Of a stretch of 64,000 nucleotides of DNA, positions 1 through 64,000 are shown piece by piece. The position numbers and the translations under genes are program-made. The notes under the pieces were generated by a model. The model saw nothing but the letters and a program-made list of their open reading frames with translations, did no database searches and was not told the origin of the DNA. Source of the stretch: Actinacidiphila yeochonensis CN732 (GTDB taxonomy: Bacteria; Actinomycetota; Actinomycetes; Streptomycetales; Streptomycetaceae); NCBI RefSeq assembly GCF_000745345.1, contig NZ_JQNR01000003.1, positions 1 through 64,000 of the forward strand, given 5' to 3'. Numbering within the stretch: the stretch's first letter is position 1; each line of letters starts with the position of its first letter.

Positions 1-1123
1 CCGCGGACTTGCTCGGCACCAGCCCGACCTCGGCCAGCAGGTCGGCCACCGGTGCGAGCTCGGTGACCTGCGCGTGCGGCAGCTCGGCCAGGGCGGCGGC
101 CAGGGTGCGCTCGTCCAGGTCGGCGAGTTCGCCCTGGCCGAAAAGCGCTCTGGACGCGGCCACGACAGCCGCGCACTGGTCCGCACCGTGCACCAGTGTG
201 GTCAGCTCCTCGGCGAGCGCCCGCTGCCCCGCCCGGGCCTGGGGCCGCTCGGCGGTGGCGCGCTCCAGCTCCTCGATCTCCTCCCGGGAGCGGAAGGAGA
301 AGGTGCGCAGGTAGCGGGGGACGTCGCGGTCGTCGCTGTTGAGCCAGAACTGGTAGAAGGCGTACGGGGTGGTCAGCTCGGGGTCGAGCCAGACCGCGCC
401 GCCCTCCGTCTTGCCGAACTTGGTGCCGTCGGCCTTGGTGAGCAGGTTCTGGGTGAGCGCGTGGGCCGGTCCGTGCGGCTGGTTGCCCAGGACGCGGCGG
501 ATCAGGTCGAGCCCGGCGGTGATGTTGCCCCACTGGTCGCTGCCGCCGATCTGCAGGGTGCAGCCGTGCCGCCGGTACAGCTCCAGGTAGTCCAGCGACT
601 GGAGGATCACGTAGCTGAACTCGGTGTAGCTCATGCCCTCGCCGTCGAGGCGGGTCTTGACCGTCTCGCGGGCGAGCATCTGGTTGACGCTGAAGTGCTT
701 GCCGAAGTCGCGGAGCAGCTCCAGCGCGGACAGGCCCTCGGTCCACTCGTAGTTGTCGACCAGGAGTGCCTGGGCGTCGCCCGCGGAGTCGAAGTCGAGG
801 AAGGCGCCGAGCTGCCCGCGCAGGGCGGCGACCCACTCGCGTACCGTCTCCACGTCGTTGAGCACCCGCTCGGCGCTGGGCTTCGGGTCGCCGATCAGAC
901 CGGTGGCACCGCCGACCAGGGCGATCGGCCGGTGGCCGGCGAGCTGGAAGCGGCGCAGGGTGAGGATCTGGGTGAGGTGCCCGACATGGAGGCTGCTCGC
1001 GGTCGGGTCGAAGCCGCAATACAGGCTGACGGGACCGTCCGCGAGCGCCTTACGGAGGGCGTCCTCGTCGGTGGTCTGGGCGAGTACGCCCCGCCACCGC
1101 AGCTCGTCGACGATGTCCGTCAC
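1..1123 (-). CDS. tyrS: Tyrosyl-tRNA synthetase, 3' end cut by window edge
   Basis: Class I aminoacyl-tRNA synthetase that charges tRNA-Tyr in the cytoplasm. The frame is open from a GTG at 1123 down to base 1, so about 374 residues are visible and the C-terminal S4-like RNA-binding part is mostly outside the window. The N-terminus begins [12 protein letters not shown], as in actinobacterial TyrS. The HIGH-type signature appears as HVGHL near residue 46, the tyrosine/ATP pocket includes the GGSDQWGNI block, and the KMSKS-equivalent loop reads KFGKT near residue 234. The preceding gene on the same strand is the DNA glycosylase, 195 bases upstream, so they could share a transcript, but I see no clear terminator or promoter between them. 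Identification is firm; only the 3' end is unknown. Confidence 0.96.
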
Positions 1124-1318
1124 GGTGTCCGTGTCTCCTCTACTGCGTGCTGCTTGCCGGTGGATGGTGCTCGGTGCCGCCTCGCCGGCGGCTGAGCGGT
1201 GTCTCGGGTGCCTCCCGGATGCGGCCCCTCACGTCCTGGGCCGCCGTCCCGGCGGGCGGGTCTCAGCGTGTCCGAGGTTACGGGATCAGGGCAAACCCGT
1301 TTCCCGCGCCGTCCCCGT

Positions 1319-1966
1319 TCAGCGCCGCCTGCGCGGGCTGTGGGCCCGGTACGGACTGACGCTGGGCTCGCCGTCGATCCAGTAGCGCCAGGGGTGGGCC
1401 GCCCCGTCACCGCCGACCCCCGTGCGCGGCCCGCTGCGGACGGCCGCCGGCGGCGCGGGGGTGCCGGCGAGGACGCGGAAGGGGCCGCCGGCGGCGCAGG
1501 CGTCGGAGCCGTTCAGGGTGCGGTCGACGTCGAGGGCGGTGGCCAGCCGGGCGGGGCCCTGCGCGAGGTCGCTGTCCCGGCGTGAGGTGGGGCGGTGCGG
1601 GCGGGCGAGTTCCGCGCCCCGGATGATCGCGCCGGCCCGCAGCAGTACCCCGGAGGGACGGCCCACGGGTCCGCAGACCAGGTTCAGGCAGTTCCACATG
1701 CCGTAGGTGAAGTAGACGTAGGTGTGCCCGGGCGGTCCGAACATCACGGCGTTGCGGTCGGTGCGTCCGCGGTAGGCGTGGGAGCCGGGGTCGTTGGGCC
1801 CGTCGTAGGCCTCCACCTCGGTGAGGCGCAGTTCGATCGGCCCCGCGCCGGTGTGGCGCACCAGGACGCGTCCGAGCAGGTCGGGTGCGATCTCCAGGAC
1901 AGGCCGGTCGAAGAAGGAGCGGTCGAGCGGGGTCCGTTCCGGCGGTGTGGGCACGGGGGTGGGCAC
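1319..1966 (-). CDS. DNA-3-methyladenine glycosylase (AAG/MPG family)
   Basis: Base-excision repair enzyme that removes alkylated purines such as 3-methyladenine. About 215 residues, the usual length for the family. The catalytic-glutamate block reads [20 protein letters not shown], and the characteristic [10 protein letters not shown] and GVLLRAG segments follow; these form the nucleotide-flipping pocket in the family. Three in-frame GTG codons (1972, 1966, 1954) precede the conserved [16 protein letters not shown] stretch. I chose 1966 because a -10-like TACGCT (1975-1980 on the minus strand) ends eight bases upstream, which suggests a leaderless transcript. It is divergent from the PEBP gene. 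Residues before the conserved start are Pro-rich and would not fold, so the longer open frame is not credible. Confidence 0.9.
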
Positions 1967-2102
1967 GGGCACCGAGCGTAGTGGACGCCGACCGGCGGGT
2001 GGTCGGGGCGTCGGCGGGGGTGCGCGGGCGCCCGGGTCATAGGCTCGGGGCGCAAGAGGTGTCGATCGGGGTCCGCACAGGACTCCCGCAGGAGGTGTCC
2101 AG

Positions 2103-2642
2103 GTGACCGAGAAAGCACGGCGGCCGCTCCCCCATGACTTCCATCCGCCGGTGGCGTCGTTCTCGGTGGAGAGCGACGACGTGGCGCCGGGTGGCTCCCT
2201 GAAGCAGGACCAGGTGTTCGCGGGCGGGAACACCTCGCCGCAGCTGCGCTGGTCGGGCTTCCCCGAGGGGACGAAGAGCGTCGCCGTCACCTGCTACGAC
2301 CCGGACGCGCCGACCGGGAGCGGCTTCTGGCACTGGACGGTCTTCGACCTGCCGGTGTCGGTGACGGAGCTGCCGGCCGGTGCCGGCTCCGGGAGCTTCC
2401 CGGGGCTGCCGTCCGGCGCGGTCCACGTGCGCAACGACTACGGCACGCGGGACTTCGGCGGCGCGGCCCCGCCGCCCGGTGACGGCGAGCACCGCTACGT
2501 GTTCACCGTCTACGCGGTGGACGCCGAGAAGCTGGGCGTGGACGCCGACGCCTCGCCGGCGGTGGTCGGGTTCAACCTGCGCTTCCACGCGATCGGGCGG
2601 GCGCAGCTGGTCGGTACGTACGAGGTGCCGGCCGAGGGCTGA
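2103..2642 (+). CDS. YbhB/YbcL family (PEBP/Raf kinase inhibitor-like) protein
   Basis: A 179-residue phosphatidylethanolamine-binding-protein fold. The ligand-pocket signatures are visible: the segment around [29 protein letters not shown] holds the DPDAP motif, followed by [10 protein letters not shown] and later the [11 protein letters not shown] strand. Bacterial YbhB/YbcL proteins have no established substrate; binding of small anions or lipids is family knowledge, not seen here. No signal peptide, so probably cytoplasmic. The GTG start is preceded by AGGAGGT at good spacing, which fixes it. Divergently transcribed from the DNA glycosylase with about 135 bases between starts. Family call is firm, role unknown. 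Confidence 0.93.
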
Positions 2643-3159
2643 GCTCAGCCGGTGCGGTGCTCCTGCCCGGCCCCTCTCCCGGGGCCGCGGGGGCTGCCGC
2701 AGCGGGGCCGGGTCCCGGTCCGGGGTGCGACGTCCTGAGCACTCCGGTGGCGGACCCGGCCCCGCGTGCGTTGCGGGCAGCCGTGGTCCGCCGGATGCCG
2801 CGGAGCCGGCTTTCGGCGGTGAATTCCGTTGCGTCCGGGGCCTGTTGAGCGGACAGTAGGGGGGCCGGCGGTCGACCGGCTCCTCGGTCCCGCGGACCGG
2901 GCGGGCTGTCGCGTGCCGGCTGGCCGGCACCGCCTCGGCGGGGACGCCGGCCGGCTGTGCTGAGCGGTACCCGCCGCGCGCCGCCGGTCGTCTGCCGGAG
3001 CCCGGTCCGCAACCGGGTGTCCGCGCCGGACCCACGCGCTCCGGATGCCCGGCCCTCGGGCGACGGCATCCGGAGCGCCGCGCTTCCCCGCGCCGGAAGG
3101 CCCGGGCCGCGTCATCCGTTCGTCCCCTCGTCCGTTCGTTCTCTCGTCCGTTCATCCGT
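2643..3159. other. 517-base intergenic stretch, no gene seen; holds a 14-bp-stem hairpin
   Basis: Open frames here on both strands are Arg/Pro/Gly-rich and show no conserved motif, so I call none of them. A perfect 14-base inverted repeat, GCGCTCCGGATGCC at 3036-3049 and its complement at 3065-3078 with a 15-base loop, is terminator-like. It could end transcription of the PEBP gene or of the truncated recombinase. The right end is a simple repeat described separately. Confidence 0.6.
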
Positions 3160-3163
3160 TCAA
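3112..3163. repeat. Simple CGTCCGTT-type repeat at the broken end of the recombinase
   Basis: About 52 bases built from variants of an 8-base unit (ATCCGTTC, GTCCGTTC, GTTCGTTC). It starts exactly where recognisable recombinase coding sequence stops, so it marks the deletion or slippage junction that truncated the gene. Confidence 0.75.
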
Positions 3164-3741
3164 CCGTCGTGCGAGCCCTTCAGCTCTCCGGTGAGGAACT
3201 CCAGGCCGACGTCGCTCGCTTTGAGTTCCTCGGCGAGCATGGCGAGTTCGATGCCGCGGCCGAGGCGCTTGTGCTCGTGCACGACGAGGGTGACGGCGAT
3301 GCCGGAGGAGCGGATCTCACCGGCGAGCTTCACAGCGGCCTCCAGCTCGGGGCGCTTGGTAGCGCGGGTAGAGATCTTCTCCGAGAAGACCCGGGTCACC
3401 CCGGCCTCGGCGAGGGAGTCGAGTTGTGCGTCGAGGGACTGGCGGGCGGTCGAGGCTCGGGCGTAGCCGAGGCTGACGTGTCCGACCGGTCCGGCGCCAG
3501 CGCGCACGGGCCGGGGCAGTTCGGTCCACGCCGAGCCCGGCTTGCGTACGGCGGGGGTCGGGACGCTGAGGGCCTTGGCGAGTTGGGGTACGAGGCGGAA
3601 GCGGGCGGTGTGGTACTGGACAGCCACCTTGTTTTTGCCGGTCCGGCACGGGGAGCCCGTGGGGGCGGCGCAGGTGGACATCGGGCAGTCGTGTGATTCC
3701 ACGCGCTTGAAGTCGTCGCTCACAAGCCCGGACCGTTTCAT
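3160..3741 (-). pseudogene. Serine recombinase/resolvase, truncated after the catalytic domain
   Basis: 193 residues. Residues 1-60 form a small Cys-rich module of the type CPxxxC...PCRT followed by H, seen in actinobacterial mobile-element proteins. It is followed by a resolvase catalytic domain from about residue 90: LGYARASTARQSLDAQL carries the nucleophilic serine (the S of ARAST), and the VHEHKRLGRG segment supplies catalytic-domain arginine. The chain stops right after LEFLTGELKGSHD, a point where full-length relatives continue into the long E helix and a C-terminal helix-turn-helix. Those parts are missing, and no single-base correction recovers them, so this is a genuine truncation. 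A free catalytic domain without the DNA-binding domain is unlikely to recombine DNA. The start codon overlaps the first of the GTTTCA half-sites. Likely the remnant of an integrated element. Confidence 0.85.
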
Positions 3742-3846
3742 GAGGGTGTTTCAGACGTCCAGTCGTTTGAAACGACTCATGAAACATGATCGCCGCAGGT
3801 GGACCGCCGGGCGGCCGGGTGTTTCACGAGCGACCACCTATGAAAC
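3735..3846. promoter_or_regulatory. Cluster of six GTTTCA/TGAAAC half-sites upstream of the recombinase fragment
   Basis: GTTTCA at 3735, 3748 and 3821 and TGAAAC at 3768, 3780 and 3841. The core is a 17-base palindrome AGTCGTTTGAAACGACT (3761-3777). Around it, GTTTCATGAG (3735-3744) and its exact complement CTCATGAAAC (3776-3785) form a second, nested inverted repeat. The outermost half-site overlaps the recombinase start codon. The layout suits either a recombination (res-like) site with several dimer-binding subsites or an operator array for an element-borne repressor. Function is inferred. Confidence 0.7.
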
Positions 3847-3957
3847 AGCCACCAAGCCCGCACCATGATCAATCTCAGTGCCAACCACGGTTCCATTGTC
3901 TCCGAAGCCGGACACGGACGCATCGGCCTGACGGGCGCACCACCTCGAAAGTTCTTG

Positions 3958-5337
3958 TCAGGCTCCGCCCCAGACGGCTGCGTCCGTGCCCCACAGACCC
4001 GGCGGGCGTGCCCAGTTCACCGGGCCTCCCTCGTACGACACCGGCGGCAGCGCATGCCGCAGCCGGCCCATGGGGCTGTCAGTCTCGGTCAGCCAGCGCC
4101 CGGCGTCGAAGCCATCATCCTCGCCCGGAGCGGGGGCCAGGTCGTGGACCAGCCAGTGGGCGGTCTGCGTCAGAGCCAGGCGGACCAGCCTGGTGCCGCC
4201 CGTGCGGTGCTGCTCGGTGAGCGCGCGCAGCACCCCGGCCGCCAGCAGATAGCCGGTGCCGTGGTCGAGCGCCTGGGCGGGCAGCGCGCCGGGCGAGTCC
4301 GGCGAGTCCTCCAGTTCGGCGATGCCGGTGGCCACTTGGACCAGGCTGTCGAAGCCGCGCCGCTCGTGCCACGGCCCGTAACGGCCCCACGCGGACAGCT
4401 GGGCGATCACCAGACCCGGACGACGCCCGGCGAGCGCCTCGGGCGTCAGCCCGAACCGGTCCAGCGCGCCCGGCCGGTAACCGGTAACCACCACATGCGC
4501 CTCGTCGAGCAGCCCCTCGAAGACCCGGCGGCCGGTGGCGTCACCCAGGTCCAGGGTGGTCGAGCGTTTCCCCATCCCCGTGTCGTTGTGGGCCTCCTGG
4601 CTCTCCGCCAGCTGTGGGGCGTCGATCCGCAGCACGTCCGCCCCCAGCAGCGCCAGCGTTCGGGTGGCGACCGGCCCGGCGAGCACCCGGGTCAGATCCA
4701 GAACACGCAGCCCTGCGCACGGCAGCGCGGCGTCACCGAGCACCCGGTTCGGGGCGTCGGCGACGCGCGCTGTCGTCAGCAGCGGCTGCCCCGCGACCAG
4801 GACCCCCTGCTCGCTCTTGGCCCACTCCTCGGGACTGCGTGCCGCGACGGCCAGACCGCCCGCCGCGTACACGGTCTCCTCCACCTCCAGCGCGGTACGC
4901 CCCGCGATCGCCCCGGCCACCGCCTCCTCGCTGGCGTCCCCCGGCACCCCGAGAGCGGTGAGCAACCGGGCCCGATGGTGCGGGTAGTTGGCGTGCGTAC
5001 GGACCCATCCATCGGCCGCCCGCCAGAACCGGGACAGCGGCGCGAAGGTCGACCACGCCTGCCCGTCGACCCGCACCAGCCGGTCGCTGAGGAACGCCGT
5101 CGCGACCGACTCGTCGTCGACCCGCACCCGGGGCACGGGCCGCCCCGTGCGTACGGAAGTGAGCTCGGCGGCCGCGAGCGAGCACACCGCGACAGTGGCC
5201 CGCGCCAGCTCCATGACGGGCAGCCGCGCCGGCAGTCCGCCGGACGGACCGCCGTAGGACACCCGGTCGAGCAGAGAAGAATCGGCACCCAGTGCCGCCC
5301 AAGCCTGCGAAGCACCTGCGAAGATTGGAGGTCTCAC
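3958..5337 (-). CDS. CaiB/BaiF-type (class III) CoA transferase, double-domain
   Basis: 459 residues; transfers CoA between carboxylic acids in the cytoplasm. The clear family block lies in the C-terminal half: GLRVLDLTRVLAGPVATRTLALLGADVLRI is the classic CoA-transferase III opening, followed by GKRSTTLDL and the RPGALDRFGLTPEAL segment. Residues 1-210 look like a degenerate copy of the same fold (GLAVAARSPEEWAKSEQG resembles the second-domain part), so the protein seems to be a tandem or swapped-domain variant. The substrate cannot be told. The GTG at 5337 lies about six bases after a -10-like CATAGT, suggesting a leaderless transcript. A 15-base palindrome overlaps this promoter. It sits alone beside a mobile-element remnant, so acquisition by transfer is possible. 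Confidence 0.85.
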   Translation of the reverse strand: MRPPIFAGASQAWAALGADSSLLDRVSYGGPSGGLPARLPVMELARATVAVCSLAAAELTSVRTGRPVPRVRVDDESVATAFLSDRLVRVDGQAWSTFAPLSRFWRAADGWVRTHANYPHHRARLLTALGVPGDASEEAVAGAIAGRTALEVEETVYAAGGLAVAARSPEEWAKSEQGVLVAGQPLLTTARVADAPNRVLGDAALPCAGLRVLDLTRVLAGPVATRTLALLGADVLRIDAPQLAESQEAHNDTGMGKRSTTLDLGDATGRRVFEGLLDEAHVVVTGYRPGALDRFGLTPEALAGRRPGLVIAQLSAWGRYGPWHERRGFDSLVQVATGIAELEDSPDSPGALPAQALDHGTGYLLAAGVLRALTEQHRTGGTRLVRLALTQTAHWLVHDLAPAPGEDDGFDAGRWLTETDSPMGRLRHALPPVSYEGGPVNWARPPGLWGTDAAVWGGA

Positions 5338-5347
5338 ACCCGCACTA

Positions 5348-5362
5348 TGGCACTAAGTGCCA
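5348..5362. promoter_or_regulatory. Perfect palindrome TGGCACTAAGTGCCA over the CoA-transferase promoter
   Basis: Seven-base arms around one central base. On the minus strand it lies immediately upstream of, and partly overlapping, the putative -10 CATAGT of the CoA-transferase gene. The position is that of a repressor operator (TetR- or GntR-sized site). No regulator gene is adjacent. Confidence 0.6.
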
Positions 5363-5528
5363 CCTACAGGAAGGGTCCCGGGCGCCGTTCCTCGCTTCGC
5401 CGCACGCGATTGGTCGGCGGCGTGCGCCGGGGAGCGAGGGCGGGGCACAGGCCCGGGGAAATTGCGTTGTCGGGCCCTGGGGCCGGGGGCACTCTGGTCC
5501 CACTGCGACGACCCGTGAGGTGGGTGGA

Positions 5529-6029
5529 ATGCGCGAGACCCTGGTACTGAACGCGAGCTTCGAGCCGTTGTCGACGGTGTCCCTGCACCGGGCGGTCGTG
5601 CTGGTGATGCAGGACAAGGCGGTGGTGGAGCAGGCCCATCCGGGGCTGCGGGTGCGCGCGGCGCAGGTGGAGATACCGGTGCCGCAGGTGATCAGGCTGT
5701 GCCGGTACGTCCGGGTGCCGTTCCGACAACGCGCGCCGTGGTCGCGGCGGGGGGTGCTGGTGCGGGACCGCCACCGGTGCGCCTACTGCGGCCGGCGGGC
5801 CACGACCGTGGACCACGTGCAGCCGAGGTCCCGGGGCGGCGGCGACACCTGGCTGAACACGGTGGCGGCATGCTCCGAGGACAACCAGCGCAAGGCGGAC
5901 CGCACGCCGGAGCAGGCGGGGATGCGGCTGCTGGTGCGGCCGTTCGAGCCGACCCCGGCGGACGCGCTGCTGCTGGCGCTCGGGGTGCGCGGCCGCGCCG
6001 GGCTGGAGTGGCTGGCCGCGCCGGCCTGA
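5529..6029 (+). CDS. HNH endonuclease family protein
   Basis: 166 residues. The C-terminal half has a complete HNH signature: CAYCGRRATTVDHVQPRSRGG gives the first zinc-binding CxxC pair and the catalytic DH, then WLNTVAACSEDNQRKADRTPEQAGMRL gives the second metal half and the N/K residues. The N-terminal half (VLNASFEPLSTVSLHRAVVL) is the DUF-type extension commonly found in actinobacterial chromosomal HNH proteins. Biological role is unknown; such genes are ubiquitous housekeeping-like neighbours rather than obvious toxins or homing enzymes. The start is the ATG at 5529, with GAGGTGG just upstream. A longer open frame upstream of it has no conserved content. Confidence 0.92.
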   Translation: MRETLVLNASFEPLSTVSLHRAVVLVMQDKAVVEQAHPGLRVRAAQVEIPVPQVIRLCRYVRVPFRQRAPWSRRGVLVRDRHRCAYCGRRATTVDHVQPRSRGGGDTWLNTVAACSEDNQRKADRTPEQAGMRLLVRPFEPTPADALLLALGVRGRAGLEWLAAPA

Positions 6030-6083
6030 GCGGTGCCGGCGCGGGACGGGCCCCGGGGCGGGGAAGTCCAGGGGCCCGTCCGG

Positions 6084-6851
6084 CTATCCGAGCAGCAGTT
6101 GGACGATCGCTGCGAGGCCGACGGCGACGATGAGGCCGCGCAGCACCGCGGGCGGCAGTCGGCGGCCCACCCTGGCCCCGGCGATCCCGCCGAGGGTGGC
6201 TCCGGCGGCGACCAGTCCGACGGCCGCCCAGTCCATGTGGGCGGCGGCGATGAAGAAGACCGCGGCCACCCCGTTGACCAGGGCGGCCAGCACGTTCTTC
6301 AGGGCGTTGGCGCGTTGCAGCGTGGCGTCGAGCAGCAGGCCCATGAGGGAGAGGTAGAGGACGCCCTGGGCGGCGCCGAAGTAGCCGCCGTAGACGCTGG
6401 CGAGCAGGATGCCGACCGCCAGCAGCGGCCCGCCGTGCGCGGGGGCGGTGGTCCCGCTGCGCTCGCGGCGGGCCTGGAGGGCACGGGCCAGCCGCGGTTG
6501 GAGGACGACGAGGACGAGGGCGGCGGCGACCAGCGCCGGCACGATGGCGTCGAAGGCCTTGGACGGCAGGGTGACGAGCAGGACCGCGCCCGTCACTCCG
6601 CCGGCGAGGGCGATCACCCCGAGCCGGAGCAGCAGTCCGCGCTGGCCGCTGAGCTCGCGGCGGTAGCCGATGGCGCCGGCGACCGAGCCGGGGACCAGTC
6701 CGAGCGCGTTGGAGACGTTGGCGGTGACGGGGGGCAGGCCGACGGCGAGGAGGACGGGGAAGGTCAGCAGGGTTCCGGAGCCGACGACGGTGTTGATGGT
6801 GCCGGCGCCGACACCGGCGGCGAACACGGCGACAGCCTCTGCTGGGGACAT
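6084..6851 (-). CDS. TSUP family (TauE/SafE-like) membrane transporter
   Basis: 255 residues with about eight hydrophobic segments spread along the chain. The opening VGAGTINTVVGSGTLLTFPVLLAVGLPPVTANVSNALGL is the diagnostic TSUP repeat (GxGxxxxxxGSG...P...AN.SN), and a second, inverted-repeat copy occurs in the C-terminal half (GGYFGAAQGVLYLSLMGLL...ANALKN). Family members export sulfite, sulfoacetate or other organic anions; the substrate here cannot be read. Located in the cytoplasmic membrane. It is convergent with the HNH gene, with about 54 bases between stops. Confidence 0.92.
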   Translation of the reverse strand: MSPAEAVAVFAAGVGAGTINTVVGSGTLLTFPVLLAVGLPPVTANVSNALGLVPGSVAGAIGYRRELSGQRGLLLRLGVIALAGGVTGAVLLVTLPSKAFDAIVPALVAAALVLVVLQPRLARALQARRERSGTTAPAHGGPLLAVGILLASVYGGYFGAAQGVLYLSLMGLLLDATLQRANALKNVLAALVNGVAAVFFIAAAHMDWAAVGLVAAGATLGGIAGARVGRRLPPAVLRGLIVAVGLAAIVQLLLG

Positions 6852-6970
6852 GGCCCGTGATCATCGCACACCACGGCCGTCACCCGCCTGCCTGAATTCC
6901 TGCCGACTTCCCCCGGCCCGCCGCGAGCTGACGTGTGGTCAGTCCGCGGCAGGCCCGGGGTCGGCGGGAC

Positions 6971-7963
6971 TCAGTCCTTGTCGAACGGCGGGGCCTCGCG
7001 CCGGGGCGCCGGAGGGGCGGCCTGGCGTGCGGCGGGGACGCCTCCGCCGCCGTTCCCGTTGGCGGCGGGGCCGGGGGTGCCGGAGCCGGGGGCGCCGGGG
7101 ATGTTGACGATGCCGCCGAGGCCCTTGAGCGCGTCGTTCAGCTCGCTGGGGATGATCCAGAGCTTGTTGGACTCGCCGGCGGCGATCTTCGGCAGCATCT
7201 GGAGGTACTGGTAGGCCAGGAGCTTCTGGTCCGGGTCGCCGGCGTGGATGGACTCGAAGACGGTGCGGATGGCCTGTGCCTCGCCCTCGGCGCGCAGGGC
7301 CGCGGCCCGGGCCTCGCCCTCGGCGCGCAGGATCTGCGACTGCTTCTCGCCCTCCGCGGTGAGGATCTGCGACTGCCGGGTGCCCTCCGCGGTGAGGATC
7401 GCGGCGCGCTTGTCCCGGTCGGCGCGCATCTGCTTCTCCATCGAGTCCTGGATGGAGGTCGGCGGCTCGATCGCCTTGAGCTCGACGCGGTTGACGCGGA
7501 TGCCCCACTTGCCGGTGGCCTCGTCGAGGACGCCGCGCAGGGCGTGATTGATCTCCTCGCGCGAGGTGAGGGTGCGCTCCAGGTCCATGCCGCCGATGAT
7601 GTTGCGCAGGGTGGTGACGGTGAGCTGCTCGATCGCCTGGATGTAGCTGGCGACCTCGTAGGTGGCCGCTCGGGCGTCGGTGACCTGGTAGTAGATGACC
7701 GTGTCGATGTTCACGACCAGGTTGTCCTGGGTGATCACCGGCTGCGGCGGGAAGGGCACGACCTGCTCGCGCAGGTCGATGCGGTTGCGGATGGTGTCGA
7801 TGAACGGGACGACGATGTTCAACCCGGCGCTCAGGGTGCGGGTGTAGCGGCCGAAGCGCTCCACGATCGCGGCCGTGGCCTGGGGGATGACCTGGACCGT
7901 CCTGATGAGCGCGATGAAGACGAGCACCACCAGGATGATGAGGACGATGATGATGGGCTGCAT
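6971..7963 (-). CDS. SPFH/band-7 (stomatin-like) membrane protein
   Basis: 330 residues. An N-terminal hydrophobic helix (PIIIVLIILVVLVFIALI) anchors the protein. The prohibitin-homology domain follows from about residue 25 to 190 (VPQATAAIVERFGRYTRTL, then VVPFIDTIRNRIDLRE). Next comes a long charged coiled coil in which a nine-residue segment recurs (AILTAEGTRQSQILTAEGEKQSQILRAEGE). The C-terminus is Gly/Pro-rich. Bacterial SPFH proteins form membrane microdomain scaffolds or rings and are typically encoded beside an NfeD partner, exactly as here (NfeD upstream, same strand, about 180 bases between them). QmcA/slipin-like by length. Confidence 0.94.
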   Translation of the reverse strand: MQPIIIVLIILVVLVFIALIRTVQVIPQATAAIVERFGRYTRTLSAGLNIVVPFIDTIRNRIDLREQVVPFPPQPVITQDNLVVNIDTVIYYQVTDARAATYEVASYIQAIEQLTVTTLRNIIGGMDLERTLTSREEINHALRGVLDEATGKWGIRVNRVELKAIEPPTSIQDSMEKQMRADRDKRAAILTAEGTRQSQILTAEGEKQSQILRAEGEARAAALRAEGEAQAIRTVFESIHAGDPDQKLLAYQYLQMLPKIAAGESNKLWIIPSELNDALKGLGGIVNIPGAPGSGTPGPAANGNGGGGVPAARQAAPPAPRREAPPFDKD

Positions 7964-8140
7964 GGCCGCTCCCGGGCCGGTGGACTGGGGCTGATTCAGG
8001 TACTACGACATGATCAATTGTCGCAGACAGTAGGCGGGTCGGGGGCGGTTTCGGTGAATTCCCGCCCGTTGACGGCCGATTCGCTGCGGTGCGCGGTTCT
8101 TCCGGGACTTCGTCTTGACGCGTTCGCGGCCTGGTACCGC

Positions 8141-8563
8141 CTACATCACCACCGCGGTGGCCCCGTCGATCTCCACCACGTCCACCTGCGCTCCGGGGTC
8201 GAAGGCGCGGCCGTGCTCCAGGGAGCGCGCGGACCAGATCTCGCCGCCGAGCTTGATCCGGCCGCCGGCGCCGTCGTCCACCCGTTCCAGGACCACGGCC
8301 TGGCGTCCCCTGAGCGCGTCGACGTTGCTGCGCTGCTCCGGCCGCTGCCGGCCGCGGTACGCGAGGGGCCGCACGAAGACCAGCAGTGCGACGGAGACCA
8401 CGACGAACACGATCACCTGGGCGACGGCGCCGCCGCCCGCACCCGCGGCGACCGCGCCGCCCACGGCGCCCACCGCGAACATGCCGAACTCCGGCATCGC
8501 CGTGATCACCAGCGGGATGCCCAGCCCCACGGCGGCTACGAGCCACCACAACCATGCGTCCAC
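8141..8563 (-). CDS. NfeD family protein, partner of the SPFH protein
   Basis: About 140 residues. Two to three membrane segments at the N-terminus (WLWWLVAAVGLGIPLVIT and a later Ala/Gly/Val-rich segment) are followed by the OB-fold C-terminal domain of the short NfeD type, ending in PGAQVDVVEIDGATAVV, the typical final strand pair. Short NfeD proteins lack the serine-protease domain of long NfeD. I take the GTG at 8563 as start because a -10-like TACGAT lies seven bases before it, giving a leaderless message. A GTG eight codons upstream would overlap that promoter. It likely works with the downstream SPFH protein in membrane microdomains (family knowledge). Confidence 0.9.
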   Translation of the reverse strand: MDAWLWWLVAAVGLGIPLVITAMPEFGMFAVGAVGGAVAAGAGGGAVAQVIVFVVVSVALLVFVRPLAYRGRQRPEQRSNVDALRGRQAVVLERVDDGAGGRIKLGGEIWSARSLEHGRAFDPGAQVDVVEIDGATAVVM

Positions 8564-8748
8564 GGTGCCAATCGTAGGCGTACGCACCCCGGTTGCGGCA
8601 GTGCGCGCGGAACACCCCGGCCGTGGAAGGTGGTTGTGCGACCGGAGCCGCCCCCGCGCCCGGTCGCTCCGGGCCGCCGCGGGGCGGGCCGGAGGAGCGG
8701 GTGCCGGCGCCCTGGGTCACTCCGGGGCGGGCGGGCGGCGGCCCGGGG

Positions 8749-9540
8749 CTACTTCAGGGGCAGGCCGGCGGCGGTCCACCGGTCGCCGCGGCGCTCGACG
8801 ATCAGCGGCAGGCCGAAGCAGACGGAGAGGTTGCGGGAGGTCAGGGCGGTCTCCAGCGGTCCGGCGGCGACGACCCGGCCCTGGCGGATCATCAGCACGT
8901 GGGTGAAGCCGGGCGCGATCTCCTCCACGTGGTGGGTGACCATGATCATGGAGGGGGCGATGGGGTCGCGGGCGAGGCGGCCCAGCCGGCGCACCAGGTC
9001 CTCGCGGCCGCCGAGGTCGAGGCCGGCGGCGGGCTCGTCCAGGAGCAGCAGCTCGGGGTCGGACATCATGGCGCGGGCGATGAGGGTGCGCTTGCGCTCG
9101 CCCTCGGAGAGGGTGCCGAACTTGCGGTCGAGGAACTCGCTCATGCCCAGCCGGTCGAGGAAGGCGCGGGCCCGGTCCTCGTCGACCTTCTCGTAGTCCT
9201 CGCGCCAGGTGGCGGTCATGCCGTAGGCGGCGGTGAGGACCGTCTCCAGGACGGTCTGCCGGCGCGGCATCTTCTCGGCCATGGCGGCGCCCGCCATGCC
9301 GATCCGGGGCCGCAGGTCGAAGACGTCGACGGCGCCGAGCTTCTCGCCGAGGATCTGGACCGCTCCGCTGGTGGGGAAGAGGTAGCTGGAGGCCACGTTG
9401 AGCAGGGTGGTCTTGCCGGCGCCGTTGGGGCCGACGATCACCCAGCGCTCACCCTCGGAGACCGACCAGGAGACCTGTTCGACCAGAGCCCGTCCGTCGC
9501 GGACCACGGATACGTCCACCAGCTCCAGTACATCGCTCAT
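8749..9540 (-). CDS. ABC transporter ATP-binding protein
   Basis: 263 residues, a single nucleotide-binding domain. Walker A is GPNGAGKTTLL, the signature motif is LSEGERKRTLIARAMM (a C-loop variant), Walker B is LLLLDEPAAGLD, and the switch histidine sits in MVTHHVEEI. No membrane partner is adjacent, so it may be a ModF/YlmA-like stand-alone ATPase or pair with a permease elsewhere. ATG 9540 was chosen because conserved sequence begins at once (MSDVLELVDVSVVRDG) and GGGAG lies upstream. The N-terminal extension of the longer open frame is Arg/Pro-rich and overlaps the divergent promoter region. Confidence 0.9.
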   Translation of the reverse strand: MSDVLELVDVSVVRDGRALVEQVSWSVSEGERWVIVGPNGAGKTTLLNVASSYLFPTSGAVQILGEKLGAVDVFDLRPRIGMAGAAMAEKMPRRQTVLETVLTAAYGMTATWREDYEKVDEDRARAFLDRLGMSEFLDRKFGTLSEGERKRTLIARAMMSDPELLLLDEPAAGLDLGGREDLVRRLGRLARDPIAPSMIMVTHHVEEIAPGFTHVLMIRQGRVVAAGPLETALTSRNLSVCFGLPLIVERRGDRWTAAGLPLK

Positions 9541-9745
9541 CGGCGCGCTGTCTCCCATTGCAGTGTCTGGCCGGTCTCGGCGGGGCTCCCGTGGTGCCGG
9601 CGGTTTCCGGGCGTGACGGGCGTCACGGTATCTCCGGTGTGCCGGGATCGGCACGGTTCAGGCACGGTGCGGGCCCGGACCTGAGGGAACCTCCGGGGAA
9701 AACTTACGCCACCACGTCCGGGGTCCAGTCCATAGGCTGGTGGGC

Positions 9746-10531
9746 ATGCTTGATGAACCACGCTCGGGGCGCCTGGCGGCCTGGGGAAATGCCCTTCTTG
9801 CCGGACTTGCCGCACCCGACGACGTCGCCCAGCGGATCACGGCCGAGGACGCGGTGCACCGGATGACCGGGCTGCCGGGCGAGCCGGCGCCGGTGGGCCT
9901 CACGCTCGGCCTCGGCCGGCTGCGGGTCCTCGGGGTGACCGGGCTGCGGCTGGCGCTCCCGGTGGCGGGGCACCCGCTGGGGCTGTCGGGACCGCCGGAG
10001 TTCAACGCCCGCGCGCTGGCGGCCGGCGAGGCGGTGGTGGCGGTCGGCGCGGCGCTCGGCCTGGTGCCGGAGGTGCACGAGGCGGGGCCGCCCGGCGACG
10101 TCCACGTCGAGGTGGAGTGGCGGTGCCTGCCGGTGCGCGAGGCGCCGCCGGCCGACGTGCCCTCGCTGGGCGAGGCGGAGCGGGAGCTGGCGGAGGCGCT
10201 GCGCGACGCCACCCAGGCGCTGGCCGCGCTGGACGTGGCCGGCTCGGGTCCCGCCGCGCAGGCGGCGCTCGACGCGTACCGGGCGCGGGCCGAGCGGGGG
10301 CGGGAGGTGCTGGCGCCGGGGTACCCGCCGCGGGCGGTGCGGGTGCTGGCGCTGGCCCAGCGGGTGGCGGCGCTGGTGTCGATCGCGTCGGACGGCCACG
10401 GCGCGGCGGTGAGCGCGTCGCAGATCGCGGCCCGCGCGGAGGCGCTGCGGCCGGTGGAGCGGACCGCGCGGCGGGCGCAGGTGGCGGCGTACAACGCCTA
10501 CGTGGAGGAGGTCGAGCGGCGCCGGCCGTAG
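9746..10531 (+). CDS. Conserved hypothetical protein
   Basis: 261 residues, soluble, no signal peptide and no membrane segment. I do not recognise a domain. Visible features are an N-terminal helix with AAWGNALLAGLAAPDDVAQRITAEDAVHRM, a central mixed region with strand-like segments (VGLTLGLGRLRVLGVTGLRLALP), and a highly helical Ala/Glu/Arg-rich C-terminal third. Codon usage is strongly coding throughout. The ATG at 9746 follows a -10-like TAGGCT (9733-9738) by seven bases, indicating a leaderless transcript; a GTG two codons earlier is less well placed. Genes of this kind sit beside the ABC ATPase in Streptomyces, but no function is implied. Confidence 0.8.
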   Translation: MLDEPRSGRLAAWGNALLAGLAAPDDVAQRITAEDAVHRMTGLPGEPAPVGLTLGLGRLRVLGVTGLRLALPVAGHPLGLSGPPEFNARALAAGEAVVAVGAALGLVPEVHEAGPPGDVHVEVEWRCLPVREAPPADVPSLGEAERELAEALRDATQALAALDVAGSGPAAQAALDAYRARAERGREVLAPGYPPRAVRVLALAQRVAALVSIASDGHGAAVSASQIAARAEALRPVERTARRAQVAAYNAYVEEVERRRP

Positions 10532-10619
10532 CGCGCGGCGTCGCCGGCGGGGGCCCGGGCGCCGGAACGGGCACCGGGCCGCCGGGGCCCTGCCGGGGCG
10601 GCTGCCCGGATCGCGCCGG

Positions 10620-10760
10620 TGGCCAGCCGGTGGCGCCGCCGTCGCCGAACACCGGGTTGGCAGCCCGAGCACGTTCAGGCGGTTGCCGACCCGGTTCACC
10701 GGGTTCACACGCACGTGCGCGGGGACCTGGACGGCGTTGCCCGAGACGACGCTCCGTCCC
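10620..10760 (-). pseudogene. chpE: Relic of a chaplin (ChpE-like, cysteine-free)
   Basis: Reading the minus strand in two frames gives SGNAVQVPAHVRVN (about 10705-10746), continuing GNRLNVLG, then after a one-base shift ANPVFGDGG (about 10630-10660). This is the chaplin domain pattern (SGN.VQVP.H..VN...GN..NV.G..NP.FG). The two cysteine positions of most chaplins are not cysteine here, as in S. coelicolor ChpE, and chpE lies in the corresponding part of that chromosome (recalled). Chaplins coat aerial hyphae and spores. No convincing signal peptide is found upstream even allowing shifts, so this is decayed or badly sequenced. Each break is repaired by adding one base. Confidence 0.6.
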
Positions 10761-10889
10761 CGTCTGCCGCGGGTCGGCCGCGGTCGGCCGGGGCACCGGC
10801 TGACCTGGTGGTACGGATCTCGTCCCCGTCGACCAGGGCGAGCGCCAGTCGCGCGGGGCGCGGTGGGGGCGGTGGGGGCGGCGGGCGGG

Positions 10890-11669
10890 TCAGCCGCCGA
10901 CCCCGTTGCGGACCGCCCACAGTGCGGCCTGGGTGCGGTCGGCGACGTCGAGCTTCATCAGGATGTTCGAAACGTGGGTCTTCACCGTCTTCTCGGAGAG
11001 CACCAGCGCGCGGGCGATCTCCCGGTTGGAGCGGCCGTCGGCGATGAGGGCCAGCACCTCGCGCTCCCGCTCGGTGAGTCCGCCGCCCCGGCCGCCGCCG
11101 GGCCCGGACTGGTCCTGGGCGAGCAGCGCGCCGGCCACCTCGGGCTGGAGCAGCACGTGGCCGGCCCGGACGGAGCGGATGGCGTCGGCGAGGGCGACCG
11201 GGTCGATGTCCTTGTAGACGTACCCGGCGGCGCCGGCCCGCAGCGCGGGGACCACCGTGCGCTGCTCGGTGAAGCTGGTCACGATGAGCACCCGGGCGGG
11301 GCTGCCGGCCTCGCGCAGCAGCCGCAGCGCCTCGATGCCGTCGGTGCCGGGCATCCTGACGTCCATCAGGATGACGTCCGGCCGCAGCTCCAGGGCGCGG
11401 GCCACGCCCTCGTCGCCGTCCGCGGCCTCGCCGACGACCTCGATGTCGCCCTGGACCTCAAGGAACGTGCGCAGGCCGCGGCGCACCACCTGGTGGTCGT
11501 CCACCAGCAGCACCCGGATCGCGCCCCCGTCCGCGCCCGGCTGCTCGGCGCCCGCCTCGGGCGGGCCGGCGGGCGGCGCGGGGCGGCCCGGTGCCGCGGG
11601 GACCCGCGCCCTGGGGTCCTCGGCTCGTGCTTCCCGCGGGGTACCGCGCCCCGCCGCCGGGTCAACCAC
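10890..11669 (-). CDS. NarL/LuxR-type response regulator
   Basis: About 259 residues. After a Pro/Ala-rich N-terminal tail of some 50 residues comes a receiver domain ([16 protein letters not shown] with the acidic pair, phospho-acceptor aspartate in [10 protein letters not shown], the T/S in VTSFTE, and K in YVYKDID). A C-terminal LuxR helix-turn-helix follows ([41 protein letters not shown]). It is the partner of the histidine kinase encoded immediately upstream. The GTG at 11669 overlaps the kinase stop codon by eight bases, implying translational coupling; an ATG at 11690 is the alternative. It probably binds DNA as a phosphorylated dimer; targets unknown. Confidence 0.93.
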
Positions 11670-12816
11670 CTGGCACCTCCATCTCGACAACGGTGCCCTT
11701 GCCGGGCTCGGACTGGACGGCGAGCCGGCCGCCGACGCTGTCGGCCCGGTCCCGCATGGAGGCCAGCCCGAGGTGGCGGCCGCTGCGCCGCACGGCGTCC
11801 GGGTCGAAGCCCCGGCCGTCGTCGGCGACCCGCAGCAGCGCCCGCTTGCCGAGCCCTTCGAGGGTGACGGCGACGGTGCCTGCTCCGGCGTGCCGCAGCG
11901 CGTTGTGGGTGGCCTCCTGGGCGACGCGCAGCAGCGCCTCCTCCTGGGCGGCGGGCAGCGCGCCCACCTGGGAGGCGTGGAAGGTGACGCGCGCGGCGTG
12001 CACCCGGTCGAGGACGCCGGCCTGGGTGCGCAGGGTGGCGACGAGGCCGTCCTCGTCCAGGGCGGCGGGTCGCAGCTCGACCACGACGGCCCGCAGCTCG
12101 TCGGCGGCCTCGGCGGCGAGCGCGGTGACCTCGCGGATCTCGCGCTTGGCGCGGGCCGGGTCGGCGTCGACGAGGGCGGCTGCCGCCTGGGCGGTGAGCC
12201 GCAGCGAGAACAGCTTCTGGGAGACCGCGTCGTGCAGCTCGTGGGCGATGCGGGCCCGCTCCCCCGCCAGGGTCAGCTCGCGGCTGCGCTCGTGCAGCCG
12301 GGCGTTGGTGAGGGCGATGGCGGCGTGGTCGGCCAGCAGCCGCAGCAGGTCCTCGTCCTCCTGGGTGAAGGCGCAGCCGCCCTGGTCGGACGGTTTCGGG
12401 CAGATCTTGTTGGCGAGGAAGACGGCGCCGAGGACGTCCTCGCCGTCCATCACGGGCATGCCGATGAAGTCGCGCATCACCGGGTGGGCGGCCGGCCAGC
12501 CGGCGAAGCTCGCGAACTCGCGGACGTCGGTGAGCCGCTGCGGGGTCGCCTCCTCCAGCATCGCGGCGAGCACGCCGTGCTGCCGGGGCAGCGGGCCGAT
12601 GGCCTTCCACTGCGCGTCGCTGACCCCGTCGACCACGAACTGGGCGAAGCCGCCGCGGTCGTCGGGCACGCCGAGGGCGGCGTACTCCGCGCCCAGCAGC
12701 TCCCGCGCGGAGGTGACGATGGTCTGGAGGACCTCGCGCACCTCCAGCCGGCGGTTCATCGCCAGGATCGCGGCGCTGACCGCTTCGATTCCGCCCTTCG
12801 GCGTCCTGGGGCCCAT
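11662..12816 (-). CDS. GAF-domain sensor histidine kinase (HisKA_3 type)
   Basis: 384 residues, no membrane segment, so a soluble sensor. Residues about 20-175 form one GAF domain ([37 protein letters not shown]). Its end carries two cysteines close together, in [13 protein letters not shown], which could be redox- or metal-sensitive (inference). The dimerisation and phosphoacceptor helix reads [19 protein letters not shown] with the histidine near residue 192, and the HATPase_c domain has NALRHAGA (N box) and DDGRGFD (G1). Layout resembles DevS/DosS-like NarL-family kinases but with a single GAF. A TACGGT -10 seven bases before the ATG at 12816 suggests a leaderless message. It is co-transcribed with the response regulator. 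Confidence 0.93.
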
Positions 12817-13061
12817 GCCGCCCACCGTACCGGCGGGCCGCCCCGTGAGGATGCGGCCGAGGTCGGGGCCGCCCTGGTCCCGGGGGCCTAGGCCGTCGGG
12901 CGGGCCTGGTGGGGACCCGCGGTCGGGGTCGCCCGGAGGAGGGCGAAAGGACCCCGGCGGGTGCTGCGGGCGGCCGACGCGCGCGGGCCGGGGCCGTTCC
13001 TACGGTGGGGCCGACGGCCGGGCGGAAGGCGTCCCGGCCCGCGGCGACGGGAGGCTGGGCC

Positions 13062-13785
13062 ATGCCGGTGGCGGTACTCACGGGAGCTTCGAGGGGGCTG
13101 GGCCGGGCGTTGGCCGGGGTGCTGGCCGGACGCGGCTGGGACCTGGTGGTGGACGGCCGGGACGCGGAGGCGCTGCGAGTGGCGGCGGCGGAGCTGGAAC
13201 GGGCGGCGCCGGCGGGGCGGGCGGCCGGGTCCGGGCGGTGCCCGGGGACGTGGCCTCGGCGGGGCACCGCGCCGAGCTGGTGGCGGCGGCGGCCGTACTG
13301 GCCGGCGGGGCGGGGGTCGCCCTGCTGGTGAACAACGCGAGCGCGCTGGGCGCGGAGCCGCTGGTGCCGCTGGCCGAGCTGCCGGTGGCGGGGCTGCGGG
13401 AGGCGCTGGAGGTGAACGTAGTCGCGCCGTTCGCGCTGCTGAGGGAGGCGCTGCCGCTGCTGCGGACGGCCCGGGGAGCGGTGCTCAACGTGACCTCGGA
13501 CGCCGCGGTCGGGGCGTACCCCGCGTGGGGCGGGTACGGCGCGAGCAAGGCGGCGCTGGAGCAGCTGTCGGCGGTGCTGGCGGTGGAGGAGCCGGAGCTG
13601 CGGGTGTGGTGGGTGGACCCGGGCGACCTGCGGACCCGGTTGTACGCGGCGGCGGTCCCCGACGACGCCGGCTTCACCGACCGTCCGCTGCCGGAGGAGG
13701 TGGCGCCGGCCCTGCTGCGGCTGCTGGACGGCGCGTGGCCCAGCGGGCGGTACACGGCCGCGGCCCTGACGGGGCGGGACGGTGA
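13062..13785 (+). pseudogene. Short-chain dehydrogenase/reductase, frameshifted
   Basis: Starts MPVAVLTGASRGLGRALAG with the TGxxxGxG cofactor loop, then after about 55 residues changes frame to VRAVPGDVASAGHRAEL, LLVNNASALG, the catalytic serine region LNVTSDAAVGAYPAWGGYGASKAAL (S...YxxxK) and PGDLRT. One base added at the GGG run 13227-13229 restores GVRAVPGDV, exactly the expected strand. A second one-base loss before the end would let the frame stop at 13783-13785; otherwise it has no stop until 15055, inside the next gene. With two bases restored the protein is 241 residues, normal for an SDR. Redox substrate unknown; it pairs with the QueA-like gene downstream. Confidence 0.8.
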
Positions 13786-13919
13786 CCCGGCCGGCGGTGG
13801 CGGGCTCGTCCGGCGCGGCAGCAGGACCGCGCGGGACGTCCGGCGGAACACGTCCAAAGACGACCGGCCATCCACCCGTGCCGGACCCCTGCCCGACGTG
13901 CGACGCGGAGGCGGACCGG

Positions 13920-15023
13920 GTGGCCTCGGGCGGGCTGGCCCGGCTGAGGGTGCCGGCGGCGCTGGCGGCCTCCGCGCCGCCGGCGCGGCGGGACGGCGTG
14001 CGGCTGCTGGTCGGCGAGCGGGCCTCCGGGGAGGTGGGCCACCACGCCTTCCGGGAGTTGCCCTCGCTGCTGCGGGCCGGGGACGTGCTGGTGGTGAACA
14101 CCTCACGCACGCTGCCCGCGGCCCTGGACGGTCGGCTCCTCTCCGGCTCCGGACGCCCCGAGGCCGTGGTGGTGCACTTCTCGACGCTCCGCGACGACGG
14201 CCGCTGGGTGGTGGAGGTGCGCTCCCCCGACGGGAGCGGCTCGACCGTGCCCCGCGACGGCGGACCGGCCGGGGCGGTGGTGGAGCTGGCCGGGGGCGGC
14301 CTGCTGGAGCTGGCGGAGCCGCTGGCCCGGCCGGGCCGGCCGGGGAAGGGCGGCGGGAGCGGGCGGCGGCGCCCCTGCCGGGGCCGGCTGTGGGTGACGG
14401 CGGCCGCCCCGGCCGACATGCCGCGCCGCCTGCGCCGCCACGGGCGGCCGATCCGCTACGGCTACACCGACGCCGACCAGCCGCTCTCGGCCTACCAGAC
14501 CGTCTTCTCGGCCCGCTCCGCGGACGGGCCGGGGTCGGCGGAGATGCCGAGCGCGGGCCGGCCCTTCACCGCGGCGCTGGTGACCGAGCTGGTCACCAGG
14601 GGTGTGCAGGTCGCGCCGGTCGTGCTGCACACGGGCGTGGCCTCCGCCGAGGCGCACGAGCCGCCGTATCCGGAGCCGTACGCGGTGCCGGCCGCCACCG
14701 CCCGGCAGGTGAACGCGGCCCGGGCGGCCGGCGGCCGGGTGGTGGCGGTGGGCACGACCGCGGTGCGGGCGCTGGAGTCGGCGGCCGGGCGGCGCGGCGA
14801 GGTGCGTGCCGCCCGCGGCTGGACCGACCTGGTCGTCACCCCGGAGCGCGGCGTCCGGGCGGTGGACGGACTGCTGACCGGGCTGCACGAGCCGGCGGCG
14901 TCGCACCTGCTGATGCTCCGCGCGGTGGCCGGCGAGCCGCTGCTGGAACGGGTCTACGCGCTGGCCCTGCGGGGCCGCTACCGGTGGCACGAGTTCGGCG
15001 ACGTGAACCTGCTGCTGCCGTAG
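13920..15023 (+). CDS. queA: S-adenosylmethionine:tRNA ribosyltransferase-isomerase-like (QueA family)
   Basis: 367 residues. Family features are VRLLVGE, then HHAFRELPSLLRAGDVLVVNTS, a strand-rich middle, the conserved core PIRYGYTDADQPLSAYQTVF and the C-terminal VVLHTGVASAEAHEPPYPEPYAV plus AVGTTAVRALES and LLTGLHEP blocks. QueA transfers and isomerises the ribosyl moiety of SAM to preQ1-tRNA in queuosine synthesis. Actinobacterial homologues are divergent, no other queuosine gene is visible here, and the exact activity is uncertain. The GTG at 13920 is preceded by GGAGG with eight bases spacing, which fixes the start; upstream in-frame sequence (from 13782) is the 3' part of the SDR read in another frame. 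A 9-bp-stem terminator follows. Confidence 0.85.
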   Translation: MASGGLARLRVPAALAASAPPARRDGVRLLVGERASGEVGHHAFRELPSLLRAGDVLVVNTSRTLPAALDGRLLSGSGRPEAVVVHFSTLRDDGRWVVEVRSPDGSGSTVPRDGGPAGAVVELAGGGLLELAEPLARPGRPGKGGGSGRRRPCRGRLWVTAAAPADMPRRLRRHGRPIRYGYTDADQPLSAYQTVFSARSADGPGSAEMPSAGRPFTAALVTELVTRGVQVAPVVLHTGVASAEAHEPPYPEPYAVPAATARQVNAARAAGGRVVAVGTTAVRALESAAGRRGEVRAARGWTDLVVTPERGVRAVDGLLTGLHEPAASHLLMLRAVAGEPLLERVYALALRGRYRWHEFGDVNLLLP

Positions 15024-15067
15024 CCGTTCTGACGTCCCGTCCAGATCCGGAATAAGCGTCACATAAA

Positions 15068-15104
15068 GCACCCCCGCGGTCACCTTCGGCGACTTCGGGG
15101 GTGC
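15068..15104. terminator. Hairpin terminator after the QueA-like gene
   Basis: GCACCCCCG (15068-15076) pairs perfectly with CGGGGGTGC (15096-15104), 45 bases after the stop codon. No U tract, as usual in high-G+C actinobacteria. Confidence 0.7.
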
Positions 15105-15140
15105 CCTCCTGTGAACTCACCGACAGGGCCTGCGTCACAT

Positions 15141-15240
15141 ACTAAGCGGCTTAGTGGAATTCCCTCCCCGCTATCACCGGCGACGACTCCGGATTATCCG
15201 GCCGATCGACCGGCACTTCTACGAGACCGGTTCGTAGAAG
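15141..15240 (+). promoter_or_regulatory. Palindrome ACTAAGCGGCTTAGT and leader hairpin before the transglycosylase
   Basis: Two structures lie between the terminator and the transglycosylase. The first is a perfect 15-base palindrome (15141-15155, seven-base arms around G), operator-like. The second is a nine-base inverted repeat CTTCTACGA / TCGTAGAAG (15216-15224 and 15232-15240, seven-base loop), which would form a stable hairpin in the 5' leader about 70 bases before the start codon. I looked for the cyclic-di-AMP (ydaO) riboswitch that precedes many Streptomyces cell-wall hydrolase genes and do not see its conserved blocks. Confidence 0.55.
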
Positions 15241-15308
15241 GGCTCGTTGACCGCCGATTCAGGGCTCTCTAAGAATTCTCGAGTCCCAATCGGAAGAGGT
15301 AATCCCGA

Positions 15309-16190
15309 ATGCAGCTCCCCACGATCCCGAAGGTCGGCCGTCTGTCCAGGAAGCACAAGATCACGGCGGCAGGCATCGCCGCCGCGGCCGCGGTGGCCCT
15401 GACAGTGACCGGTCTGGAGGCGACCGCTGGAGGGTCCGCCGCCGCCGCTGGCGACCCGACTGGGTTCTCCGTCTCCACTGCCGACCAGGTCAAGGACGTC
15501 CCCGCCAAGAGCGGTCTCGCCTCGCAGAAGGCCGTCTCCGACCAGGCCGCCGCCCAGAAGAAGGCCGCCGCCCAGAAGCGGGCAGCGGCCGACGCCGCGG
15601 CCCAGAAGAAGGCGGCCGCCGACGCCGCGGCCCAGAAGGCCGCAGCCCAGGTCCTCGCCAAGCAGAAGGCGGCCGCCAAGGCCGCCGCGGAGAAGAAGGC
15701 CGCCGCCGACGCGGCGGCTCACCGTAAGGCCGTCGCCGACGCCGCCGCCAAGCGGGCCGCCGCTGCCGCCAGCCGCTCCACCGAGCGTCAGGCGATCCGG
15801 ACCGCGCCCGCCGCGAAGGCCACCACGACCACCACCCCCGTGGTGAAGGTCGCCGCGGTGGTCTACCCGGACAACCTGGACGGCTGGATCCGGCACGCCC
15901 AGGCGGTGCTGGCCGCGCACAACATCCCGGTGCCGACCTACAACGGCATTTACCGCAACGTCATTCGGGAGTCCTCCGGCAACCCGAACGCGATCAACCT
16001 GTGGGACTCCAACGCCGCCAAGGGCATTCCGTCCAAGGGGCTGCTGCAGACGATCGACCCGACGTTCAACGCGTACCACGTCTCCGGTACCTCCTGGAAC
16101 GTCTACGACCCGGTCGCGAACATCGCCGCCGCGTGCAACTACGCCTGGCACGTCTACGGCGGAATGGACAACGTCAACTCCGCGTACTGA
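15309..16190 (+). CDS. Secreted lytic transglycosylase (SLT-like) with Ala/Lys coiled-coil region
   Basis: 293 residues. A signal-like N-terminus (basic RLSRKHK, then an Ala/Val-rich core) precedes a long region, about 60-160, of repeated AAAQKKAAADAAAQK-type heptads that should form a charged helical stalk. The catalytic domain occupies about 190-293: VIRESSGNPNAINLWDSNAAKG has the catalytic glutamate and the ESSGNPNAIN signature, followed by GLLQTIDPTFNAY and NIAAACNYAWHVYGG. It cleaves peptidoglycan glycan strands in the cell wall. AGAGG lies ten bases before the ATG. The message has a roughly 285-base upstream region with an operator-like palindrome and a leader hairpin, so post-transcriptional control is possible. 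Confidence 0.92.
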   Translation: MQLPTIPKVGRLSRKHKITAAGIAAAAAVALTVTGLEATAGGSAAAAGDPTGFSVSTADQVKDVPAKSGLASQKAVSDQAAAQKKAAAQKRAAADAAAQKKAAADAAAQKAAAQVLAKQKAAAKAAAEKKAAADAAAHRKAVADAAAKRAAAAASRSTERQAIRTAPAAKATTTTTPVVKVAAVVYPDNLDGWIRHAQAVLAAHNIPVPTYNGIYRNVIRESSGNPNAINLWDSNAAKGIPSKGLLQTIDPTFNAYHVSGTSWNVYDPVANIAAACNYAWHVYGGMDNVNSAY

Positions 16191-16271
16191 CCGCCGGGGC
16201 CGAATACCGGTACCCGTCTTCCGGTCGGGAACCGTTTCCCGCGCTCGGGGACATCGAGAACAGCGGGAAAC

Positions 16272-16311
16272 CGGAAGGGCGGTGGGACGACGACGTCCCA
16301 CCGCCCTTCCG
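16272..16311. terminator. Bidirectional terminator, 18-bp perfect stem
   Basis: Left arm 16272-16289 and right arm 16294-16311 are exact complements with a four-base loop (ACGA). It sits between the convergent transglycosylase and FHA-ABC genes and would serve both. Confidence 0.85.
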
Positions 16312-16353
16312 CACGCTCCGGGCCGTCGGCCCTCGAAGGCGGGGTCCCCGCGG

Positions 16354-18822
16354 CTACCCGCGCATCACCTCGGGCTCGTGCCGGCGCAGCAGCCGGGCCA
16401 CGACGACGCCGCAGAGCAGCGACATCACCAGCAGCACCCCGAGGTCCAGCGTCCAGGTGCCCGCGGTGTGATTCCACAGCGCGTCGCTCGTGCGGTGCGT
16501 CGGGTCCCAGGGCAGCAGCAGGTTGAGGTCGGCGGTGGCGCCGGCGCCGGCGACCGCCCAGCGGGCCGGCATCAGCCAGGACAGCTGCTCCACACCGGGC
16601 TTGCCGTAGAGCTGGAAGAGCACCCCGGTGAAGACGATCTGCACGATCGCGAACATGACCAGCAGCGGCATGGTCTTCTCCGCCGTCTTCACCAGCGCCG
16701 AGATGATCAGTCCGACCATCATCGAGGTGAACCCGAACGCCATGATGACCAGGGCCATCTCCAGCCCGGGGTGGCCGTGCAGCACCACGCCCTCGACGGG
16801 CATCGCGCGCGGGGCGAAGCCGATCCCGCAGATGATGGCGCCCTGAAGGATCGTGATCAGGCCGAGCACGATCACCTTGGACATCAGGTACGCCGAGCGG
16901 GACAGGCCGACGGCCCGTTCGCGCTCGTAGATCACCCGCTCCTTGATCAGCTCGCGGACCGAGTTGGCGGACCCGGCGAAGCAGGCGCCGACCGCGAGGA
17001 TCATCAGGATGGTGCCCGCGTCCTTGTTGGCGAAGTGCGGCGGCTTGCCGACGCCGAGGCCGTGGTCGGCGGGTATCAGGCAGCTCACCACGCCCAGCAC
17101 CGCCGGCAGGACGACCATCAGACCGATGAAGCCGCGGTCGGAGACGATCACCGACAGGTAGCGCCGTACCAGGGTGTACAGCTGCGAGCCCCAGCCCTGC
17201 GGCTTGGGCGGCCGGGCGGCCCGGTTCGGGATGGCGGGCGCGGCCTGCGGCGCGGCGGCGTCGAGGTGGGCGGCGTACGTCAGGTACTGCTGCGAGCCGC
17301 GCCACCGGCCCGACCAGTCGTGGTCGCGGTAGTTCTCGAACGCGGAGAAGACGTCGGCCCAGTTCTCGTACCCGAAGAAGGCCAGTGCCTCGTCCGGTGG
17401 GCCGAAGTACGCCACCGAGCCGCCCGGTGCCATCACCAGCAGCTTGTCGCACAGGGCCAGTTCGGCCACCGAGTGGGTGACGACCAGCACGGTGCGGCCG
17501 TCGTCGGCCAGGCCCCGCAGCAGCTTCATCACGTCGCGGTCCATGCCCGGGTCGAGCCCGGAGGTCGGCTCGTCCAGGAAGATCAGCGACGGCTTGGTCA
17601 GCAGCTCCAGGGCGACCGACACGCGCTTGCGCTGGCCGCCGGAGAGCGAGGTGACCTTCTTGTCCGCGTGGATGTCGAGCTTCAGCTCGCGCAGCACCTC
17701 GTCGATGCGGGCCTCGCGCTCGGCCGCCGCGGTGTCGCCGGGGAAGCGGAGCTTGGCGGCGTAGCGCAGCGCGGTGCGCACCTGGAGCTCCTTGTGCAGG
17801 ATGTCGTCCTGCGGCACCAGGCCGATGCGCTGGCGCAGCTCCGCGAACTGCTTGTACAGGTCGCGGTTGTCGTACAGCACCTCGCCCTGGTCGGCGGGGC
17901 GGTAGCCGGTCAGCGCGCGCAGCAGCGTGGACTTGCCGGAGCCGGACGGGCCGATCACCCCGATCAGCGACTTCTCCGGGACGCCGAAGGAGACGTCCCT
18001 CAGGATGGTTTTGGTTGTCCTGCCCTGCGGCACCCGGACCGACAGCCGGCGGGCGGAGAAGGAGACCGCGCCCGTGTCGACGAACTCCTCCAGGTGGTCG
18101 CCGACCAGCCGGAACGTCGAGTGGCCCACGCCCACGATGTCCCCCGCGCCCAGCAGGTGCCGCTGGATCGGCTGGCCGTTGACGTAGGTGCCGTTGTGGC
18201 TGCCGAGGTCGACGATCTCGAAGCGGCCGTCGGGGTGCGCCCGGAACTCCGCGTGGCGGCGGGAGACCTGGAGGTCGGAGACGACCAGCTCGTTCTCCAG
18301 CGCGCGGCCTATGCGCATCATCCGGCCCAGCGCGATCTGGTGGAAGGTGCTCGGGTTGCGGTCGCCGACCCGGTCGCCGCCCTGGACGGGACCGCCCTGC
18401 ACGGGACCACCCTGCACGGGACCACCCTGGACGGGTCCGCCCTGCGGCTGCGACAGCTGGGCTGGTGCCGGCTGGTGGGCCGCCGCCGGTTGGGCCGCCG
18501 GGGCCGGAACCGGCTCGGCACCGGCCACCGCGGGCGCGCTGAAGCGCAGCCTCGGCCCGTCGGTGGCGTTGCCGAGGTGGACGGTGCCGCCCGCGGCCAC
18601 CTCGGCGCGCTGGACCCGCTGCCCCTGGACGAAGGTGCCGTTGGTGCTGCCGAGGTCCTCCAGCAGCCAGCCCTGCTCCCCCCGGCGGAGGCTGGCGTGC
18701 CGCCAGGACACCCGGGCGTCGTCGAGGACGAGGTCGCCCCGCGGGTCCCGACCGAGGCTGTATGACCGGGACGGGTCAAGCGGCCAGGTCCGTCCGTTCA
18801 GTTCAAGTACGAGTTCAGGCAC
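16354..18822 (-). CDS. FHA-domain ABC transporter, ATPase and permease fused (ABCG-like)
   Basis: 822 residues. Two forkhead-associated domains come first (SLGRDPRGDLVLDDARVSWRH...GSTNGTFV, then RIGRALENELVVSDLQVSRRH...GSHNGTYVNG), joined by a Pro/Ala/Gln linker containing the tandem VQGGP repeat. A nucleotide-binding domain follows (GPSGSGKSTLL, LSGGQRKRVSVAL, LIFLDEPTSGLDP, VTHS). The C-terminal third is an ABC2-type permease with about six membrane helices. FHA domains read phosphothreonine, so Ser/Thr kinase control of export is expected from family knowledge. Relatives act in cell-envelope export. The GTG at 18822 gives the usual MPELVLELNGRTW start; a GTG four codons earlier is the alternative. 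Divergent from serB. Confidence 0.94.
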   Translation of the reverse strand: MPELVLELNGRTWPLDPSRSYSLGRDPRGDLVLDDARVSWRHASLRRGEQGWLLEDLGSTNGTFVQGQRVQRAEVAAGGTVHLGNATDGPRLRFSAPAVAGAEPVPAPAAQPAAAHQPAPAQLSQPQGGPVQGGPVQGGPVQGGPVQGGDRVGDRNPSTFHQIALGRMMRIGRALENELVVSDLQVSRRHAEFRAHPDGRFEIVDLGSHNGTYVNGQPIQRHLLGAGDIVGVGHSTFRLVGDHLEEFVDTGAVSFSARRLSVRVPQGRTTKTILRDVSFGVPEKSLIGVIGPSGSGKSTLLRALTGYRPADQGEVLYDNRDLYKQFAELRQRIGLVPQDDILHKELQVRTALRYAAKLRFPGDTAAAEREARIDEVLRELKLDIHADKKVTSLSGGQRKRVSVALELLTKPSLIFLDEPTSGLDPGMDRDVMKLLRGLADDGRTVLVVTHSVAELALCDKLLVMAPGGSVAYFGPPDEALAFFGYENWADVFSAFENYRDHDWSGRWRGSQQYLTYAAHLDAAAPQAAPAIPNRAARPPKPQGWGSQLYTLVRRYLSVIVSDRGFIGLMVVLPAVLGVVSCLIPADHGLGVGKPPHFANKDAGTILMILAVGACFAGSANSVRELIKERVIYERERAVGLSRSAYLMSKVIVLGLITILQGAIICGIGFAPRAMPVEGVVLHGHPGLEMALVIMAFGFTSMMVGLIISALVKTAEKTMPLLVMFAIVQIVFTGVLFQLYGKPGVEQLSWLMPARWAVAGAGATADLNLLLPWDPTHRTSDALWNHTAGTWTLDLGVLLVMSLLCGVVVARLLRRHEPEVMRG
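18381..18440 (-). repeat. Four 15-base tandem units coding VQGGP
   Basis: Units at 18381, 18396, 18411 and 18426 differ by at most three bases and encode four VQGGP pentapeptides in the linker between the two FHA domains. Likely length-variable between strains. Confidence 0.9.
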
Positions 18823-19024
18823 CCCATGCCCCACTGTGTCGTCCCCCGGATTCCCCCATGCGCAGGCAGTCTAGGGATCGCGGACACCCGGAGGAACCGT
18901 TCGAGTCGGGCGACGGCTCCGGCGCCGTTCCGCTCCCCGCGGCGGCCAGGCGGCGGACGCGCGGTGTCCGTTCCTCGGGACGGCCGGCAGCCGGCCGTCG
19001 GACGGCGGATACGGTGGAGACACC

Positions 19025-20332
19025 ATGAACGACGCCTCGAACACGCAGCCGGCAGCCGTGCCGGCCACCCCCTCCGGGTTCCGTGGGACGGCCCCGGCCG
19101 TGCCCGGGGACGCCGCCCCCCAGGCCGACGCGCCGACGCTGCTGGTGAAGATCTTCGGCCGGGACCGGCCGGGCCTGACCGCCGGGCTCTTCGAGGTGCT
19201 CGCCGGGTTCGGCGTGGACGTCGTGGACATCGAGCAGGTCGTCACCCGGGGCCGGATAGTGCTGTGCGCCCTGGTGACCGTGCCGCCGGGCCGGGACTCC
19301 GACGGCGCGCTGCGGGTCACCGTGCACACCTGGGCCGAGTCCATGAAGATGCAGGCCGAGATCATCTCCGGGGTCGGTGACAACCGCCCCCGCGGCCGCG
19401 GCCGCTCGTACGTGACGGTGCTGGGCCATCCGCTCACCGCTGCCTCCACTGCGGCCCTGACGGCGCTGATCACCGGCTCGGGCGGCAACATCGACCGGAT
19501 CTTCCGACTGGCGAAGTACCCGGTGACCGCGGTGGAGTTCGCGGTGTCCGGCGCCGACCACACGGAGCTGCGCTCGGCGCTGTCGGTGGGCGCCGCCGCG
19601 CACGGCGTGGACGTCGCCGTGGTCCCGGCCGGCCTCCAGCGCCGGGCCCAGCGGCTGGTGGTGATGGACGTCGACTCCACGCTGATCCAGGACGAGGTGA
19701 TCGAGCTGTTCGCCGCCTTCGCCGGCTGCGAGGAGCAGGTCGCGGAGGTCACGGCGGCGGCGATGCGCGGCGAGCTGGACTTCGAGCAGTCGCTGCACGC
19801 CCGGGTGCGGCTGCTGGCCGGCCTGGACGCCTCGGCCGTCGACAAGGTGCGCGCGCAGGTCCGCCTCACGCCGGGGGCACGCACCCTGGTGCGCACGCTG
19901 AAGCGGCTGGGCTACCAGGTGGGCGTGGTGTCGGGCGGCTTCACGCAGGTGACCGACGACCTCAAGGAGCGGCTGGGGCTGGACTTCGCCGCGGCCAACA
20001 CCCTGGAGATCGTCGACGGCCGGCTGACCGGCCGGGTGGTGGGGCCGATCGTGGACCGGGCCGGCAAGGCGCGGCTGCTGCGCGAGTTCGCCCAGCAGGC
20101 CGGGGTCCCGCTGAGCCAGAGCGTGGCGATCGGCGACGGCGCGAACGACCTGGACATGCTCAACACGGCCGGCCTCGGGGTCGCGTTCAACGCCAAGCCG
20201 GTGGTGCGGGCGGCCGCGGACACCGCGGTGAACGTGCCCTTCCTGGACACGGTGCTCTACCTGCTGGGGATCACCCGCGAGGAGATCGAGGCGGCCGACG
20301 AGACGGACGGCGCGACCGCCTCCCAGGGGTGA
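19025..20332 (+). CDS. serB: Phosphoserine phosphatase with N-terminal ACT-like domains
   Basis: 435 residues; catalyses the last step of serine synthesis. Residues about 38-205 hold two ACT-type regulatory segments (LLVKIFGRDRPGLTAGLFEVL and YVTVLGHPLTAASTAALTALI). The HAD domain follows: VMDVDSTLIQDEVIELFA gives the DxDST nucleophile, VSGGFTQVTDDL the second motif, and AIGDGANDLDML the metal-binding GDGxND motif. Size matches the two-ACT mycobacterial/streptomycete SerB2 type, in which serine acts as feedback inhibitor (family knowledge). A TACGGT -10 ends nine bases before the ATG, so the message is almost leaderless. Divergent from the FHA-ABC exporter. Confidence 0.95.
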   Translation: MNDASNTQPAAVPATPSGFRGTAPAVPGDAAPQADAPTLLVKIFGRDRPGLTAGLFEVLAGFGVDVVDIEQVVTRGRIVLCALVTVPPGRDSDGALRVTVHTWAESMKMQAEIISGVGDNRPRGRGRSYVTVLGHPLTAASTAALTALITGSGGNIDRIFRLAKYPVTAVEFAVSGADHTELRSALSVGAAAHGVDVAVVPAGLQRRAQRLVVMDVDSTLIQDEVIELFAAFAGCEEQVAEVTAAAMRGELDFEQSLHARVRLLAGLDASAVDKVRAQVRLTPGARTLVRTLKRLGYQVGVVSGGFTQVTDDLKERLGLDFAAANTLEIVDGRLTGRVVGPIVDRAGKARLLREFAQQAGVPLSQSVAIGDGANDLDMLNTAGLGVAFNAKPVVRAAADTAVNVPFLDTVLYLLGITREEIEAADETDGATASQG

Positions 20333-20409
20333 CGCCCGCGGCGCCCCGGCGCGGCTCCCCGGAGCGGGGGAACGGGCCGGGCGCGCGGTTCCGGCGGCGG
20401 GCGGGGCGG

Positions 20410-20931
20410 TCAGCCCTCGTGGGGCGCCCAGAACTCCGTCAGGCGGCAGACGCCGTGCTCGACGCCCTTCCAGGAGCCGGTGAAGGTGAGCACGGCCAGC
20501 CCCGAGGTGGCGAAGCCGCCGCGGTTCATCCGGTCGCGCGCCTCGGCGTCGCCGCCGCCGGCCAGCGCGTCCGCGAGGGCGTGCATGCCCGGGTTGTGGC
20601 CGACCAGCAGCAGGCAGCCGACGTCGTCGGGGGTCTCGTCGACCAGGGCGATCAGCTCGCCGAGTGAGGCGTCGTAGAGCCGCTCCTCGTAGACGGTCCG
20701 GGGGCGGTGGGCCAGCTCGGGGGCGGCGAGTTTCCAGGTCTCGCGGGTGCGGACGGCGGTGGAGCACAGGGCCAGGTCGATGGTGAGGCCGGACTCGGCC
20801 AGCCGGCGGCCGGTGGAGGGGGCGTCCAGGCGGCCGCGCTCGGCGAGCGGGCGCTCGTGGTCGGGGACGTCCGGCCAGTCCGCCTTGGCGTGCCTGACCA
20901 CGACGAGGGTGCGGGGTGTGTCGGCGCTCAT
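20410..20931 (-). CDS. sixA: SixA-like phosphohistidine phosphatase
   Basis: 173 residues of the histidine phosphatase superfamily. The catalytic RHG motif appears as VVVRHAKADWP (R and H present; the third position is A, as in SixA), the second arginine is in STAVRTRETW, and the second histidine in LLLVGHNPGMHALADAL. SixA enzymes dephosphorylate phosphohistidine on signalling or PTS proteins; the target here is unknown. GAGGGG lies six bases before the ATG at 20931, which fixes the start; the upstream extension of the open frame has no conserved content. It converges on serB, with about 77 bases between stops. Confidence 0.92.
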   Translation of the reverse strand: MSADTPRTLVVVRHAKADWPDVPDHERPLAERGRLDAPSTGRRLAESGLTIDLALCSTAVRTRETWKLAAPELAHRPRTVYEERLYDASLGELIALVDETPDDVGCLLLVGHNPGMHALADALAGGGDAEARDRMNRGGFATSGLAVLTFTGSWKGVEHGVCRLTEFWAPHEG

Positions 20932-21113
20932 GCCCCTCAGCTTTCCAGATATCCCGCGGTCAGGCGCGGGATGTCCACCGGCGGACCGGTCCGTGGGACC
21001 CGGCGTTCCACTGGGCGGACAGCACCTCACCGCGGCCAGACGGGGCAGGGGCCCTGGCGGCCCCGGAGCGACCGGGGGCCGAATCAGGACGGGCTCCGGA
21101 CGCGCTCCGGGCA

Positions 21114-21182
21114 GGGGCCTCGGGCCAGGGCCTCAGGCAAGGGGCCTCAGGCCAGGAGCCTCGGGCCAAGGGGCTCAGGCCA
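21114..21182. repeat. Degenerate 13-15 base tandem repeat (GGGCCTCAGGCCA type)
   Basis: Five consecutive variants of GGGCCTC[AG]GGCCA between sixA and the next small gene, reaching into the last codons of that gene. Each unit is itself nearly palindromic, so the region can fold. Confidence 0.7.
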
Positions 21183-21426
21183 GCCGGGAGAGCAGGGTGC
21201 CCAGGGCGGTGGCCAGGTGTGCGGCCTGCGCGGCGCCTGCCCCCGAGCCGGCGCCCCGCGCGGGCCCGGCGTCGAGCAGCGCGAGGAGGGCGAAGAAGGC
21301 GGCGGCCGGCAGGGCCAGCGCCCACCACGGCAGCGTGGCCCGCGTGCCGTCGGCCCGGCTGTCGGGGTCCCGGGGGCCGGTGGGCCGGGGCTGCCGCTGA
21401 CCGAGGTGGGAAGTGCGCGTGCTCAC
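21175..21426 (-). CDS. Small membrane protein of unknown function
   Basis: 83 residues. A hydrophilic N-terminal third rich in Arg/Pro is followed by one clear membrane segment (LPWWALALPAAAFFALLALL) and an Ala/Gly-rich extracytoplasmic or C-terminal tail. GGAGG lies eight bases upstream of the GTG start, which supports translation. I recall similar PWWALALP-type small proteins in this neighbourhood of other Streptomyces genomes but know no function. The 3' end overlaps a degenerate repeat. Confidence 0.65.
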   Translation of the reverse strand: MSTRTSHLGQRQPRPTGPRDPDSRADGTRATLPWWALALPAAAFFALLALLDAGPARGAGSGAGAAQAAHLATALGTLLSRLA

Positions 21427-21656
21427 GGTGAACGCCTCCGCGGAAACCGTCGACGGTCCGGCCGCCCCGCCCGCCGGCGGACGTGCTCGGACCTGCCGCC
21501 GTGCCCTGGTGCCCGGCGGTACGGCTCGACGCTACGGGGGCGGGGCGGCCGGTCCCATCCGGTCGTCCACCCACTTGTCCCTGAGCCCCGCCCCCTAGGG
21601 AAGGTGGGGTTGTCCCCACCTTCCCTGGGCGAACGCGCTCCGGTACGCGTCCAGGG

Positions 21657-21779
21657 CTATCCCATTCCGGCGGCGATGATCGCGACGATGGCCACGATCG
21701 CCGGGACACCCATCATCAGACCGAAGACGATGAGCAGTCGGCGCTGCGGGTTCGGAGGATTCGGTTCCAGTACGGGCAT
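21657..21779 (-). CDS. SGM_5486-family transporter-associated mini-protein
   Basis: A 40-residue protein, MPVLEPNPPNPQRRLLIVFG followed by a single hydrophobic helix to the end. This matches the SGM_5486 family of tiny membrane proteins found next to CynX/NimT-type transporters in Streptomyces, and the transporter is indeed the next gene upstream on the same strand (44 bases). Presumably a transporter subunit or regulator. Too short to stand out as an open frame, but the match in length, N-terminal motif and context is good. Confidence 0.8.
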   Translation of the reverse strand: MPVLEPNPPNPQRRLLIVFGLMMGVPAIVAIVAIIAAGMG

Positions 21780-21822
21780 GGACGCCAGTGTGGCACCGTC
21801 TCCTGGGCTCTCCTCCGCCGGG

Positions 21823-23196
21823 TCACAGTTCGTCCTCGACGTGCCGGTTGCGGCCGGCCACCATCCCGGCGGCGACCTGCGGCACGGCCAGGACCGCCAT
21901 CAGCCCCATGGGCAGGCCCCAGCCGCCGGTGGCCTGGTTCAGGGTGCCGACCAGGATCGGGCCGGGGATGGCGATCAGGTAGCCGGTGCTCTGGGCGAAC
22001 GCCGACAGCCGGGCGACGCCGGCACCGGTGCGCGAGCGCATCCCGATCATCGTCAGGGCCAGCGGGAAGGCGCAGTTCGCGACGCCCAGCAGGAAGGCCC
22101 ACAGCCAGGGCTCGGCGGCCGGCGCGGCCCACAGCCCGAGGAAGCCGGCCACCTGGAAGACGGCGAGGACGGCCACGACGGGGCCCTGGGAGCGCATCCG
22201 GGCGGCCAGTGGCGGCAGCACGAAGGACAGCGGCACGCTCAGCGCCATGATGAAGGCCAGCAGCAGTCCGGCGCGGCCGGCGGAGATGCCGGCGTCCTGG
22301 TAGATCTGCGGCGACCAGCCCATGGTCACGTAGGCGGCGGTGCTCTGCAGGCCGAAGAAGCAGCCGAGCCCCCAGGCGGTGCGGCTGCGGGTGATGCGGC
22401 CGTGCTCCCCCTGGGCCGGGGCGGCCGGGGAGGGCGCGTCCCCGGCGGAGGCGCGCGGGCGGGCCGGGGCGGCGGCCCGGTCCCGTATCAGGGGGATCCA
22501 CGGCAGCACGGCGACCGCGGCGGGCACCGCCCACATGCCCAGGCCCAGCCGCCAGCCGCCGCCCATGGCGTGGGCCAGCGGCACGGTGACGGCGGCGGCC
22601 GCGGAGGTGCCCACCGACAGCGCCATCGAGTACAGGCCCGTGACGGTGCCGACCCGGTGCGGGAAGTAGCGCTTGACGATGACCGGCACGAGCACGTTGG
22701 AGACGGCGATCCCGGCCAGGCCGAGAGCGCTGGCGGCGAGGAACACCGGGGTGGTGCCGGCCAGCGGGCGCAGCGCGAGGCCGGCGGTGATGGCGGCCAT
22801 GCCGGCGCAGACCACGGCGCCGGGGCCGAAGCGGCGGGCGAGGCGGGGTGCGGCGAAGCCGAAGAGCGCGAAGCAGACGGCGGGCACCGAGGTGAGCAGT
22901 CCGGCCATGGTGCCGCTCATCCCGAGGCCGCTGCGGACCTGCTTCAGCACCGCGCCGAGGCTGGTGACGGCCGGACGCAGGCTGAGGGCGGCGAGCAGCA
23001 GCGCGGCGATGACGAGCCGGCCTACCCAGGGGGCCTGCGGCCGGTCCTCGGCGGCCTCCGGTACGGGCGGTGTGGCGGCGGCGGCCGCGGCGGGCCGGGT
23101 GGCCGGGAGGTCCGTGGCGAGGTCCGCGGCGCCGGAACGGGCTCGGGTGGGAGGGGCGGCGGCGGGGCCGGTGGTGATCGGTTCGTCGTCGTGCAT
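21823..23196 (-). CDS. CynX/NimT family MFS transporter
   Basis: 457 residues. After a 55-residue Ala/Pro/Thr-rich N-terminal tail there are twelve hydrophobic segments. The first membrane segment and loop (LVIAALLLAALSLRPAVTSLGAVLKQVRSGLGMSGTMAGLLTSVP) is the hallmark of the CynX/NimT group (cyanate, 2-nitroimidazole exporters); ALRPAVTS-like sequence is family-typical. Substrate unknown. The ATG at 23196 is six bases from a TATGAT -10 (23203-23208 on the minus strand), so the message is leaderless. The divergent GntR regulator starts only 22 bases away, and the shared operator implies it represses this gene. Confidence 0.93.
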   Translation of the reverse strand: MHDDEPITTGPAAAPPTRARSGAADLATDLPATRPAAAAAATPPVPEAAEDRPQAPWVGRLVIAALLLAALSLRPAVTSLGAVLKQVRSGLGMSGTMAGLLTSVPAVCFALFGFAAPRLARRFGPGAVVCAGMAAITAGLALRPLAGTTPVFLAASALGLAGIAVSNVLVPVIVKRYFPHRVGTVTGLYSMALSVGTSAAAAVTVPLAHAMGGGWRLGLGMWAVPAAVAVLPWIPLIRDRAAAPARPRASAGDAPSPAAPAQGEHGRITRSRTAWGLGCFFGLQSTAAYVTMGWSPQIYQDAGISAGRAGLLLAFIMALSVPLSFVLPPLAARMRSQGPVVAVLAVFQVAGFLGLWAAPAAEPWLWAFLLGVANCAFPLALTMIGMRSRTGAGVARLSAFAQSTGYLIAIPGPILVGTLNQATGGWGLPMGLMAVLAVPQVAAGMVAGRNRHVEDEL

Positions 23197-23218
23197 GAAC
23201 CCATCATAGAATGATGGG
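23197..23218. promoter_or_regulatory. Shared divergent promoter and operator for the MFS/GntR pair
   Basis: The whole spacer between the two ATGs is 22 bases. It contains the perfect 8+3+8 palindrome CCCATCATAGAATGATGGG (23200-23218). The plus-strand -10 TAGAAT (23207-23212) and minus-strand -10 TATGAT (23203-23208) both lie inside it, and each is followed by about six bases and an ATG. One bound FadR-type dimer would block both leaderless promoters. Confidence 0.8.
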
Positions 23219-23902
23219 ATGAATCTCGGTCCCGTCTCCCGCCCGGCACCGCTCGCCGACCAGGTCATCGCCCGGCTGCGCGCGGAGATCGCCTCCGGCA
23301 CCTGGCCGGTCGGCTCCCGCATCCCCACCGAACCCGAGCTGGTGGACCTCCTCGGGGTGGCCCGCAACACCGTCCGCGAGGCGGTGCGGGCGCTGGCGCA
23401 CAACGGGCTGCTCGACATCCGCCAGGGCTCGGGCACCTACGTGGCGGCCACCAGCGAGCTGGCCGGGGTGATGCAGCGCCGGTTCGCGGACGCCGACCCG
23501 CTGCACGTGGCCGAACTGCGCGGCTCGCTGGAGGCCACGGCGGCCGGGCTCGCCGCGCGCCGGCGTACGGCTGCGGACCTGCGGCAGCTCGACGCCCTGA
23601 TGGCGAACCGCGAGCAGACGTGGGAAGCGGGCGACGCGGAGGCGTTCGTCACCGCCGACGCGACCCTGCACCTCGCGGTGGTGGCGGCCTCCCACAACGA
23701 GGTGCTCACGGCGCTCTACGCCGACCTGGGCGAGGTCGTCCGGGACTTCCTGCGCGCCGACCTCGGCCCGGAGCTGCGGGACGCGGACTACGTCGACCAC
23801 GATCGGCTGGTCGCCGCGATCCACGCCGGGGACGAGGAGGCCGCCGCGGCGGAGGCGGGCAAGCACGCCTTCTTCTGCCGCTTCACCGACCCGCGACCGT
23901 AG
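23219..23902 (+). CDS. FadR-subfamily GntR transcriptional regulator
   Basis: 227 residues. The N-terminal winged helix-turn-helix is typical GntR (LADQVIARLRAEIASGTWPVGSRIPTEPELVDLLGVARNTVREAVRALAHNGLLDIRQGSGTYV). The C-terminal FCD effector domain is all-helical, with the metal-binding pattern including D/H residues (TADATLHLAVVAASHNEVL and a later EAGKHAFF). The ligand is unknown but probably relates to the transported compound of the divergent MFS gene. It likely autoregulates through the palindrome that overlaps both promoters. Translation is from a leaderless ATG. Confidence 0.94.
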   Translation: MNLGPVSRPAPLADQVIARLRAEIASGTWPVGSRIPTEPELVDLLGVARNTVREAVRALAHNGLLDIRQGSGTYVAATSELAGVMQRRFADADPLHVAELRGSLEATAAGLAARRRTAADLRQLDALMANREQTWEAGDAEAFVTADATLHLAVVAASHNEVLTALYADLGEVVRDFLRADLGPELRDADYVDHDRLVAAIHAGDEEAAAAEAGKHAFFCRFTDPRP

Positions 23903-24050
23903 GGCCGCGGCGCTCAGACCCCGCCGCGGGCCGCCGGCGCGTCACCGGCGGCCGTCAGAGCCGCGTGACGGGCGGCCGGCGGCACGCGGGGCCGGCGGCC
24001 GTCAGCACGCGGGACCGCCACCGGTGGCGTCGCGACCGCGTCCGGACGCA

Positions 24051-24086
24051 CGACCGCCCCGCACCCGTGCGGGTGCGGGGCGGTCG
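24051..24086. terminator. Perfect 36-base inverted repeat, bidirectional terminator
   Basis: 17-base arms (24051-24067 and 24070-24086) with a two-base centre, between the convergent GntR and fabI genes. The rest of the 250-base interval holds G+C-rich minor repeats and no gene. Confidence 0.85.
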
Positions 24087-24154
24087 GCGCCGCGTCCGTC
24101 ACCGCCGCGGCTGCCGCGCGGCGGTCTCCGAGCCCTCGGAGGGAGCGGTGGGTG

Positions 24155-24922
24155 TCAGGCGCCGATGGCGTGCACGCCGCCGTCGACGTGGACGATCTCG
24201 CCGGTGGTCTTCGGGAACCAGTCCGACAGCAGGGCGACCACACCGCGGCCGGCCGGCTCGGGGTCGCTCATGTCCCACTCCAGCGGGGAGCGGTGGTTCC
24301 ACACCTCGGCGAGGTCCGAGAAGCCGGGGATGGACTTCGCGGCCATGGAGCCGAGCGGTCCGGCCGAGACCAGGTTGCAGCGCACGTTCTGCTTGCCCAG
24401 GTCGCGGGCCAGGTAACGGGAGGTGGCCTCCAGGGCGGCCTTCGCCGGGCCCATCCAGTCGTACTGCGGCCACGCGAACTGCGCGTCGAAGGTGAGGCCG
24501 ACGACGGAGCCGCCGCCGTCCATCAGGGGCAGGCAGGCCGTGGTCAGCGACTTCAGCGAGTACGCCGAGACGTGCATGGCCGTGGCCACGGACTCGAACG
24601 GCGTGTTGAGGAAGTTGCCGCCCAGGGCGTCCTGCGGAGCGAAGCCGATGGAGTGCACCACTCCGTCGAGCCCGCCGAGCTCCGCGCGGACGGCGTCGGC
24701 CAGCCCGGCCAGGTGCTCGGTGTTGGTGACGTCCAGTTCGAGGACCTTGGTCGGCTTGGGCAGCTTCTTGGCGACGCGCGCGGTCAGCGTGGGCCGGGGG
24801 AAGGCCGTCAGGATGATCTCCGCGCCCTGCTCCTGCGCCAGCTTGGCGGTGTGGTAGGCGATGGAGGACTCCATCAGCACCCCGGTGATCAGGATGCGCT
24901 TCCCGTCGAGGATTCCGCTCAT
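24155..24922 (-). CDS. fabI: Enoyl-[acyl-carrier-protein] reductase (NADH), InhA-type
   Basis: 255 residues; the last reduction of each fatty-acid elongation cycle. Family features are GKRILITGVLMESSIAYHTA (the extended, non-canonical cofactor loop of FabI/InhA), DGVVHSIGFAP, the catalytic pair QYDWMGPAKAALE with the FabI-type Y...M..K spacing, and the C-terminal VHVDGGVHAIGA. It follows fabG by five bases on the same strand, an operon order conserved in Streptomyces and mycobacteria (fabG1-inhA). ATG 24922 begins exactly at conserved sequence. Confidence 0.96.
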   Translation of the reverse strand: MSGILDGKRILITGVLMESSIAYHTAKLAQEQGAEIILTAFPRPTLTARVAKKLPKPTKVLELDVTNTEHLAGLADAVRAELGGLDGVVHSIGFAPQDALGGNFLNTPFESVATAMHVSAYSLKSLTTACLPLMDGGGSVVGLTFDAQFAWPQYDWMGPAKAALEATSRYLARDLGKQNVRCNLVSAGPLGSMAAKSIPGFSDLAEVWNHRSPLEWDMSDPEPAGRGVVALLSDWFPKTTGEIVHVDGGVHAIGA

Positions 24923-24927
24923 GTGAC

Positions 24928-26726
<1,799 letters not shown>

Positions 26727-27111
26727 GCGTGACTCCTTGTCGTGGCGGTGCGTGTACGGAACCTGCGGACAGGCGAGGGCGGTTGCCGACGAGGATAGAG
26801 ATTGGTCCATACCAAGCCAAGTACCTTGCACGCCAAGGAAGTTGAGATGGACCATTCGGCTGGGATGCGCGCTTCCACCGCCCGGGGACGCGCGGGCGGC
26901 GCGGGCGGCCCCGGGGCTCCGCCGCCCCGCGCCCCGGCCCGTTTCCCGCCGCCCGACCCGTTCCCGACCCGTTCCCGACCCCTTTTCGCGGCCTTTTCCG
27001 GCCGGGACGCCACGGGCTCGCGGGGAGTTGTCCACAGGCGCGGGGAAATCGCCGCCGCGGGTCGGCGCGCACGTGGTTGTATGCGAGTGACGCGAGGGAA
27101 GGAAGATCGCC
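26727..27111. other. 385-base divergent interval between the LPMO and tldD
   Basis: Holds the LPMO promoter region with the DasR-like site and a second TGGACCA motif (26848-26854). The tldD leader has GGAAGGAAG before its GTG. No further gene is seen. Confidence 0.5.
26802..26815. promoter_or_regulatory. Candidate DasR-responsive element upstream of the LPMO
   Basis: TTGGTCCATACCAA, an imperfect palindrome matching 11 of 16 positions of the dre consensus ACTGGTCTAGACCAGT as I remember it. DasR controls chitin and N-acetylglucosamine genes in Streptomyces, so a site before a chitin-type LPMO is plausible. Confidence 0.55.
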
Positions 27112-28637
<1,526 letters not shown>

Positions 28638-28641
<4 letters not shown>

Positions 28642-30038
28642 GCCGCACGGGCAGCACCGCCGCCCCCCACGAGACCGTCGAGCGCGCCCTGGAGCTCTCC
28701 CGCGCCGACGGCTGCGTGGTGATCGCCGACGAGGAGTCCAGCGCCAACCTCCGCTGGGCCGGCAACTCCCTGACCACCAACGGTGTCACCCGCGGCCGGA
28801 CACTGACCGTCATCGCCACCGTGGACGGAGCGCAGGGCACCGCCTCCGGCGTGGTCTCCCGCTCGGCGGTGTCGGCGGACGAGCTGGAGGCCCTGGTACG
28901 GGCGGCCGAGGCCGCGGCCCGGGAGGCCGGTCCGGCCGAGGACGCGCAGCCCCTGGTGGCCGGCGCCCCGGCCTCGGCCGGCTTCACCGAGCCGCCCGCC
29001 GAGACCTCCTCCGAGGTCTTCGCGAAGTTCGCCCCGGCGCTGGGCGAGGCGTTCGCCGAAGCCCGGGCCGGCGGCCGGGAGCTGTACGGCTTCGCGCACC
29101 ACACGGTCGCCTCCACCTACCTCGGCAGCTCCACCGGCCTGCGGCTGCGCCACGACCAGCCCACCGGCACCCTGGAGCTGAACGCGAAGTCCCCCGACGG
29201 CACCCGCTCCGCCTGGGCCGGCGCCTCCACCCGCGACTTCACCGACGTCGACCCGCGCACCATGGACGCCGGCCTGGCCCGCAGGCTGGCCTGGGCCGAG
29301 CGCCGGGTGGAGCTGCCGGCCGGCCGGTACGAGACGCTGCTGCCGCCGTCCGCCGTCGCGGACCTGCTCATCTACCAGCTGTGGAGCGCCGGGGCGCGGG
29401 ACGCGGCCGAGGGCCGGACGGTCTTCTCCAAGCCCGGCGGCGGCACCCGGATCGGCGAGAAGCTGTCCCCGCTTCCGCTGACCCTGCGCAGCGACCCGGC
29501 CCACCCCGGCCTGGAGGCGGCCCCCTTCGTGGTCGCCCGCGCCTCGGGGGGCGACTCCTCCGTCTTCGACAACGGGCTGCCGCTCGCGCCGGTCGACTGG
29601 GTCAGCGAGGGCACGCTGAACCAGCTGGTCAGCACCCGGCACAGCGCCGGCCTCGCCGGGACGACGCCCGCCCCCATGGCCGACAACCTGGTGCTGGACG
29701 GCGGCGGCACCCGTTCGCTGGAGGAGATGGTCGCCGGCACCGAGCGCGGCCTGCTGCTCACCTGCCTGTGGTACATCCGCGAGGTGGACCCGGCCACGCT
29801 GCTGCTGACCGGTCTGACCCGTGACGGCGTCTACCTGGTGGAGGGCGGCGAGGTGGTCGGGGCCGTCAACAACTTCCGGTTCAACGAGTCCCCGGTCGAC
29901 CTGCTCGGCCGCGCCACGGAGGCGGGCCGCACCGAGCGGACCCTGCCCCGGGAGTGGTCCGACTACTTCACCCGTGCCGCCACCCCTGCCCTGCGGGTGC
30001 CGGACTTCAACATGAGCTCCGTCAGCCAGGGCGTGTGA
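28638..30038 (+). CDS. TldE/PmbA family subunit
   Basis: 466 residues, the non-catalytic partner of TldD, lacking a HExxxH motif. Homology is clear from [20 protein letters not shown] near the N-terminus, [16 protein letters not shown] in the middle, [29 protein letters not shown] and the C-terminal [39 protein letters not shown]. The ATG overlaps the tldD stop, so the two subunits are made together. The open frame extends further upstream inside tldD but that part is out-of-frame tldD. Confidence 0.94.
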
Positions 30039-30087
30039 CCGGACCGGGCGGGCCGGAGCTGCTTCCGGCCCGCCCGGCACCGCGCGG

Positions 30088-30142
30088 GAGCCGCGTACGA
30101 GCCGCGTACGAGCCGCGTACGAGCCGCGTACGAGCCGCGTAC
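30088..30142. repeat. Five perfect 11-base tandem repeats GAGCCGCGTAC
   Basis: Exact copies at 30088, 30099, 30110, 30121 and 30132, between tldE and kptA. The unit length is about one helical turn, so the copies lie on one face of the DNA. No coding frame runs through it. Confidence 0.95.
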
Positions 30143-30200
30143 GGGACGCCACCGGACGAAAGACGAGACCGAACGGACCATTGGAGAGAGGAGGCCGCCG

Positions 30201-30755
30201 GTGGACGGCAAACGGATGGTCAAGGCGTCGAAGTACCTGTCGATGGTGCTGCGCCACCGCCCGGAGGCGGCGGGGCTGAGCCTCGACCCGGCCGGCTGGG
30301 TGGAGGTCGATGTCCTGCTCGACGCCCTCGCGGCAGCCCGGCGGCCGCTCACCCGGGAAGAGCTGGACCACGTGGTGGCCGCCAACGACAAGAAGCGGTT
30401 CGCCTACTCGGCGGACGGACGCCGGATACGGGCCAGCCAGGGCCACTCCGTTCCGGTGGAGCTCGGGCTGCCCGACGCCGTCCCGCCGGAGGTGCTCTTC
30501 CACGGCACCGCCACGGCCACGGTGCCGCTGATCCTGGCGCGGGGACTGCGGCCGATGGGCCGGCAGGACGTGCACCTGTCGACGGACCAGGAGACCGCGC
30601 TGCGCGTCGGCTCCCGGCACGGCCGCCCGGCGGTCCTCGCGGTGGACGCCGCCGGACTCGCCGCGACCGGCCACGCGTTCCAGGTCAGCGCCAACGGCGT
30701 GTGGCTCACCTCGGCGGTACCGGCGCGCTGGCTCCGGCTGCTCCCCGCCGGCTGA
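30201..30755 (+). CDS. kptA: RNA 2'-phosphotransferase (KptA/Tpt1 family)
   Basis: 184 residues, full length. It uses NAD+ to remove an internal 2'-phosphate from RNA. The R-H-R-R catalytic tetrad regions are visible: LSMVLRHRPEAAGL, IRASQGHSVPVELGL, VLFHGTATATVPLILARGL and VHLSTDQETALRVGSRHG. The bacterial substrate is unknown because bacteria lack the tRNA-splicing pathway that produces 2'-phosphates; roles in RNA repair or ADP-ribosylation are proposed for the family. GAGGAGG lies about eight bases before the GTG. It appears monocistronic, downstream of the 11-base tandem repeat. Confidence 0.94.
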   Translation: MDGKRMVKASKYLSMVLRHRPEAAGLSLDPAGWVEVDVLLDALAAARRPLTREELDHVVAANDKKRFAYSADGRRIRASQGHSVPVELGLPDAVPPEVLFHGTATATVPLILARGLRPMGRQDVHLSTDQETALRVGSRHGRPAVLAVDAAGLAATGHAFQVSANGVWLTSAVPARWLRLLPAG

Positions 30756-30945
30756 GCCGCGCCCCGGCAGGCGCACCGGCCCGCCAGGTCCACGGCACCG
30801 CTCCTGACCCGGAGCGAGGCCCCGCCATCGCCCACCGTCGGCGTTCCCCCGCCCCCGGACGTACCGAACCCGGGAGCACCGCACGCTTCGGAGAAGCGCC
30901 GCGGGCGCGCCCCGGGCCGTTCCCGGGCTGGTCCCGTCCCGGGCG

Positions 30946-31227
30946 TCAGTACCTCGTGGTGTCCCGTCTGCGGCGGCGGGCTCCCCACAGGGCGTCGCCG
31001 AGCGCCACCAGCACAATCGCGCCGATCAGCTGGAGGACGTGCCGGGTCCAGTCGAAGCCCTTGGTGTCGGCGACTCCGAGCCACCTGGCCACACCGTTGC
31101 CCAGGGCGCTGCCGCCCATACCGCAGATGATGGTGAGCCACAGCGGGAGGCTCTGCTTGCCGGGGATGATCGCCTTGGCGATCAGGCCGAGGACCAGGCC
31201 CACGAGGATCGCCCACAGCCAGCTCAT
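30946..31227 (-). CDS. GlsB/YeaQ/YmgE family stress-response membrane protein
   Basis: 93 residues. Three hydrophobic segments: MSWLWAILVGLVLGLIAKAI with the family GLIAK.I.PG motif, IICGMGGSALGNGVARWLG (GxxGS..G), and HVLQLIGAIVLVALGDALW. The tail is basic (RRRRR). Formerly called transglycosylase-associated proteins; the function is unknown beyond an association with stress. The ATG at 31227 is preceded by GGAGGCGATGG. The longer open frame upstream is not conserved. Confidence 0.92.
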   Translation of the reverse strand: MSWLWAILVGLVLGLIAKAIIPGKQSLPLWLTIICGMGGSALGNGVARWLGVADTKGFDWTRHVLQLIGAIVLVALGDALWGARRRRRDTTRY

Positions 31228-31514
31228 TCCATCGCCTCCTCGCCCCGGGCAGCCGGCGCCCGGGTGATGGTCGCCCCGCCAGTCTGCGGCCGCCCGCCAC
31301 GCCCCGCACCTCGATCCGGTGGCCGGGCCGCGGCCGCCGGTCCGGCGCCCCGCCCGGGACCCGCGCCGCCCGCCGACCCCGGCCGCCCGTACGACTCGCC
31401 GAAACAGGTCCCCCGCCCTCCTTCGCGGACGGCGGGCGGCGTACCGTGGGAAGGGCCGGGACAGGGGTGCCGGAAGCGTGCCCGGCACGGACCGGGACGA
31501 GGAGCGGGCGGTGA

Positions 31515-32024
31515 GTGGGGATGCGGAAGCGCAGCGGTTCTGAGGTCTTCCGGATCACCGGGGCGCGGTCCGGCCTCGCCGACGACGTCCGCGCCCGCCA
31601 GCGCCGCTATGCCATCTCCATGTCGATCCGCACGGTGTCGGTGATCCTGACCATCGTGCTGTGGAACATCGAACGCCCGGTGGCCTGGGCGATGCTGGTC
31701 GTCGGCGCGGTGCTTCCGTACGTGGCCGTGGTGATCGCCAACGCGGGCCGCGAGAACATCCCGCCGCCGCCGGAGACGACGTACGTACCGCCGCCGTCGC
31801 AGCCGGCGATCGAGCCCTCCCGGGTGGAGACCGGCACCGAGCGGGAGGCGCGGGAGTCGCCGTACGTCCCGGAGGACGAGCTCCTCGCGGGTGACGAGGA
31901 CGCGTCCCCTACTGGGGAGGGCACCGGTCCCACCCGGCCCGAGGCCGCCGAGGCCGCCTCCGAGCCCGTTTCCGGGGCGGCAGGGGCGCGGGCACGCGAA
32001 CGCGGCGGGGAGCCCGTCGCGTAG
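31515..32024 (+). CDS. DUF3099 membrane protein
   Basis: 169 residues. The conserved part is residues about 8-80: FRITGARSGLADDVRARQRRYAISMSIRTVSVILTIVL, then a second membrane segment WAMLVVGAVLPYVAVVIANAG. This two-helix arrangement is DUF3099, restricted to actinobacteria. The remainder is a Pro/Glu-rich acidic cytoplasmic tail without known motif. GAGGAG sits ten bases before the GTG at 31515; an ATG two codons later is possible. Function unknown. Confidence 0.9.
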   Translation: MGMRKRSGSEVFRITGARSGLADDVRARQRRYAISMSIRTVSVILTIVLWNIERPVAWAMLVVGAVLPYVAVVIANAGRENIPPPPETTYVPPPSQPAIEPSRVETGTEREARESPYVPEDELLAGDEDASPTGEGTGPTRPEAAEAASEPVSGAAGARARERGGEPVA

Positions 32025-32388
32025 GGGTATCCCCCATCCCCCGAACAGGCCGGACGCCGCCGCTTCGCGGTGCTCGCGGAGCGGGTCGGGCGGACGGACG
32101 GCGACCGTGATCCCGGCCCGCCGGGGGCAGCGTTTCCGGTGCTGACCGGCGCTGACCGGCGCTGGTCCAGACCGCTGGAAGGCGGTCGGCGAACCTCAGG
32201 AAATGCTCATCCCAATCACGAGGAAGCCCTCTACAGGCAAGGCCCCCCGTGCCATACTTCGATACACGCTCCGTATCCCCCGTCGGAGCGAATGGACCGA
32301 CGCCGGGCGGCTCCCCCCGTGGCTGCCCGGCGTCGCCACGCCCGCGCCCGGTGCGGTGGATCCCTCGGATGGCGGTTTACTGGACGCC
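32025..32388. other. 364-base interval with a terminator-like hairpin
   Basis: GACGCCGGGC (32299-32308) pairs with GCCCGGCGTC (32325-32334), a 10-bp stem suitable as a terminator for the DUF3099 gene. A CATACT box near 32252 could be a -10. Frames across the interval lack conserved sequence. Confidence 0.5.
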
Positions 32389-32625
32389 ATGAACGACACG
32401 ACCGACGAGACGCCGACCTGCTCGGCGAAGGGCTGCCGCGCCCCCGCCGTGTGGGTGCTGGCCTGGAACAACCCGAAGCTGCACACCACTGAGCGGCGCA
32501 AGACGTGGCTCGCCTGCGAGGAGCACCGCGAGCACCTGTCGCAGTTCCTCGGGATGCGCGGCTTCCTCAAGGACGTGGTGGCGCTGCCGGAGTGGCGTTC
32601 GCGGTCCGAGGCCGCCGACGGCTGA
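32389..32625 (+). CDS. Small cysteine/histidine-rich (zinc-binding) protein
   Basis: 78 residues, soluble. The spacing C11-x4-C16, then H32, then C43-x2-H46-x2-H49 suggests one structural zinc site; the segment RKTWLACEEHREHLSQFLGMRGFLKDV is the best-conserved part as I recall from Streptomyces homologues, some of which are mislabelled as acetone carboxylase subunits. A TTTACT hexamer lies eight bases before the ATG, so the transcript is probably nearly leaderless. The upstream in-frame extension is out of character in codon use. Function unknown. Confidence 0.8.
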   Translation: MNDTTDETPTCSAKGCRAPAVWVLAWNNPKLHTTERRKTWLACEEHREHLSQFLGMRGFLKDVVALPEWRSRSEAADG

Positions 32626-32794
32626 ACCTGACCGGCGGGCCCCTACCGCACGTCACCACGGGCGACACCCGCGACAGCCCACGAGCGCCGCCGCGTCAGG
32701 ACCGGGCCGACCGCCCGAGGGGAGCACCGGCGGAGGCGGGGCCGGAGCCCCTCCCGCCGCACCCGTACGCCCGTGCGGCCCGGGTGCCCGTGCC

Positions 32795-33784
32795 TCAGCC
32801 GCCTATCGCCGACATCGGCCGCCCCGGCTGGAGGAAGGACGGGTCGTCGAGGCCGGAACCGGCCTTCTTGCCCCACATCGCGGCCTGCCACACCCGGACC
32901 ACCTCCTCGTCCCCCGCGTCCGAGCGCAGCACCCCGCGCAGGTCGGACTCCTCCTGGGCGAAGAGGCAGTTGCGCACCTGGCCGTCGGCGGTCAGCCGGG
33001 TACGGTCGCAGGCGCGGCAGAACGGCCGGGTGACGGAGGCGATCACGCCGACACGGGCGGGGCCGCCGTCGACCAGCCAGCGTTCCGCCGGGGCGTGGCC
33101 GCGCTCGGTGTCGCCCTCCGGGCTCAGCGTGAAGCGGGTGCGCAGCGCGGCCAGGATCTCCCGCGCGGTGACCATGTCGGAGCGTTCCCAGCCGTGCTGG
33201 GCGTCCAGCGGCATCTGTTCGATGAACCGCAGTTCGTACCCCTCGTCCAGCGCCCAGCCGAGCAGGTCGGCGGCCTCGTCGTCGTTGGTGCCGCGCATGA
33301 GCACGGTGTTGATCTTGATCGGCGCGAGGCCCGCGTCGCGCGCGGCGGCCAGGCCGTCGAGTACGTCCTGGTGGCGGTCGCGCCGGGTGAGGGCGTGGAA
33401 GACCTCCGGGCGCAGGGTGTCGAGCGAGACGTTCACCCGGTCCAGGCCCGCCTCCCGCAGTGCCCCGGCGGTCCGGCGCAGCCCGATGCCGTTGGTGGTG
33501 AGCGACAGGGACGGCCTCGGCTCCAGGTCGGCGCAGCGGGCCACGATGCCCGGCAGCCCGGGCCGCAGGAGCGGTTCACCGCCGGTGAACCGGACCTCGC
33601 GCACCCCGAGACGGGTCACCGCGATCCGCACCAGCCGGACCACCTCGTCGTCGGTGAGCAGGTCCGGCCCGCGCAGCCACTGGAGGCCCTCCTCGGGCAT
33701 GCAGTAGGTGCAGCGCAGGTTGCACCGGTCCGTCAGGGAGACCCGCAGGTCCGTCGCCACCCGTCCGTAGGTGTCGGTGAGCAC
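32795..33784 (-). CDS. moaA: GTP 3',8-cyclase MoaA
   Basis: 329 residues. Radical-SAM enzyme that starts molybdopterin synthesis from GTP. The N-terminal cluster motif is [20 protein letters not shown] (CxxxCxxC), the TGGEPLLR motif follows, and the C-terminal second 4Fe-4S cluster uses [21 protein letters not shown]. The chain ends SAIGG, the flexible GG tail needed for activity in MoaA. GGAGG lies just before the GTG at 33784. Its usual MoaC partner is not nearby. Confidence 0.96.
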
Positions 33785-33920
33785 GGCGCCTCCTTCCCCT
33801 CGCGAGCGCCCCGGCGCGTTCCGTTCGCTCTCCATCCCCTCCCACCCTAGTGCCGCGACGGGCACGGTCCCGCTGGGCGTGGGCGGACGGGCCGGGCCGG
33901 AGCCCGCGGGAGCGACACCC

Positions 33921-34214
33921 ATGCCCCGCCGTTTCGTTGAACGGAGCAACCGGCTCGGCGGCCCGTCCGCGCGGTGCCGGAGCCCCTTCCGCCCGCGAGG
34001 ACCACCGTTGAGCTTCTCACCACCACCCTCACCCCCGGACCCGCAGCTGCCGGCCCGCAGGCCGTACGGGAGCGTGCCCCTGCCCCGGGCGGTCGCCGCC
34101 CCGCCCCGCCCGCCGCGCACCGTGCCGCCGCCCGCCGGGCTCGACGGCAGGGTGTGGCTGCCGCTGCTCACCGTCGCCGAGCTGCGCCGGCGCCCCGCCG
34201 GAAGCGGGGAGTAG
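33921..34214 (+). CDS. Possible small Pro-rich protein
   Basis: 97 residues, divergent from moaA. Codon third positions are almost all G/C over the second half (from about 34020), ending [20 protein letters not shown], which reads like genuine protein. The first 30 codons are less convincing. GGGAG lies nine bases before the ATG at 33921; a TTG at 34008 is another possible start, giving 68 residues. No domain recognised. It may be noncoding. Confidence 0.4.
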
Positions 34215-34325
34215 CGCGCCACCGTGCCGTCGGGAAGCACCGCCGGGCAGCGGGTTCCAGCGCTCCGTCAAGCTGATGACGTCACGTCACCCCGCCGTCG
34301 TCGCATCGCCCCGCCGTGCCTCACG

Positions 34326-35210
34326 TCACCCCGCCGTGCTCGCGGCCCGGTCGGGCGCCATGTCCCGCCGTGCCGCGCTCGCGGCGACCGCCGCCTCGAC
34401 GAACGAGGCGACGAGCGGCCGCCGGTCGAGCCGCGACCACGCGACGACCAGCCGGCTGGGGCGCGCGTCCACCACGGGCGTGTACACCAGGTCCGGGTGG
34501 AAGGGTTCGACGAGCGAGCGCGGAAGGACCTCGACCATCCGGCCGAGCATGATCAGCTGGACCATCTGCGCCGCGTCCTCGATCTCCGGCCCCGGGCCGC
34601 TGCTGCCCGGCACCCCCTTCCAGCGCGGCAGCGTCTCCGGCTCCAGGTCGGCCATGCGCAGCTCGCCGCGCGAGGCCAGCCGGTGCCCGCGCGGCAGGAT
34701 CGCGACGCGCCCCTCGACGTACAGCGTCTCGTGGTCGAGCCCGGTGAGGTCGTCGAACGGCACGTACAGCAGCGCCACGTCGGCCCTGCCGTCGCGCACG
34801 TGGTCGGCGCGGTCGGTGGCGCCGCCGAACAGGATGTCCACCCGGCGCGCGTCGGGCCGGCCGGCGTAGGCGGCGATGATGCCGGAGAGCAGGTTGCCGT
34901 CGCCGCCGGGCTTGACCACCAGCCGCAGCCGCGCCTGGCTGTCGGCGGCCCGGCGGGCGCCCTGGGCGGCGGCGCTCACCGCGTCGAGCGCGTGCCGGCC
35001 GTACCGCAGGAGCGCCTCCCCGGCGGACGTCAGCGAGACGTGACGGCTCGTCCGCACGAACAGGAGGACGCCCAGCCTGGACTCGACGCGCCGGATCGCC
35101 TTCGACAGCGCGGGCTGGGCGATGGACAGGCGCTCGGCGGCGCGGCCGAAGTGCAGTTCCTCGGCGACCGCGACGAAGTACTCCAGCTCGCGCGTCTCCA
35201 GATCAGCCAT
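34326..35210 (-). CDS. LysR family transcriptional regulator
   Basis: 294 residues. The N-terminal winged helix is standard LysR (LEYFVAVAEELHFGRAAERLSIAQPALSKAIRRVESRLGVLLFVRTSRHVSLTSAGEALL). The periplasmic-binding-protein-like effector domain follows (LRLVVKPGGDGNLLSGIIAAY...VDILFGGATDRADHVRDGRADVALLYVP). LysR regulators usually control a divergent neighbour, but upstream lies a 786-base stretch without a recognisable gene, so its target has either been lost or is elsewhere. A short repeat, TCACGTCACCCCGCCGT, occurs twice around the gene's 3' end (34282 and 34321). Confidence 0.92.
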   Translation of the reverse strand: MADLETRELEYFVAVAEELHFGRAAERLSIAQPALSKAIRRVESRLGVLLFVRTSRHVSLTSAGEALLRYGRHALDAVSAAAQGARRAADSQARLRLVVKPGGDGNLLSGIIAAYAGRPDARRVDILFGGATDRADHVRDGRADVALLYVPFDDLTGLDHETLYVEGRVAILPRGHRLASRGELRMADLEPETLPRWKGVPGSSGPGPEIEDAAQMVQLIMLGRMVEVLPRSLVEPFHPDLVYTPVVDARPSRLVVAWSRLDRRPLVASFVEAAVAASAARRDMAPDRAASTAG

Positions 35211-35996
35211 GCCTTCAGGTTATCCACCGCGAACGGGCGGGGCCTGGCCCTGGTCCGCCCGGCCGGGCCGGGACGGGCCCCTGAGCCCCAGCACCCTGAC
35301 GGCCCCGCGGTTCGGGCGGGTTCACCGGGCCGATCCCGGACCAGCCGCTGGAACAGTTCCTGGCGGACATCGAAAGGCCGTGGCCTCGACAGGCCGCGCA
35401 GCGGCTCGGGTCGGCCCCGGATGTCCACGGCACGGCTCCGTATCCGCGCCTCCGCCGACGACCGGCGGCCCCGGTGTTCGCCGCCCCGGGTTCGAGGCGC
35501 TCGTCGGGCGCGGCCGGCGGGAGCGGAAGTCCCGCGCCGGCGGCGCCAGAAGTACCGTCCGCCAGTGCGGCCGCACCCTCGGCGGGGTGAGACCGTACCG
35601 CGCCGGGCGGACCACGAGGACCGGGATCCGCCGCGGCGTCGGGAGGCGGCAGCCCGGGTCCGTGGACAGGCCGGCCGCCGTGTCCTTACCGGTGCGGCCG
35701 GCGGCACCGTCGTCGGGATGGGCCCGTTGGCCGACCGGCCGTCTCGGCGACCGCGGGCAGCGCGGACGGGGAGCGGACCGCGGCACGGCGTCGGGTGGAT
35801 CCGCCATGCCCGGACCCGTAAGCGCGGGCCGGGACGGACCGCCGGACCGTGCCGCCCGCCGGCATCGGGGGCTCGGGAGAGGCGTTGGGCGGCGCCGGCC
35901 GGCGGCACGACGACGGCCCGGCCGGTCCGGTGTACGGCTCCGGTCAGGGGCGCCGGGTGCCGGCGGTGTCCGCCGCGGGCCGTATCCTCATTGACC
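35211..35996. other. 786-base stretch without a recognisable gene
   Basis: Open frames on both strands are Arg/Pro/Ala-rich and without motifs. The only protein-like piece is FTGPIPDQPLEQFLADIE read on the plus strand near 35322, with high G/C third positions for about 20 codons, which then fades. This could be the remains of the gene once controlled by the LysR regulator. A TATCCT -10 near 35982 serves the exonuclease gene. Confidence 0.45.
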
Positions 35997-37070
35997 ATGC
36001 TGGACAACCGGACCGAGCCGTCATCTTCCGGCGGCAAAGGGACCCCCGCCGCCGCGCCGCCCTCCGTCGCCGCTGCCGCCGCTGCCGCCGCCGGGGAGCC
36101 GTGGCCGGCGGGCTACCCCGGGGGCTACGCGGTGGTGGACGTGGAGACCACCGGGCTCGGCCGGGAGGACCGTATCGTGTCCGCCGCCGTCTACCAGCTG
36201 GACGCGCGCGGCGAGGTGCAGGACCACTGGTACTCCCCCGTCAACCCGCAGCGCGACCCGGGCCCGGTGTGGATCCACGGGCTGACCCCGGCGCTGCTGG
36301 CCGACGCGCCGCTCTTCCCGGAGATCGCCGGCGCCCTCGCGGAGCGGCTGGCCGGGCGGGTGCTCGTGGCGCACAACGCGGTCTTCGACTGGTCCATGCT
36401 GGCACGGGAGTTCGCCAGGGCCCGGACGACGGCGCCGGTCGAGCAGCGGCTGTGCACGATCGTGCTGGCCAAGGAGCTGCGGCTGCCGCTGGCCAACCAC
36501 AAGCTGGAGACGCTCGCCGCGCACTACGGCGTGGTCCAGCGGCGGGCCCACCACGCGCTGGACGACGCGCGGGTGCTGGCCGAGGCGTTCCGGCCCAGCC
36601 TGCGCCTGGCCGCCGCGGCCGGGCTGCGGCTGCCGCTGCACACCTGCGTGCCGCTGACGGAGTGGGTGGACACCCCCCGGCCGGGGACGCCCGTGCCGGG
36701 GCCGCGTTCCGGCCGCGCCCCGGGCTCCGGGTTCGGCGGCGGTTGGCGGCCGGCCCGACGGCGGCCGGCGTGCCCGTATCCGAACCCGGGGCGGCTGGCT
36801 CCGGGCGGGCCGCTGGTGCAGGGCATGCGGGTGGCGTTCACCGGGGACACGGGCATAGACCGCGAGTTGCTGGAGGACCGCGCCACCGAGGCGGGCCTGC
36901 ACGTGGCCTCCTCGATCAGCCGCCTCACCAGCCTGCTGGTCACCAACGAGCCGGACACGTTCAGCTCCAAGGCCGTCAAGGCGCGGCAGGTGGGCACGCC
37001 GGTCGTCGACGAACGGCAGTTCACCGAACTGCTCAAGGCGGTCGTGCCGGCCTCCGAGGTGCACGGCTGA
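35997..37070 (+). CDS. DEDDh 3'-5' exonuclease with C-terminal BRCT domain
   Basis: 357 residues. The exonuclease domain (about 45-210) shows all three Exo motifs: YAVVDVETTGLG (first D and E), VLVAHNAVFDWSMLAREF (second D), and the histidine/aspartate motif QRRAHHALDDARVLAEAF. A variable Gly/Pro linker leads to a BRCT domain (about 270-350: GMRVAFTGDTGIDRELLEDRATEAGLHVASSISRLTSLLVTNEPDTFSSKAVKARQVGTPVVDERQF). The combination resembles DNA polymerase III epsilon-like proofreaders adapted for repair. A TATCCT -10 is close to the ATG, so the leader is very short. Confidence 0.93.
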   Translation: MLDNRTEPSSSGGKGTPAAAPPSVAAAAAAAAGEPWPAGYPGGYAVVDVETTGLGREDRIVSAAVYQLDARGEVQDHWYSPVNPQRDPGPVWIHGLTPALLADAPLFPEIAGALAERLAGRVLVAHNAVFDWSMLAREFARARTTAPVEQRLCTIVLAKELRLPLANHKLETLAAHYGVVQRRAHHALDDARVLAEAFRPSLRLAAAAGLRLPLHTCVPLTEWVDTPRPGTPVPGPRSGRAPGSGFGGGWRPARRRPACPYPNPGRLAPGGPLVQGMRVAFTGDTGIDRELLEDRATEAGLHVASSISRLTSLLVTNEPDTFSSKAVKARQVGTPVVDERQFTELLKAVVPASEVHG

Positions 37071-37074
37071 GCCG

Positions 37075-37120
37075 GGGCCGCGTGCCGGGCCGTCAGTCGG
37101 GCCGCGTGCCGGGCCGTCAG
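37075..37120. repeat. 22-base direct duplication after the exonuclease gene
   Basis: Two identical 22-base copies (37075-37096 and 37099-37120) with a 24-base period, each ending CCGTCAG, immediately downstream of the stop codon. Confidence 0.85.
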
Positions 37121-37158
37121 GAAGGCCGCGCGGTGACGGCCACCGTGCCGGCCACGGA

Positions 37159-39291
37159 CTACGCCGGCGACTCGGGCTCCTCCGCCCCTGCCGGCTCCTC
37201 CGGCCCTTCGGGCCCTTGCCGCCCGACGGCGGCGGCCAGCACCTCCGGGCCGCTGGCGGCGGCTCCCCGGGCGCACGCGGCGGCGTACCCCTCGTCGCCC
37301 AGCTCGGCCCGCAGCGTCTCCTCGCACCGCTGCCGGACCGGCTCCAGCTCCCGCGCGCCCCGCTGCGGATGGCCGACGCTGCGCCAGTACGCGCCGCCGG
37401 CGCCGTAGAAGGCGGCCGCCTCCTCGGGCCGGCCGTCGGCGGCGAGCGCGGCGGAGAGCAGGTCGAGGCCGAGCGCGATGCCGAACGCGTCGCCCAGCGC
37501 CGCCTTGGCCCGCAGCATCGTGCGCGCGTACCCGGCGGCCTCCGCGGGCACGCCGGAGAAGAGGGCCACGACGGAGAGCTGGTAGTCCAGGTAGGAGCGG
37601 GTCCACAGCTCACCGCCGCGCACGCACAGCCGGCGCAGTACCAGGGCCCGCTGCCGCCCCTCGTCGAAGCGGCCCAGCACGGTGAGCGACAGCACCTCCG
37701 CGAGGGTGCACCGCAGCCGGTCGGGTGAGTCGAAGGGCGTGCCGGGCACGGCGGCCAGGGCCTCGCGGGTGGCGTCCAGCGCCTCCTGCGGGCGGCCGGA
37801 GAGCAGGCCGAGCAGGCCGGTCAGGCAGGCCGCGGCCAGCCGCTGCGTCCCGTCGCCGGGGCTGTCCGGATCGGCGTCGAGGGCTGCCCGGACCCGCGCG
37901 TCCACGGCCCGGGCGGCGGCGTGGTCGCCGTGCAGGGTGAGGGTGGCGCCCAGGCCGATCAGGGCGCGGGTCCGCCGGGGCCCCGGCACGGTATGGGCGG
38001 CCAGGGCCTGCTCCAGGTAGCCCCGGGCCTCCTTCAGGTGGCCGCAGCAGGTCCAGAAGTACACCAGCAGGCCAGCGAGTTCGGCCGCCGCCGCGGGGTC
38101 CGCGGCCAGCAGGTGGTCGAGGGCGGCGCGCAGGTCGGCGTGGGCCTCCTCCACCCGGCGGTAGCCGAGGAGCTGGTCGCGGCCGGGCCAGACCGCGTCG
38201 GCCCAGCGCGCCAGGCCGGTGAAGTGCAAGGCGTGCCGGTCGGCGGCGGCCCGCTCCTCGCCCAGCTCCCGCAGCCACCCCTGGCCGTACTCGCGGATGG
38301 TGTCGAGCAGCCGGTAGCGGTCCTCGCCGTCGGGCCCGGCCGTGCGGTGGACCACGGACTGCGCCGCCAGCCGCTCCAGGACGGGGGCCACCTGGTCGTC
38401 GTCCAACGGCCCGCCGGCGGCCACCGCCCGGGCGTCGGCGAGGCCGAAGGCGCCGCGGAAGACGCTGAGCCGGGCCCACAGCAGCCGTTCCAGGGGCGCG
38501 CACAGCTCGTGGCTCCAGCCGACGGTGGTGCGCAGCGTCCGGTGGCGGCGGGGCCAGACGAACTCGTCGCCGTCCTCCCGGGCCAGAACCTCGAAGCGGG
38601 AGGCCAGGGCGGTGGCCACCTCACCGACCGGAGTGGGCCCGACCCGGCCCGCGGCCAGCTCGATGGCCAGCGGAATGCCCTCCAGGGCGCGGCAGATCGC
38701 CTGCACCGCCCCGTCCGCGCCGGGCTCGTCGAGCAGCGCCCCGGCGCCCGCTCCGGCGACCCGGTCGCGGAAGAGGGCGACGGCGTCCGGCCCGTCGGGC
38801 GCCAGCGGTGCCACCTCCACCAGGTGCTCGCCGGGGCAGTTCAACGGTCGGCGGCTGGTGGCGAGGACGGTCAGGCCGGGCGCGGCCGCCAGCAGCTCCG
38901 CCACCGTGCGGGCGCACTCCTCGGCCAGGTGCTCGCAGGAGTCGAGGACGAGGAGGACCCGGCGGTCGGCGAGCCAGGCGGCCAGCGCCTCGGTGCGCGG
39001 CAGCGCCGAGTGGTCGGCGAGGTCGACGGCGTCGGAGAGGGTGGCCGCCAGCAGTTCGGGGCCGTCCAGGGCACTGAGGTCGGCCCAGCCGGCGCCGTCG
39101 GGGCGGTCGGCCGCGCCGGGTCCGCCGACGGCGGTCGCCGCCAGCGCGGCCCGCTGGGCCAGCCGCGTCTTGCCGACCCCGCCGGGGCCGGTCAGCGTGA
39201 CCAGCCGGTGCCGGGCCAACGCCGTGGCGAGCCGGCCGAGTTCCGGCCCCCGCCCGACGAAACTGGAGGTCTCGGGTGGAAGGTAGCCCAT
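37159..39291 (-). CDS. NB-ARC-type ATPase with TPR-like C-terminus (regulator-like, no DNA-binding domain)
   Basis: 710 residues. Starts MGYLPPETSSFVGRGPELGRLATAL, the FVGR entry of AfsR/LuxR-type STAND ATPases. Walker A is LTGPGGVGKTRLAQRAA, Walker B region RRVLLVLDSCEHL, then the sensor TVLATSRRPL and GIPLAIELAAGR. A winged-helix-like segment (RLLDTIREYGQGWLRELG) is followed by helical TPR-like repeats to the end. The last part (RAELGDEGYAAACARGAA) is normally where a LuxR helix-turn-helix may follow, but none is present and there is no N-terminal SARP domain. It may act on a partner regulator. An Ala/Pro/Glu tail ends the chain. Confidence 0.88.
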   Translation of the reverse strand: MGYLPPETSSFVGRGPELGRLATALARHRLVTLTGPGGVGKTRLAQRAALAATAVGGPGAADRPDGAGWADLSALDGPELLAATLSDAVDLADHSALPRTEALAAWLADRRVLLVLDSCEHLAEECARTVAELLAAAPGLTVLATSRRPLNCPGEHLVEVAPLAPDGPDAVALFRDRVAGAGAGALLDEPGADGAVQAICRALEGIPLAIELAAGRVGPTPVGEVATALASRFEVLAREDGDEFVWPRRHRTLRTTVGWSHELCAPLERLLWARLSVFRGAFGLADARAVAAGGPLDDDQVAPVLERLAAQSVVHRTAGPDGEDRYRLLDTIREYGQGWLRELGEERAAADRHALHFTGLARWADAVWPGRDQLLGYRRVEEAHADLRAALDHLLAADPAAAAELAGLLVYFWTCCGHLKEARGYLEQALAAHTVPGPRRTRALIGLGATLTLHGDHAAARAVDARVRAALDADPDSPGDGTQRLAAACLTGLLGLLSGRPQEALDATREALAAVPGTPFDSPDRLRCTLAEVLSLTVLGRFDEGRQRALVLRRLCVRGGELWTRSYLDYQLSVVALFSGVPAEAAGYARTMLRAKAALGDAFGIALGLDLLSAALAADGRPEEAAAFYGAGGAYWRSVGHPQRGARELEPVRQRCEETLRAELGDEGYAAACARGAAASGPEVLAAAVGRQGPEGPEEPAGAEEPESPA

Positions 39292-39474
39292 CACAACGAC
39301 AGCTTGGCACCATACGGCCACGCTGCGAAACCACTCCTGCCCCTCCTCCCCTCCCGCGGCTCCCGCCTCACGCGGCTCTGCCGGCCGTGGCGCAGGGCGT
39401 ACGCCCGGGTGAATCCCGTCCCGGCGGCAGCGGGGCGGATTGCGAACGGCGTCGCCCGGGGGCGCAATGGGCGC

Positions 39475-39726
39475 ATGGCCCGTTGTGAGGTGTGCGGAAA
39501 CGACTACGAGATGAGCTTCGAGGTGCACGCGCAGGGCGCCGTGCACGTCTTCGACAGCTTCGAGTGCGCCATCCACCGCATGGCGCCGATCTGCGAGCAC
39601 TGCCGGGTGCAGATCGTCGGCCACGGCGTCCAGGTGGACGGCCGCTTCTACTGCTGCGCGCACTGCGCCAAGGCGGAGGGCGGTGAGGGCGTGGTCGACC
39701 GCGTCGGCGCCTCGACCCCGGCCTGA
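39475..39726 (+). CDS. Zinc-ribbon/metallothionein-like small protein
   Basis: 83 residues. Paired metal ligands: CEVCGNDY near the N-terminus, FECAIHRM in the middle, then CEHCRVQIVGHG and CCAHCAKAEG at the end. This gives at least two zinc knuckles, a layout often annotated as prokaryotic metallothionein or TRASH-like. ATG 39475 starts MARCEVCG; upstream in-frame sequence lacks conserved content. It lies between divergent regulatory and sugar-hydrolase genes; no operon partner. Confidence 0.85.
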   Translation: MARCEVCGNDYEMSFEVHAQGAVHVFDSFECAIHRMAPICEHCRVQIVGHGVQVDGRFYCCAHCAKAEGGEGVVDRVGASTPA

Positions 39727-39966
39727 GGACGCCGCCCCCGGACACCCGCCCCGCCGAGGGCCCGGAGAAGGCCCGACACGAACCGCCTGACGAAGGCCCG
39801 ACGCGAACCGCCTGACGGAACGCCCGTCATACCGCCCGTCATACCGCCCGCCTCGCCGCCCGCCCGAGCGCCTGACGCCCCGTCCGAAACCCGCCGGCCC
39901 CGCGAGGGGCCGTCCGGCCCCTGTACGGTCGTGGTGCAGGCGACGGTCGAGCGGCGAGGCGGGCAC

Positions 39967-41757
39967 GTGGCGGGACGTATCGAGGACTACGCGATCATCG
40001 GCGATCTGCAGACCGCCGCCCTGGTGGGCCGGGACGGCTCCGTCGACTGGCTGTGCCTGCCCCGTTTCGACTCCGGCGCCTGCTTCGCCGCGCTGCTGGG
40101 CGACGAGGACAACGGCCGCTGGCGGATAGCCCCGGCCGGCTCCTCGCACTGCTCCGGACGCTCCTACCGGGGCGACACCCTGGTGCTGGACACCCTGTGG
40201 GAGACGCCGACCGGCACGGTCCGGGTGACCGACTTCATGCCGCAGCGCGACCGGGCACCGGACGTGATCCGCGTCGTGGAGGGCCTGTCCGGCGAGGTGG
40301 CGATGCGCTCGGAGCTGGCCCTGCGCTTCGACTACGGCAACGTGGTGCCGTGGGTGCGCCGGGTGGACGGCCACCTGGTGGCCACCGCCGGGCCGGACGC
40401 GGTGTGGCTGCGCAGTACCCCGCCGGTCCCGACGTACGGCCAGGACATGCGCACCTACGCCGACTTCACCGTCACCGCGGGCGAGCGGATCGGCTTCGTA
40501 CTGACCTGGAACGCCTCGCACCACCAGCGGCTGCGCCGGGTCGACCCGTTCGCCGCGCTCGACGCCTGCCTCAAGGACTGGGAGGCGTGGTCGGCGCGCT
40601 GCCGGTACGAGGGCCCGCACCGGGACGCGGTGCTGCGCTCGCTGCTCACCCTCAAGGCGCTCACCTACGCGCCCAGCGGCGGCATAGCGGCCGCGGCCAC
40701 CACCTCGCTGCCCGAGGAGGTGGGCGGGGTCCGCAACTGGGACTACCGCTACTGCTGGCTGCGCGACGCCGCCCTCACCCTGAACGCGCTGATCTCCGGC
40801 GGCTACCTGGACGAGGCGCACTCCTGGCGTGACTGGCTGCTGCGCGCGGTGGCCGGCGACCCGGCCGACCTCCAGATCATGTACGGCATCGCGGGCGAGC
40901 GCCGGCTGCCGGAGTACGAGGTGCCGTGGCTGGCCGGCTACGAGGGCTCGGCACCCGTCCGGGTCGGGAACGCCGCCGCCGGGCAGCTCCAGCTGGACGT
41001 CTACGGCGAGGTGCTGGACTCCCTCTTCCTGGCGCGGGAGCGGGGCCTGGCCACCGAGGCGCACGTGTGGGACCTCCAGCGGGCGCTGATGGACTTCCTG
41101 GAGACGAAGTGGCACGAGCCCGACGAGGGCCTGTGGGAGGTACGCGGCCCGCGGCGGCACTTCGTCCACTCCAAGGTGATGGCGTGGGTGGCCGCCGACC
41201 GCGCGGTGCGCACCCTTGAGGCGTCGCCGAGGCTGCGCGGGGACGCCGGCCGCTGGCGGGCGATGCGCGACGACGTGCACGCGGAGGTCTGCGCGAAGGG
41301 CTTCGACCAGGACCGCGGCACCTTCACCCAGTCCTACGGCTCCGCCGAACTGGACGCGGCGACGCTGCTGATCCCGCAGGTGGGCTTCCTTCCGGCGTCG
41401 GACCCGCGGGTGGCCGGCACGGTCAGGGCGGTGCGGCGCGAGCTGGACCTCGGCGGGTTCGTCCGCCGCTACAGCCCGGCTGCGGCCGGCGTGGACGGCC
41501 TGCCCGGCACCGAGGGCGCCTTCCTGGCCTGCTCCTTCTGGATGGTGGACGCGCTGCACGCCACCGGGGAGCGGGAGGAGGCCGCGGAGCTCTTCGAGCG
41601 GCTGCTGTCGCTCCGCAACGACGTGGGGCTGCTGGCAGAGGAGTGGGACCCGGTGGCCGGGCGCCAGCTGGGCAACTTCCCGCAGGCGTTCAGCCACATC
41701 GGCCTGGTCAACAGCGCGCTGGCGCTGTCCGGCGGGCCGGCCGGGGCCAGGGGCTGA
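39967..41757 (+). CDS. GH15 family glycoside hydrolase (glucoamylase/trehalase-like)
   Basis: 596 residues. The N-terminal beta-sandwich domain starts RIEDYAIIGDLQTAALVGRDGSVDWLCLPRFDSGACFAALLG, as in mycobacterial GH15 trehalase. The catalytic alpha/alpha barrel carries VRNWDYRYCWLRDAALTLNAL, the substrate-binding hallmark. The general acid and base glutamates lie in the later barrel (FLETKWHEPDEGLWEVRG and GTEGAFLACSFW). Soluble, with no signal peptide, so it acts on internal trehalose or malto-oligosaccharides. The GTG at 39967 gives the usual short N-terminus and has GAGGCGG upstream. A TACGGT -10 at 39924-39929 provides a leader of about 30 bases. Confidence 0.92.
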   Translation: MAGRIEDYAIIGDLQTAALVGRDGSVDWLCLPRFDSGACFAALLGDEDNGRWRIAPAGSSHCSGRSYRGDTLVLDTLWETPTGTVRVTDFMPQRDRAPDVIRVVEGLSGEVAMRSELALRFDYGNVVPWVRRVDGHLVATAGPDAVWLRSTPPVPTYGQDMRTYADFTVTAGERIGFVLTWNASHHQRLRRVDPFAALDACLKDWEAWSARCRYEGPHRDAVLRSLLTLKALTYAPSGGIAAAATTSLPEEVGGVRNWDYRYCWLRDAALTLNALISGGYLDEAHSWRDWLLRAVAGDPADLQIMYGIAGERRLPEYEVPWLAGYEGSAPVRVGNAAAGQLQLDVYGEVLDSLFLARERGLATEAHVWDLQRALMDFLETKWHEPDEGLWEVRGPRRHFVHSKVMAWVAADRAVRTLEASPRLRGDAGRWRAMRDDVHAEVCAKGFDQDRGTFTQSYGSAELDAATLLIPQVGFLPASDPRVAGTVRAVRRELDLGGFVRRYSPAAAGVDGLPGTEGAFLACSFWMVDALHATGEREEAAELFERLLSLRNDVGLLAEEWDPVAGRQLGNFPQAFSHIGLVNSALALSGGPAGARG

Positions 41758-41860
41758 CCCGGACGCGCGGCTGTCGGACAGCCCGCTCGTGAGCCACCGC
41801 GAGCCCGCCGCCGACCCCGCGCGAGCACCGCGAGCGAGCCCGCCTCCAACCGCCGTCGCG

Positions 41861-42457
41861 TCAGGTGACCCTGCGCGCCCGGTGCCGAACCGCCCGCAGC
41901 CGGGCCTCGGTCGGCAGTACGTCGAGGCCGGCAGAGGTGCGGGCGTGCTCCACCACGTCGTCGTCCAGCCCGTCGACGACCTCGCGCGGGTTGGCGAAGG
42001 GCTCCAGGCCGAGCAGCAGCCGCGCCTCGGGGTTGCCGTGCCGGGTGACCAGCCGCGCCCCGGCCCACTCGACCCCGTCGTACGCCTGGCTCTCGGCGGT
42101 CAGCACCCGCTCGACGGCCCGGCCGCGCAGCAGGGCGCTGGAGCCGTCGCCGCTGTCGATCCGCAGCTGCCGCAGCCGCCGGGTACGGGTCTGGGCCAGC
42201 AGCCACCACAGGGACGCCAGCACCAGGACGGCCAGGGCGGCGATGACCACCGGCCACCACCAGCCGTCGGACCGGTAGCGGGTGCGGTCGTGCGCGGCGA
42301 GCAGCACGTCCTTCGGGCCGGTGAACGGCCACCAGTGCGGCATCCGGAAGTCCCAGTGGCGCTGGAGGTCGAGACTGCCGACCAGCACCGACAGGCCCAC
42401 CACCAGCAGCACCAGGCCGATCAGCCCGAACAGGACTCGGTTGACGGTGGTGCGCAT
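41861..42457 (-). CDS. amaP: Alkaline-shock-response membrane anchor protein AmaP
   Basis: 198 residues. Two membrane segments (VLFGLIGLVLLVVGLSVLVGSL and WWPVVIAALAVLVLASLWWLLA) precede a cytoplasmic Asp23-interacting domain. AmaP anchors Asp23 at the membrane in firmicutes (family knowledge), and here it closes a cluster with two Asp23 proteins and a DUF6286 protein on the same strand. A 144-base gap separates it from DUF6286. Confidence 0.88.
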   Translation of the reverse strand: MRTTVNRVLFGLIGLVLLVVGLSVLVGSLDLQRHWDFRMPHWWPFTGPKDVLLAAHDRTRYRSDGWWWPVVIAALAVLVLASLWWLLAQTRTRRLRQLRIDSGDGSSALLRGRAVERVLTAESQAYDGVEWAGARLVTRHGNPEARLLLGLEPFANPREVVDGLDDDVVEHARTSAGLDVLPTEARLRAVRHRARRVT

Positions 42458-42601
42458 CGGCCCTCTCCTCCCTCGCTGTACTCGACCCGCGTTCCCGGCC
42501 CCGACCCGCCGTCACGGGACTCCGCCGGGAGCCCCGCTGCGGCGGATCGTCCGGCTCTCCGCCTGCTCTCCGCCTGCTCTCCGCCTGCCTCGGTGACCCG
42601 C

Positions 42602-43390
42602 CTACGTCTTGCGGTCGGCCCGCCGGACCCGGACGCGCAGCGGGAGCGGCTTGGCGAGGCCGAGCTGGTCGATGGCCGCTTCCAGCGCCTCCGTCAGCTC
42701 CCGCCGTACGTCGTCCAGCTGGCGGAAGTGCGAGTCGGCGCGGGCCCTGACCTTGCGCCGGCTCACGCCGACCTGGCTCCAGCGCACGCCGGAGACCTCC
42801 ATCGCCCGGTCGCGCAGGACGAGTTCGGCGGCGTGCCGGTCCAGGCCCGCGCGCACCCCCCGCGGCCCGCGCCGGGCCATCACCAGCACCTGGCGGTCGC
42901 CCGGGGTGAACGCCAGTACGAGCAGCCACAGTCCGAGCGCCGCGGCCACCGCCGCCCCGACGATGATCCAGACGTTGTCCAGGTGCCGGGTGGCCAACTC
43001 GTCGGCCAGGGTGCGCCGCCACGCCATCGTCCTGCGACCGGCCCGCACCGCCGACACGTCGTAGAGGAAGAGCCCCGACAGGGCCAGCACGGCGGCGGCG
43101 CACAGGGCGGCCGGCCACCGGCGGCTGGACCAGAAGCGGCGGGCGTGGCCGCCGCCGGGCTCCCCCGGCCCCGGCGTGTACCGCTCAGCGCCCGAGTCCG
43201 GGCCGCCGGAGGAGTCGCCGCCGGGCCCCTCGGGGCCGCCACCGGAACCGTCGTGGGAACCGCCACCGGAACCGCCGGTGCCCGGCTGGGCCGCGGGGGC
43301 GGGGCCGGCGCCGGCCCCGACGGGCAGCCGGACGGTGGGGGCCGGCTCGTCCGCCGCTCCCGGCGCGGCCGGGTGGCCGGACTCGCTCAC
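42602..43390 (-). CDS. DUF6286 membrane protein of the Asp23 cluster
   Basis: 262 residues. A long Gly/Pro/Ser-rich N-terminal tail (1-85) is followed by two membrane helices (WPAALCAAAVLALSGLFLY and VWIIVGAAVAAALGLWLLVLAF) and a C-terminal AmaP/Asp23-like domain (VRWSQVGVSRRKVRARADSHFRQLDDVRREL). DUF6286 proteins occur in Streptomyces Asp23 gene clusters. It overlaps the upstream Asp23 gene by four bases (ATGA), so it is translationally coupled. Confidence 0.85.
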   Translation of the reverse strand: MSESGHPAAPGAADEPAPTVRLPVGAGAGPAPAAQPGTGGSGGGSHDGSGGGPEGPGGDSSGGPDSGAERYTPGPGEPGGGHARRFWSSRRWPAALCAAAVLALSGLFLYDVSAVRAGRRTMAWRRTLADELATRHLDNVWIIVGAAVAAALGLWLLVLAFTPGDRQVLVMARRGPRGVRAGLDRHAAELVLRDRAMEVSGVRWSQVGVSRRKVRARADSHFRQLDDVRRELTEALEAAIDQLGLAKPLPLRVRVRRADRKT

Positions 43391-43761
43391 CGCACTCTCC
43401 GTTCGTCCTCGCCCGGGCTCGCCGCGGTGTGCAGCCGCTCCACCTCCACGGCCACCTCGGGTACGTCCATGCCGGTCATCATCTCCACCCGCTCGGTGAC
43501 ATGGCGGCGTACGGTGCCGCAGACCGCGCCGAGGTCCGCCGGGTAGCCGAGTTCGAGGGCCAGCCGCAGCCGGGCGGTCTGCCGCCGCACCGAGACGGTG
43601 GCGTGCGGGCGGACGTCCTTGGGCACCAGCTCCCCGCCCGGCGCGTCGCCCAGCGCCTCGCCGGCCGCCTGCGCGGCGATCTTGGCGACGACCCGGTCCG
43701 TGATCCGCAGCGCACCCCGCTCACCGGCCGGCAGCAGGCGGACGGGGACGGGGCGGGCCAT
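43387..43761 (-). CDS. Asp23/Gls24 family envelope stress protein (second copy)
   Basis: 124 residues. Asp23 core: GALRITDRVVAKIAAQAAGEALGD at the start, ATVSVRRQTARLRLALELGYPADL in the middle and VEMMTGMDVPEVAVEVERLH at the end. It forms cytoplasmic assemblies near the membrane in relatives. Stop and start codons interlock with its neighbours on both sides (shared TGATG with the upstream small protein, ATGA with DUF6286). Confidence 0.9.
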   Translation of the reverse strand: MARPVPVRLLPAGERGALRITDRVVAKIAAQAAGEALGDAPGGELVPKDVRPHATVSVRRQTARLRLALELGYPADLGAVCGTVRRHVTERVEMMTGMDVPEVAVEVERLHTAASPGEDERRVR

Positions 43762-43949
43762 CAGCGCCGCCGGTCGCGGTCACGCGAACGGAAGAACTCC
43801 CCGGGTTCGAGGTCGCCGTCGAGGAACTTGCCCACCACGAAGCCGACCGCGCCCAACGCGGCCACCAGGAGGAACGCCCCGAAGCCGCCGAAGTATCCGG
43901 CGAACCCGAGGGCCATCCCCGCCGCCAGGCCGATCACCGCCATGCTCAT
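43761..43949 (-). CDS. Small membrane protein of the Asp23 cluster
   Basis: 62 residues, mostly two Gly/Ala-rich hydrophobic helices (AVIGLAAGMALGFAGYFGGFGAFLLVAALGAVGFVVGKFL) and a charged tail with FFRSRDRDRRR. It is analogous in position and size to DUF2273 proteins of firmicute Asp23 operons. The stop overlaps the Asp23 start codon. Confidence 0.85.
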   Translation of the reverse strand: MSMAVIGLAAGMALGFAGYFGGFGAFLLVAALGAVGFVVGKFLDGDLEPGEFFRSRDRDRRR

Positions 43950-44009
43950 GCCGCGCTCTCCGTCCGCATCAACCGGTCCGCCCGCCGTGCGCGTCCGGGC
44001 ACGTCACTG

Positions 44010-44504
44010 TCACTGCACCCGCTGCTCACGCTCGTCCTCGTCCTCCTCGTCGGGCAGCTTCACGTCGCCGACCGCGACGTTCACCTCCACGACCTCCAGG
44101 CCGGTCATCCGCTCCACGGCGGCGATGACGTTCTCCCGCACGGCCCGCGCGACCTCGACGATCGACACGCCGTACTCGACGACGATGTCGAGGTCGAGAG
44201 CGGTCTGCACCTCGCCGACCTCGGCCTTGACACCGCGGGCGGCGGACCGGCTGCCCGGCACCCGGTCGCGGACGGCGCCGAAGGTGCGCGACAGGCCGGT
44301 GCCCATCGCGTGCACGCCCACCACGTCCCGCGCGGCCAGGCCGGCGATCTTCTCGACCACGCCGTCGGCGATGGTGGTACGGCCGCGGGTGGCCGGATCG
44401 CCCAGGGCCCGGCGGGCACCGGAACCGCCCTTGTCCAAGGTCCTGCCCTCACCGAGGGAGGTGCCGGTCTGGTCGCCCGGTCCGTACTGCTGGCTGTCCG
44501 TCAT
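44010..44504 (-). CDS. Asp23/Gls24 family envelope stress protein (first copy)
   Basis: 164 residues, the first gene of the five-gene minus-strand cluster. A hydrophilic N-terminal tail leads to the Asp23 domain (GRTTIADGVVEKIAGLAARDVVGVHAMGTG, VGEVQTALDLDIVVEYGVSIVEVARAVRENVIAAVERMTGLEVVEVNVAV). The tail end is acidic (PDEEDEDERE). The ATG at 44504 is preceded by AAGGGA at a longer than usual distance. It is divergent from the P10-family gene, with about 133 bases between starts. Confidence 0.92.
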   Translation of the reverse strand: MTDSQQYGPGDQTGTSLGEGRTLDKGGSGARRALGDPATRGRTTIADGVVEKIAGLAARDVVGVHAMGTGLSRTFGAVRDRVPGSRSAARGVKAEVGEVQTALDLDIVVEYGVSIVEVARAVRENVIAAVERMTGLEVVEVNVAVGDVKLPDEEDEDEREQRVQ

Positions 44505-44637
44505 CGCGAGTCGTCCCTTCGTCTGGGCTGCTCCGTGCACCACACTAGATCCGCATGCCCTGGAGCGCGTGGGGGATGCGGCGAGCGAGTAGAGCCGACC
44601 CCCCGATCGAGTGGCCGGCCGACGGGAGGGACGAAGG

Positions 44638-45545
44638 GTGAGCGGGGACCGACTGACCCGAACCGTGCGGGAACAGGTCGCGCTCGGCCGCCTGTTGCCG
44701 CTGGGCGACGGGGACGATCCCGTGTGGATCACCGAACGGGCGGCGGTGCTCGCGCTGCGCCGCGGCTGCGCGGCGCTCCCCGGGGCGCGGCTGGGCTCCG
44801 TCGCGGTACTGCTCCAGGACGGTGACGCGCACGATGGTGGCGCGCACGACGGCGACGCGCTCGACGGCGGCCCGGACCGCGGCGCCCAGGACGGCGGCCC
44901 GGACCGCGGCGCCCCGGACCGCGGCCACCCGGACCGCGGTCGGCCGGGGCTGGACGCGGCGCCGCTGGGCGCGCTGCCGCACGGGCCGCTGCGGATCACG
45001 GCGGCGTTCGAGGCCTCGGCGGCCGAGCCGCTGCCGGCCACCGCCGAGCGGCTGCGGCAGGCCCTGTTCACCGCGGCCCGCGAGGGGTTGGGCCTTGCGG
45101 TGGAGGTGGTCGACCTGGAGGTGGCCGGGTTGCTCGACGAAGGGGACGAGGGAGTCGACGAGGAGGGCTCGGGGGCCGAGTCGCACGGCCGGGCCGGGGT
45201 GGCCGAGGAGGCGGCTCCCCTGCCGGGGCCGGGCCGGCGTCCGGGACCGGCTCCGGGCCGGCCCTGTCGGACTCCGCGGACGCGAGGCTCGCGGTCGAGG
45301 CGGCGCTGCGGGCCGTGCCGGGCGTCGCGGACCTCGCCGGAGTGCTGGCCGGGACCGGCGGCCTGCGGGTGCGCGATTCCCGGCCGCCTGCGGAGCCGGG
45401 CCGCCGGGTGCAGGTGCAGCTGGCGGCAGCGCCCGGCCACCACGCGCTGACGGTCGGCCGGCTGGCCGCCGCCGCGGCTCGCGCGGCGGCGGCCCCGGGG
45501 GCGCCCGGGCCGGTCGCCGTGGCCGTGCTGGTCACCTCGGCCTGA
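44638..45545 (+). pseudogene. Nucleopolyhedrovirus P10-family-like protein, frameshifted
   Basis: Starts at GTG 44638 (GGGAGG upstream). VREQVALGRLLPLGDGDDPVWITERAAVLALRR and LPHGPLRITAAFEASAAEPLPATAERLRQALF match the Streptomyces protein annotated this way that lies next to Asp23 clusters. After LPGPG near 45230 the coding frame changes, and the C-terminus (ALRAVPGVADLAGVLAGTGGLRV...VAVAVLVTSA) is read one frame away. Adding one base in the CCCC/GGGG runs at 45217-45228 gives a clean 302-residue protein. The product is Asp23-like and probably belongs to the envelope-stress cluster. A Gly/Asp-rich repeat region (44820-44945) interrupts the first domain. Confidence 0.8.
44820..44945 (+). repeat. 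DGG/PDRG-type low-complexity repeat inside the P10-family gene
   Basis: Imperfect units of 12-24 bases encode DGDAHDGGAHDG, DGGPDRGAQ, DGGPDRGAPDRG and HPDRGRPG. The GGCGGCCCGGACCGCGGCGCC block is duplicated. Absent, as far as I recall, from typical homologues. Confidence 0.75.
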
Positions 45546-45595
45546 CCCGGGCCGTCCGCGCCCTCCCAGCTCGGGCCGGTCGACCGGCCGGCCGG

Positions 45596-46387
45596 TCAGT
45601 CGCCCAGGCCGGCCAGGTCCTGGAGGCGGCGGCCCTGGGCGGCGCGCTCGGCCGCGTACTGGGCCTCGGGGGCCCCGGCGAGGGCCGAGAGCAGCAGCGC
45701 CTTCGTCTCGTTCACCGCCGCGCGGGGCGAGGCGAGCAGCGCCGCGGTGAGGTCGGCGACCGCTCCCTCCAGGTCGGCGGCGGGCACCACCACGGTGGCC
45801 AGCCCCGTCCTGGCCGCCTCCTCGGCGTACACGAAGCGGCCGGTGGCGCAGATCTCCAGGGCCCGCCCGTAGCCGACCAGCTCCACCAGCGGCCTGGTCC
45901 CCGTGAGGTCGGGCACCAGGCCGAGGGAGGTCTCGCGCATCGCGAACCGCACGTCGTCGGCGCACACCCTCAGGTCGCAGGCGAGGGCGAGCTGGAACCC
46001 GGCGCCGATCGCGTGGCCCTGGACGGCGGCGATCGTGACGAGATCGGCGCGCCGCCACCAGGTGAACGCCTCCTGGTACCCGGCGATGGCCCGGTCCCGC
46101 TCCTCCTCGGGGCCGCGGGCGAGGTCCAGGAAGGACGGCTCGCCGTCGAAGCCCTCGGGGGTGAACGCCTGGCGGTCGAGGCCGGCGGAGAAGGACGGGC
46201 CCTCTCCGCGCAGCACCACCACCCGTACCGAGCCAGGCAGCGTCCGGCCGACCTCGGCCAGCGCCCGCCACAGCTTGGGCGACTGCGCGTTGCGCCGGGC
46301 CGGGTCGCACAAGGTCACGTGCGCGACGGCGTCCTCCAGCGTGAGCCGGACTCCGTCACGTTCGAGCAGGGCAGGGGCAGCGGGCAT
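45596..46387 (-). CDS. Enoyl-CoA hydratase/isomerase family protein
   Basis: 263 residues, crotonase fold. The oxyanion-hole segments are FSAGLDRQAF and AAVQGHAIGAGFQLALACDLRV. The position of the first catalytic glutamate corresponds to RETSLGLVPDLTGTRPL; the second glutamate is replaced by Asp/Thr (PDLTGT), so hydratase activity is uncertain and an isomerase or hydrolase role is possible. Cytoplasmic. It is convergent with the P10-family gene, and its ATG is well separated from gbn downstream. Confidence 0.9.
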   Translation of the reverse strand: MPAAPALLERDGVRLTLEDAVAHVTLCDPARRNAQSPKLWRALAEVGRTLPGSVRVVVLRGEGPSFSAGLDRQAFTPEGFDGEPSFLDLARGPEEERDRAIAGYQEAFTWWRRADLVTIAAVQGHAIGAGFQLALACDLRVCADDVRFAMRETSLGLVPDLTGTRPLVELVGYGRALEICATGRFVYAEEAARTGLATVVVPAADLEGAVADLTAALLASPRAAVNETKALLLSALAGAPEAQYAAERAAQGRRLQDLAGLGD

Positions 46388-46504
46388 CGGGCACCTCCGA
46401 GCGGACCGCGGACATGATTACCGAAGAGTAACCAGCCTGGCCCCGCGGTCCGACCTCCGGGTGAGGAGAAGACGCCCGGGTACCGCGCGCCGCCCCCGCG
46501 GGGC

Positions 46505-46726
46505 TCAGGCCGCGTCGGCCTTCTTGCCCCTGGTCGCGCCGCCGCGACCGCGCAGGGTCACGCCCGACTCGCTCAGCATCCGGTGCACGAATCCGTAGGA
46601 ACGGCCGGTCTCCTCGGCCAGCGCCCGGATACTCGCACCGGAGTCGTACTTCTTCTTCAGGTCTGCCGCGAGCTTCTCGCGCGCGGCGCCGGTCACCCGG
46701 CTGCCCTTCTTCAGAGTCTCGGCCAC
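46505..46726 (-). CDS. gbn: Gbn-like small nucleoid-associated protein (GATC-binding HTH)
   Basis: 73 residues. A basic N-terminus (MAETLKKGSRVTGAAREKLAADLKKKY) precedes a helix-turn-helix (SGASIRALAEETGRSYGFVHRMLSESGVTLRGRGG) and a basic tail. It matches my memory of SCO1839, reported as the GATC-centred nucleoid-associated protein Gbn, in sequence and in neighbourhood. Such proteins bind many genome sites and affect development and chromosome compaction. Several GATC sites lie in the flanking intergenic region. Start ATG 46726. Confidence 0.85.
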   Translation of the reverse strand: MAETLKKGSRVTGAAREKLAADLKKKYDSGASIRALAEETGRSYGFVHRMLSESGVTLRGRGGATRGKKADAA

Positions 46727-47118
46727 CCGTGCCTCCTTGAGGGAAGTGCGCTATGCACTCTCATGATCACCCCTAAGGTCCTTGATGGCCACCCAATGCA
46801 CAAGGCCCATCACCGGACATTCGCAAACTGAATGTCCCGCTTAGCCACCCGCACAACGCCCCGCGGCGGCAATTCCCTGGTCGCCAATTCGCCACGGCGA
46901 TCCGGACCGGGGCAATACGGGCAGGTCAGCAGCGTTCACCGGGAAGCCCCGCAGGCCGGAAACCGGTTGCGCCGGGCTGGGCCGGACGGGTGGCCGGGCG
47001 TCGGAGCCGGTACCAGGCCGCCTCGTACAGATGCAGGAGGGCCGGTGGTCCGAATGATCGATTCACCATGATCATCGGAGCCACCGGCCCACCGTCGGCC
47101 CCCCGCGGGGCAGGGCGG
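46727..47118. other. 392-base interval between gbn and the ABC-F gene with two hairpins
   Basis: GGACATTC / GAATGTCC (46815-46837, seven-base loop) and a long imperfect hairpin at 47039-47090 (about 20 paired bases with two bulges, arms GGGCCGGTGG...GATC and GATC...CCACCGGCCC). The second is the likely terminator of the ABC-F gene. AGTGC/GCACT (46745-46759) lies in the gbn promoter region. A 48-codon frame beginning MIMVNRSFGPP on the minus strand starts inside the second hairpin; coding signal is weak. Confidence 0.6.
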
Positions 47119-48717
47119 TCAGGCGAGGGAGACCAGGTCCGCGTACTCCTGGCCCCACAGGTCCTCGACGCCGTCGGGCAGCAGGATGATCCGCTCGGGC
47201 TGGAGCGCCTCCACCGCGCCCTCGTCGTGCGTGACCAGCACCACCGCGCCGGTGAAGGTGCGCAGGGCGCCCAGGATCTCCTCACGGCTGGCCGGGTCCA
47301 GGTTGTTGGTCGGCTCGTCCAGCAGCAGCACGTTGGCGCTGGAGACGACCAGGGCGGCCAGCGCCAGCCGGGTCTTCTCACCACCGGAAAGGACCCCGGC
47401 CGGCTTGTCGACGTCGTCGCCGGAGAAGAGGAAGGAGCCCAGGATCTTGCGGATCTCGGCCAGGTCGGTGTCGGGCGCCGACGAGCGCATGTTCTCCAGC
47501 ACCGTGCGGGCCGGGTCGAGCGTCTCGTGCTCCTGCGCGTAGTAGCCGAGCTTGAGGCCGTGGCCGGGCACGACCTCGCCGGTGTCCGACTTCTCCACCC
47601 CGGCCAGCAGCCGCAGCAGCGTGGTCTTGCCGGCGCCGTTGAGGCCGAGGATGACCACCCGGGTGCCGCGGTCGATGGCCAGGTCGACGTCGGTGAAGAT
47701 CTCCAGCGAGCCGTAGGACTTCGACAGCCCGCTGGCCATCAGCGGGGTGCGGCCGCACGGCGCGGGGTCGGGGAAGCGCAGCTTGGCGACCTTGTCGGAC
47801 AGCCGGACGTCGTCCAGTCCGGCCAGCAGCTTCTCGGCCCGGCGGGCCATGTTCTGCGCGGCGACGGTCTTGGTGGCCTTGGCGCGCATCTTGTCGGCCT
47901 GGGAATTCAGCGCGGCGGCTTTCTTCTCGGCATTCGCGCGCTCGCGCTTGCGGCGTTTCTCGTCGGCTTCGCGCTGCTGCTGGTAGAGCTTCCAACCCAT
48001 GTTGTAGACGTCGATCGCGGACCGGTTGGCGTCCAGGTAGAAGACCTTGTTGACGACCGTCTCGACGAGCTCCACGTCGTGGGAGATGACGATGAATCCG
48101 CCGCGATAGGTCTTCAGGTACTCGCGCAGCCAGGCGATGGAGTCGGCGTCGAGGTGGTTGGTGGGCTCGTCCAGCAGGAGCGTGTCGGCGTCGGAGAAGA
48201 GAATGCGGGCCAGCTCCACGCGGCGCCGCTGGCCGCCGGAGAGGGTGTGCAGCGGCTGGCCGAGGACGCGGTCGGGCAGGCCGAGGGCGGCGGCGATGGT
48301 GGCCGCCTCGGCCTCGGCGGCGTATCCGCCCTTGGTGAGGAACTCGGTCTCCAGCCGCGAGTACTTCTTCATCGCGTTCTCGAGGGTGGCGCCCTTCCCG
48401 TTGGCCATCCGCTCCTCGTTCTCGCGCATCTTGCGCAGCACGGTGTCCAGCCCGCGGGCGGACAGGACGCGGTCCCGGGCGAGGGTGTCGAGGTCACCGG
48501 TGCGCGGGTCCTGGGGCAGGTAGCCGACCTCGCCGCTGCGGGTGACGGTCCCGGCGGCGGGCTGTCCCTCGCCGGCCAGGACCTTGGTCAGGGTCGTCTT
48601 GCCGGCTCCGTTGCGGCCGACGAGGCCGATGCGGTCGCCCTTGGCGACGCGGAAGGAGGCGGACTCGATGAGGACGCGGGCGCCGGCGCGCAGCTCGACG
48701 CCGGTGGCGGTGATCAC
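47119..48717 (-). CDS. ABC-F family ribosome-associated ATPase
   Basis: 532 residues, two nucleotide-binding domains and no membrane part. First domain: GRNGAGKTTLTKVL, LSGGQRRRVELARIL, LLLDEPTNHLD. Second: GLNGAGKTTLLRLL, LSGGEKTRLALAALV, LLLDEPTNNLD. The P-site tRNA-interaction linker (about 240-310) is long, Lys/Glu-rich and helical (QQREADEKRRKRERANAEKKAAALNSQADKMRAKATKT). ABC-F proteins bind the ribosomal E site to rescue stalls or protect from antibiotics. AGGAG lies eight bases before the GTG. A leaderless seven-codon leader ORF precedes it by 113 bases. Confidence 0.93.
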   Translation of the reverse strand: MITATGVELRAGARVLIESASFRVAKGDRIGLVGRNGAGKTTLTKVLAGEGQPAAGTVTRSGEVGYLPQDPRTGDLDTLARDRVLSARGLDTVLRKMRENEERMANGKGATLENAMKKYSRLETEFLTKGGYAAEAEAATIAAALGLPDRVLGQPLHTLSGGQRRRVELARILFSDADTLLLDEPTNHLDADSIAWLREYLKTYRGGFIVISHDVELVETVVNKVFYLDANRSAIDVYNMGWKLYQQQREADEKRRKRERANAEKKAAALNSQADKMRAKATKTVAAQNMARRAEKLLAGLDDVRLSDKVAKLRFPDPAPCGRTPLMASGLSKSYGSLEIFTDVDLAIDRGTRVVILGLNGAGKTTLLRLLAGVEKSDTGEVVPGHGLKLGYYAQEHETLDPARTVLENMRSSAPDTDLAEIRKILGSFLFSGDDVDKPAGVLSGGEKTRLALAALVVSSANVLLLDEPTNNLDPASREEILGALRTFTGAVVLVTHDEGAVEALQPERIILLPDGVEDLWGQEYADLVSLA

Positions 48718-48830
48718 GGGGGTTACTCCTGGGCGGTTGCACGGTGGACGCGGCCGGGCGTGCGGAAGCGGCCGCGGGACGACAGGGCGGCGGTGGGCCG
48801 TCAGAGGGCGTCGGGTCGTGAGCCGCGCGG

Positions 48831-48854
48831 CTAATCGAGGAGCAGGACTGCCAT
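48831..48854 (-). CDS. Leaderless leader ORF MAVLLLD upstream of the ABC-F gene
   Basis: ATG GCA GTC CTG CTC CTC GAT TAG. The ATG lies exactly six bases after a good -10 (TAGACT, 48861-48866 on the minus strand), so it would be the first codon of the message. The stop codon abuts the perfect palindrome AGCCGCGCGGCT (48821-48832). The three consecutive leucine codons, short length and position 113 bases before the ABC-F start make it a candidate attenuation leader peptide. Confidence 0.65.
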   Translation of the reverse strand: MAVLLLD

Positions 48855-49049
48855 ACGGACAGTCTACGGGGACACGGCAACCGCTTTGCGGGCTCCACCG
48901 CCCCGCAGGTGACCCATATCACCCATACTCGGACATGTACCGCCGAACTCCGGCGGCTCCGCGCGGTGTCCGCCCGCCTCCCCCGAAAGGCACGGCGGGC
49001 ACCACGGGCACGACGGGCACCACGAGCCCCGCCGAGGAGGGAGACCGAC

Positions 49050-49511
49050 ATGACCCCGCCGAACGGCCGGCCGGCGACGAACCGGCCCGCGACCCGGCCC
49101 ACCGTGTACCCGGCTCTGCGGTACAGGGACGCCAGGGCCGCCATCGAGCTGCTGAAGGAGGCGTTCGGCTTCACCGAACTCGCCGTCCACGAGGACGCGG
49201 ACGGCGGCGTCGCCCACGCCGAGCTGGCCCACGGCAACGGAGTGGTGATGCTCGGCACCGCCGGGGAGCAGCCGCCGGAGGGCAGTTACGACGAGCTGGC
49301 CGGCGAGCCCGGACCGGTCTCGGTGTACGTGGTGGTGGACGACCCTGACGCCCACCACGACCGGGCGCTGGCCCACGGCGGCGTACACGTCGTCCGGCCG
49401 CTCACCGACCAGGAGTACGGCTCGCGCGACTACGTGGCCCGCGACCCGGAGGGCAACCTGTGGTGCTTCGGGACCTACTCGCCCGAGCTGCCCCCCGCCG
49501 GAGACGGGTAG
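49050..49511 (+). CDS. VOC (glyoxalase/bleomycin-resistance fold) family protein
   Basis: 153 residues. Two beta-alpha-beta-beta-beta modules: YPALRYRDARAAIELLKEAFGFTELAVHEDADGGVAHAELAHGNGVVMLG and PVSVYVVVDDPDAHHDRALAHGGVHVVRPLTDQEYGSRDYVARDPEGNLWCFGTY. Metal-binding His/Glu positions are plausible (AHAEL, DPEGNLW). Substrate unknown. GAGGAGGGAG precedes the ATG at 49050. Divergent from the ABC-F leader. Confidence 0.9.
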   Translation: MTPPNGRPATNRPATRPTVYPALRYRDARAAIELLKEAFGFTELAVHEDADGGVAHAELAHGNGVVMLGTAGEQPPEGSYDELAGEPGPVSVYVVVDDPDAHHDRALAHGGVHVVRPLTDQEYGSRDYVARDPEGNLWCFGTYSPELPPAGDG

Positions 49512-49587
49512 CCGTACCGGGCGCCGGGCGGGGTTCCCGGCGCCGCGCGGCTCGCGCCGGGCCCCCTGCCGCGGGGGCCCGGCACGC

Positions 49588-51020
49588 TCACGCCTCGCCG
49601 GTGTGCACCTGGAAGGCGGCCCGGCGCAGCGCCTTCGACAGCGCCGGATCGGGGTGGGCCGCGGCCAGCGCCACCAGCACCTGGACGGTGCGCGGGTGGC
49701 CGACGTCGCGCAGCTCCTGGAGCAGGCCGGGCACGGAGCCCTGGACCGCGCTCTCCAGGTGGCTGACCAGCAGCTGGCCGTCACCGTGGTCGGCGACGGC
49801 CGCGGCGGTGTCCACCCACAGCCAGGTGGCCTCCTCGCGGGTGAGCAGCTCGGTGGCGGCGTCGGGGTCGCCGCCCTCCAACTCGGCCAGCCACAGCACC
49901 GCGTAGGGCCGCAGCGTCGGCTCGGCGACCACCTCCCGCACGGCCTCCTCGGCCCGGTCGCCGACGACCCGCAGCGCCTCGAAGGCCAGCCCGCGCAGCA
50001 GCGCGTCCTCGCCGCGGGCGGCCTCCAGCAGCTCGGTGACCGCCAGGCCGGCCGGGCGGGCCGCCAGCCACGCCCGGTACTCCGCCCTGGCGGTGCCCGG
50101 CGACAGCCCGGCGCAGGCACGCAGCATGGTGGGCGCGTCCTGCTCCATGTTGCCGGCGGGCCCCTGCGCGGCCACGCAGATCTGCTCCAGCTTGACCCAC
50201 ACCGCCCAGCTGCCCAGCGCGGTCAGCGCGGCCTCGTCGGGCCGCCGCGGGTCGCGCGGACGCACCGCGCCCACCTGCGTGGCGGCGTCCAGCACCCACT
50301 CCAGCAGCGCGGGCAGCGGGTCGCCGTCGGCGGGCGGTTCGTGGCGTTCGGTGCGCAGCTCGGCAACCCGCTGGCGCAGCAGGTCCAGCAGCGCGTCGAC
50401 CGGCATCGCCTCCTGCGAGAGGTGGAGCAGGGCGAGCAGTTGGGGCGCGGCCTCGATGACCTCGGCGACCAGCGCGGGGTCGGTTCCGGGGCCGCCGTCC
50501 GCGGCGCCGTCCGTACCGGCCTCCGTACCGCTCCCCCCGGCACCGGCGGCGGGCCCTACGGGGTCGCCGGGCAGGAAGGGGTGGGCCAGTGACCAGGCGT
50601 CGAAGAGGGCGACCCAGCCGCGCAGCACGGCGGTGTCGTCGCGGTCCCAGGCCCGCAGCCGCCAGCCGGGGCGCGCGGTGCCCTGGTGCAGCTCGATCAG
50701 GCCGGACAGCCGGGCCCGGTCCCAGGCCGCGCGGGTCTGCGGGGGCGTCAGGTCCAGGGCCTGGGCGGCGGCGCGCAGCAGCGCCTCGGGTGGTGTCCCG
50801 GGGGGCCGCCGACACCGGGGCCGCCGCCCACCCAGCGGGCGAGGCGGGCCGCGGTGGCGAGTTCGGCGCGTGCGAGCGTGGCGAGTTCGGCTACCGAGGG
50901 GGTCCCCTCAGGCGGACGCGGAGGCCGTGACCTGCGCGTCGTGGCGGTCCTGCGGGCCGCGGTCAGCGGACGGCGCGGGACGAGGCGGAGCGGCGTGTCT
51001 CGCGGGATACGGGACGTCAC
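49588..51020 (-). pseudogene. Conserved hypothetical helical (HEAT-like) protein, frameshifted
   Basis: The main frame (49588 to about 50800) is almost entirely helical: WVALFDAWSLAHPFLPGD, PQLLALLHLSQEAMPVDALLDLLRQRV, ALLRGLAFEALRVVGDRAEEAVREVV and VLWLAELEGGDPDAATELL, suggestive of HEAT-type repeats. Upstream of the GGGGGG run at 50800-50805 the coding signal moves to another frame, beginning at GTG 51018-51020 (IPRDTPLRLVPRRPL...TVAELATLARAEL-like). Adding one base to the G run joins both parts as ...GGPPGTPPEALLRAAAQALDLTPPQTRAAWDRA, 477 residues without a stop. A GAGACT -10 six bases before the GTG suggests a leaderless message. Function unknown. Confidence 0.75.
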
Positions 51021-51074
51021 CGGATCAGTCTCGCCGCTCGCACCCCAGAATCCCAAACCCGCGCGTGGAGATGC

Positions 51075-52189
51075 TCACATGAGCGGCGTCAGGAATCGCC
51101 TCAGCGTCTCCTCGTAGCCCTCCGGGTCCACGTTCCACATACCGGTGTGGGACCCGTCCGGCACCGGGTGCAGGGCCACCTTGTCCGGGCGGCGCTCGGC
51201 CAGCTCCCGGCTGCCCTGCCAGGGCGCGAAGGTGTCGCCGGGCCCGTGGACGAGCAGGGTGGGAACGGTGAACCGGGCCGGGGAGGCGGCCTCCGCATGG
51301 TGCCCGGAGCGCAGTCCGGTCCGGCCCTCGGCGGCGCGCACCGCCAGCGGGGCGAGGGCGGTGGGAAGTCCGCGGGAGCTGACGGCGGCGTGGACGGTGG
51401 AGCGCCAGTCGAGCACCGGCGAGTCCAGCACCATGCCGCGCACGTGCCGGCGCACCGGGGACTGCTGGAGGGCGCGGAGCGCCATCGCGGCACCGGTGGA
51501 CCAGCCGTAGAGCACCAGCCGGAGGGCGCCGTGCTCGACGGCGTACCGCATGGCCGCGTCCAGGTCCCGCCACTCGGTGTCGCCGAGGTGCGCCAGACCG
51601 TCCGGCGAGGGGGCGCGCCGGGGTCGTTGCGGTAGGCGGGCACCAGCGTGGGCAGCCGGAAGCGGTGCAGCGCGGGCAGCACGGGGAGCAGCTGCTCGCG
51701 GGTGGCGCCCACTCCGTGCACGGCGATCACCCACGTGCCGCGGGCGCCGGCGAGCTTCCAGGCGGGTGTCAGGCCCAGTTCCCCCGTGTACTGGACCTCC
51801 TCGAAGTCCAGGCCGAGGGCCGAGCGGGGGTCGCCGGTGTACGCCTGGGGGGTGATCCGGACGAACATGCCGGCGTGCGGCTCGCCCTTGCCGACGGCGA
51901 GCAGCTCACGGGTGACGGTGTGGGCGGCCAGTTCGGTGACGGCTCCGACGGTGGCGTGCACCCCGGGCCCGGTCAGGCCGTGCACACCGGGCCGGACGGT
52001 GGCCGGGGTGCGGGTGAGGACGATCCGGTCCGCGGTGACCCGGTGGACGGTGACCAGGCCCTCCTCGGCCGGGCCCGCCAGCGCGGGGTTGAGCGCGATG
52101 CCGGAGCCGTACCGGCCGGCCGCCAGTACGGCCGTCCCGGCACCCAGAGCGGTCGTGGCCAGAACGGCCACCGCGTATCGAAGGCGCAT
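51075..52189 (-). pseudogene. Alpha/beta hydrolase with N-terminal membrane anchor, frameshifted
   Basis: N-terminal hydrophobic segment (YAVAVLATTALGAGTAVLAAG), then a 120-residue lead domain and the hydrolase fold: TWVIAVHGVGATREQLLPVLPALHRFRLPTLVPAYRNDPGAP. At the GGGGG run 51609-51613 the frame shifts; one added base gives ...[26 protein letters not shown]. The nucleophile elbow is LYGWSTGAAMAL, the acid is in LVHGPGDTFAPW, and the histidine in GSHTGMWN. The repaired protein has 371 residues. It probably acts outside the cell or at the membrane. The gene sits 54 bases after the start of the frameshifted helical protein on the same strand. Confidence 0.82.
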
Positions 52190-52362
52190 GGTCCTTCCAG
52201 TCTGTGCCCCCGGCGGGCGGGCGGCACCCCGGAGCGCCGCCGGACGGGTGAGCCGGCCGCCGGAAGCCCGCAGCCGGGCGGCCGGCCCACCCGGCGGGCG
52301 GGCGGCTCCCGGCGGGCGGCTCCCGCGGCTCGCGAAGGGCTCCCGGCGGCCCGCGAAGGGGC

Positions 52363-53193
52363 CTACGGCGCTGTGGCGGCGCCGGGCCCGGACTCGGCCT
52401 CGGTCCCGGGGGCGGTCCCGGTCCCGGGGGCGGCGGGCTGGCCGTAGCCGCGGAACCGCTCGGCGGCCGCCGCCAGCTCGGCGTCGTCCAGCAGGGTGGG
52501 CGTGTCGCCGGCGGCCCGGGCCAGCAGCCACACCCGGCACATCCACTCCAGCTGCGCGGTGCGGTCGTAGGCGTGGTCGATCCCGGCGCCGAGGGTGAGC
52601 ATGCCGTGGTTGCGCATCAGGCAGCCGCCGCGGCCGCCGCGCAGGGCCGCCAGCACCGACTCGGCCAGTTCGGGGGTGCCGTAGAGGGCGTAGCCGGCGG
52701 TACGGGGGCGGCCGCCGAGTTCGGCGGCCATGTAGTGCACGGCCGGCAGCTCCTCGGTCAGCAGGGAGGCGGCGGTGGCGTGCGGGGCGTGGGTGTGGAC
52801 CACGGCCCGGGTACCGGTGGAGCGGTAGACGGCCAGGTGGAGCGGGAGTTCGCTGGTGGGCCGGAGCCGGCCGAGGACCTGGCGGCCGGTGTCCAGTTCG
52901 ACGCCGACGGCGTCGTCCGGGCCGAGCCGGTGGTAGGGCACGCCGGTGGGCGTGACGAGGACGAGGCCGCCGACGCGGGCCGAGACGTTGCCGGAGGTGC
53001 CGACGACCAGGCCGTCGGCGACGGTGCGGCGGGCCGCGTCCACCACCTGGAGCCACGCCTCCGCGACGGCCTGCTCGGCGGGCCGCTCCGGCGCCTCCGG
53101 CTCCTGCGGCCGCTCCGGGGCGGTGTCCGCGGTGGTGTCCGGGGCGGCGGGCGGCGCGGCCTCGCGGGCGGTTCCGTGCGCGGCGTCTGGCAC
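52363..53193 (-). CDS. Class II aldolase/adducin family protein
   Basis: 276 residues. The aldolase core starts near residue 45: VADGLVVGTSGNVSARVGGLVLVTPTGVPYHRL holds the phosphate-binding GTSGN/SAR motif, VVHTHAPHATAAS the first zinc histidines, and CLMRNHGMLTLGAG the third. This fits L-fuculose-phosphate aldolase-like enzymes that split phosphorylated sugars, or related 5-methylthioribulose-phosphate enzymes; the substrate is undefined. Both ends are Pro/Ala/Glu-rich tails. GTG 53193 was chosen over longer frames because AGGAGAGG lies upstream and codon usage changes there. Confidence 0.88.
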   Translation of the reverse strand: MPDAAHGTAREAAPPAAPDTTADTAPERPQEPEAPERPAEQAVAEAWLQVVDAARRTVADGLVVGTSGNVSARVGGLVLVTPTGVPYHRLGPDDAVGVELDTGRQVLGRLRPTSELPLHLAVYRSTGTRAVVHTHAPHATAASLLTEELPAVHYMAAELGGRPRTAGYALYGTPELAESVLAALRGGRGGCLMRNHGMLTLGAGIDHAYDRTAQLEWMCRVWLLARAAGDTPTLLDDAELAAAAERFRGYGQPAAPGTGTAPGTEAESGPGAATAP

Positions 53194-53442
53194 TGGGCCC
53201 CCTCTCCTGTGGTCGCGCCGACCGTACCGCAGGGCGCGGCCGCCGGGGCCGGAAGAAGGCGCGGGAGGGCGCGGGGACCGAGGCGGCCCGGGAGGCGCGG
53301 ACGGTCCGGACGGGTTCCGGGGAGGTTCCGCACGCGGTCCGGGCGGCTCGGTGAGGAAGCGGTGCGCGGCACGTGAACGGGCCCGCTGACCGGCGGCGGA
53401 GCCCGAGAACGAAGGGTTCCCGGCCCTTTCCGATCCCACCTG

Positions 53443-53520
53443 GTTCACCCGCGATTCACGCCAGTACTCTGACGCCGTACCCAGTTCACCTTCCGTTCAC
53501 CAACGATCCGTACGTTCACC
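53443..53520 (+). promoter_or_regulatory. PHO boxes (PhoP direct repeats) upstream of the phosphate transporter
   Basis: GTTCACC at 53443, 53484, 53495 and 53514 and ATTCACG at 53454. The pairs 53443/53454 and 53484/53495 have the exact 11-base period of Streptomyces PhoP direct-repeat units. The array ends 34 bases before the start codon. Strong evidence for phosphate control by PhoR-PhoP. Confidence 0.85.
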
Positions 53521-53554
53521 TCGCCACTACCCATACCGAACGATTGCCGGGTCT

Positions 53555-54874
53555 ATGGAACACGTCACGCTCCTGATCGGAATCGTGATCGCCACCGCCC
53601 TCGTCTTCGACTTCACCAACGGCTTCCACGACACCGCCAACGCCATGGCGACCACCATCTCCACCGGTGCCATGGCTCCCCGCCTCGCGGTGGCGATGTC
53701 GGCCGTGCTGAACCTCGTCGGCGCCTTCCTCTCCGTGGAGGTCGCCAAGACGATCTCCGGCGGGATCGTGGACGAGTCCGCCGGCATCAGACCCGCGATG
53801 ATCTTCGCCGCCCTGGTCGGCGCGATCATCTGGAACCTGGTGACCTGGCTGGCCGGCCTCCCCTCCAGCTCCTCACACGCGCTCTTCGGCGGGCTGATCG
53901 GCGCCACGCTGGTGTCGGTCGGCACCCACGGGGTGCACGGCGACGCGGTGGTCACCAAGGTGATCGTGCCCGCCGTGGCGGCGCCCTTCGTGGCCGGTCT
54001 GGCCGCGATGCTCGCCACCCGGCTCACCTACCTGCTGGGCCGCCGGGCCGACCCGGAGGCGGCCGGGCGCGGCTTCCGCGCCGGCCAGATCGCCTCCGCG
54101 GCGCTGGTCTCGCTGGCCCACGGCACCAACGACGCCCAGAAGACCATGGGCGTGATCACGCTGACGCTGGTCACCGGCGGGGTCGTCGCCCCGCACTCCG
54201 ACCCGCCGCTGTGGGTGATCGTCAGCGCGGGTTCGGCCATCGCCCTGGGCACCTGGCTCGGCGGCTGGCGGATCATCCGCACGGTCGGCAAGGGCATCAC
54301 GGACATCCAGCCGCAGCAGGGCTTCGCCGCCCAGACCGGCGCGGCGGCCACCATCCTGGCCTCCTCGCACCTGGGCTTCGCGCTCTCCACCACCCAGGTG
54401 TGCACCGGCTCGGTACTGGGCACGGGCCTGGGCCGCTCCGGCGCCACGGTGCGCTGGAGCACCGCCGGCCGGATGGTCGCCGCGTGGGCGCTGACCCTGC
54501 CGGCGGCCGGCCTGATCGGCGGCGGCGCCGCGTACCTGGCCGACCGGGGCGCCTGGGGCGTCACCGCGGTCGGCGTGATCGGCCTCGCCGTCTGCGCGGT
54601 CGTGCGGACCGCCGCCCGGCGCAAGCCCGTCACCCACTCCAACGTCAACGACGTCGAGCCGGTCGCCCCGCAGGCCGCCGCCGTGGCAGCCCCGGCCCCG
54701 GCCCCGGAGCGGTCGGTGCCCACGGCTCCGGCTTCCGCTCTTGCTCCGGCTTCCGCTCCGGCTCCGGCTCCGTCGGCGGCCCAGCCCGTGGACCTGCTGG
54801 AGGCCCAACTCCAGCCGCCGCTCCACGTCCAGCCGTCCGCGGCCCCCGCGGCCTCCGCTCCCACCACGGTCTGA
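53555..54874 (+). CDS. pitH2: Low-affinity inorganic phosphate transporter (PiT family)
   Basis: 439 residues, about ten membrane helices. The duplicated PiT signature is present: DFTNGFHDTANAMATTISTGAM near the N-terminus (GFHDTANA) and VSLAHGTNDAQKTMGVITLTL in the second half (GTNDAQK). An Ala/Pro-rich cytoplasmic tail of about 80 residues ends the chain. It imports metal-phosphate with protons. The upstream PHO boxes and the neighbourhood match S. coelicolor pitH2 (SCO1845, recalled). A small membrane protein follows 11 bases later, probably co-transcribed. Confidence 0.94.
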   Translation: MEHVTLLIGIVIATALVFDFTNGFHDTANAMATTISTGAMAPRLAVAMSAVLNLVGAFLSVEVAKTISGGIVDESAGIRPAMIFAALVGAIIWNLVTWLAGLPSSSSHALFGGLIGATLVSVGTHGVHGDAVVTKVIVPAVAAPFVAGLAAMLATRLTYLLGRRADPEAAGRGFRAGQIASAALVSLAHGTNDAQKTMGVITLTLVTGGVVAPHSDPPLWVIVSAGSAIALGTWLGGWRIIRTVGKGITDIQPQQGFAAQTGAAATILASSHLGFALSTTQVCTGSVLGTGLGRSGATVRWSTAGRMVAAWALTLPAAGLIGGGAAYLADRGAWGVTAVGVIGLAVCAVVRTAARRKPVTHSNVNDVEPVAPQAAAVAAPAPAPERSVPTAPASALAPASAPAPAPSAAQPVDLLEAQLQPPLHVQPSAAPAASAPTTV

Positions 54875-54885
54875 AGGGCACCCTC

Positions 54886-55110
54886 ATGAGCATCGACTGG
54901 CACGCGCTCGGCTCCGTCCTCCTGGTGACCGTGCTGTCCACCGTCGGCCTGGTCGGGGTCTTCACGCTCGGCGTGCTGGGGCTGTCGCGGCCCGCCGCGG
55001 CCACCGTCCAGCGCGGCGCCACCGCGGCGCTGTCGCGGGCCGGCGCCTACGTCTGCTTCGCCGCGTGCGCGGCGGCCGTGGCGTACGGCATCTACCTGAT
55101 CGCGGGCTGA
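54886..55110 (+). CDS. Small two-helix membrane protein downstream of the PiT transporter
   Basis: 74 residues. Two hydrophobic helices (ALGSVLLVTVLSTVGLVGVFTLGVLGL and AGAYVCFAACAAAVAYGIYLI). It starts 11 bases after the transporter stop and is conserved in that position in Streptomyces. Possibly a transporter accessory; nothing more can be inferred. GAAGGG precedes the ATG. Confidence 0.85.
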   Translation: MSIDWHALGSVLLVTVLSTVGLVGVFTLGVLGLSRPAAATVQRGATAALSRAGAYVCFAACAAAVAYGIYLIAG

Positions 55111-55323
55111 CCGGCCGGGCCGCCCGCCCAGCCCGGGACGCCCGGGACGCACCCCGCGCCCGCCTCCGTACCAGCTGACCGCCGCCCCCGGCACCGTCCG
55201 AGGGCGGCGGCCGGCTGTTCCGCTGTTCCGCGGGCGGCCGCGGGGCGCGCCCCCGGTGGGCTGGGGCGCACCCCTCCGCGCCGGGTCCGCGGAGCGTGCC
55301 GAGCGGCAGGTCAAGGGCGAGTT

Positions 55324-55525
55324 GACGGGCTATGCGGCACGTGGTGAACTGCCGGGAGCCATACGGCGGCAGGAGAGGAAGTCCGGTGCGAATCCGGCGC
55401 GGTCCCGCCACTGTCACCGGGGAGCGCCCTCCCGACACCCGTACGCCACGGCCGGTTCCACCGGCTGGAAGGCCCGGGGAGTGCGCCGATCCGGGAGCCA
55501 GGAGACTCTCACCGCCGGTCACGTC
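55324..55525 (+). ncRNA. Cobalamin (adenosylcobalamin) riboswitch
   Basis: Contains the conserved blocks in order: the GGCAGGAGAGGAAGTCCGGTG region, GCGGTCCCGCCACTGTCACC with the B12-core GCCACTGT (55407-55414), CCGGGGAGTGCG, and GGGAGCCAGGAGACTC (55495-55508, the CAGGAGACTC B12 box). The closing P1 strands GACGG (55324) and CCGGTCACGTC (about 55516-55525) flank it. It lies directly upstream of cobD and would shut the operon when cobalamin is plentiful, probably by hiding the ribosome-binding site of the short ORF that follows. Confidence 0.95.
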
Positions 55526-55561
55526 GATCCAGGGCGCGGACCCTGAGTGAGGACTCCTGCC

Positions 55562-55615
55562 ATGCCCTGGCACGCCCGTGCGGCCTTCCCGGCCGCGGAC
55601 ACGACCCGCCCATGA
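55562..55615 (+). CDS. 17-residue coupling ORF between riboswitch and cobD
   Basis: [17 protein letters not shown], ending in a TGA that overlaps the cobD ATG (ATGA, 55612-55615). It has a good ribosome site (GAGGA, 55549-55553, eight bases before its ATG), whereas cobD itself has none. This fits translational coupling: the riboswitch may gate the short ORF, and cobD is read by terminating ribosomes. Confidence 0.55.
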
Positions 55616-56586
55616 CGCGTGCCGACCGCGTCTTCGCGTACGGCGCCGCGCTCGGCTTCCTCGGCGACCTGCTGGCCGGCGACCCCCGTCGCGGCCACCC
55701 GGTGGCCGGGTTCGGACGGCTGGCCGGTGCCCTGGAACAGCGGCTGTGGCGCGACGACCGCGCCCGCGGCGCCCTCTTCGCGGCGGTGTGCGCGGGCGGC
55801 GCGTTCGGCGCCGGCCGGCTGGCCGAGCGGGCCGTGCGGCGCTCCCCCGCCGCCTCGGTGGCGCTGACCGCGCTGGCCGCGTGGGCGGTGCTCGGCGGTA
55901 CCTCGCTCGCCCGCGAGGCCGGTCTGGTGGCCGCCGCCCTGGAGCGCGGCGACCTGGACGCGGCTCGGGCCCGGCTGCCGCACCTGTGCGGGCGCGACCC
56001 GCAGGGGCTGGACGCCGACGGGATCGCCCGGGCGGTGGTGGAGTCGGTGGCCGAGAACACCTCGGACGCGGTGGTGGGCGCCCTGGTGTGGGGCGCGCTG
56101 CTGGGCGTGCCGGGCCTGGCCGGCTTCCGTGCCGTCAACACGCTGGACGCGATGGTGGGCCACCGCTCGCCCCGGCACCTGCGGTTCGGCTGGGCGGCCG
56201 CCCGGCTGGACGACGTCGCCGGCTGGCCCGGCGCCCGGCTGACCGCGCTGCTCGCGGCGGCGGCCGGGCCGTACCCGGCCGACGCGCTGGCGGTGTGGCG
56301 GCGCGACGCGGCCGGCCATCCGAGCCCCAACGCGGGCCCGGTGGAGGCGGCCTTCGCCGGGGCACTGCGGCTGCGACTGGGCGGCCCGCTCTCCTACGGC
56401 GGGCGCTCGGAGCACCGGGCAGTGCTCGGCGGGGAGTTCAGGGCGCCGGCGGCGGCGGACATCCCGCGCGCGGTGCGGCTGTCGCGCCGGGTCGGCGCGC
56501 TCGCGCTGGGCGCGGCGGCGGCCGTGTCGGTACTGCGGACGCGGGCGGCGGGCCCGCGCGTGACGGGTCGGGGAGGCGTGGCGTGA
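55612..56586 (+). CDS. cobD: Adenosylcobinamide-phosphate synthase CobD/CbiB
   Basis: 324 residues, membrane protein; attaches aminopropanol (phosphate) to adenosylcobyric acid. Family sequence includes [33 protein letters not shown] at the N-terminus (GDP...HPV...GR), [62 protein letters not shown] in the middle and [30 protein letters not shown] near the end. First main gene of the riboswitch-controlled operon; its stop overlaps the cobQ start (GTGA). Confidence 0.95.
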
Positions 56587-58085
56587 AGGGGCTGCTGGTC
56601 GCGGGGACCGGTTCGGACACCGGCAAGAGCGTGGTCACCGCGGGCATCTGCCGCTGGCTGGCCCGCCGGGGTGTGCGGGTCGCGCCGTTCAAGGGCCAGA
56701 ACATGTCGCTCAACTCCTTCGTCACGCGCGACGGGGCGGAGATCGGCCGGGCGCAGGCGATGCAGGCGCAGGCGGCCGGGGTGGAGCCGTCGGCGCTGAT
56801 GAACCCGGTGCTGCTCAAGCCCGGCGGGGAGCGCAGCAGCCAGGTGGTGGTGCTGGGCCGGGCGGTGGGCGAGTTGAGCGCGCGCGGCTACCACGGCGGG
56901 CGGCAGGGCGAGCTGCTGGAGACGGTGGCGGGCTGCCTGGAGGAGCTGGGCCGCACCTACGACGCCGTCATCTGCGAGGGCGCCGGCAGCCCGGCCGAGA
57001 TCAACCTGCGCCGCACCGACATCGTCAACATGGCGGTGGCCCGCCGGGCGAACCTGCCGGTGGTGGTGGTCGGCGACATCGACCGCGGCGGCGTGTTCGC
57101 CTCGTTCTACGGCACCACCGCGCTGCTGGACGCCGCCGACCAGCGGCTGATCGCCGGGTACCTGGTGAACAAGTTCCGCGGCGACGTGGAGTTGCTGCGG
57201 CCGGGGCTCGACATGCTGAACGGCCTGACCGGCCGCCCGGTGCTGGGCGTGCTGCCCTTTGCGCACGGGCTGGGCATCGACGAGGAGGACGGCCTGCGGG
57301 TGTCGCTGCGCGGCACGGTGCGGGAGTCGGTGGTGGCGGCGCCGCACGGGCCGGAGCTGCTGCGGGTGGCGGTGGCGGCGGTGCCGCTGATGTCGAACTT
57401 CACCGACGTGGACGCGCTCGCGGCCGAACCCGGCGTGGTGGTGCGGTTCGTGGACCGGCCCGAGGAGCTGGCCGACGCCGACCTCGTGGTGCTGCCCGGC
57501 ACCCGCGGCACCGTCCGGGCGCTGGCCTGGCTGCGGGAGCGCGGGCTGGCCGACGCGGTGGCCCGGCGGGCCGCCGAGGGGCGGCCGGTGCTCGGCGTGT
57601 GCGGCGGCTTCCAGCTGCTGGGCGAGCTGATCGAGGACGAGGTGGAGTCGCGGGCCGGAACGGTGCCGGGGCTGGGCCTGCTGCCGGTGCGGGTGCGGTT
57701 CGCCCGGGAGAAGACGCTGGCCCGGCCGGTCGGCGAGGAGTACGGCGAGCGGGTGGCCGGCTACGAGATCCACCACGGGGTGGCCGAACTGCTGGGCGGC
57801 GAGCCGTTCCTGGACGGCTGCCGGGTGGGCGCGGTGTGGGGCACGCACTGGCACGGCTCGCTGGAGTCCGACGGGTTCCGCCGGGCGTTCCTGCGGCGGG
57901 TCGCGGAGGCGGCCGGGCGGCGGTTCGTCCCCGCCCCGGACACGCGGTTCGGGGCGCTGCGCGAGGAGCAGTTGGACCGGCTGGCGGACCTCGTCGAGGA
58001 GCACGCGGACACCGGGGCGCTGCTGCGGCTGGTCGAGGAGGGCCCGCCGCCGGGCCTGCCGTTCATCCCGCCGGGCGCGCCGTGA
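56583..58085 (+). CDS. cobQ: Cobyric acid synthase CobQ/CbiP
   Basis: 500 residues. Amidates four side chains of adenosylcobyrinic acid a,c-diamide using glutamine. N-terminal ATPase domain: [27 protein letters not shown] (P-loop) and [27 protein letters not shown]. The C-terminal glutaminase-type domain has [13 protein letters not shown] with the catalytic cysteine and [19 protein letters not shown] for the histidine. The GTG start overlaps the cobD stop. No cobN gene follows, unlike the arrangement I recall in S. coelicolor. Confidence 0.95.
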
Positions 58086-58216
58086 CCGCGCCCCGGGAGG
58101 AGCCGCAGGAGGCACGACGGGCACCGACACCGGTTCAGGCACCCCAGGCGTCGGCTCAGGCATCTCACAGTCCCCAGGAACCTCAGGCACCTCAGGCAGT
58201 GGAAGGAGTGACAGGA
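58086..58216. other. 131-base gap between cobQ and chlD with CCTCAGGCA repeats
   Basis: The frame is open from a GTG at 58082, but third positions are rich in A/T here (GCA, CGA, CAG, CCT codons), unlike all neighbouring genes. CCTCAGGCA-like units recur. I read it as noncoding, probably the scar where cobN sits in related operons. Confidence 0.55.
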
Positions 58217-60387
58217 GTGGACAGCGCGATGGACGCGCCCTACCCGTTCACGGCGGTCGTCGGCCAGGAGGACCTGCGGCTGGCGCTGCTGCTCAACGCG
58301 GTCTCCCCGGCCGTCGGCGGCGTGCTGGTGCGCGGCGAGAAGGGGACGGCGAAGACGACGACGGTGCGGGCGCTGGCGGCGCTGCTGCCGGACCTGGCGG
58401 TGGTGCCGGGCTGCCGGTTCTCCTGCGACCCGGCCGCCCCTGACCCGCGCTGTCCCGACGGCCCGCACCCGCCCGCCTCCCCCGACGCGGCGCGGGAGGA
58501 CGCCCCGGAGGCGGCATCCGGCGGCGTACGGCGCCCCGCGCGGCTGGTCGAGCTTCCGGTCGGCGCGTCCGAGGACCGCCTGGTGGGCGCCCTCGACATC
58601 GAACGGGCCCTGGCCGAGGGCGTGAAGAGCTTCGACCCGGGCCTGCTCGCGGAGGCGCACCGCGGCGTCCTCTACGTCGACGAGGTCAACCTGCTGGGCG
58701 ACCACCTGGTGGACGTGCTGCTGGACGCGGCGGCGACCGGCGCGAGCCACGTGGAGCGCGAGGGCGTGTCGGTGCGGCACGCGGCGCGGTTCCTGCTGGT
58801 GGGCACGATGAACCCGGAGGAGGGAGAGCTGCGGCCGCAGCTGCTGGACCGGTTCGGGCTGACGGTCGAGGTGGCGGCGTCCCGGCGGACGGACGAGCGG
58901 GTGGAGGTGGTCCGCCGGCGGATGGCCTTCGACGCGGACCCGGCCGCCTTCGCCGGGCGGTGGGCGGCGGCCGAGCGGCGCTTGCGGGAGCGGATCACCA
59001 CGGCCCGGGACGCCCTCGCCGGAGTGCTCCTGGGCGACGCGGCGCTGCGGCAGATCGCCGCGGTCTGCGCGGCCTTCGAGGTGGACGGGATGCGCGCGGA
59101 CATCGTGACGGCCCGCACGGCCGTGGCGCTGGCCGCGTGGGCGGGCCGGGACGAGGTGGTCGAGGCGGACGTCCGCCAGGCGGCCCTGCTGGCCCTGCCG
59201 CACCGGCGCCGGCGCAACCCGTTCGACGCTCCCGGGCTCGACGAGGAGCTGCTCGACCAGGTGCTGGAGCAGGCCCGGCGTGAGGCCGAGGAGTCCGCCG
59301 GGCAGCCGGAGCCCGAGCCGGGCGATGGCGGAGACGACCCGGCGACGGACGGCGGCCCTGAAGGCCCCGAAGGCCCCGAGGACGGCGGGCCCGACGGCGG
59401 CGGTCCGGACGGCGGCCCGGCGGCGGCCTGCCCCCGCAGCCGCGGCCCGCGCCCGAGGCCGGCCCGGCCGCTCCCCGGCGGACGGGTCCGCGGCCCGGCC
59501 GGCACCCCGGACGCCGGGGAGCCCGAGGGCGCCGGCGTGCCGGTGCCGCGTGGCGCCGCCGAGCAGCCGCCGGCCGCGGCCGGCGAGCCGTTCCGCACCC
59601 GGGCGCTGACCGTGCCGGGTCTCGGCGAGGGCGCTGCCGGCCGCAGGTCGCGGGCGCGCACCGCGCAGGGCCGCACCACCGGCGCCCAGGTGCCGCACGG
59701 CCGGCTGGACGCGGTGCACCTGTCCGCCACGGTCCGCGCCGCCGCCCCGCACCAGCGGGCGCGCGGGCGCCGCGGGCCCGGGCTGCTGGTGCGCCGCTCG
59801 GACCTGCGGCAGGCGGTACGGGAGGGGCGCGAGGGCAACCTCGTGCTCTTCGTCGTGGACGCCTCCGGGTCGATGGCCGCGCGGCGCCGGATGGCGGCGG
59901 TCAAGGGCGCGGTGCTGTCGCTGCTGCTCGACGCCTACCAGCGCCGCGACAAGGTCGGCCTGGTCACCTTCCGGGGCGCCGGGGCGGAGCTGGCGCTGCC
60001 GCCGACCTCGTCGGTGGACGCCGGCGCGAGCCGCCTGGCGGCGCTGCCGACCGGCGGCCGCACCCCGCTGGCGGCCGGGCTGCTGCGGGCCCGCGAGGTG
60101 CTGCGGGTGGAGCGGCTGCGCGACCCGGCGCGCCGCCCGCTGCTGGTGGTGGTCACCGACGGCCGGGCGACCGGCGGCCCGGAGCCGCTGGAGCGGGCGG
60201 CCCGGGCGGCCCGGCTGCTGGCCGCCGAGGGCACCGCCTCGGTGGTCGTGGACTGCGAGGCGGGGCCGGTGCGGCTGGGCCTGGCGGGCACGCTGGCGCG
60301 GGAGTTGCGGGGGTCGCGGTGACCCTCGGGGAGTTGCGGGCCGACACGGTGTCGGCACTGGTCAAGGACGTACGGAGGGCAGCCTGA
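58217..60387 (+). CDS. Putative cobaltochelatase/magnesium-chelatase-like AAA+ and VWA protein, C-terminus frameshifted
   Basis: AAA+ half: [35 protein letters not shown] (P-loop), [24 protein letters not shown] and the [24 protein letters not shown] sensor segment. After a Pro/Gly/Asp linker comes a VWA domain with [19 protein letters not shown] and [11 protein letters not shown]. It is the ChlI-ChlD-type partner of CobN in cobalt insertion. The frame stops at 60322 after ELRGSR, but adding one base to the GGGGG run 60309-60313 continues as [24 protein letters not shown] and stops at 60385-60387, touching cobO, for 723 residues. GTG 58217 has AAGGAG eight bases upstream. Confidence 0.88.
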
Positions 60388-60983
60388 TGCCGCAGGGGAA
60401 ACCGAGTGTCGTACCGGACGACGGCCTGACGACCCGTCAGCGTCGCAACCGTCCGCTGCTGCTGGTGCACACCGGCACCGGCAAGGGCAAGTCGACGGCG
60501 GCCTTCGGGCTGGCGCTGCGGGCCTGGAACCAGGGCTGGCCGGTCGGGGTCTTCCAGTTCGTCAAGTCCGCCAAGTGGAAGGTGGGCGAGGAGCGGGCGC
60601 TGCGGGTGCTGGGCGACTCCGGCGAGGGCGGCACCGTGGCCTGGCACAAGATGGGCGAGGGCTGGTCGTGGGTGCAGCGCGACCCGTCGTCCAACGAGGA
60701 GGCGGCCCGCGAGGGCTGGGAGCAGGTCAAGCGGGACCTGGCCGCGCAGACCTACCGGCTGTACGTGCTGGACGAGTTCGCGTACCCGATGCACTGGGGC
60801 TGGGTGCCGGTGGACGAGGTGGTCGAGGCGCTGCGGGCGCGGCCCGGCGACCAGCACGTGGTGATCACCGGGCGCAACGCACCGCGGGCGCTGCTGGACG
60901 CGGCGGACCTGGTGACGGACATGACGAAGGTCAAGCACCCGATGGACGCCGGACAGAAGGGCCAGCGGGGGATCGAGTGGTGA
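60387..60983 (+). CDS. cobO: Cob(I)yrinic acid a,c-diamide adenosyltransferase CobO
   Basis: 198 residues. Adds the adenosyl group to cobalt. P-loop LLLVHTGTGKGKSTAAFGLALRAW, then QFVKSAKWKVGEERAL, the substrate-binding EGWSWVQRDPSSNEEAAREGWEQVK and the Walker-B-like YRLYVLDEFAYPMHWGWV. The C-terminus KHPMDAGQKGQRGIEW is family-typical. Start and stop codons overlap the neighbours (TGATG and GTGA), so the whole run is coupled. Confidence 0.96.
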   Translation: MPQGKPSVVPDDGLTTRQRRNRPLLLVHTGTGKGKSTAAFGLALRAWNQGWPVGVFQFVKSAKWKVGEERALRVLGDSGEGGTVAWHKMGEGWSWVQRDPSSNEEAAREGWEQVKRDLAAQTYRLYVLDEFAYPMHWGWVPVDEVVEALRARPGDQHVVITGRNAPRALLDAADLVTDMTKVKHPMDAGQKGQRGIEW

Positions 60984-62373
60984 CCGGGCGGGTGCCGCGC
61001 CTGGTCGTGGCGGCGCCCGCCTCGCGCAGCGGCAAGACGACGGTGGCCACCGGGCTGATGGCGGCGCTGGCCGGCCTGGGCCTGTCGGTCTCCCCGCACA
61101 AGGTGGGCCCGGACTACATCGACCCCGGCTACCACGCGCTCGCCACCGGCCGCCCGGGCCGCAACCTGGACGCGTACCTGTGCGGCCCGGAGCGGATCGT
61201 CCCGCTCTTCCTGCACGGCGCGGCGGGCTGCGACGTGGCCGTCGTCGAGGGCGTGATGGGCCTGTTCGACGGCGCCTCCGGCCACGGCGAACTGGCCTCC
61301 ACCGCCCACGTGGCGAAGCTGCTCTCGGCGCCCGTGGTGCTGGTGGTGGACGCCTCCGCGCAGGCCCGTTCGGTGGCGGCGCTGGTGCACGGCTTCGCCT
61401 CCTTCGAGCCCGGGGTGCGGCTGGGCGGGGTGGTGCTCAACAAGGTCGGCTCGGCGCGGCACGAGGAGATCCTGCGGGCCGCGCTGGAGGAGGTCGGGGT
61501 GCCCGTGCTGGGGGCGCTGCGCCGCGACGGCGTACTCGCGGTGCCGGCCCGCCACCTCGGGCTGGTGCCGGCCGCCGAGCGGCGCGCGGAGGCGCTGGCG
61601 TGGGTGGACGCCGTGGCCGCGAAGGTGCGCGCGGAGTGCGACCTGCCGGCGCTGCTCGCCCTGGCCCGTAGCGCCCCGCCGCTGCCCGGCCGCCCCTGGG
61701 ACGCGGCGGCGGAGCTCGCGCCGGTGGACCCGGAGGCCCACGCGGGAGGCGGGCCGGCGACGGGGCGGCCGGTTCCCGGCCGGTCGTCGCGGTGGCCGGC
61801 GGCGCCGCGTTCACCTTCTCCTACGCCGAGCACGCCGAACTCCTCGCGGCGGCGGGCGCGGACGTGGTCGCGTTCGACCCGCTGCTGGACGAGGAGCTGC
61901 CCGAGGGCACCCGGGGCGTGGTGATCGGCGGCGGCTTCCCCGAGGTGTACGGGCCGGAACTGTCCGCGAACGCGGCGCTGCGCCGGCGGGTCGCCGCGTT
62001 CGCCGGGCCGGTCGCCGCCGAGTGCGCCGGACTGCTCTACCTGGTACGGGAGTTGGACGGCCACCCGATGTGCGGGGTGCTGCCGGCCACCGCCCGCATG
62101 GGTGAGCGGCTCACCCTGGGCTACCGGGAGGCGGTGGCCGTCGGCGACAGCGTGCTGGCCGCCGCGGGCACCCGGACGCGCGGCCACGAGTTCCACCGCA
62201 CGTCGGTGGAGCCGGGCGCCGGGCCGGCTCCGGCGTGGGGGTTCGTACGGCCCGAGCGGCGGGTCGAGGGGTTCGCGACGGGCCGGGTGCACGCCTCCTA
62301 CCTGCACACGCACTGGGCCGCCGAGCCCTCGATCGCGCGGAGGTTCGTCCAGGAGTGCGCCGGGTGGCGGTGA
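60980..62373 (+). CDS. cobB: Cobyrinic acid a,c-diamide synthase CobB/CbiA, frameshifted
   Basis: ATPase half: LVVAAPASRSGKTTVATGLMAALAGLGLSVSPHKVGPDYIDPGYHALATG and VVEGVMGLFDGASGHGELAS. Glutaminase half: GGAAFTFSYAEHAELLAAAGADVVAFDPLLDEELPEGTRGVVIGGGFPEVY, ECAGLLYLVRELDG with the catalytic cysteine, and HASYLHTHWAAEPSIARRFV. The two halves lie in different frames; one base added at the GGGG run 61762-61765 gives GAAGSRPVVAVAGGAAFTFSY and a normal 464-residue enzyme. The activity is amidation of cobyrinic acid at a and c. Starts at a GTG overlapping the cobO stop. Confidence 0.93.
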
Positions 62374-62765
62374 CCGTGCGGCTGGCGGCGGGCGTGGGCG
62401 CGGCGGGCGGGGCGGGTGCCGCGGAGGTCCTGGAGCTGGTGCGGTCGGCCCTCGCCGAGGTCCCCGGCGGGCGGGTGACCGTGCTGGCCACCGTCGACGG
62501 GCGGGCCGGGCACGGGGGTGTCGCCGGGGCCGCCCGCGAACTCGGCGTACCGCTGCGGGACTTCCCGTCCGCCGTGCTGGCGGCGGTGCCGGTGCCCACC
62601 CCCTCGGAGGCGGTGCGGGCGGCGACCGGCACGCCGTCGGTGGCCGAGGCGGCGGCGCTCACCGCGGCCGGGCCCGGCGGGGGACTCGTCGTGCCGAAGC
62701 GGAAGTCGGCGCACGTTACGGTGGCTCTCGCCCGGTGCGGGCCGGAACTCCAGAGAGAACAGGAC
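62364..62765 (+). CDS. CobE/CbiG C-terminal-domain protein
   Basis: About 130 residues recognisable. Reads VAVTVRLAAGVG, VTVLATVDGRAGHGGVAGAARELGVPLRDFPSAVLAAVPVPTPSEAVRAATGTPSVAEAAALTAAG and LVVPKRKSAHVTVALARC, which is the full CobE/CbiG_C signature (ATxD.K, PVPTPSE.V, GTPSVAEAAAL, PKRKS...T.A.AR). In cobalamin synthesis CobE/CbiG act on ring-contracted precorrins. AGGAG lies nine bases before the GTG at 62364, inside the end of cobB. There is no stop codon before the next gene, so the end coordinate is arbitrary, and a CobE-CobC fusion is possible. Confidence 0.85.
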
Positions 62766-64000
62766 GTGGACGTGCACGAGGACGGATTCGACGGCGAGCG
62801 CGGTGGGTTCGGCGCCGGCCAGGACGACGGCTACGGCCCCCCGGGCGCCCGTCCGGGCTCCGCCGCCCGTTCCCTCCCGCCGGTCGGGCCCCGCGCCACC
62901 GGCGCCGCGGCCGGACAGCCGGGTGGCACGCTCCCGGCCGGGCCGGGCGCGCTCTCCCGGCCGGACGACCCCGCCAAGCCGAGCCTGCCCCGGCGCCGGC
63001 GGGCCAGAGCGGCCTGCGCGGGCCGGCCCGTTCCGGCGCCCCGCAGAGCTCCACCCCCGAGGACCCGCGCGGCTCCGTCTTCGGCGGCCCGGACGTCTTC
63101 GCCGCCGGCAACCCGTCCGCGCACCGGACCGACCCCGCCGAGTCCGTCTTCACGCCCCGCCCCGGCGCTCCGACCCCTCCCCCGCGCCGGCCTACCCCAC
63201 CTCGGCCTCGCCCGCGCCCGCCTACCCCGCCCAGGCCTACCCCGCGGCGGCGCCGCCCCGCCCGCACCGGCCCTCCCGCGGCGCCGCCGCCCGCCCCGGC
63301 CGAACCCTCCGAACCCTCCGGAGCCGCCGGGTTCGCGGTCCCCGGCGGTGGCCACGCCCGGCACGCCCGTTACGGCGACCAGGACTGGGGGCGTTCCGGC
63401 GCCCTCACCGAGGCCCCCTCCGGCGCCGGCGGCTACGACCTGCGCCACCACGGCGACGCGGAGGTCGGCGCCGGCATGGTCGACCTCGCCGTGAACGTGC
63501 GCGCGGGCACCCCGCCGCCCTGGCTGGCCGAGCGGATCGCCGCCTCGCTGGTCGGCCTCTCCTCCTACCCCGACGGGCGGGCGGCGCGGCACGCGGTGGC
63601 CGCCCGGCACGGCCGCCCGGACAGCGAGGTACTGCTGACCGCGGGCGCCGCCGAGGCGTTCGTCCTGCTCGCGCGGGCGCTGCGGCCGCGCCGGGCGGTG
63701 GTGGTGCACCCGCAGTTCACCGAGCCCGAGTCGGCGCTGCGGGCGGCCGGGCACGAGGTGGAGCGGGTGATGCTGTCGGCGGCCGACGGCTTCCGGCTCG
63801 ACCCGTCGGCGGTCCCGGACGACGCCGACCTGGTGGTGCTGGGCAACCCGGTGAACCCCACGTCCGTACTGCACGCCGCCGCGTCCCTGCTGGCACTGGC
63901 CCGGCCGGGCCGGGTGCTGGTGGTGGACGAGGCGTTCATGGACTCCGTACCGGGCGAGCGGGAGTCGCTGGCCGGGGTGCGGGACGTGCCGGGCCTGCTG
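62766..64000 (+). CDS. CobC-like PLP-dependent aminotransferase-fold protein (threonine-phosphate decarboxylase type), 3' cut, frameshifted linker
   Basis: The catalytic part begins near 63430: YDLRHHGDAEVGAGMVDLAVNVRAGTPPPWLAERIAASLVGLSSYPDGRAARHAVAARHGR, then VLLTAGAAEAFVLLARALRPRRAVVVHPQFTEPESALRAAGHEVERV, VVLGNPVNPTSVLHAAA and VVDEAFMDSVPGERESLAG; the lysine region lies beyond the window. This is the Rv2231c-type CobC, supplying the aminopropanol moiety. Before it lies a 200-residue Gly/Pro/Ala/Tyr linker whose best coding frame changes about 62990, 63178 and 63285. The GTG at 62766 is a possible separate start; alternatively the chain is continuous with CobE. Confidence 0.82.

Follow-up and report, generated by a model that had tools for sequence, protein, structure and literature searches.

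In Tn3, the resolution site res spans 114 bp (PMC9943657), and resolvase binding at res autoregulates the transposon's genes (PMC7157771). In resH, the site of the serine resolvase Sin, the accessory part is one direct-repeat site together with HU (PMC9943657). Tn4556 from Streptomyces fradiae is a 6.6-kb transposon with 38-bp terminal repeats, 5-bp duplications and a PF01526 transposase; its TnpR was placed in PF00589, the phage-integrase (tyrosine) family, and its proposed res is a different one (PMC6403206). For mosaic Tn3 transposons of the Tn5501/TnTsp1 type, it has been proposed that res site I is where transposon halves are exchanged (PMC7157771).

We analysed 64,000 nt of Actinacidiphila yeochonensis CN732 (NZ_JQNR01000003.1, positions 1-64,000, forward strand), hereafter the window, in which an array of GTTTCA/TGAAAC half-sites adjoins a truncated recombinase gene. 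Because complete Tn3 elements in other genomes carry the same resolvase together with the same array, this array is very probably the res of a Tn3-family transposon and the target of TnpR, the serine resolvase encoded next to it. On this reading, a motif array that recurs across actinobacteria gains a function.

As in Tn3 and gamma-delta, the putative res, 112 bp long, lies directly upstream of a serine resolvase gene with its site I distal to tnpR, in elements whose terminal repeats are ~38 bp long and whose target duplications are 5 bp. Site I consists of inverted half-sites around a 2-bp centre, and its crossover role is putative. The locus differs from Tn3 and gamma-delta in its half-site (GTTTCATAGG), in the 26-bp length of site I and in a resolvase of ~290 aa with an N-terminal zinc-finger-like domain, against ~185 aa. 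The accessory half-sites run > > < <, with 12, 20 and 13 bp between starts, and have no match to the II+III layout; since they are not divisible into two separate inverted repeats, the arrangement is not that of a canonical Tn3 res, and assigning discrete sites II and III within them is impossible from the sequence. Sin belongs to the same superfamily by profile match and shares same-direction half-sites in the accessory region, but here there are four such half-sites, symmetric overall, in place of the single direct repeat of resH. Similar to Tn4556, the transposons described below are Streptomyces class II elements of comparable size with ~38-bp repeats, 5-bp duplications and PF01526, but their TnpR is a PF00239 serine resolvase rather than a PF00589 tyrosine recombinase. 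Our literature search turned up a single Streptomyces res, the one proposed for Tn4556, and it is of another type. The system is of a known kind and its resolvase/res lineage is apparently undescribed; no description of this res was found in open-literature searches, subscription papers lying outside their scope.

The half-site array and the resolvase gene

For comparison we used 80 recombinase relatives from bacterial genomes together with three plasmid copies. A usable start and upstream region was available at 80 comparable actinobacterial loci, whose encoded recombinases are ~58-95% identical to that of the window.

GTTTCA/TGAAAC hexamers occur at 3735, 3748, 3768, 3780, 3821 and 3841 and nowhere else in the window, bearing out the six half-sites in 112 bp (3735-3846) described in the original prediction. 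Dinucleotide shuffles averaged 3.8 such hexamers per whole window, so the clustering of all six is far beyond chance. In gene orientation, counted from the ATG assumed in that prediction, they lie at -105 (>), -85 (<), -44 (>), -32 (>), -12 (<) and +1 (<), and the array is best parsed as a 26-bp site I and a 51-bp block of four half-sites (Table 1). A 17-base central palindrome inside an exact 10-bp inverted repeat had also been noted. Both sequences are there, the repeat at 3735-3744/3776-3785 and the palindrome, AGTCGTTTGAAACGACT, at 3761-3777 (8-nt arms, 1-nt centre; once in the window, 0 expected), but the palindrome is mostly peculiar to the window copy, and most relatives have AGTTGTTGCAAACGACT or forms diverged further at its position. 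We therefore rejected it as the functional core.

The recombinase was first called on the minus strand from 3741 to 3160, its frame stopping at 3160-3162; tnpR homology ends at 3166-3167 in nearly all loci. Its truncation is confirmed: the window protein has 193 aa, compared with about 290-295 aa in intact relatives, and is cut near codon 192 within the catalytic domain, so that it lacks the C-terminal DNA-binding region. The supposed overlap of the array with the start codon found no support. Many relatives show a frameshift or a stop in the frame opened by the ATG inside the last half-site; what they have in common is a codon-7 GTG, in some of them ATG, and on plasmid pSTS2 the RefSeq start of tnpR is this codon-7 position. 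The window gene thus probably starts at the GTG at 3723-3721 and not at the ATG in the last half-site, which would put the array wholly upstream of the gene and corrects the likely start codon of the resolvase group.

Profile searches with the window protein matched PF24623, a putative DNA-binding phage zinc finger (E 3e-12), in an N-terminal domain with invariant Cys and His residues, followed by the PF00239 catalytic domain (E 3e-14, profile positions 2-101 of 145), which intact relatives also encode. Profile comparison showed resemblance to DNA invertases, Tn3 and gamma-delta resolvases and Sin, and gamma-delta/Tn3 resolvase was among the best PDB matches. Structure prediction, using an alignment of related genomic loci with plasmid-derived rows left out, gave a weak model (mean pLDDT 62, about 80 in the catalytic domain, poor outside the catalytic and C-terminal helical regions) whose fold match to gamma-delta resolvase (1gdt) was consistent, with a weak TM-score. 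The zinc-finger domain has no structural support, because the model gives no confidence there.

Table 1 Features of the window locus and complete transposons carrying res and tnpR in other genomes
Feature	Position or size	Strand	Description
tnpR fragment	3166-3723	minus	N-terminal zinc-finger-like domain and first part of serine-recombinase catalytic domain
Putative res accessory region (sites II/III equivalent)	3735-3785	minus	half-sites 3780-3785 (>), 3768-3773 (>), 3748-3753 (<), 3735-3740 (<)
Spacer, site I to accessory half-sites	3786-3820		site I at an unchanged distance in 54/70 loci
Putative res site I (crossover site)	3821-3846	minus	GTTTCATAGGTG-GT-CGCTCGTGAAAC in gene orientation, central dinucleotide GT; conserved in relatives
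Terminal inverted repeat, type D, Tn3-family	3867-3911	minus	outer end 3911; 33/38 against type-D consensus
Transposon L141	6,913 bp		37-38-bp terminal repeats; duplication CAGAT if one terminal base changed
Transposon L142	6,771 bp		in S. wedmorensis; 39-bp terminal repeats; exact target duplication AACTC
Transposon L143	6,467 bp		45-bp terminal repeats; probable duplication ATTTC, one ragged end

Transposons carrying the array and its resolvase

Homology among relatives begins at the outer edge of site I, which in nearly all loci, and across different contexts, is the left limit of the conserved DNA block, and it ends shortly past tnpR. On the right, several types of terminal repeat form the ends, some of them 38 bp long and starting GGGG, and at many loci such a repeat lies within about 50 bp of the tnpR stop. 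One right-end repeat type also bounds elements with other serine resolvases. At L117, L120, L128 and L130, the type-A right terminal repeat is preceded by different C-terminal resolvase sequences.

In three complete transposons (L141-L143), res and tnpR are internal, between tnpA and the right terminal repeat. Unlike in Tn3 and gamma-delta, tnpA is distal and points the same way as tnpR, and cargo separates the two (an ABC transporter, an AraC-type regulator and a DinB-like protein). Their interiors encode TnpA (PF01526/PF13700) and TnpR (PF00239); the Tn3-type DDE transposase PF01526 was also found at L144, and Tn3 transposase genes or fragments were present in all 23 genomes tested. The target duplications of these elements and of L174 (below) were read by eye from the element ends. 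Relatives thus provide all three marks of Tn3-family membership: a PF01526 transposase, ~38-bp terminal inverted repeats and a 5-bp target duplication. A stand-alone mobile unit of ~1.1 kb, ending at site I and the right terminal repeat, was rejected because that right end is common to elements with other resolvases and because complete transposons were found; integron-like attC, IS607-like and IS200-like elements, suggested by the asymmetric ends, were dropped on the same evidence.

The res-tnpR block is 89-95% identical at the DNA level between elements with different terminal repeats, as between L002 (type A2) and L003 (B) at 94.6%, L003 and L010 (A) at 93.6%, and L003 and L008 (C) at 93.3%. 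Elements sharing a repeat type are no closer in this block (L005 and L008, both C, 89.7%). High identity across repeat types, no higher within one, implies that res-tnpR has been exchanged between Tn3 scaffolds, bounded at the left by site I, a limit that fits resolvase-mediated exchange. The right limit lies just after the tnpR stop codon, and since the shared block occurs with at least four terminal-repeat types, a second boundary there would also be needed. Site I is also where exchange is proposed in Tn5501/TnTsp1-type transposons, but here the shared block is res plus tnpR, joined to those several repeat types. At L036 (Catenulispora rubra, about 3243-4575), a single site I lies between two tnpR genes placed head to head, the outcome expected if inverted copies had crossed over at site I. 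Tn3 transposase genes lie on both sides of such paired tnpR genes with a common site I at L036 and L144.

Such behaviour as an independent module across differing terminal repeats also suits a rival in which the same resolvase and res serve primarily in multimer resolution of plasmids or islands (or in inversion) and are carried by Tn3 transposons only occasionally. Copies occur on Streptomyces plasmids, among them pSTS2, where the annotated stretch holds no Tn3 transposase; plasmid multimers may thus be resolved by the module as well. As a primary role, however, this is unlikely, given the position of the block inside three complete Tn3-family elements, the terminal repeats that closely follow tnpR at many loci and, in the window itself, a Tn3-type repeat 20 bp outside site I.

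Conservation and probable function of the array

Site I, searched as GTTTCA-N14-TGAAAC with at most 2 of 12 mismatches, was present in 70 of the 80 loci, the gap being 14 bp in 65 of these 70; the same search in blocks further upstream matched 2 of 1,259 controls. Accessory half-sites with 0-1 mismatch were found in 72/80 loci at 3780-3785 (-44), 55/80 at 3768-3773 (-32), 74/80 at 3748-3753 (-12) and 78/80 at 3735-3740 (+1). The -32 half-site is usually GTTGCA, with an exact GTTTCA in only 16 of the 80. At the centre of site I, a conserved G and C flank a variable NN (GT 34, AC 8, AG 7, AT 6, TT 5, others), as a serine recombinase crossover dinucleotide would show. Beside homologues of ~47-51% identity (L148-L151) the array is absent, which indicates that it belongs to this resolvase group.

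The original prediction had left room for a motif missing beside homologous recombinases and without conserved spacing; the outcome was the opposite, the array adjoining almost all intact homologues at fixed spacing. Its suggestion of a res site or a multi-dimer operator beside a truncated recombinase is supported on the res side by this spacing and by the three complete Tn3 elements, and its statement that no feature explains the array was wrong, since the adjoining resolvase accounts for it.

The operator alternative holds that a repressor, either the recombinase or a host regulator, binds the half-sites for transcription control without recombination. The array does sit immediately upstream of the GTG start, and Tn3 resolvases autoregulate from res, but the operator is highly improbable as the whole explanation: site I limits homology across contexts, a single site I is common to two inverted tnpR copies, and the variable NN within G-NN-C is that of a crossover site. 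Moreover, the 26-bp site I pattern occurs nowhere in the host genome outside the array, which makes a host regulon unlikely and led us to reject a host regulator's operator. Given the autoregulation of Tn3 genes by resolvase bound at res (PMC7157771), an operator role may coexist with the res function. Clustering by chance, or a low-complexity leftover devoid of function, would fit a remnant with a truncated gene but has a negligible probability, with all six hexamers of 64 kb inside 112 bp and a spacing kept in tens of independent loci against almost none of the controls, and we rejected it as the origin of the array family.

For the array as a Tn3-family res, we infer binding, crossover position and synapse architecture by analogy with Tn3. 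Replicative transposition of an intact element would fuse donor and target; TnpR dimers would bind the half-sites in both transposon copies, and the accessory region would build the synapse. TnpR would then cut and exchange strands at the central dinucleotide of site I, separating the replicons. A broader reading, which we put forward tentatively, is that serine-resolvase res would have a third architectural class, made up of a 26-bp crossover site plus a symmetric block of four accessory half-sites; its resolvases would carry an additional N-terminal domain that binds zinc and contacts DNA, and the res-tnpR cassette would move between Tn3 scaffolds via site I recombination. With their varied central dinucleotides and unusual accessory layout, the GC-rich res sites of the family form a natural series on which synapse building by serine resolvases and module exchange in Tn3 transposons could be tested.

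The remnant in the window

As judged from its parts, the window feature is a 746-bp fossil (3166-3911) comprising a terminal repeat, res and a partial tnpR, which gives exact ends to a transposon remnant otherwise read as an orphan recombinase. The next best match to the type-D consensus in the window is 23/38. The chromosomal flank is homologous to Streptomyces sp. 8K308 (L044) only as far as 3911, just outside which lies a would-be 5-bp target, GTGTC; the other transposon end is lost. The type-D repeat, 20 bp and site I follow one another in the same way at L011 and L153. At L174, type-D repeats (45 bp, 95.6% identical) bound a 4.4-kb element with the duplication GACAA.

The remnant holds no Tn3 transposase, and no second copy of any terminal-repeat type was found in the window. 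Fossil status follows from this lack of a second repeat, from a site I pattern confined to the array and from a host genome with only one short tnpA remnant, on another contig. Without the arrival of a related resolvase in the cell, the unit is probably inert.

Tn3 terminal repeats of type D are scattered over the family, occurring in 31 of 298 Streptomycetaceae genomes (loci L152-L171); among the type-D loci read, site I adjoins the repeat only in the window and at L011 and L153. The L174 element (G235, 1755-6159) encodes a tnpA fragment, a beta-lactamase-like serine hydrolase, a Clp-N-like protein and another serine resolvase, identities that were read from translation.

Between the neighbouring gene and the tnpR remnant, a perfect 14-nt inverted repeat (GCGCTCCGGATGCC / GGCATCCGGAGCGC, 15-nt loop) at 3036-3078 is terminator-like. 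Directly past the end of tnpR homology, short tandem TCRTCCGTTC copies lie 16, 16 and 8 bp apart at 3112-3161 and may be related to the deletion that truncated tnpR. Streptomyces sp. 8K308 has a damaged res-tnpR copy of its own, located some hundreds of bp past the orthologous CoA-transferase gene, a pattern that two independent hits on the region would leave.

Follow-up and report, generated by a model that had tools for sequence, protein, structure and literature searches.

In ermC-type attenuation, the leader has its own Shine-Dalgarno (SD) sequence and controls the following gene through a multi-hairpin switch and an arrest that depends on the peptide. A uORF of wblC/whiB7, reportedly described by Lee et al. 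in 2022, is said to exert transcriptional control of an antibiotic-response gene. Very short uORFs have been found ahead of resistance ABC-F genes, including those for CplR (MRI), VmlR (MIN), LsaA (MAGN), Are5sc (MLV), TiaA (MVGDDDISG), and also LmrC, and the cited passages of these reports indicate that drugs stalling ribosomes early with little context need no particular uORF peptide (PMC10201436, PMC12421871, PMC8546547). The cysteine-responsive attenuators of mycobacteria, as outlined in the available parts of the sources, consist of a leaderless short ORF with Cys codons at the 5' end of the mRNA of sulfur genes, which apparently attenuates translation of the gene behind it (Canestrari et al. 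2020, cited in PMC13236596; PMC4633059).

We analyzed a comparable arrangement in a window of 64,000 nucleotides (the whole stretch of DNA under study), for which an earlier note had proposed a leaderless leader ORF as an attenuation switch of an ABC-F gene. The features are as follows.

48875..48889, minus strand: upstream element GCAAAG-CGG-TTGCCG, conserved by positional counts over 81 loci
48861..48866, minus strand: -10 element TAGACT, read from the sequence, with the spacer GTCCGT to the ATG
48831..48854, minus strand: putatively leaderless mini-ORF MAVLLLD*, 7 codons plus TAG, from sequence and conservation
48821..48832, minus strand: 12-base perfect palindrome AGCCGCGCGGCT, probably not functional
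48718..48830, minus strand: untranslated stretch, C-rich and G-poor, from the mini-ORF stop to the ABC-F start; possible Rho-loading stretch
48726..48730, minus strand: Shine-Dalgarno AGGAG of the ABC-F gene, read from the sequence, predicted to pair with the mini-ORF CTCC in relatives
47119..48717, minus strand: ABC-F gene with a GTG start, encoding a ribosome-protection-like ATPase of 532 aa

The layout described in that note was confirmed in the window sequence, with TAGACT, six bases, an ATG, seven codons, TAG, and 113 bases from the mini-ORF stop to the ABC-F GTG. The codons are ATG (48854-48852), GCA, GTC, CTG, CTC, CTC, and GAT, followed by TAG (48833-48831), and include three consecutive Leu codons; a pattern search for the mini-ORF gave no match at all, the window carrying CTG at codon 4. 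The wblC/whiB7 case, compared by description only, is likewise uORF control of an actinobacterial antibiotic-response gene, but for another gene and at the level of transcription. The mycobacterial attenuators, as far as the available parts of the sources describe them, share with this locus a short, apparently leaderless ORF at an actinobacterial mRNA 5' end; whereas theirs have Cys codons ahead of sulfur genes, those studied here have no common residue and mostly at most 8 codons, and precede a ribosome-protection gene. A very short uORF ahead of an ABC-F gene is also the point of likeness to the resistance ABC-F systems, of which cplR is described as controlled by translational attenuation, but the ABC-F clade here seems, on our reading, to differ from the uORF-controlled resistance ABC-Fs. 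Moreover, uORF4u, a tool applied to several of those uORFs, is described in the cited passage as having an SD search (PMC10219788), whereas the mini-ORF here has no visible SD and looks leaderless.

The mini-ORF was found ahead of the orthologous ABC-F gene in 81 of 81 loci, namely the closest 80 of 590 relatives plus the window, which is not an even sample, mostly with 7 codons and the form MAxLLx[H/D]. It was also present in 28 of the 30 loci examined in the window's genus (30 of 35 genomes). From the 99 family genomes outside the genus, 87 were used (10 were already in other sets, 1 was cut, and 1 had no match), and 73 of these carried a mini-ORF of up to 20 codons, with at most 8 codons in 62. 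The short ORF with its ATG and stop, one part of the alignment check proposed in the earlier note, is thus kept across relatives. The mini-ORF was missing in 13 of 13 loci of one genus (g84), where five loci flagged as having a leaderless ABC-F gene proved to be chance matches within the SD region and were not counted. Within the window's genus, locus L217 has a 23-codon leader ORF extending past the ABC-F start, and locus L230 has the -10 element immediately ahead of the ABC-F GTG. The palindrome, which includes the final two bases of the stop and which the earlier note had made part of the element, occurs in the window only among the 28 genus and 180 distinct family loci with a mini-ORF, and its absence from all other loci of the 180-locus set led us to reject a functional role.

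A class-wide survey matched the ABC-F gene in 141 of 148 genomes (126 of 127 good genomes). We analyzed 130 loci, including the window and one paralogue and leaving out several repeats of families f24 and f25, partial genes, and four paralogues; 129 of the 130 regions entered the mini-ORF test. A mini-ORF of at most 8 codons was identified in 52 of the 129 regions, or in 40 of 117 when the family is left out. The reverse strand gave 2 of 129, and 50 dinucleotide shuffles averaged 2.0 with a maximum of 8. The other 77 of the 129 regions had none by the same test. The mini-ORF peptides across the class are unrelated to each other.

A TANNNT box lies 6 (37 loci) or 7 bases (44 loci) ahead of the mini-ORF ATG in all 81 loci. 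In the window, the A of the ATG is the 7th base after the -10 and the predicted +1, and from this box and its spacing we infer leaderless transcription; start sites of WblC-activated promoters in S. coelicolor are reported in the cited passage to lie mostly 7-8 bp past the -10 (PMC7157823). The family form of the upstream element is GAAAA-N3/4-TTGCNC, with its 3' end 8 bases ahead of the -10. A WblC-type promoter was considered and rejected, since GAAAA-N3-TTGCNC fits the box and -35 given in the cited part of PMC7157823 but stands 8 bases from the -10, not 16-19. No promoter was called by a generic sigma-70 scan of 48600-49100, and no TTGACA-like box was seen 16-18 bp from the -10 in the window sequence. 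A known RNA family at the mini-ORF was likewise rejected, as the sole match in the window was a cobalamin riboswitch located elsewhere.

The ABC-F product comprises two ABC_tran stretches and ABC_tran_Xtn and scored 393.4 bits against NF000355 (ribo_prot_ABC_F, cut-off 380), which places it among ABC-F ribosome-protection proteins. Its closest solved structure was PoxtA (E 9.6e-80), with YbiT close behind (1.4e-78). The gene neighbors encode an enoyl-CoA hydratase and a small HTH protein, as do Rv1472/Rv1473A, and with the class-wide match the gene may be an orthologue of OcrA/Rv1473. In the cited passages, OcrA (Rv1473) and MAB_2736c are reported to be active against linezolid, and ribosome protection against oxazolidinones and phenicols is reported for mycobacterial OcrA-type proteins (PMC12633451).

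According to folding models, the mini-ORF in Streptomyces supplies the 5' strand of a helix that covers the ABC-F ribosome-binding site (RBS) and in which a synonymous codon position shows paired changes. Averaged over the 81 loci, the SD was paired with a probability of 0.95, of which 0.83 with the mini-ORF, and the expected leader-RBS pairs numbered 12.07, compared with 5.12 when the leader and 2.63 when the UTR was shuffled (p <=0.05 in 63 and 67 of 81 loci, respectively). This helix was the only one returned by RNAalifold on 60 sequences (alignment A1, drawn from the 80 closest loci, with a 7-codon ORF and a UTR of up to 100 bases). In the alignment, 93.5% of helix cells were paired versus at most 43.9% when slid, and 23 cells were changed on both sides versus 7.5 in shuffles, none of the 500 shuffles reaching 23. 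Pair 6-109, in which base 6 falls at the third position of the Ala codon, was C-G in 35 sequences, A-U in 16, U-A in 1, and other in 8. When leaders and RBSs of the 54 distinct sets were re-paired 5000 times, no re-pairing gave as good a mean duplex as leaders with their own RBS, and 36 of the 54 sets were better than their own swapped mean. Codon 7 was CAT in 60 of 64 leaders with His, versus 2.6% of His codons in the ABC-F genes, which we count in favor of our explanation as a sign of probable nucleotide-level selection. Several measures of covariation were weak: the RNAalifold covariation term was just -0.22 kcal/mol, both sides having changed in 2 of the 8 pairs; neither doubly changed pairs nor further pair types exceeded shuffles (348/500 and 119/500, respectively); and a tree test of paired changes gave three independent contrasts in agreement, none opposed, and two equal (p 0.25), or three for, none against, and one unchanged in another run (p 0.25).

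With each genus represented by its first suitable locus, passing over family UTRs of at most 50 bases, leader-RBS pairing was above UTR shuffles in the family (17 rows, paralogue and window included; Fisher 2.3e-7) and in 26 other genera (Fisher 5e-5). Against leader shuffles, the 26 genera gave Fisher 0.007 and Wilcoxon 0.068, with only 3 genera at p <=0.05. Pairing able to hide the RBS was thus predicted in Streptomyces and relatives; the other genera showed it on average relative to UTR shuffles, with a less clear result relative to leader shuffles. Families f18, f19, and f14 mostly lacked a helix in single-sequence folds. Under ribosome-mask modeling, SD access rose little or not at all in f18 and fell in f19 and f26. 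A modeled ribosome on any of 8 codons raised mean SD accessibility from 0.04 to 0.17-0.23 (78 loci), a predicted gain that is modest even in Streptomyces. An RNA model of the element placed 20 of 25 matches in 41 genomes at the ABC-F gene, the best match elsewhere having E 1.5e-4. Second matches in G188 and G201 were rejected, showing no leaderless mini-ORF by the same pattern, no ATG start, and, by eye, the look of coding DNA; weak matches were also seen in G184, G185, and G206.

In the window's genus, the ORF is conserved and the helix is weak in these models. The window had 3.7 expected leader-RBS pairs, compared with 2.6 for a shuffled leader (p 0.29) and 2.4 for a shuffled UTR (p 0.25), and its own fold gave an SD-leader pairing probability of 0.00. 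The consensus of 21 short-UTR genus loci contained three leader-RBS pairs only, and in that of 7 long-UTR loci the AUGG and CUCC region paired with the ABC-F start region. A modeled ribosome did not increase SD access, either in the window or in its genus (28 loci), and the covariance model of the element did not match the window's genome. Because of this weak helix, the occlusion step is least certain in that genus.

Taken together, we propose, with a probability of roughly 0.5, that the mini-ORF forms the sensing half of an attenuator acting on translation of the ABC-F gene, which would open when ribosomes are held on the mini-ORF. This reading builds on comparison of the loci, in which the ORF, start, and stop are conserved and, in Streptomyces, the helix has paired changes. 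The transcript would begin at the A of the ATG, so that a ribosome would load on the 5' end without an SD sequence and translate the mini-ORF. In Streptomyces and several other lineages, the codons would double as the anti-RBS strand, AUGG with CCGU(G) and CUCC with GGAG. A ribosome done with the few codons would depart and the helix would close over the ABC-F start site, whereas one held anywhere on the mini-ORF, for example by a peptidyl-transferase-centre drug, would cover the anti-RBS strand and free the RBS. Antibiotics are probably what holds the ribosomes, and the mini-ORF seems to sense held ribosomes rather than any one amino acid. As in ermC-type attenuation as generally understood, leader pairing would hide the RBS and a stalled ribosome would open it; unlike ermC, the mini-ORF lacks its own SD, and the proposed model has neither a multi-hairpin switch nor peptide-specific arrest. 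The mini-ORF itself would be the anti-RBS strand in Streptomyces, unlike in the mycobacterial attenuators as far as the cited parts describe them, and the helix would be built from the ORF itself, unlike in resistance ABC-F uORFs. From the switch envisaged in the earlier note, there remain a conserved, putatively leaderless leader ORF with kept start and stop and an attenuator-like anatomy in Streptomyces and some other lineages, while leucyl-tRNA and the palindrome drop out.

More tentatively, the arrangement may be a device used throughout the actinobacterial class, with a leaderless ORF of 4-8 codons acting as both the ribosome landing site and the anti-RBS strand of the ABC-F gene and reporting any ribosome held near initiation. 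Since one ribosome anywhere on it would open the RBS, no arrest peptide would be needed, and the peptide could vary from family to family with start, stop, and complementarity conserved.

Transcriptional attenuation, probably Rho-dependent, is a less likely explanation that still deserves some weight. The early mini-ORF stop would expose the C-rich, G-poor stretch to Rho, and RNA polymerase would continue when a ribosome stays on the ORF or obstructs the stretch. Between stop and RBS, C was 0.49 and G 0.26 in 173 family loci, with C above G in all 173 and in 37 of 42 loci outside the family, and the median C/G was 1.91 versus 1.19 upstream of the promoter (79 loci), although C-rich leaders may be general in these genomes. 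The window combines a long stretch (113 bases; 54% C and 27% G over 99 bases counted) with a weak helix, but the distance from the leader ATG to the ABC-F start is just 79-90 bases in 59 of 81 loci, which is short for Rho. An intrinsic-terminator scan of 48600-49100 found none, an absence that is neutral for Rho. The cited passages report uORF transcriptional attenuation for the Streptomyces ABC-F genes lmrC and are5sc (PMC8546547, PMC12421871); even so, Rho leaves the mini-ORF/RBS helix and its paired changes unexplained.

It also appears unlikely that the leaderless ORF serves for ribosome loading, catching 70S at the 5' end and passing it to the ABC-F start by termination and re-initiation, with no drug sensing. 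Coupling of leaderless small ORFs to the following gene is reported for mycobacteria in the cited part of PMC4633059. The leader ATG lies only 41 bases ahead of the ABC-F start in three of the 81 loci and seven of the 87 family genomes (genus g94; some perhaps of the same species), where the ORF ends at the SD or, in three cases, extends beyond the ABC-F start, and the layouts of L217 and L230 also fit such coupling. In most loci, however, the stop is at least 55 bases ahead of the ABC-F start, far for re-initiation, and the anti-RBS complementarity would be left unexplained.

Phenicols and oxazolidinones stall ribosomes with penultimate Ala, and less so Ser or Thr. Of the 180 distinct family loci with a mini-ORF, 167 have Ala2; its codon may be GCC, GCA, or GCT, residue 3 varies freely, and the ABC-F protein resembles protectors against these drugs, PoxtA being the best structure match. 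Drug arrest at this residue is nevertheless improbable as the explanation, as only 1 of 42 mini-ORFs outside the family has Ala2; inner-position Ala, Ser, or Thr occurred in 37 of the 42, a count made without a control. Furthermore, as G4 of the Ala codon also takes part in pairing, the Ala2 conservation may be due in part to the RNA.

Leucyl-tRNA attenuation through consecutive Leu codons, as suggested in the earlier note, is very improbable: besides the three Leu codons of the window, L4 and L5 occur in 125 and 117 of 158 seven-codon family leaders, but only 7 of 42 mini-ORFs outside the family contain Leu and 35 carry none, so that a conserved run of codons for a sensed residue was not found. 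Among the 57 family leaders that lack Leu-Leu at codons 4-5, 35 retain CTCC, CTC is not an unusual codon here, making up 47% of Leu codons, and the ABC-F gene is not a leucine gene; the CTC CTC codons in Streptomyces are best explained as a strand predicted to pair with the SD. A chance ATG after a promoter, for which only the shortness of the ORF speaks, is refuted by the conservation in relatives and the excess over shuffles.

No report of a leader ORF for this ABC-F gene was present among the literature matches listed, and searches scoring a Shine-Dalgarno sequence easily miss leaderless uORFs. If our reading is true, a held-ribosome sensor could dispense with both an arrest peptide and an RBS, and the locus would offer a testable case for the regulatory use of leaderless initiation. 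Since mycobacterial relatives are reported to protect against linezolid, control of this ABC-F gene bears on intrinsic drug tolerance in actinobacteria.

The ABC-F gene in the window is preceded by a putative leaderless ORF of seven codons (the mini-ORF, encoding MAVLLLD) that is best explained as part of a translational attenuator, in which the mini-ORF RNA would act as the strand opposite the ribosome-binding site (RBS) and a held ribosome would free the ABC-F start. The features of the locus, together with a riboswitch elsewhere in the window, are as follows:

48875-48889, minus strand: upstream element GAAAA-N3/4-TTGCNC, separated from the -10 box by 8 bases and conserved across the best 80 of 590 related loci (L001-L080)
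48866-48861, minus strand: -10 box TAGACT, read from the sequence, followed after six bases by ATG
48854-48831, minus strand: mini-ORF ATG GCA GTC CTG CTC CTC GAT TAG, read from the sequence
eight bases 5' of the ABC-F GTG, minus strand: Shine-Dalgarno sequence (SD) AGGAG, from the sequence
48717, minus strand: ABC-F start GTG, 113 bases after the mini-ORF stop
55327-55528, plus strand: cobalamin riboswitch (73.8 bits)

The box, six-base gap, ATG, seven codons, stop and 113-base distance described in the earlier note are all present in the sequence. The ABC-F protein (532 aa) scored 393.4 bits against the NCBIfam model for ribosomal protection-like ABC-F proteins (cut-off 380). From its family, copy number and neighbourhood, we take the gene to be the putative equivalent of mycobacterial OcrA/Rv1473. 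A small helix-turn-helix protein and an enoyl-CoA hydratase are encoded 3' of it, and a divergent glyoxalase-type gene lies on the other side. In the window's genome, TAGAMT-5..8-ATGGC matches at two sites, one being the ABC-F leader. The upstream element resembles in sequence the WblC box plus -35 element, as given in PMC7157823, but lies at the wrong distance from the -10 box. By eye, it is mostly missing in the Kitasatospora loci inspected.

Conservation was examined in the best 80 of 590 loci by ABC-F protein relatedness plus the window (n = 81), and this check on relatives upheld the leader: a TANNNT box before an ATG opening a short ORF was found in 81/81 loci (gap of 6 bases in 37, 7 in 44), and seven codons with a TAG stop in 75. 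The ATG lies 79-90 bases from the ABC-F start in 59/81 loci, and MAILLAH is the most frequent peptide (27 loci). Codon 2 encodes Ala in all 75 seven-codon mini-ORFs (GCC 40, GCA 27, GCT 8), and codon 3 varies. By eye, the six remaining loci likewise retain an early stop: L056 has an in-frame insertion, L041 and L078 have gained stops slightly further on, and in L015, L016 and L073 the ORF ends at the SD. The last codon is CAT in 60/64 leaders ending in His and GAT in 10/10 ending in Asp, codons that are rare in the ABC-F genes (2.6% of His and 2.9% of Asp codons; GCA plus GCT, 2% of Ala codons), so that the bases of the mini-ORF, and not the peptide alone, are under selection. CATTAG or GATTAG at codon 7 and stop is retained family-wide despite strong codon bias. 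The stop is TAG in 174/180 family loci, and TGA is frequent in other families. The AU-rich region at the stop may be important. By eye, a GGCGTACGACCTC stretch lies just 3' of the stop in many loci of the genus, and TCACGACCT-like stretches are present in other families.

The mini-ORF was also found more widely. In the window's own genus, 28/30 loci carry it (MAVFLLD 8, MAVLLLD 6, others); of the two exceptions, both natural variants, L230 has a -10 box immediately 5' of the ABC-F GTG, making the ABC-F gene itself leaderless, and L217 has a 23-codon leader ORF extending past the ABC-F start. A leaderless mini-ORF of at most 20 codons is present in 73 of 87 additional genomes of the family, and in 62 of the 73 it has no more than 8. 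No ATG or GTG mini-ORF was found in any of the 13 genomes of genus g84 examined, although loci such as L300-L307 show a TAGACT or TAGAAT box. Across 180 distinct family loci with a mini-ORF, 158 have seven codons and 167 Ala at codon 2. In a class-wide test (TANNNT, 5-8 bases, ATG or GTG, ORF of at most 8 codons), 52/129 upstream regions were positive and 77 negative. The reverse strand gave 2/129, and shuffles averaged 2.0 (maximum 8). With the family excluded, 40/117 regions were positive, compared with 1.9 in shuffles. The class peptides are unrelated (MMPVAD, MRAPD, MTSAAS, VSYYQRE, VPSVRTP, others). Leaderless spacing at the ABC-F start itself occurs in 11/129 regions (2.0 expected), all without a mini-ORF. 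An ABC-F paralogue (L210, G101:C4; 63% identical) is preceded by its own leaderless 7-codon ORF, MSTPRVS, with 8.6 leader-RBS pairs (UTR shuffles 2.0, p 0.045; leader shuffles 5.4, p 0.08).

In predicted folds from leader to ABC-F start, the SD of the 81 loci was paired with an average probability of 0.95, 0.83 of it with the mini-ORF; expected leader-RBS pairs numbered 12.07 against 5.12 with the leader shuffled and 2.63 with the stretch between mini-ORF and ABC-F gene (UTR) shuffled. RNAalifold on 60 aligned loci returned the mini-ORF/RBS helix as its sole structure, with a small covariation term (-0.22 kcal/mol) and both sides changed in 2/8 pairs. The full helix joins AUGG to CCGU, bases 6-7 to the spacer and CUCC to GGAG; when it is imposed, pairing covers 93.5% of cells, against at most 43.9% when the partner is slid. 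Two-sided changes occur in 23 cells against 7.5 in shuffles (0/500 reach 23); neither the number of doubly changed pairs nor that of pair types exceeded the 500 shuffles. At base 6, where the Ala codon ends, the pair is C-G in 35, A-U in 16, U-A in 1 and another combination in 8 of the 60 loci; in 127 GTG/TTG-start loci with ATGGC leaders it is CG in 55, AT in 47 and another combination in 25. Independent contrasts on the tree (three agree, none oppose, two equal) are too few for significance. With relatedness not removed, own duplexes averaged -11.5 against -10.4 kcal/mol when re-assigned among 54 distinct sets, 0/5000 permutations were as good, and 36/54 sets beat their own swapped mean.

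With one locus per genus, pairing exceeded that of UTR shuffles both in the family (17 rows; Fisher 2.3e-7) and in 26 other genera (5e-5). Against leader shuffles the Fisher value was 0.0012 for the family and 0.007 for the others, the latter with a Wilcoxon value of 0.068. Consensus folds paired leader with RBS in f26 (three members) and in f17, where the GCUCCCG region binds CGGGAGU and one of the five members retains this pairing despite a long insertion. In f19, CCGUGG pairs with CCACGG beside the SD, a pairing mostly missing from single-sequence folds. The consensus folds of f18, f9, f14 and f28 held no leader-RBS helix; unlike the consensus, single-sequence folds of f28 paired leader and RBS in 3/4 members. 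A covariance model from the 60 aligned loci gave 25 matches in 23/41 family genomes, 20 directly 5' of this ABC-F gene and five at E 1.5e-4 to 0.05, of which two inspected had no leaderless mini-ORF; it misses the window's own copy.

In the window, 3.7 leader-RBS pairs are expected against 2.4-2.6 in shuffles (p 0.25-0.29). In the consensus of the genus loci with long UTRs (seven), both the ATG and the CUCC region pair with the region around the ABC-F start; that of 21 short-UTR loci holds three leader-RBS pairs only. Since the window's own pairing is weak, occlusion is best supported in Streptomyces and would apply to the window because the mini-ORF is homologous.

A modelled ribosome at any codon raised mean SD accessibility modestly in 78 family loci (0.04 to 0.17-0.23), so the effect would be alike wherever on the mini-ORF a ribosome is held; an ORF of 4-8 codons is no longer than the footprint of one ribosome. 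Elsewhere, SD access increased in f17, f28 and f9, showed little increase in f18, and fell in f19 and f26; in the window and its genus it was not raised. The stop-to-RBS stretch is C-rich and G-poor in 173/173 family loci, which makes a Rho-dependent version of the control the leading alternative, most of all for the window.

In the open-licence literature, nothing joined ABC-F, Streptomyces, leader peptide and leaderless, four of the mini-ORF peptide strings were not found, and this ABC-F leader was not reported among the matches listed, judged by title and start of abstract. As described in PMC10219788, uORF4u for prokaryotes has a Shine-Dalgarno search step and would thus disfavour leaderless ORFs. 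Leaderless short ORFs attenuating cysteine genes are already known in mycobacteria (cited in PMC13236596; PMC4633059). The ABC-F leader, with its putative leaderless short ORF, would therefore be a new form of a known kind of control. PMC12633451 reports OcrA/Rv1473 as active against linezolid. Translational attenuation by the mini-ORF would suit drugs of low sequence preference that stall ribosomes early, a mode proposed for three-codon ABC-F uORFs in PMC10201436 and PMC12421871.
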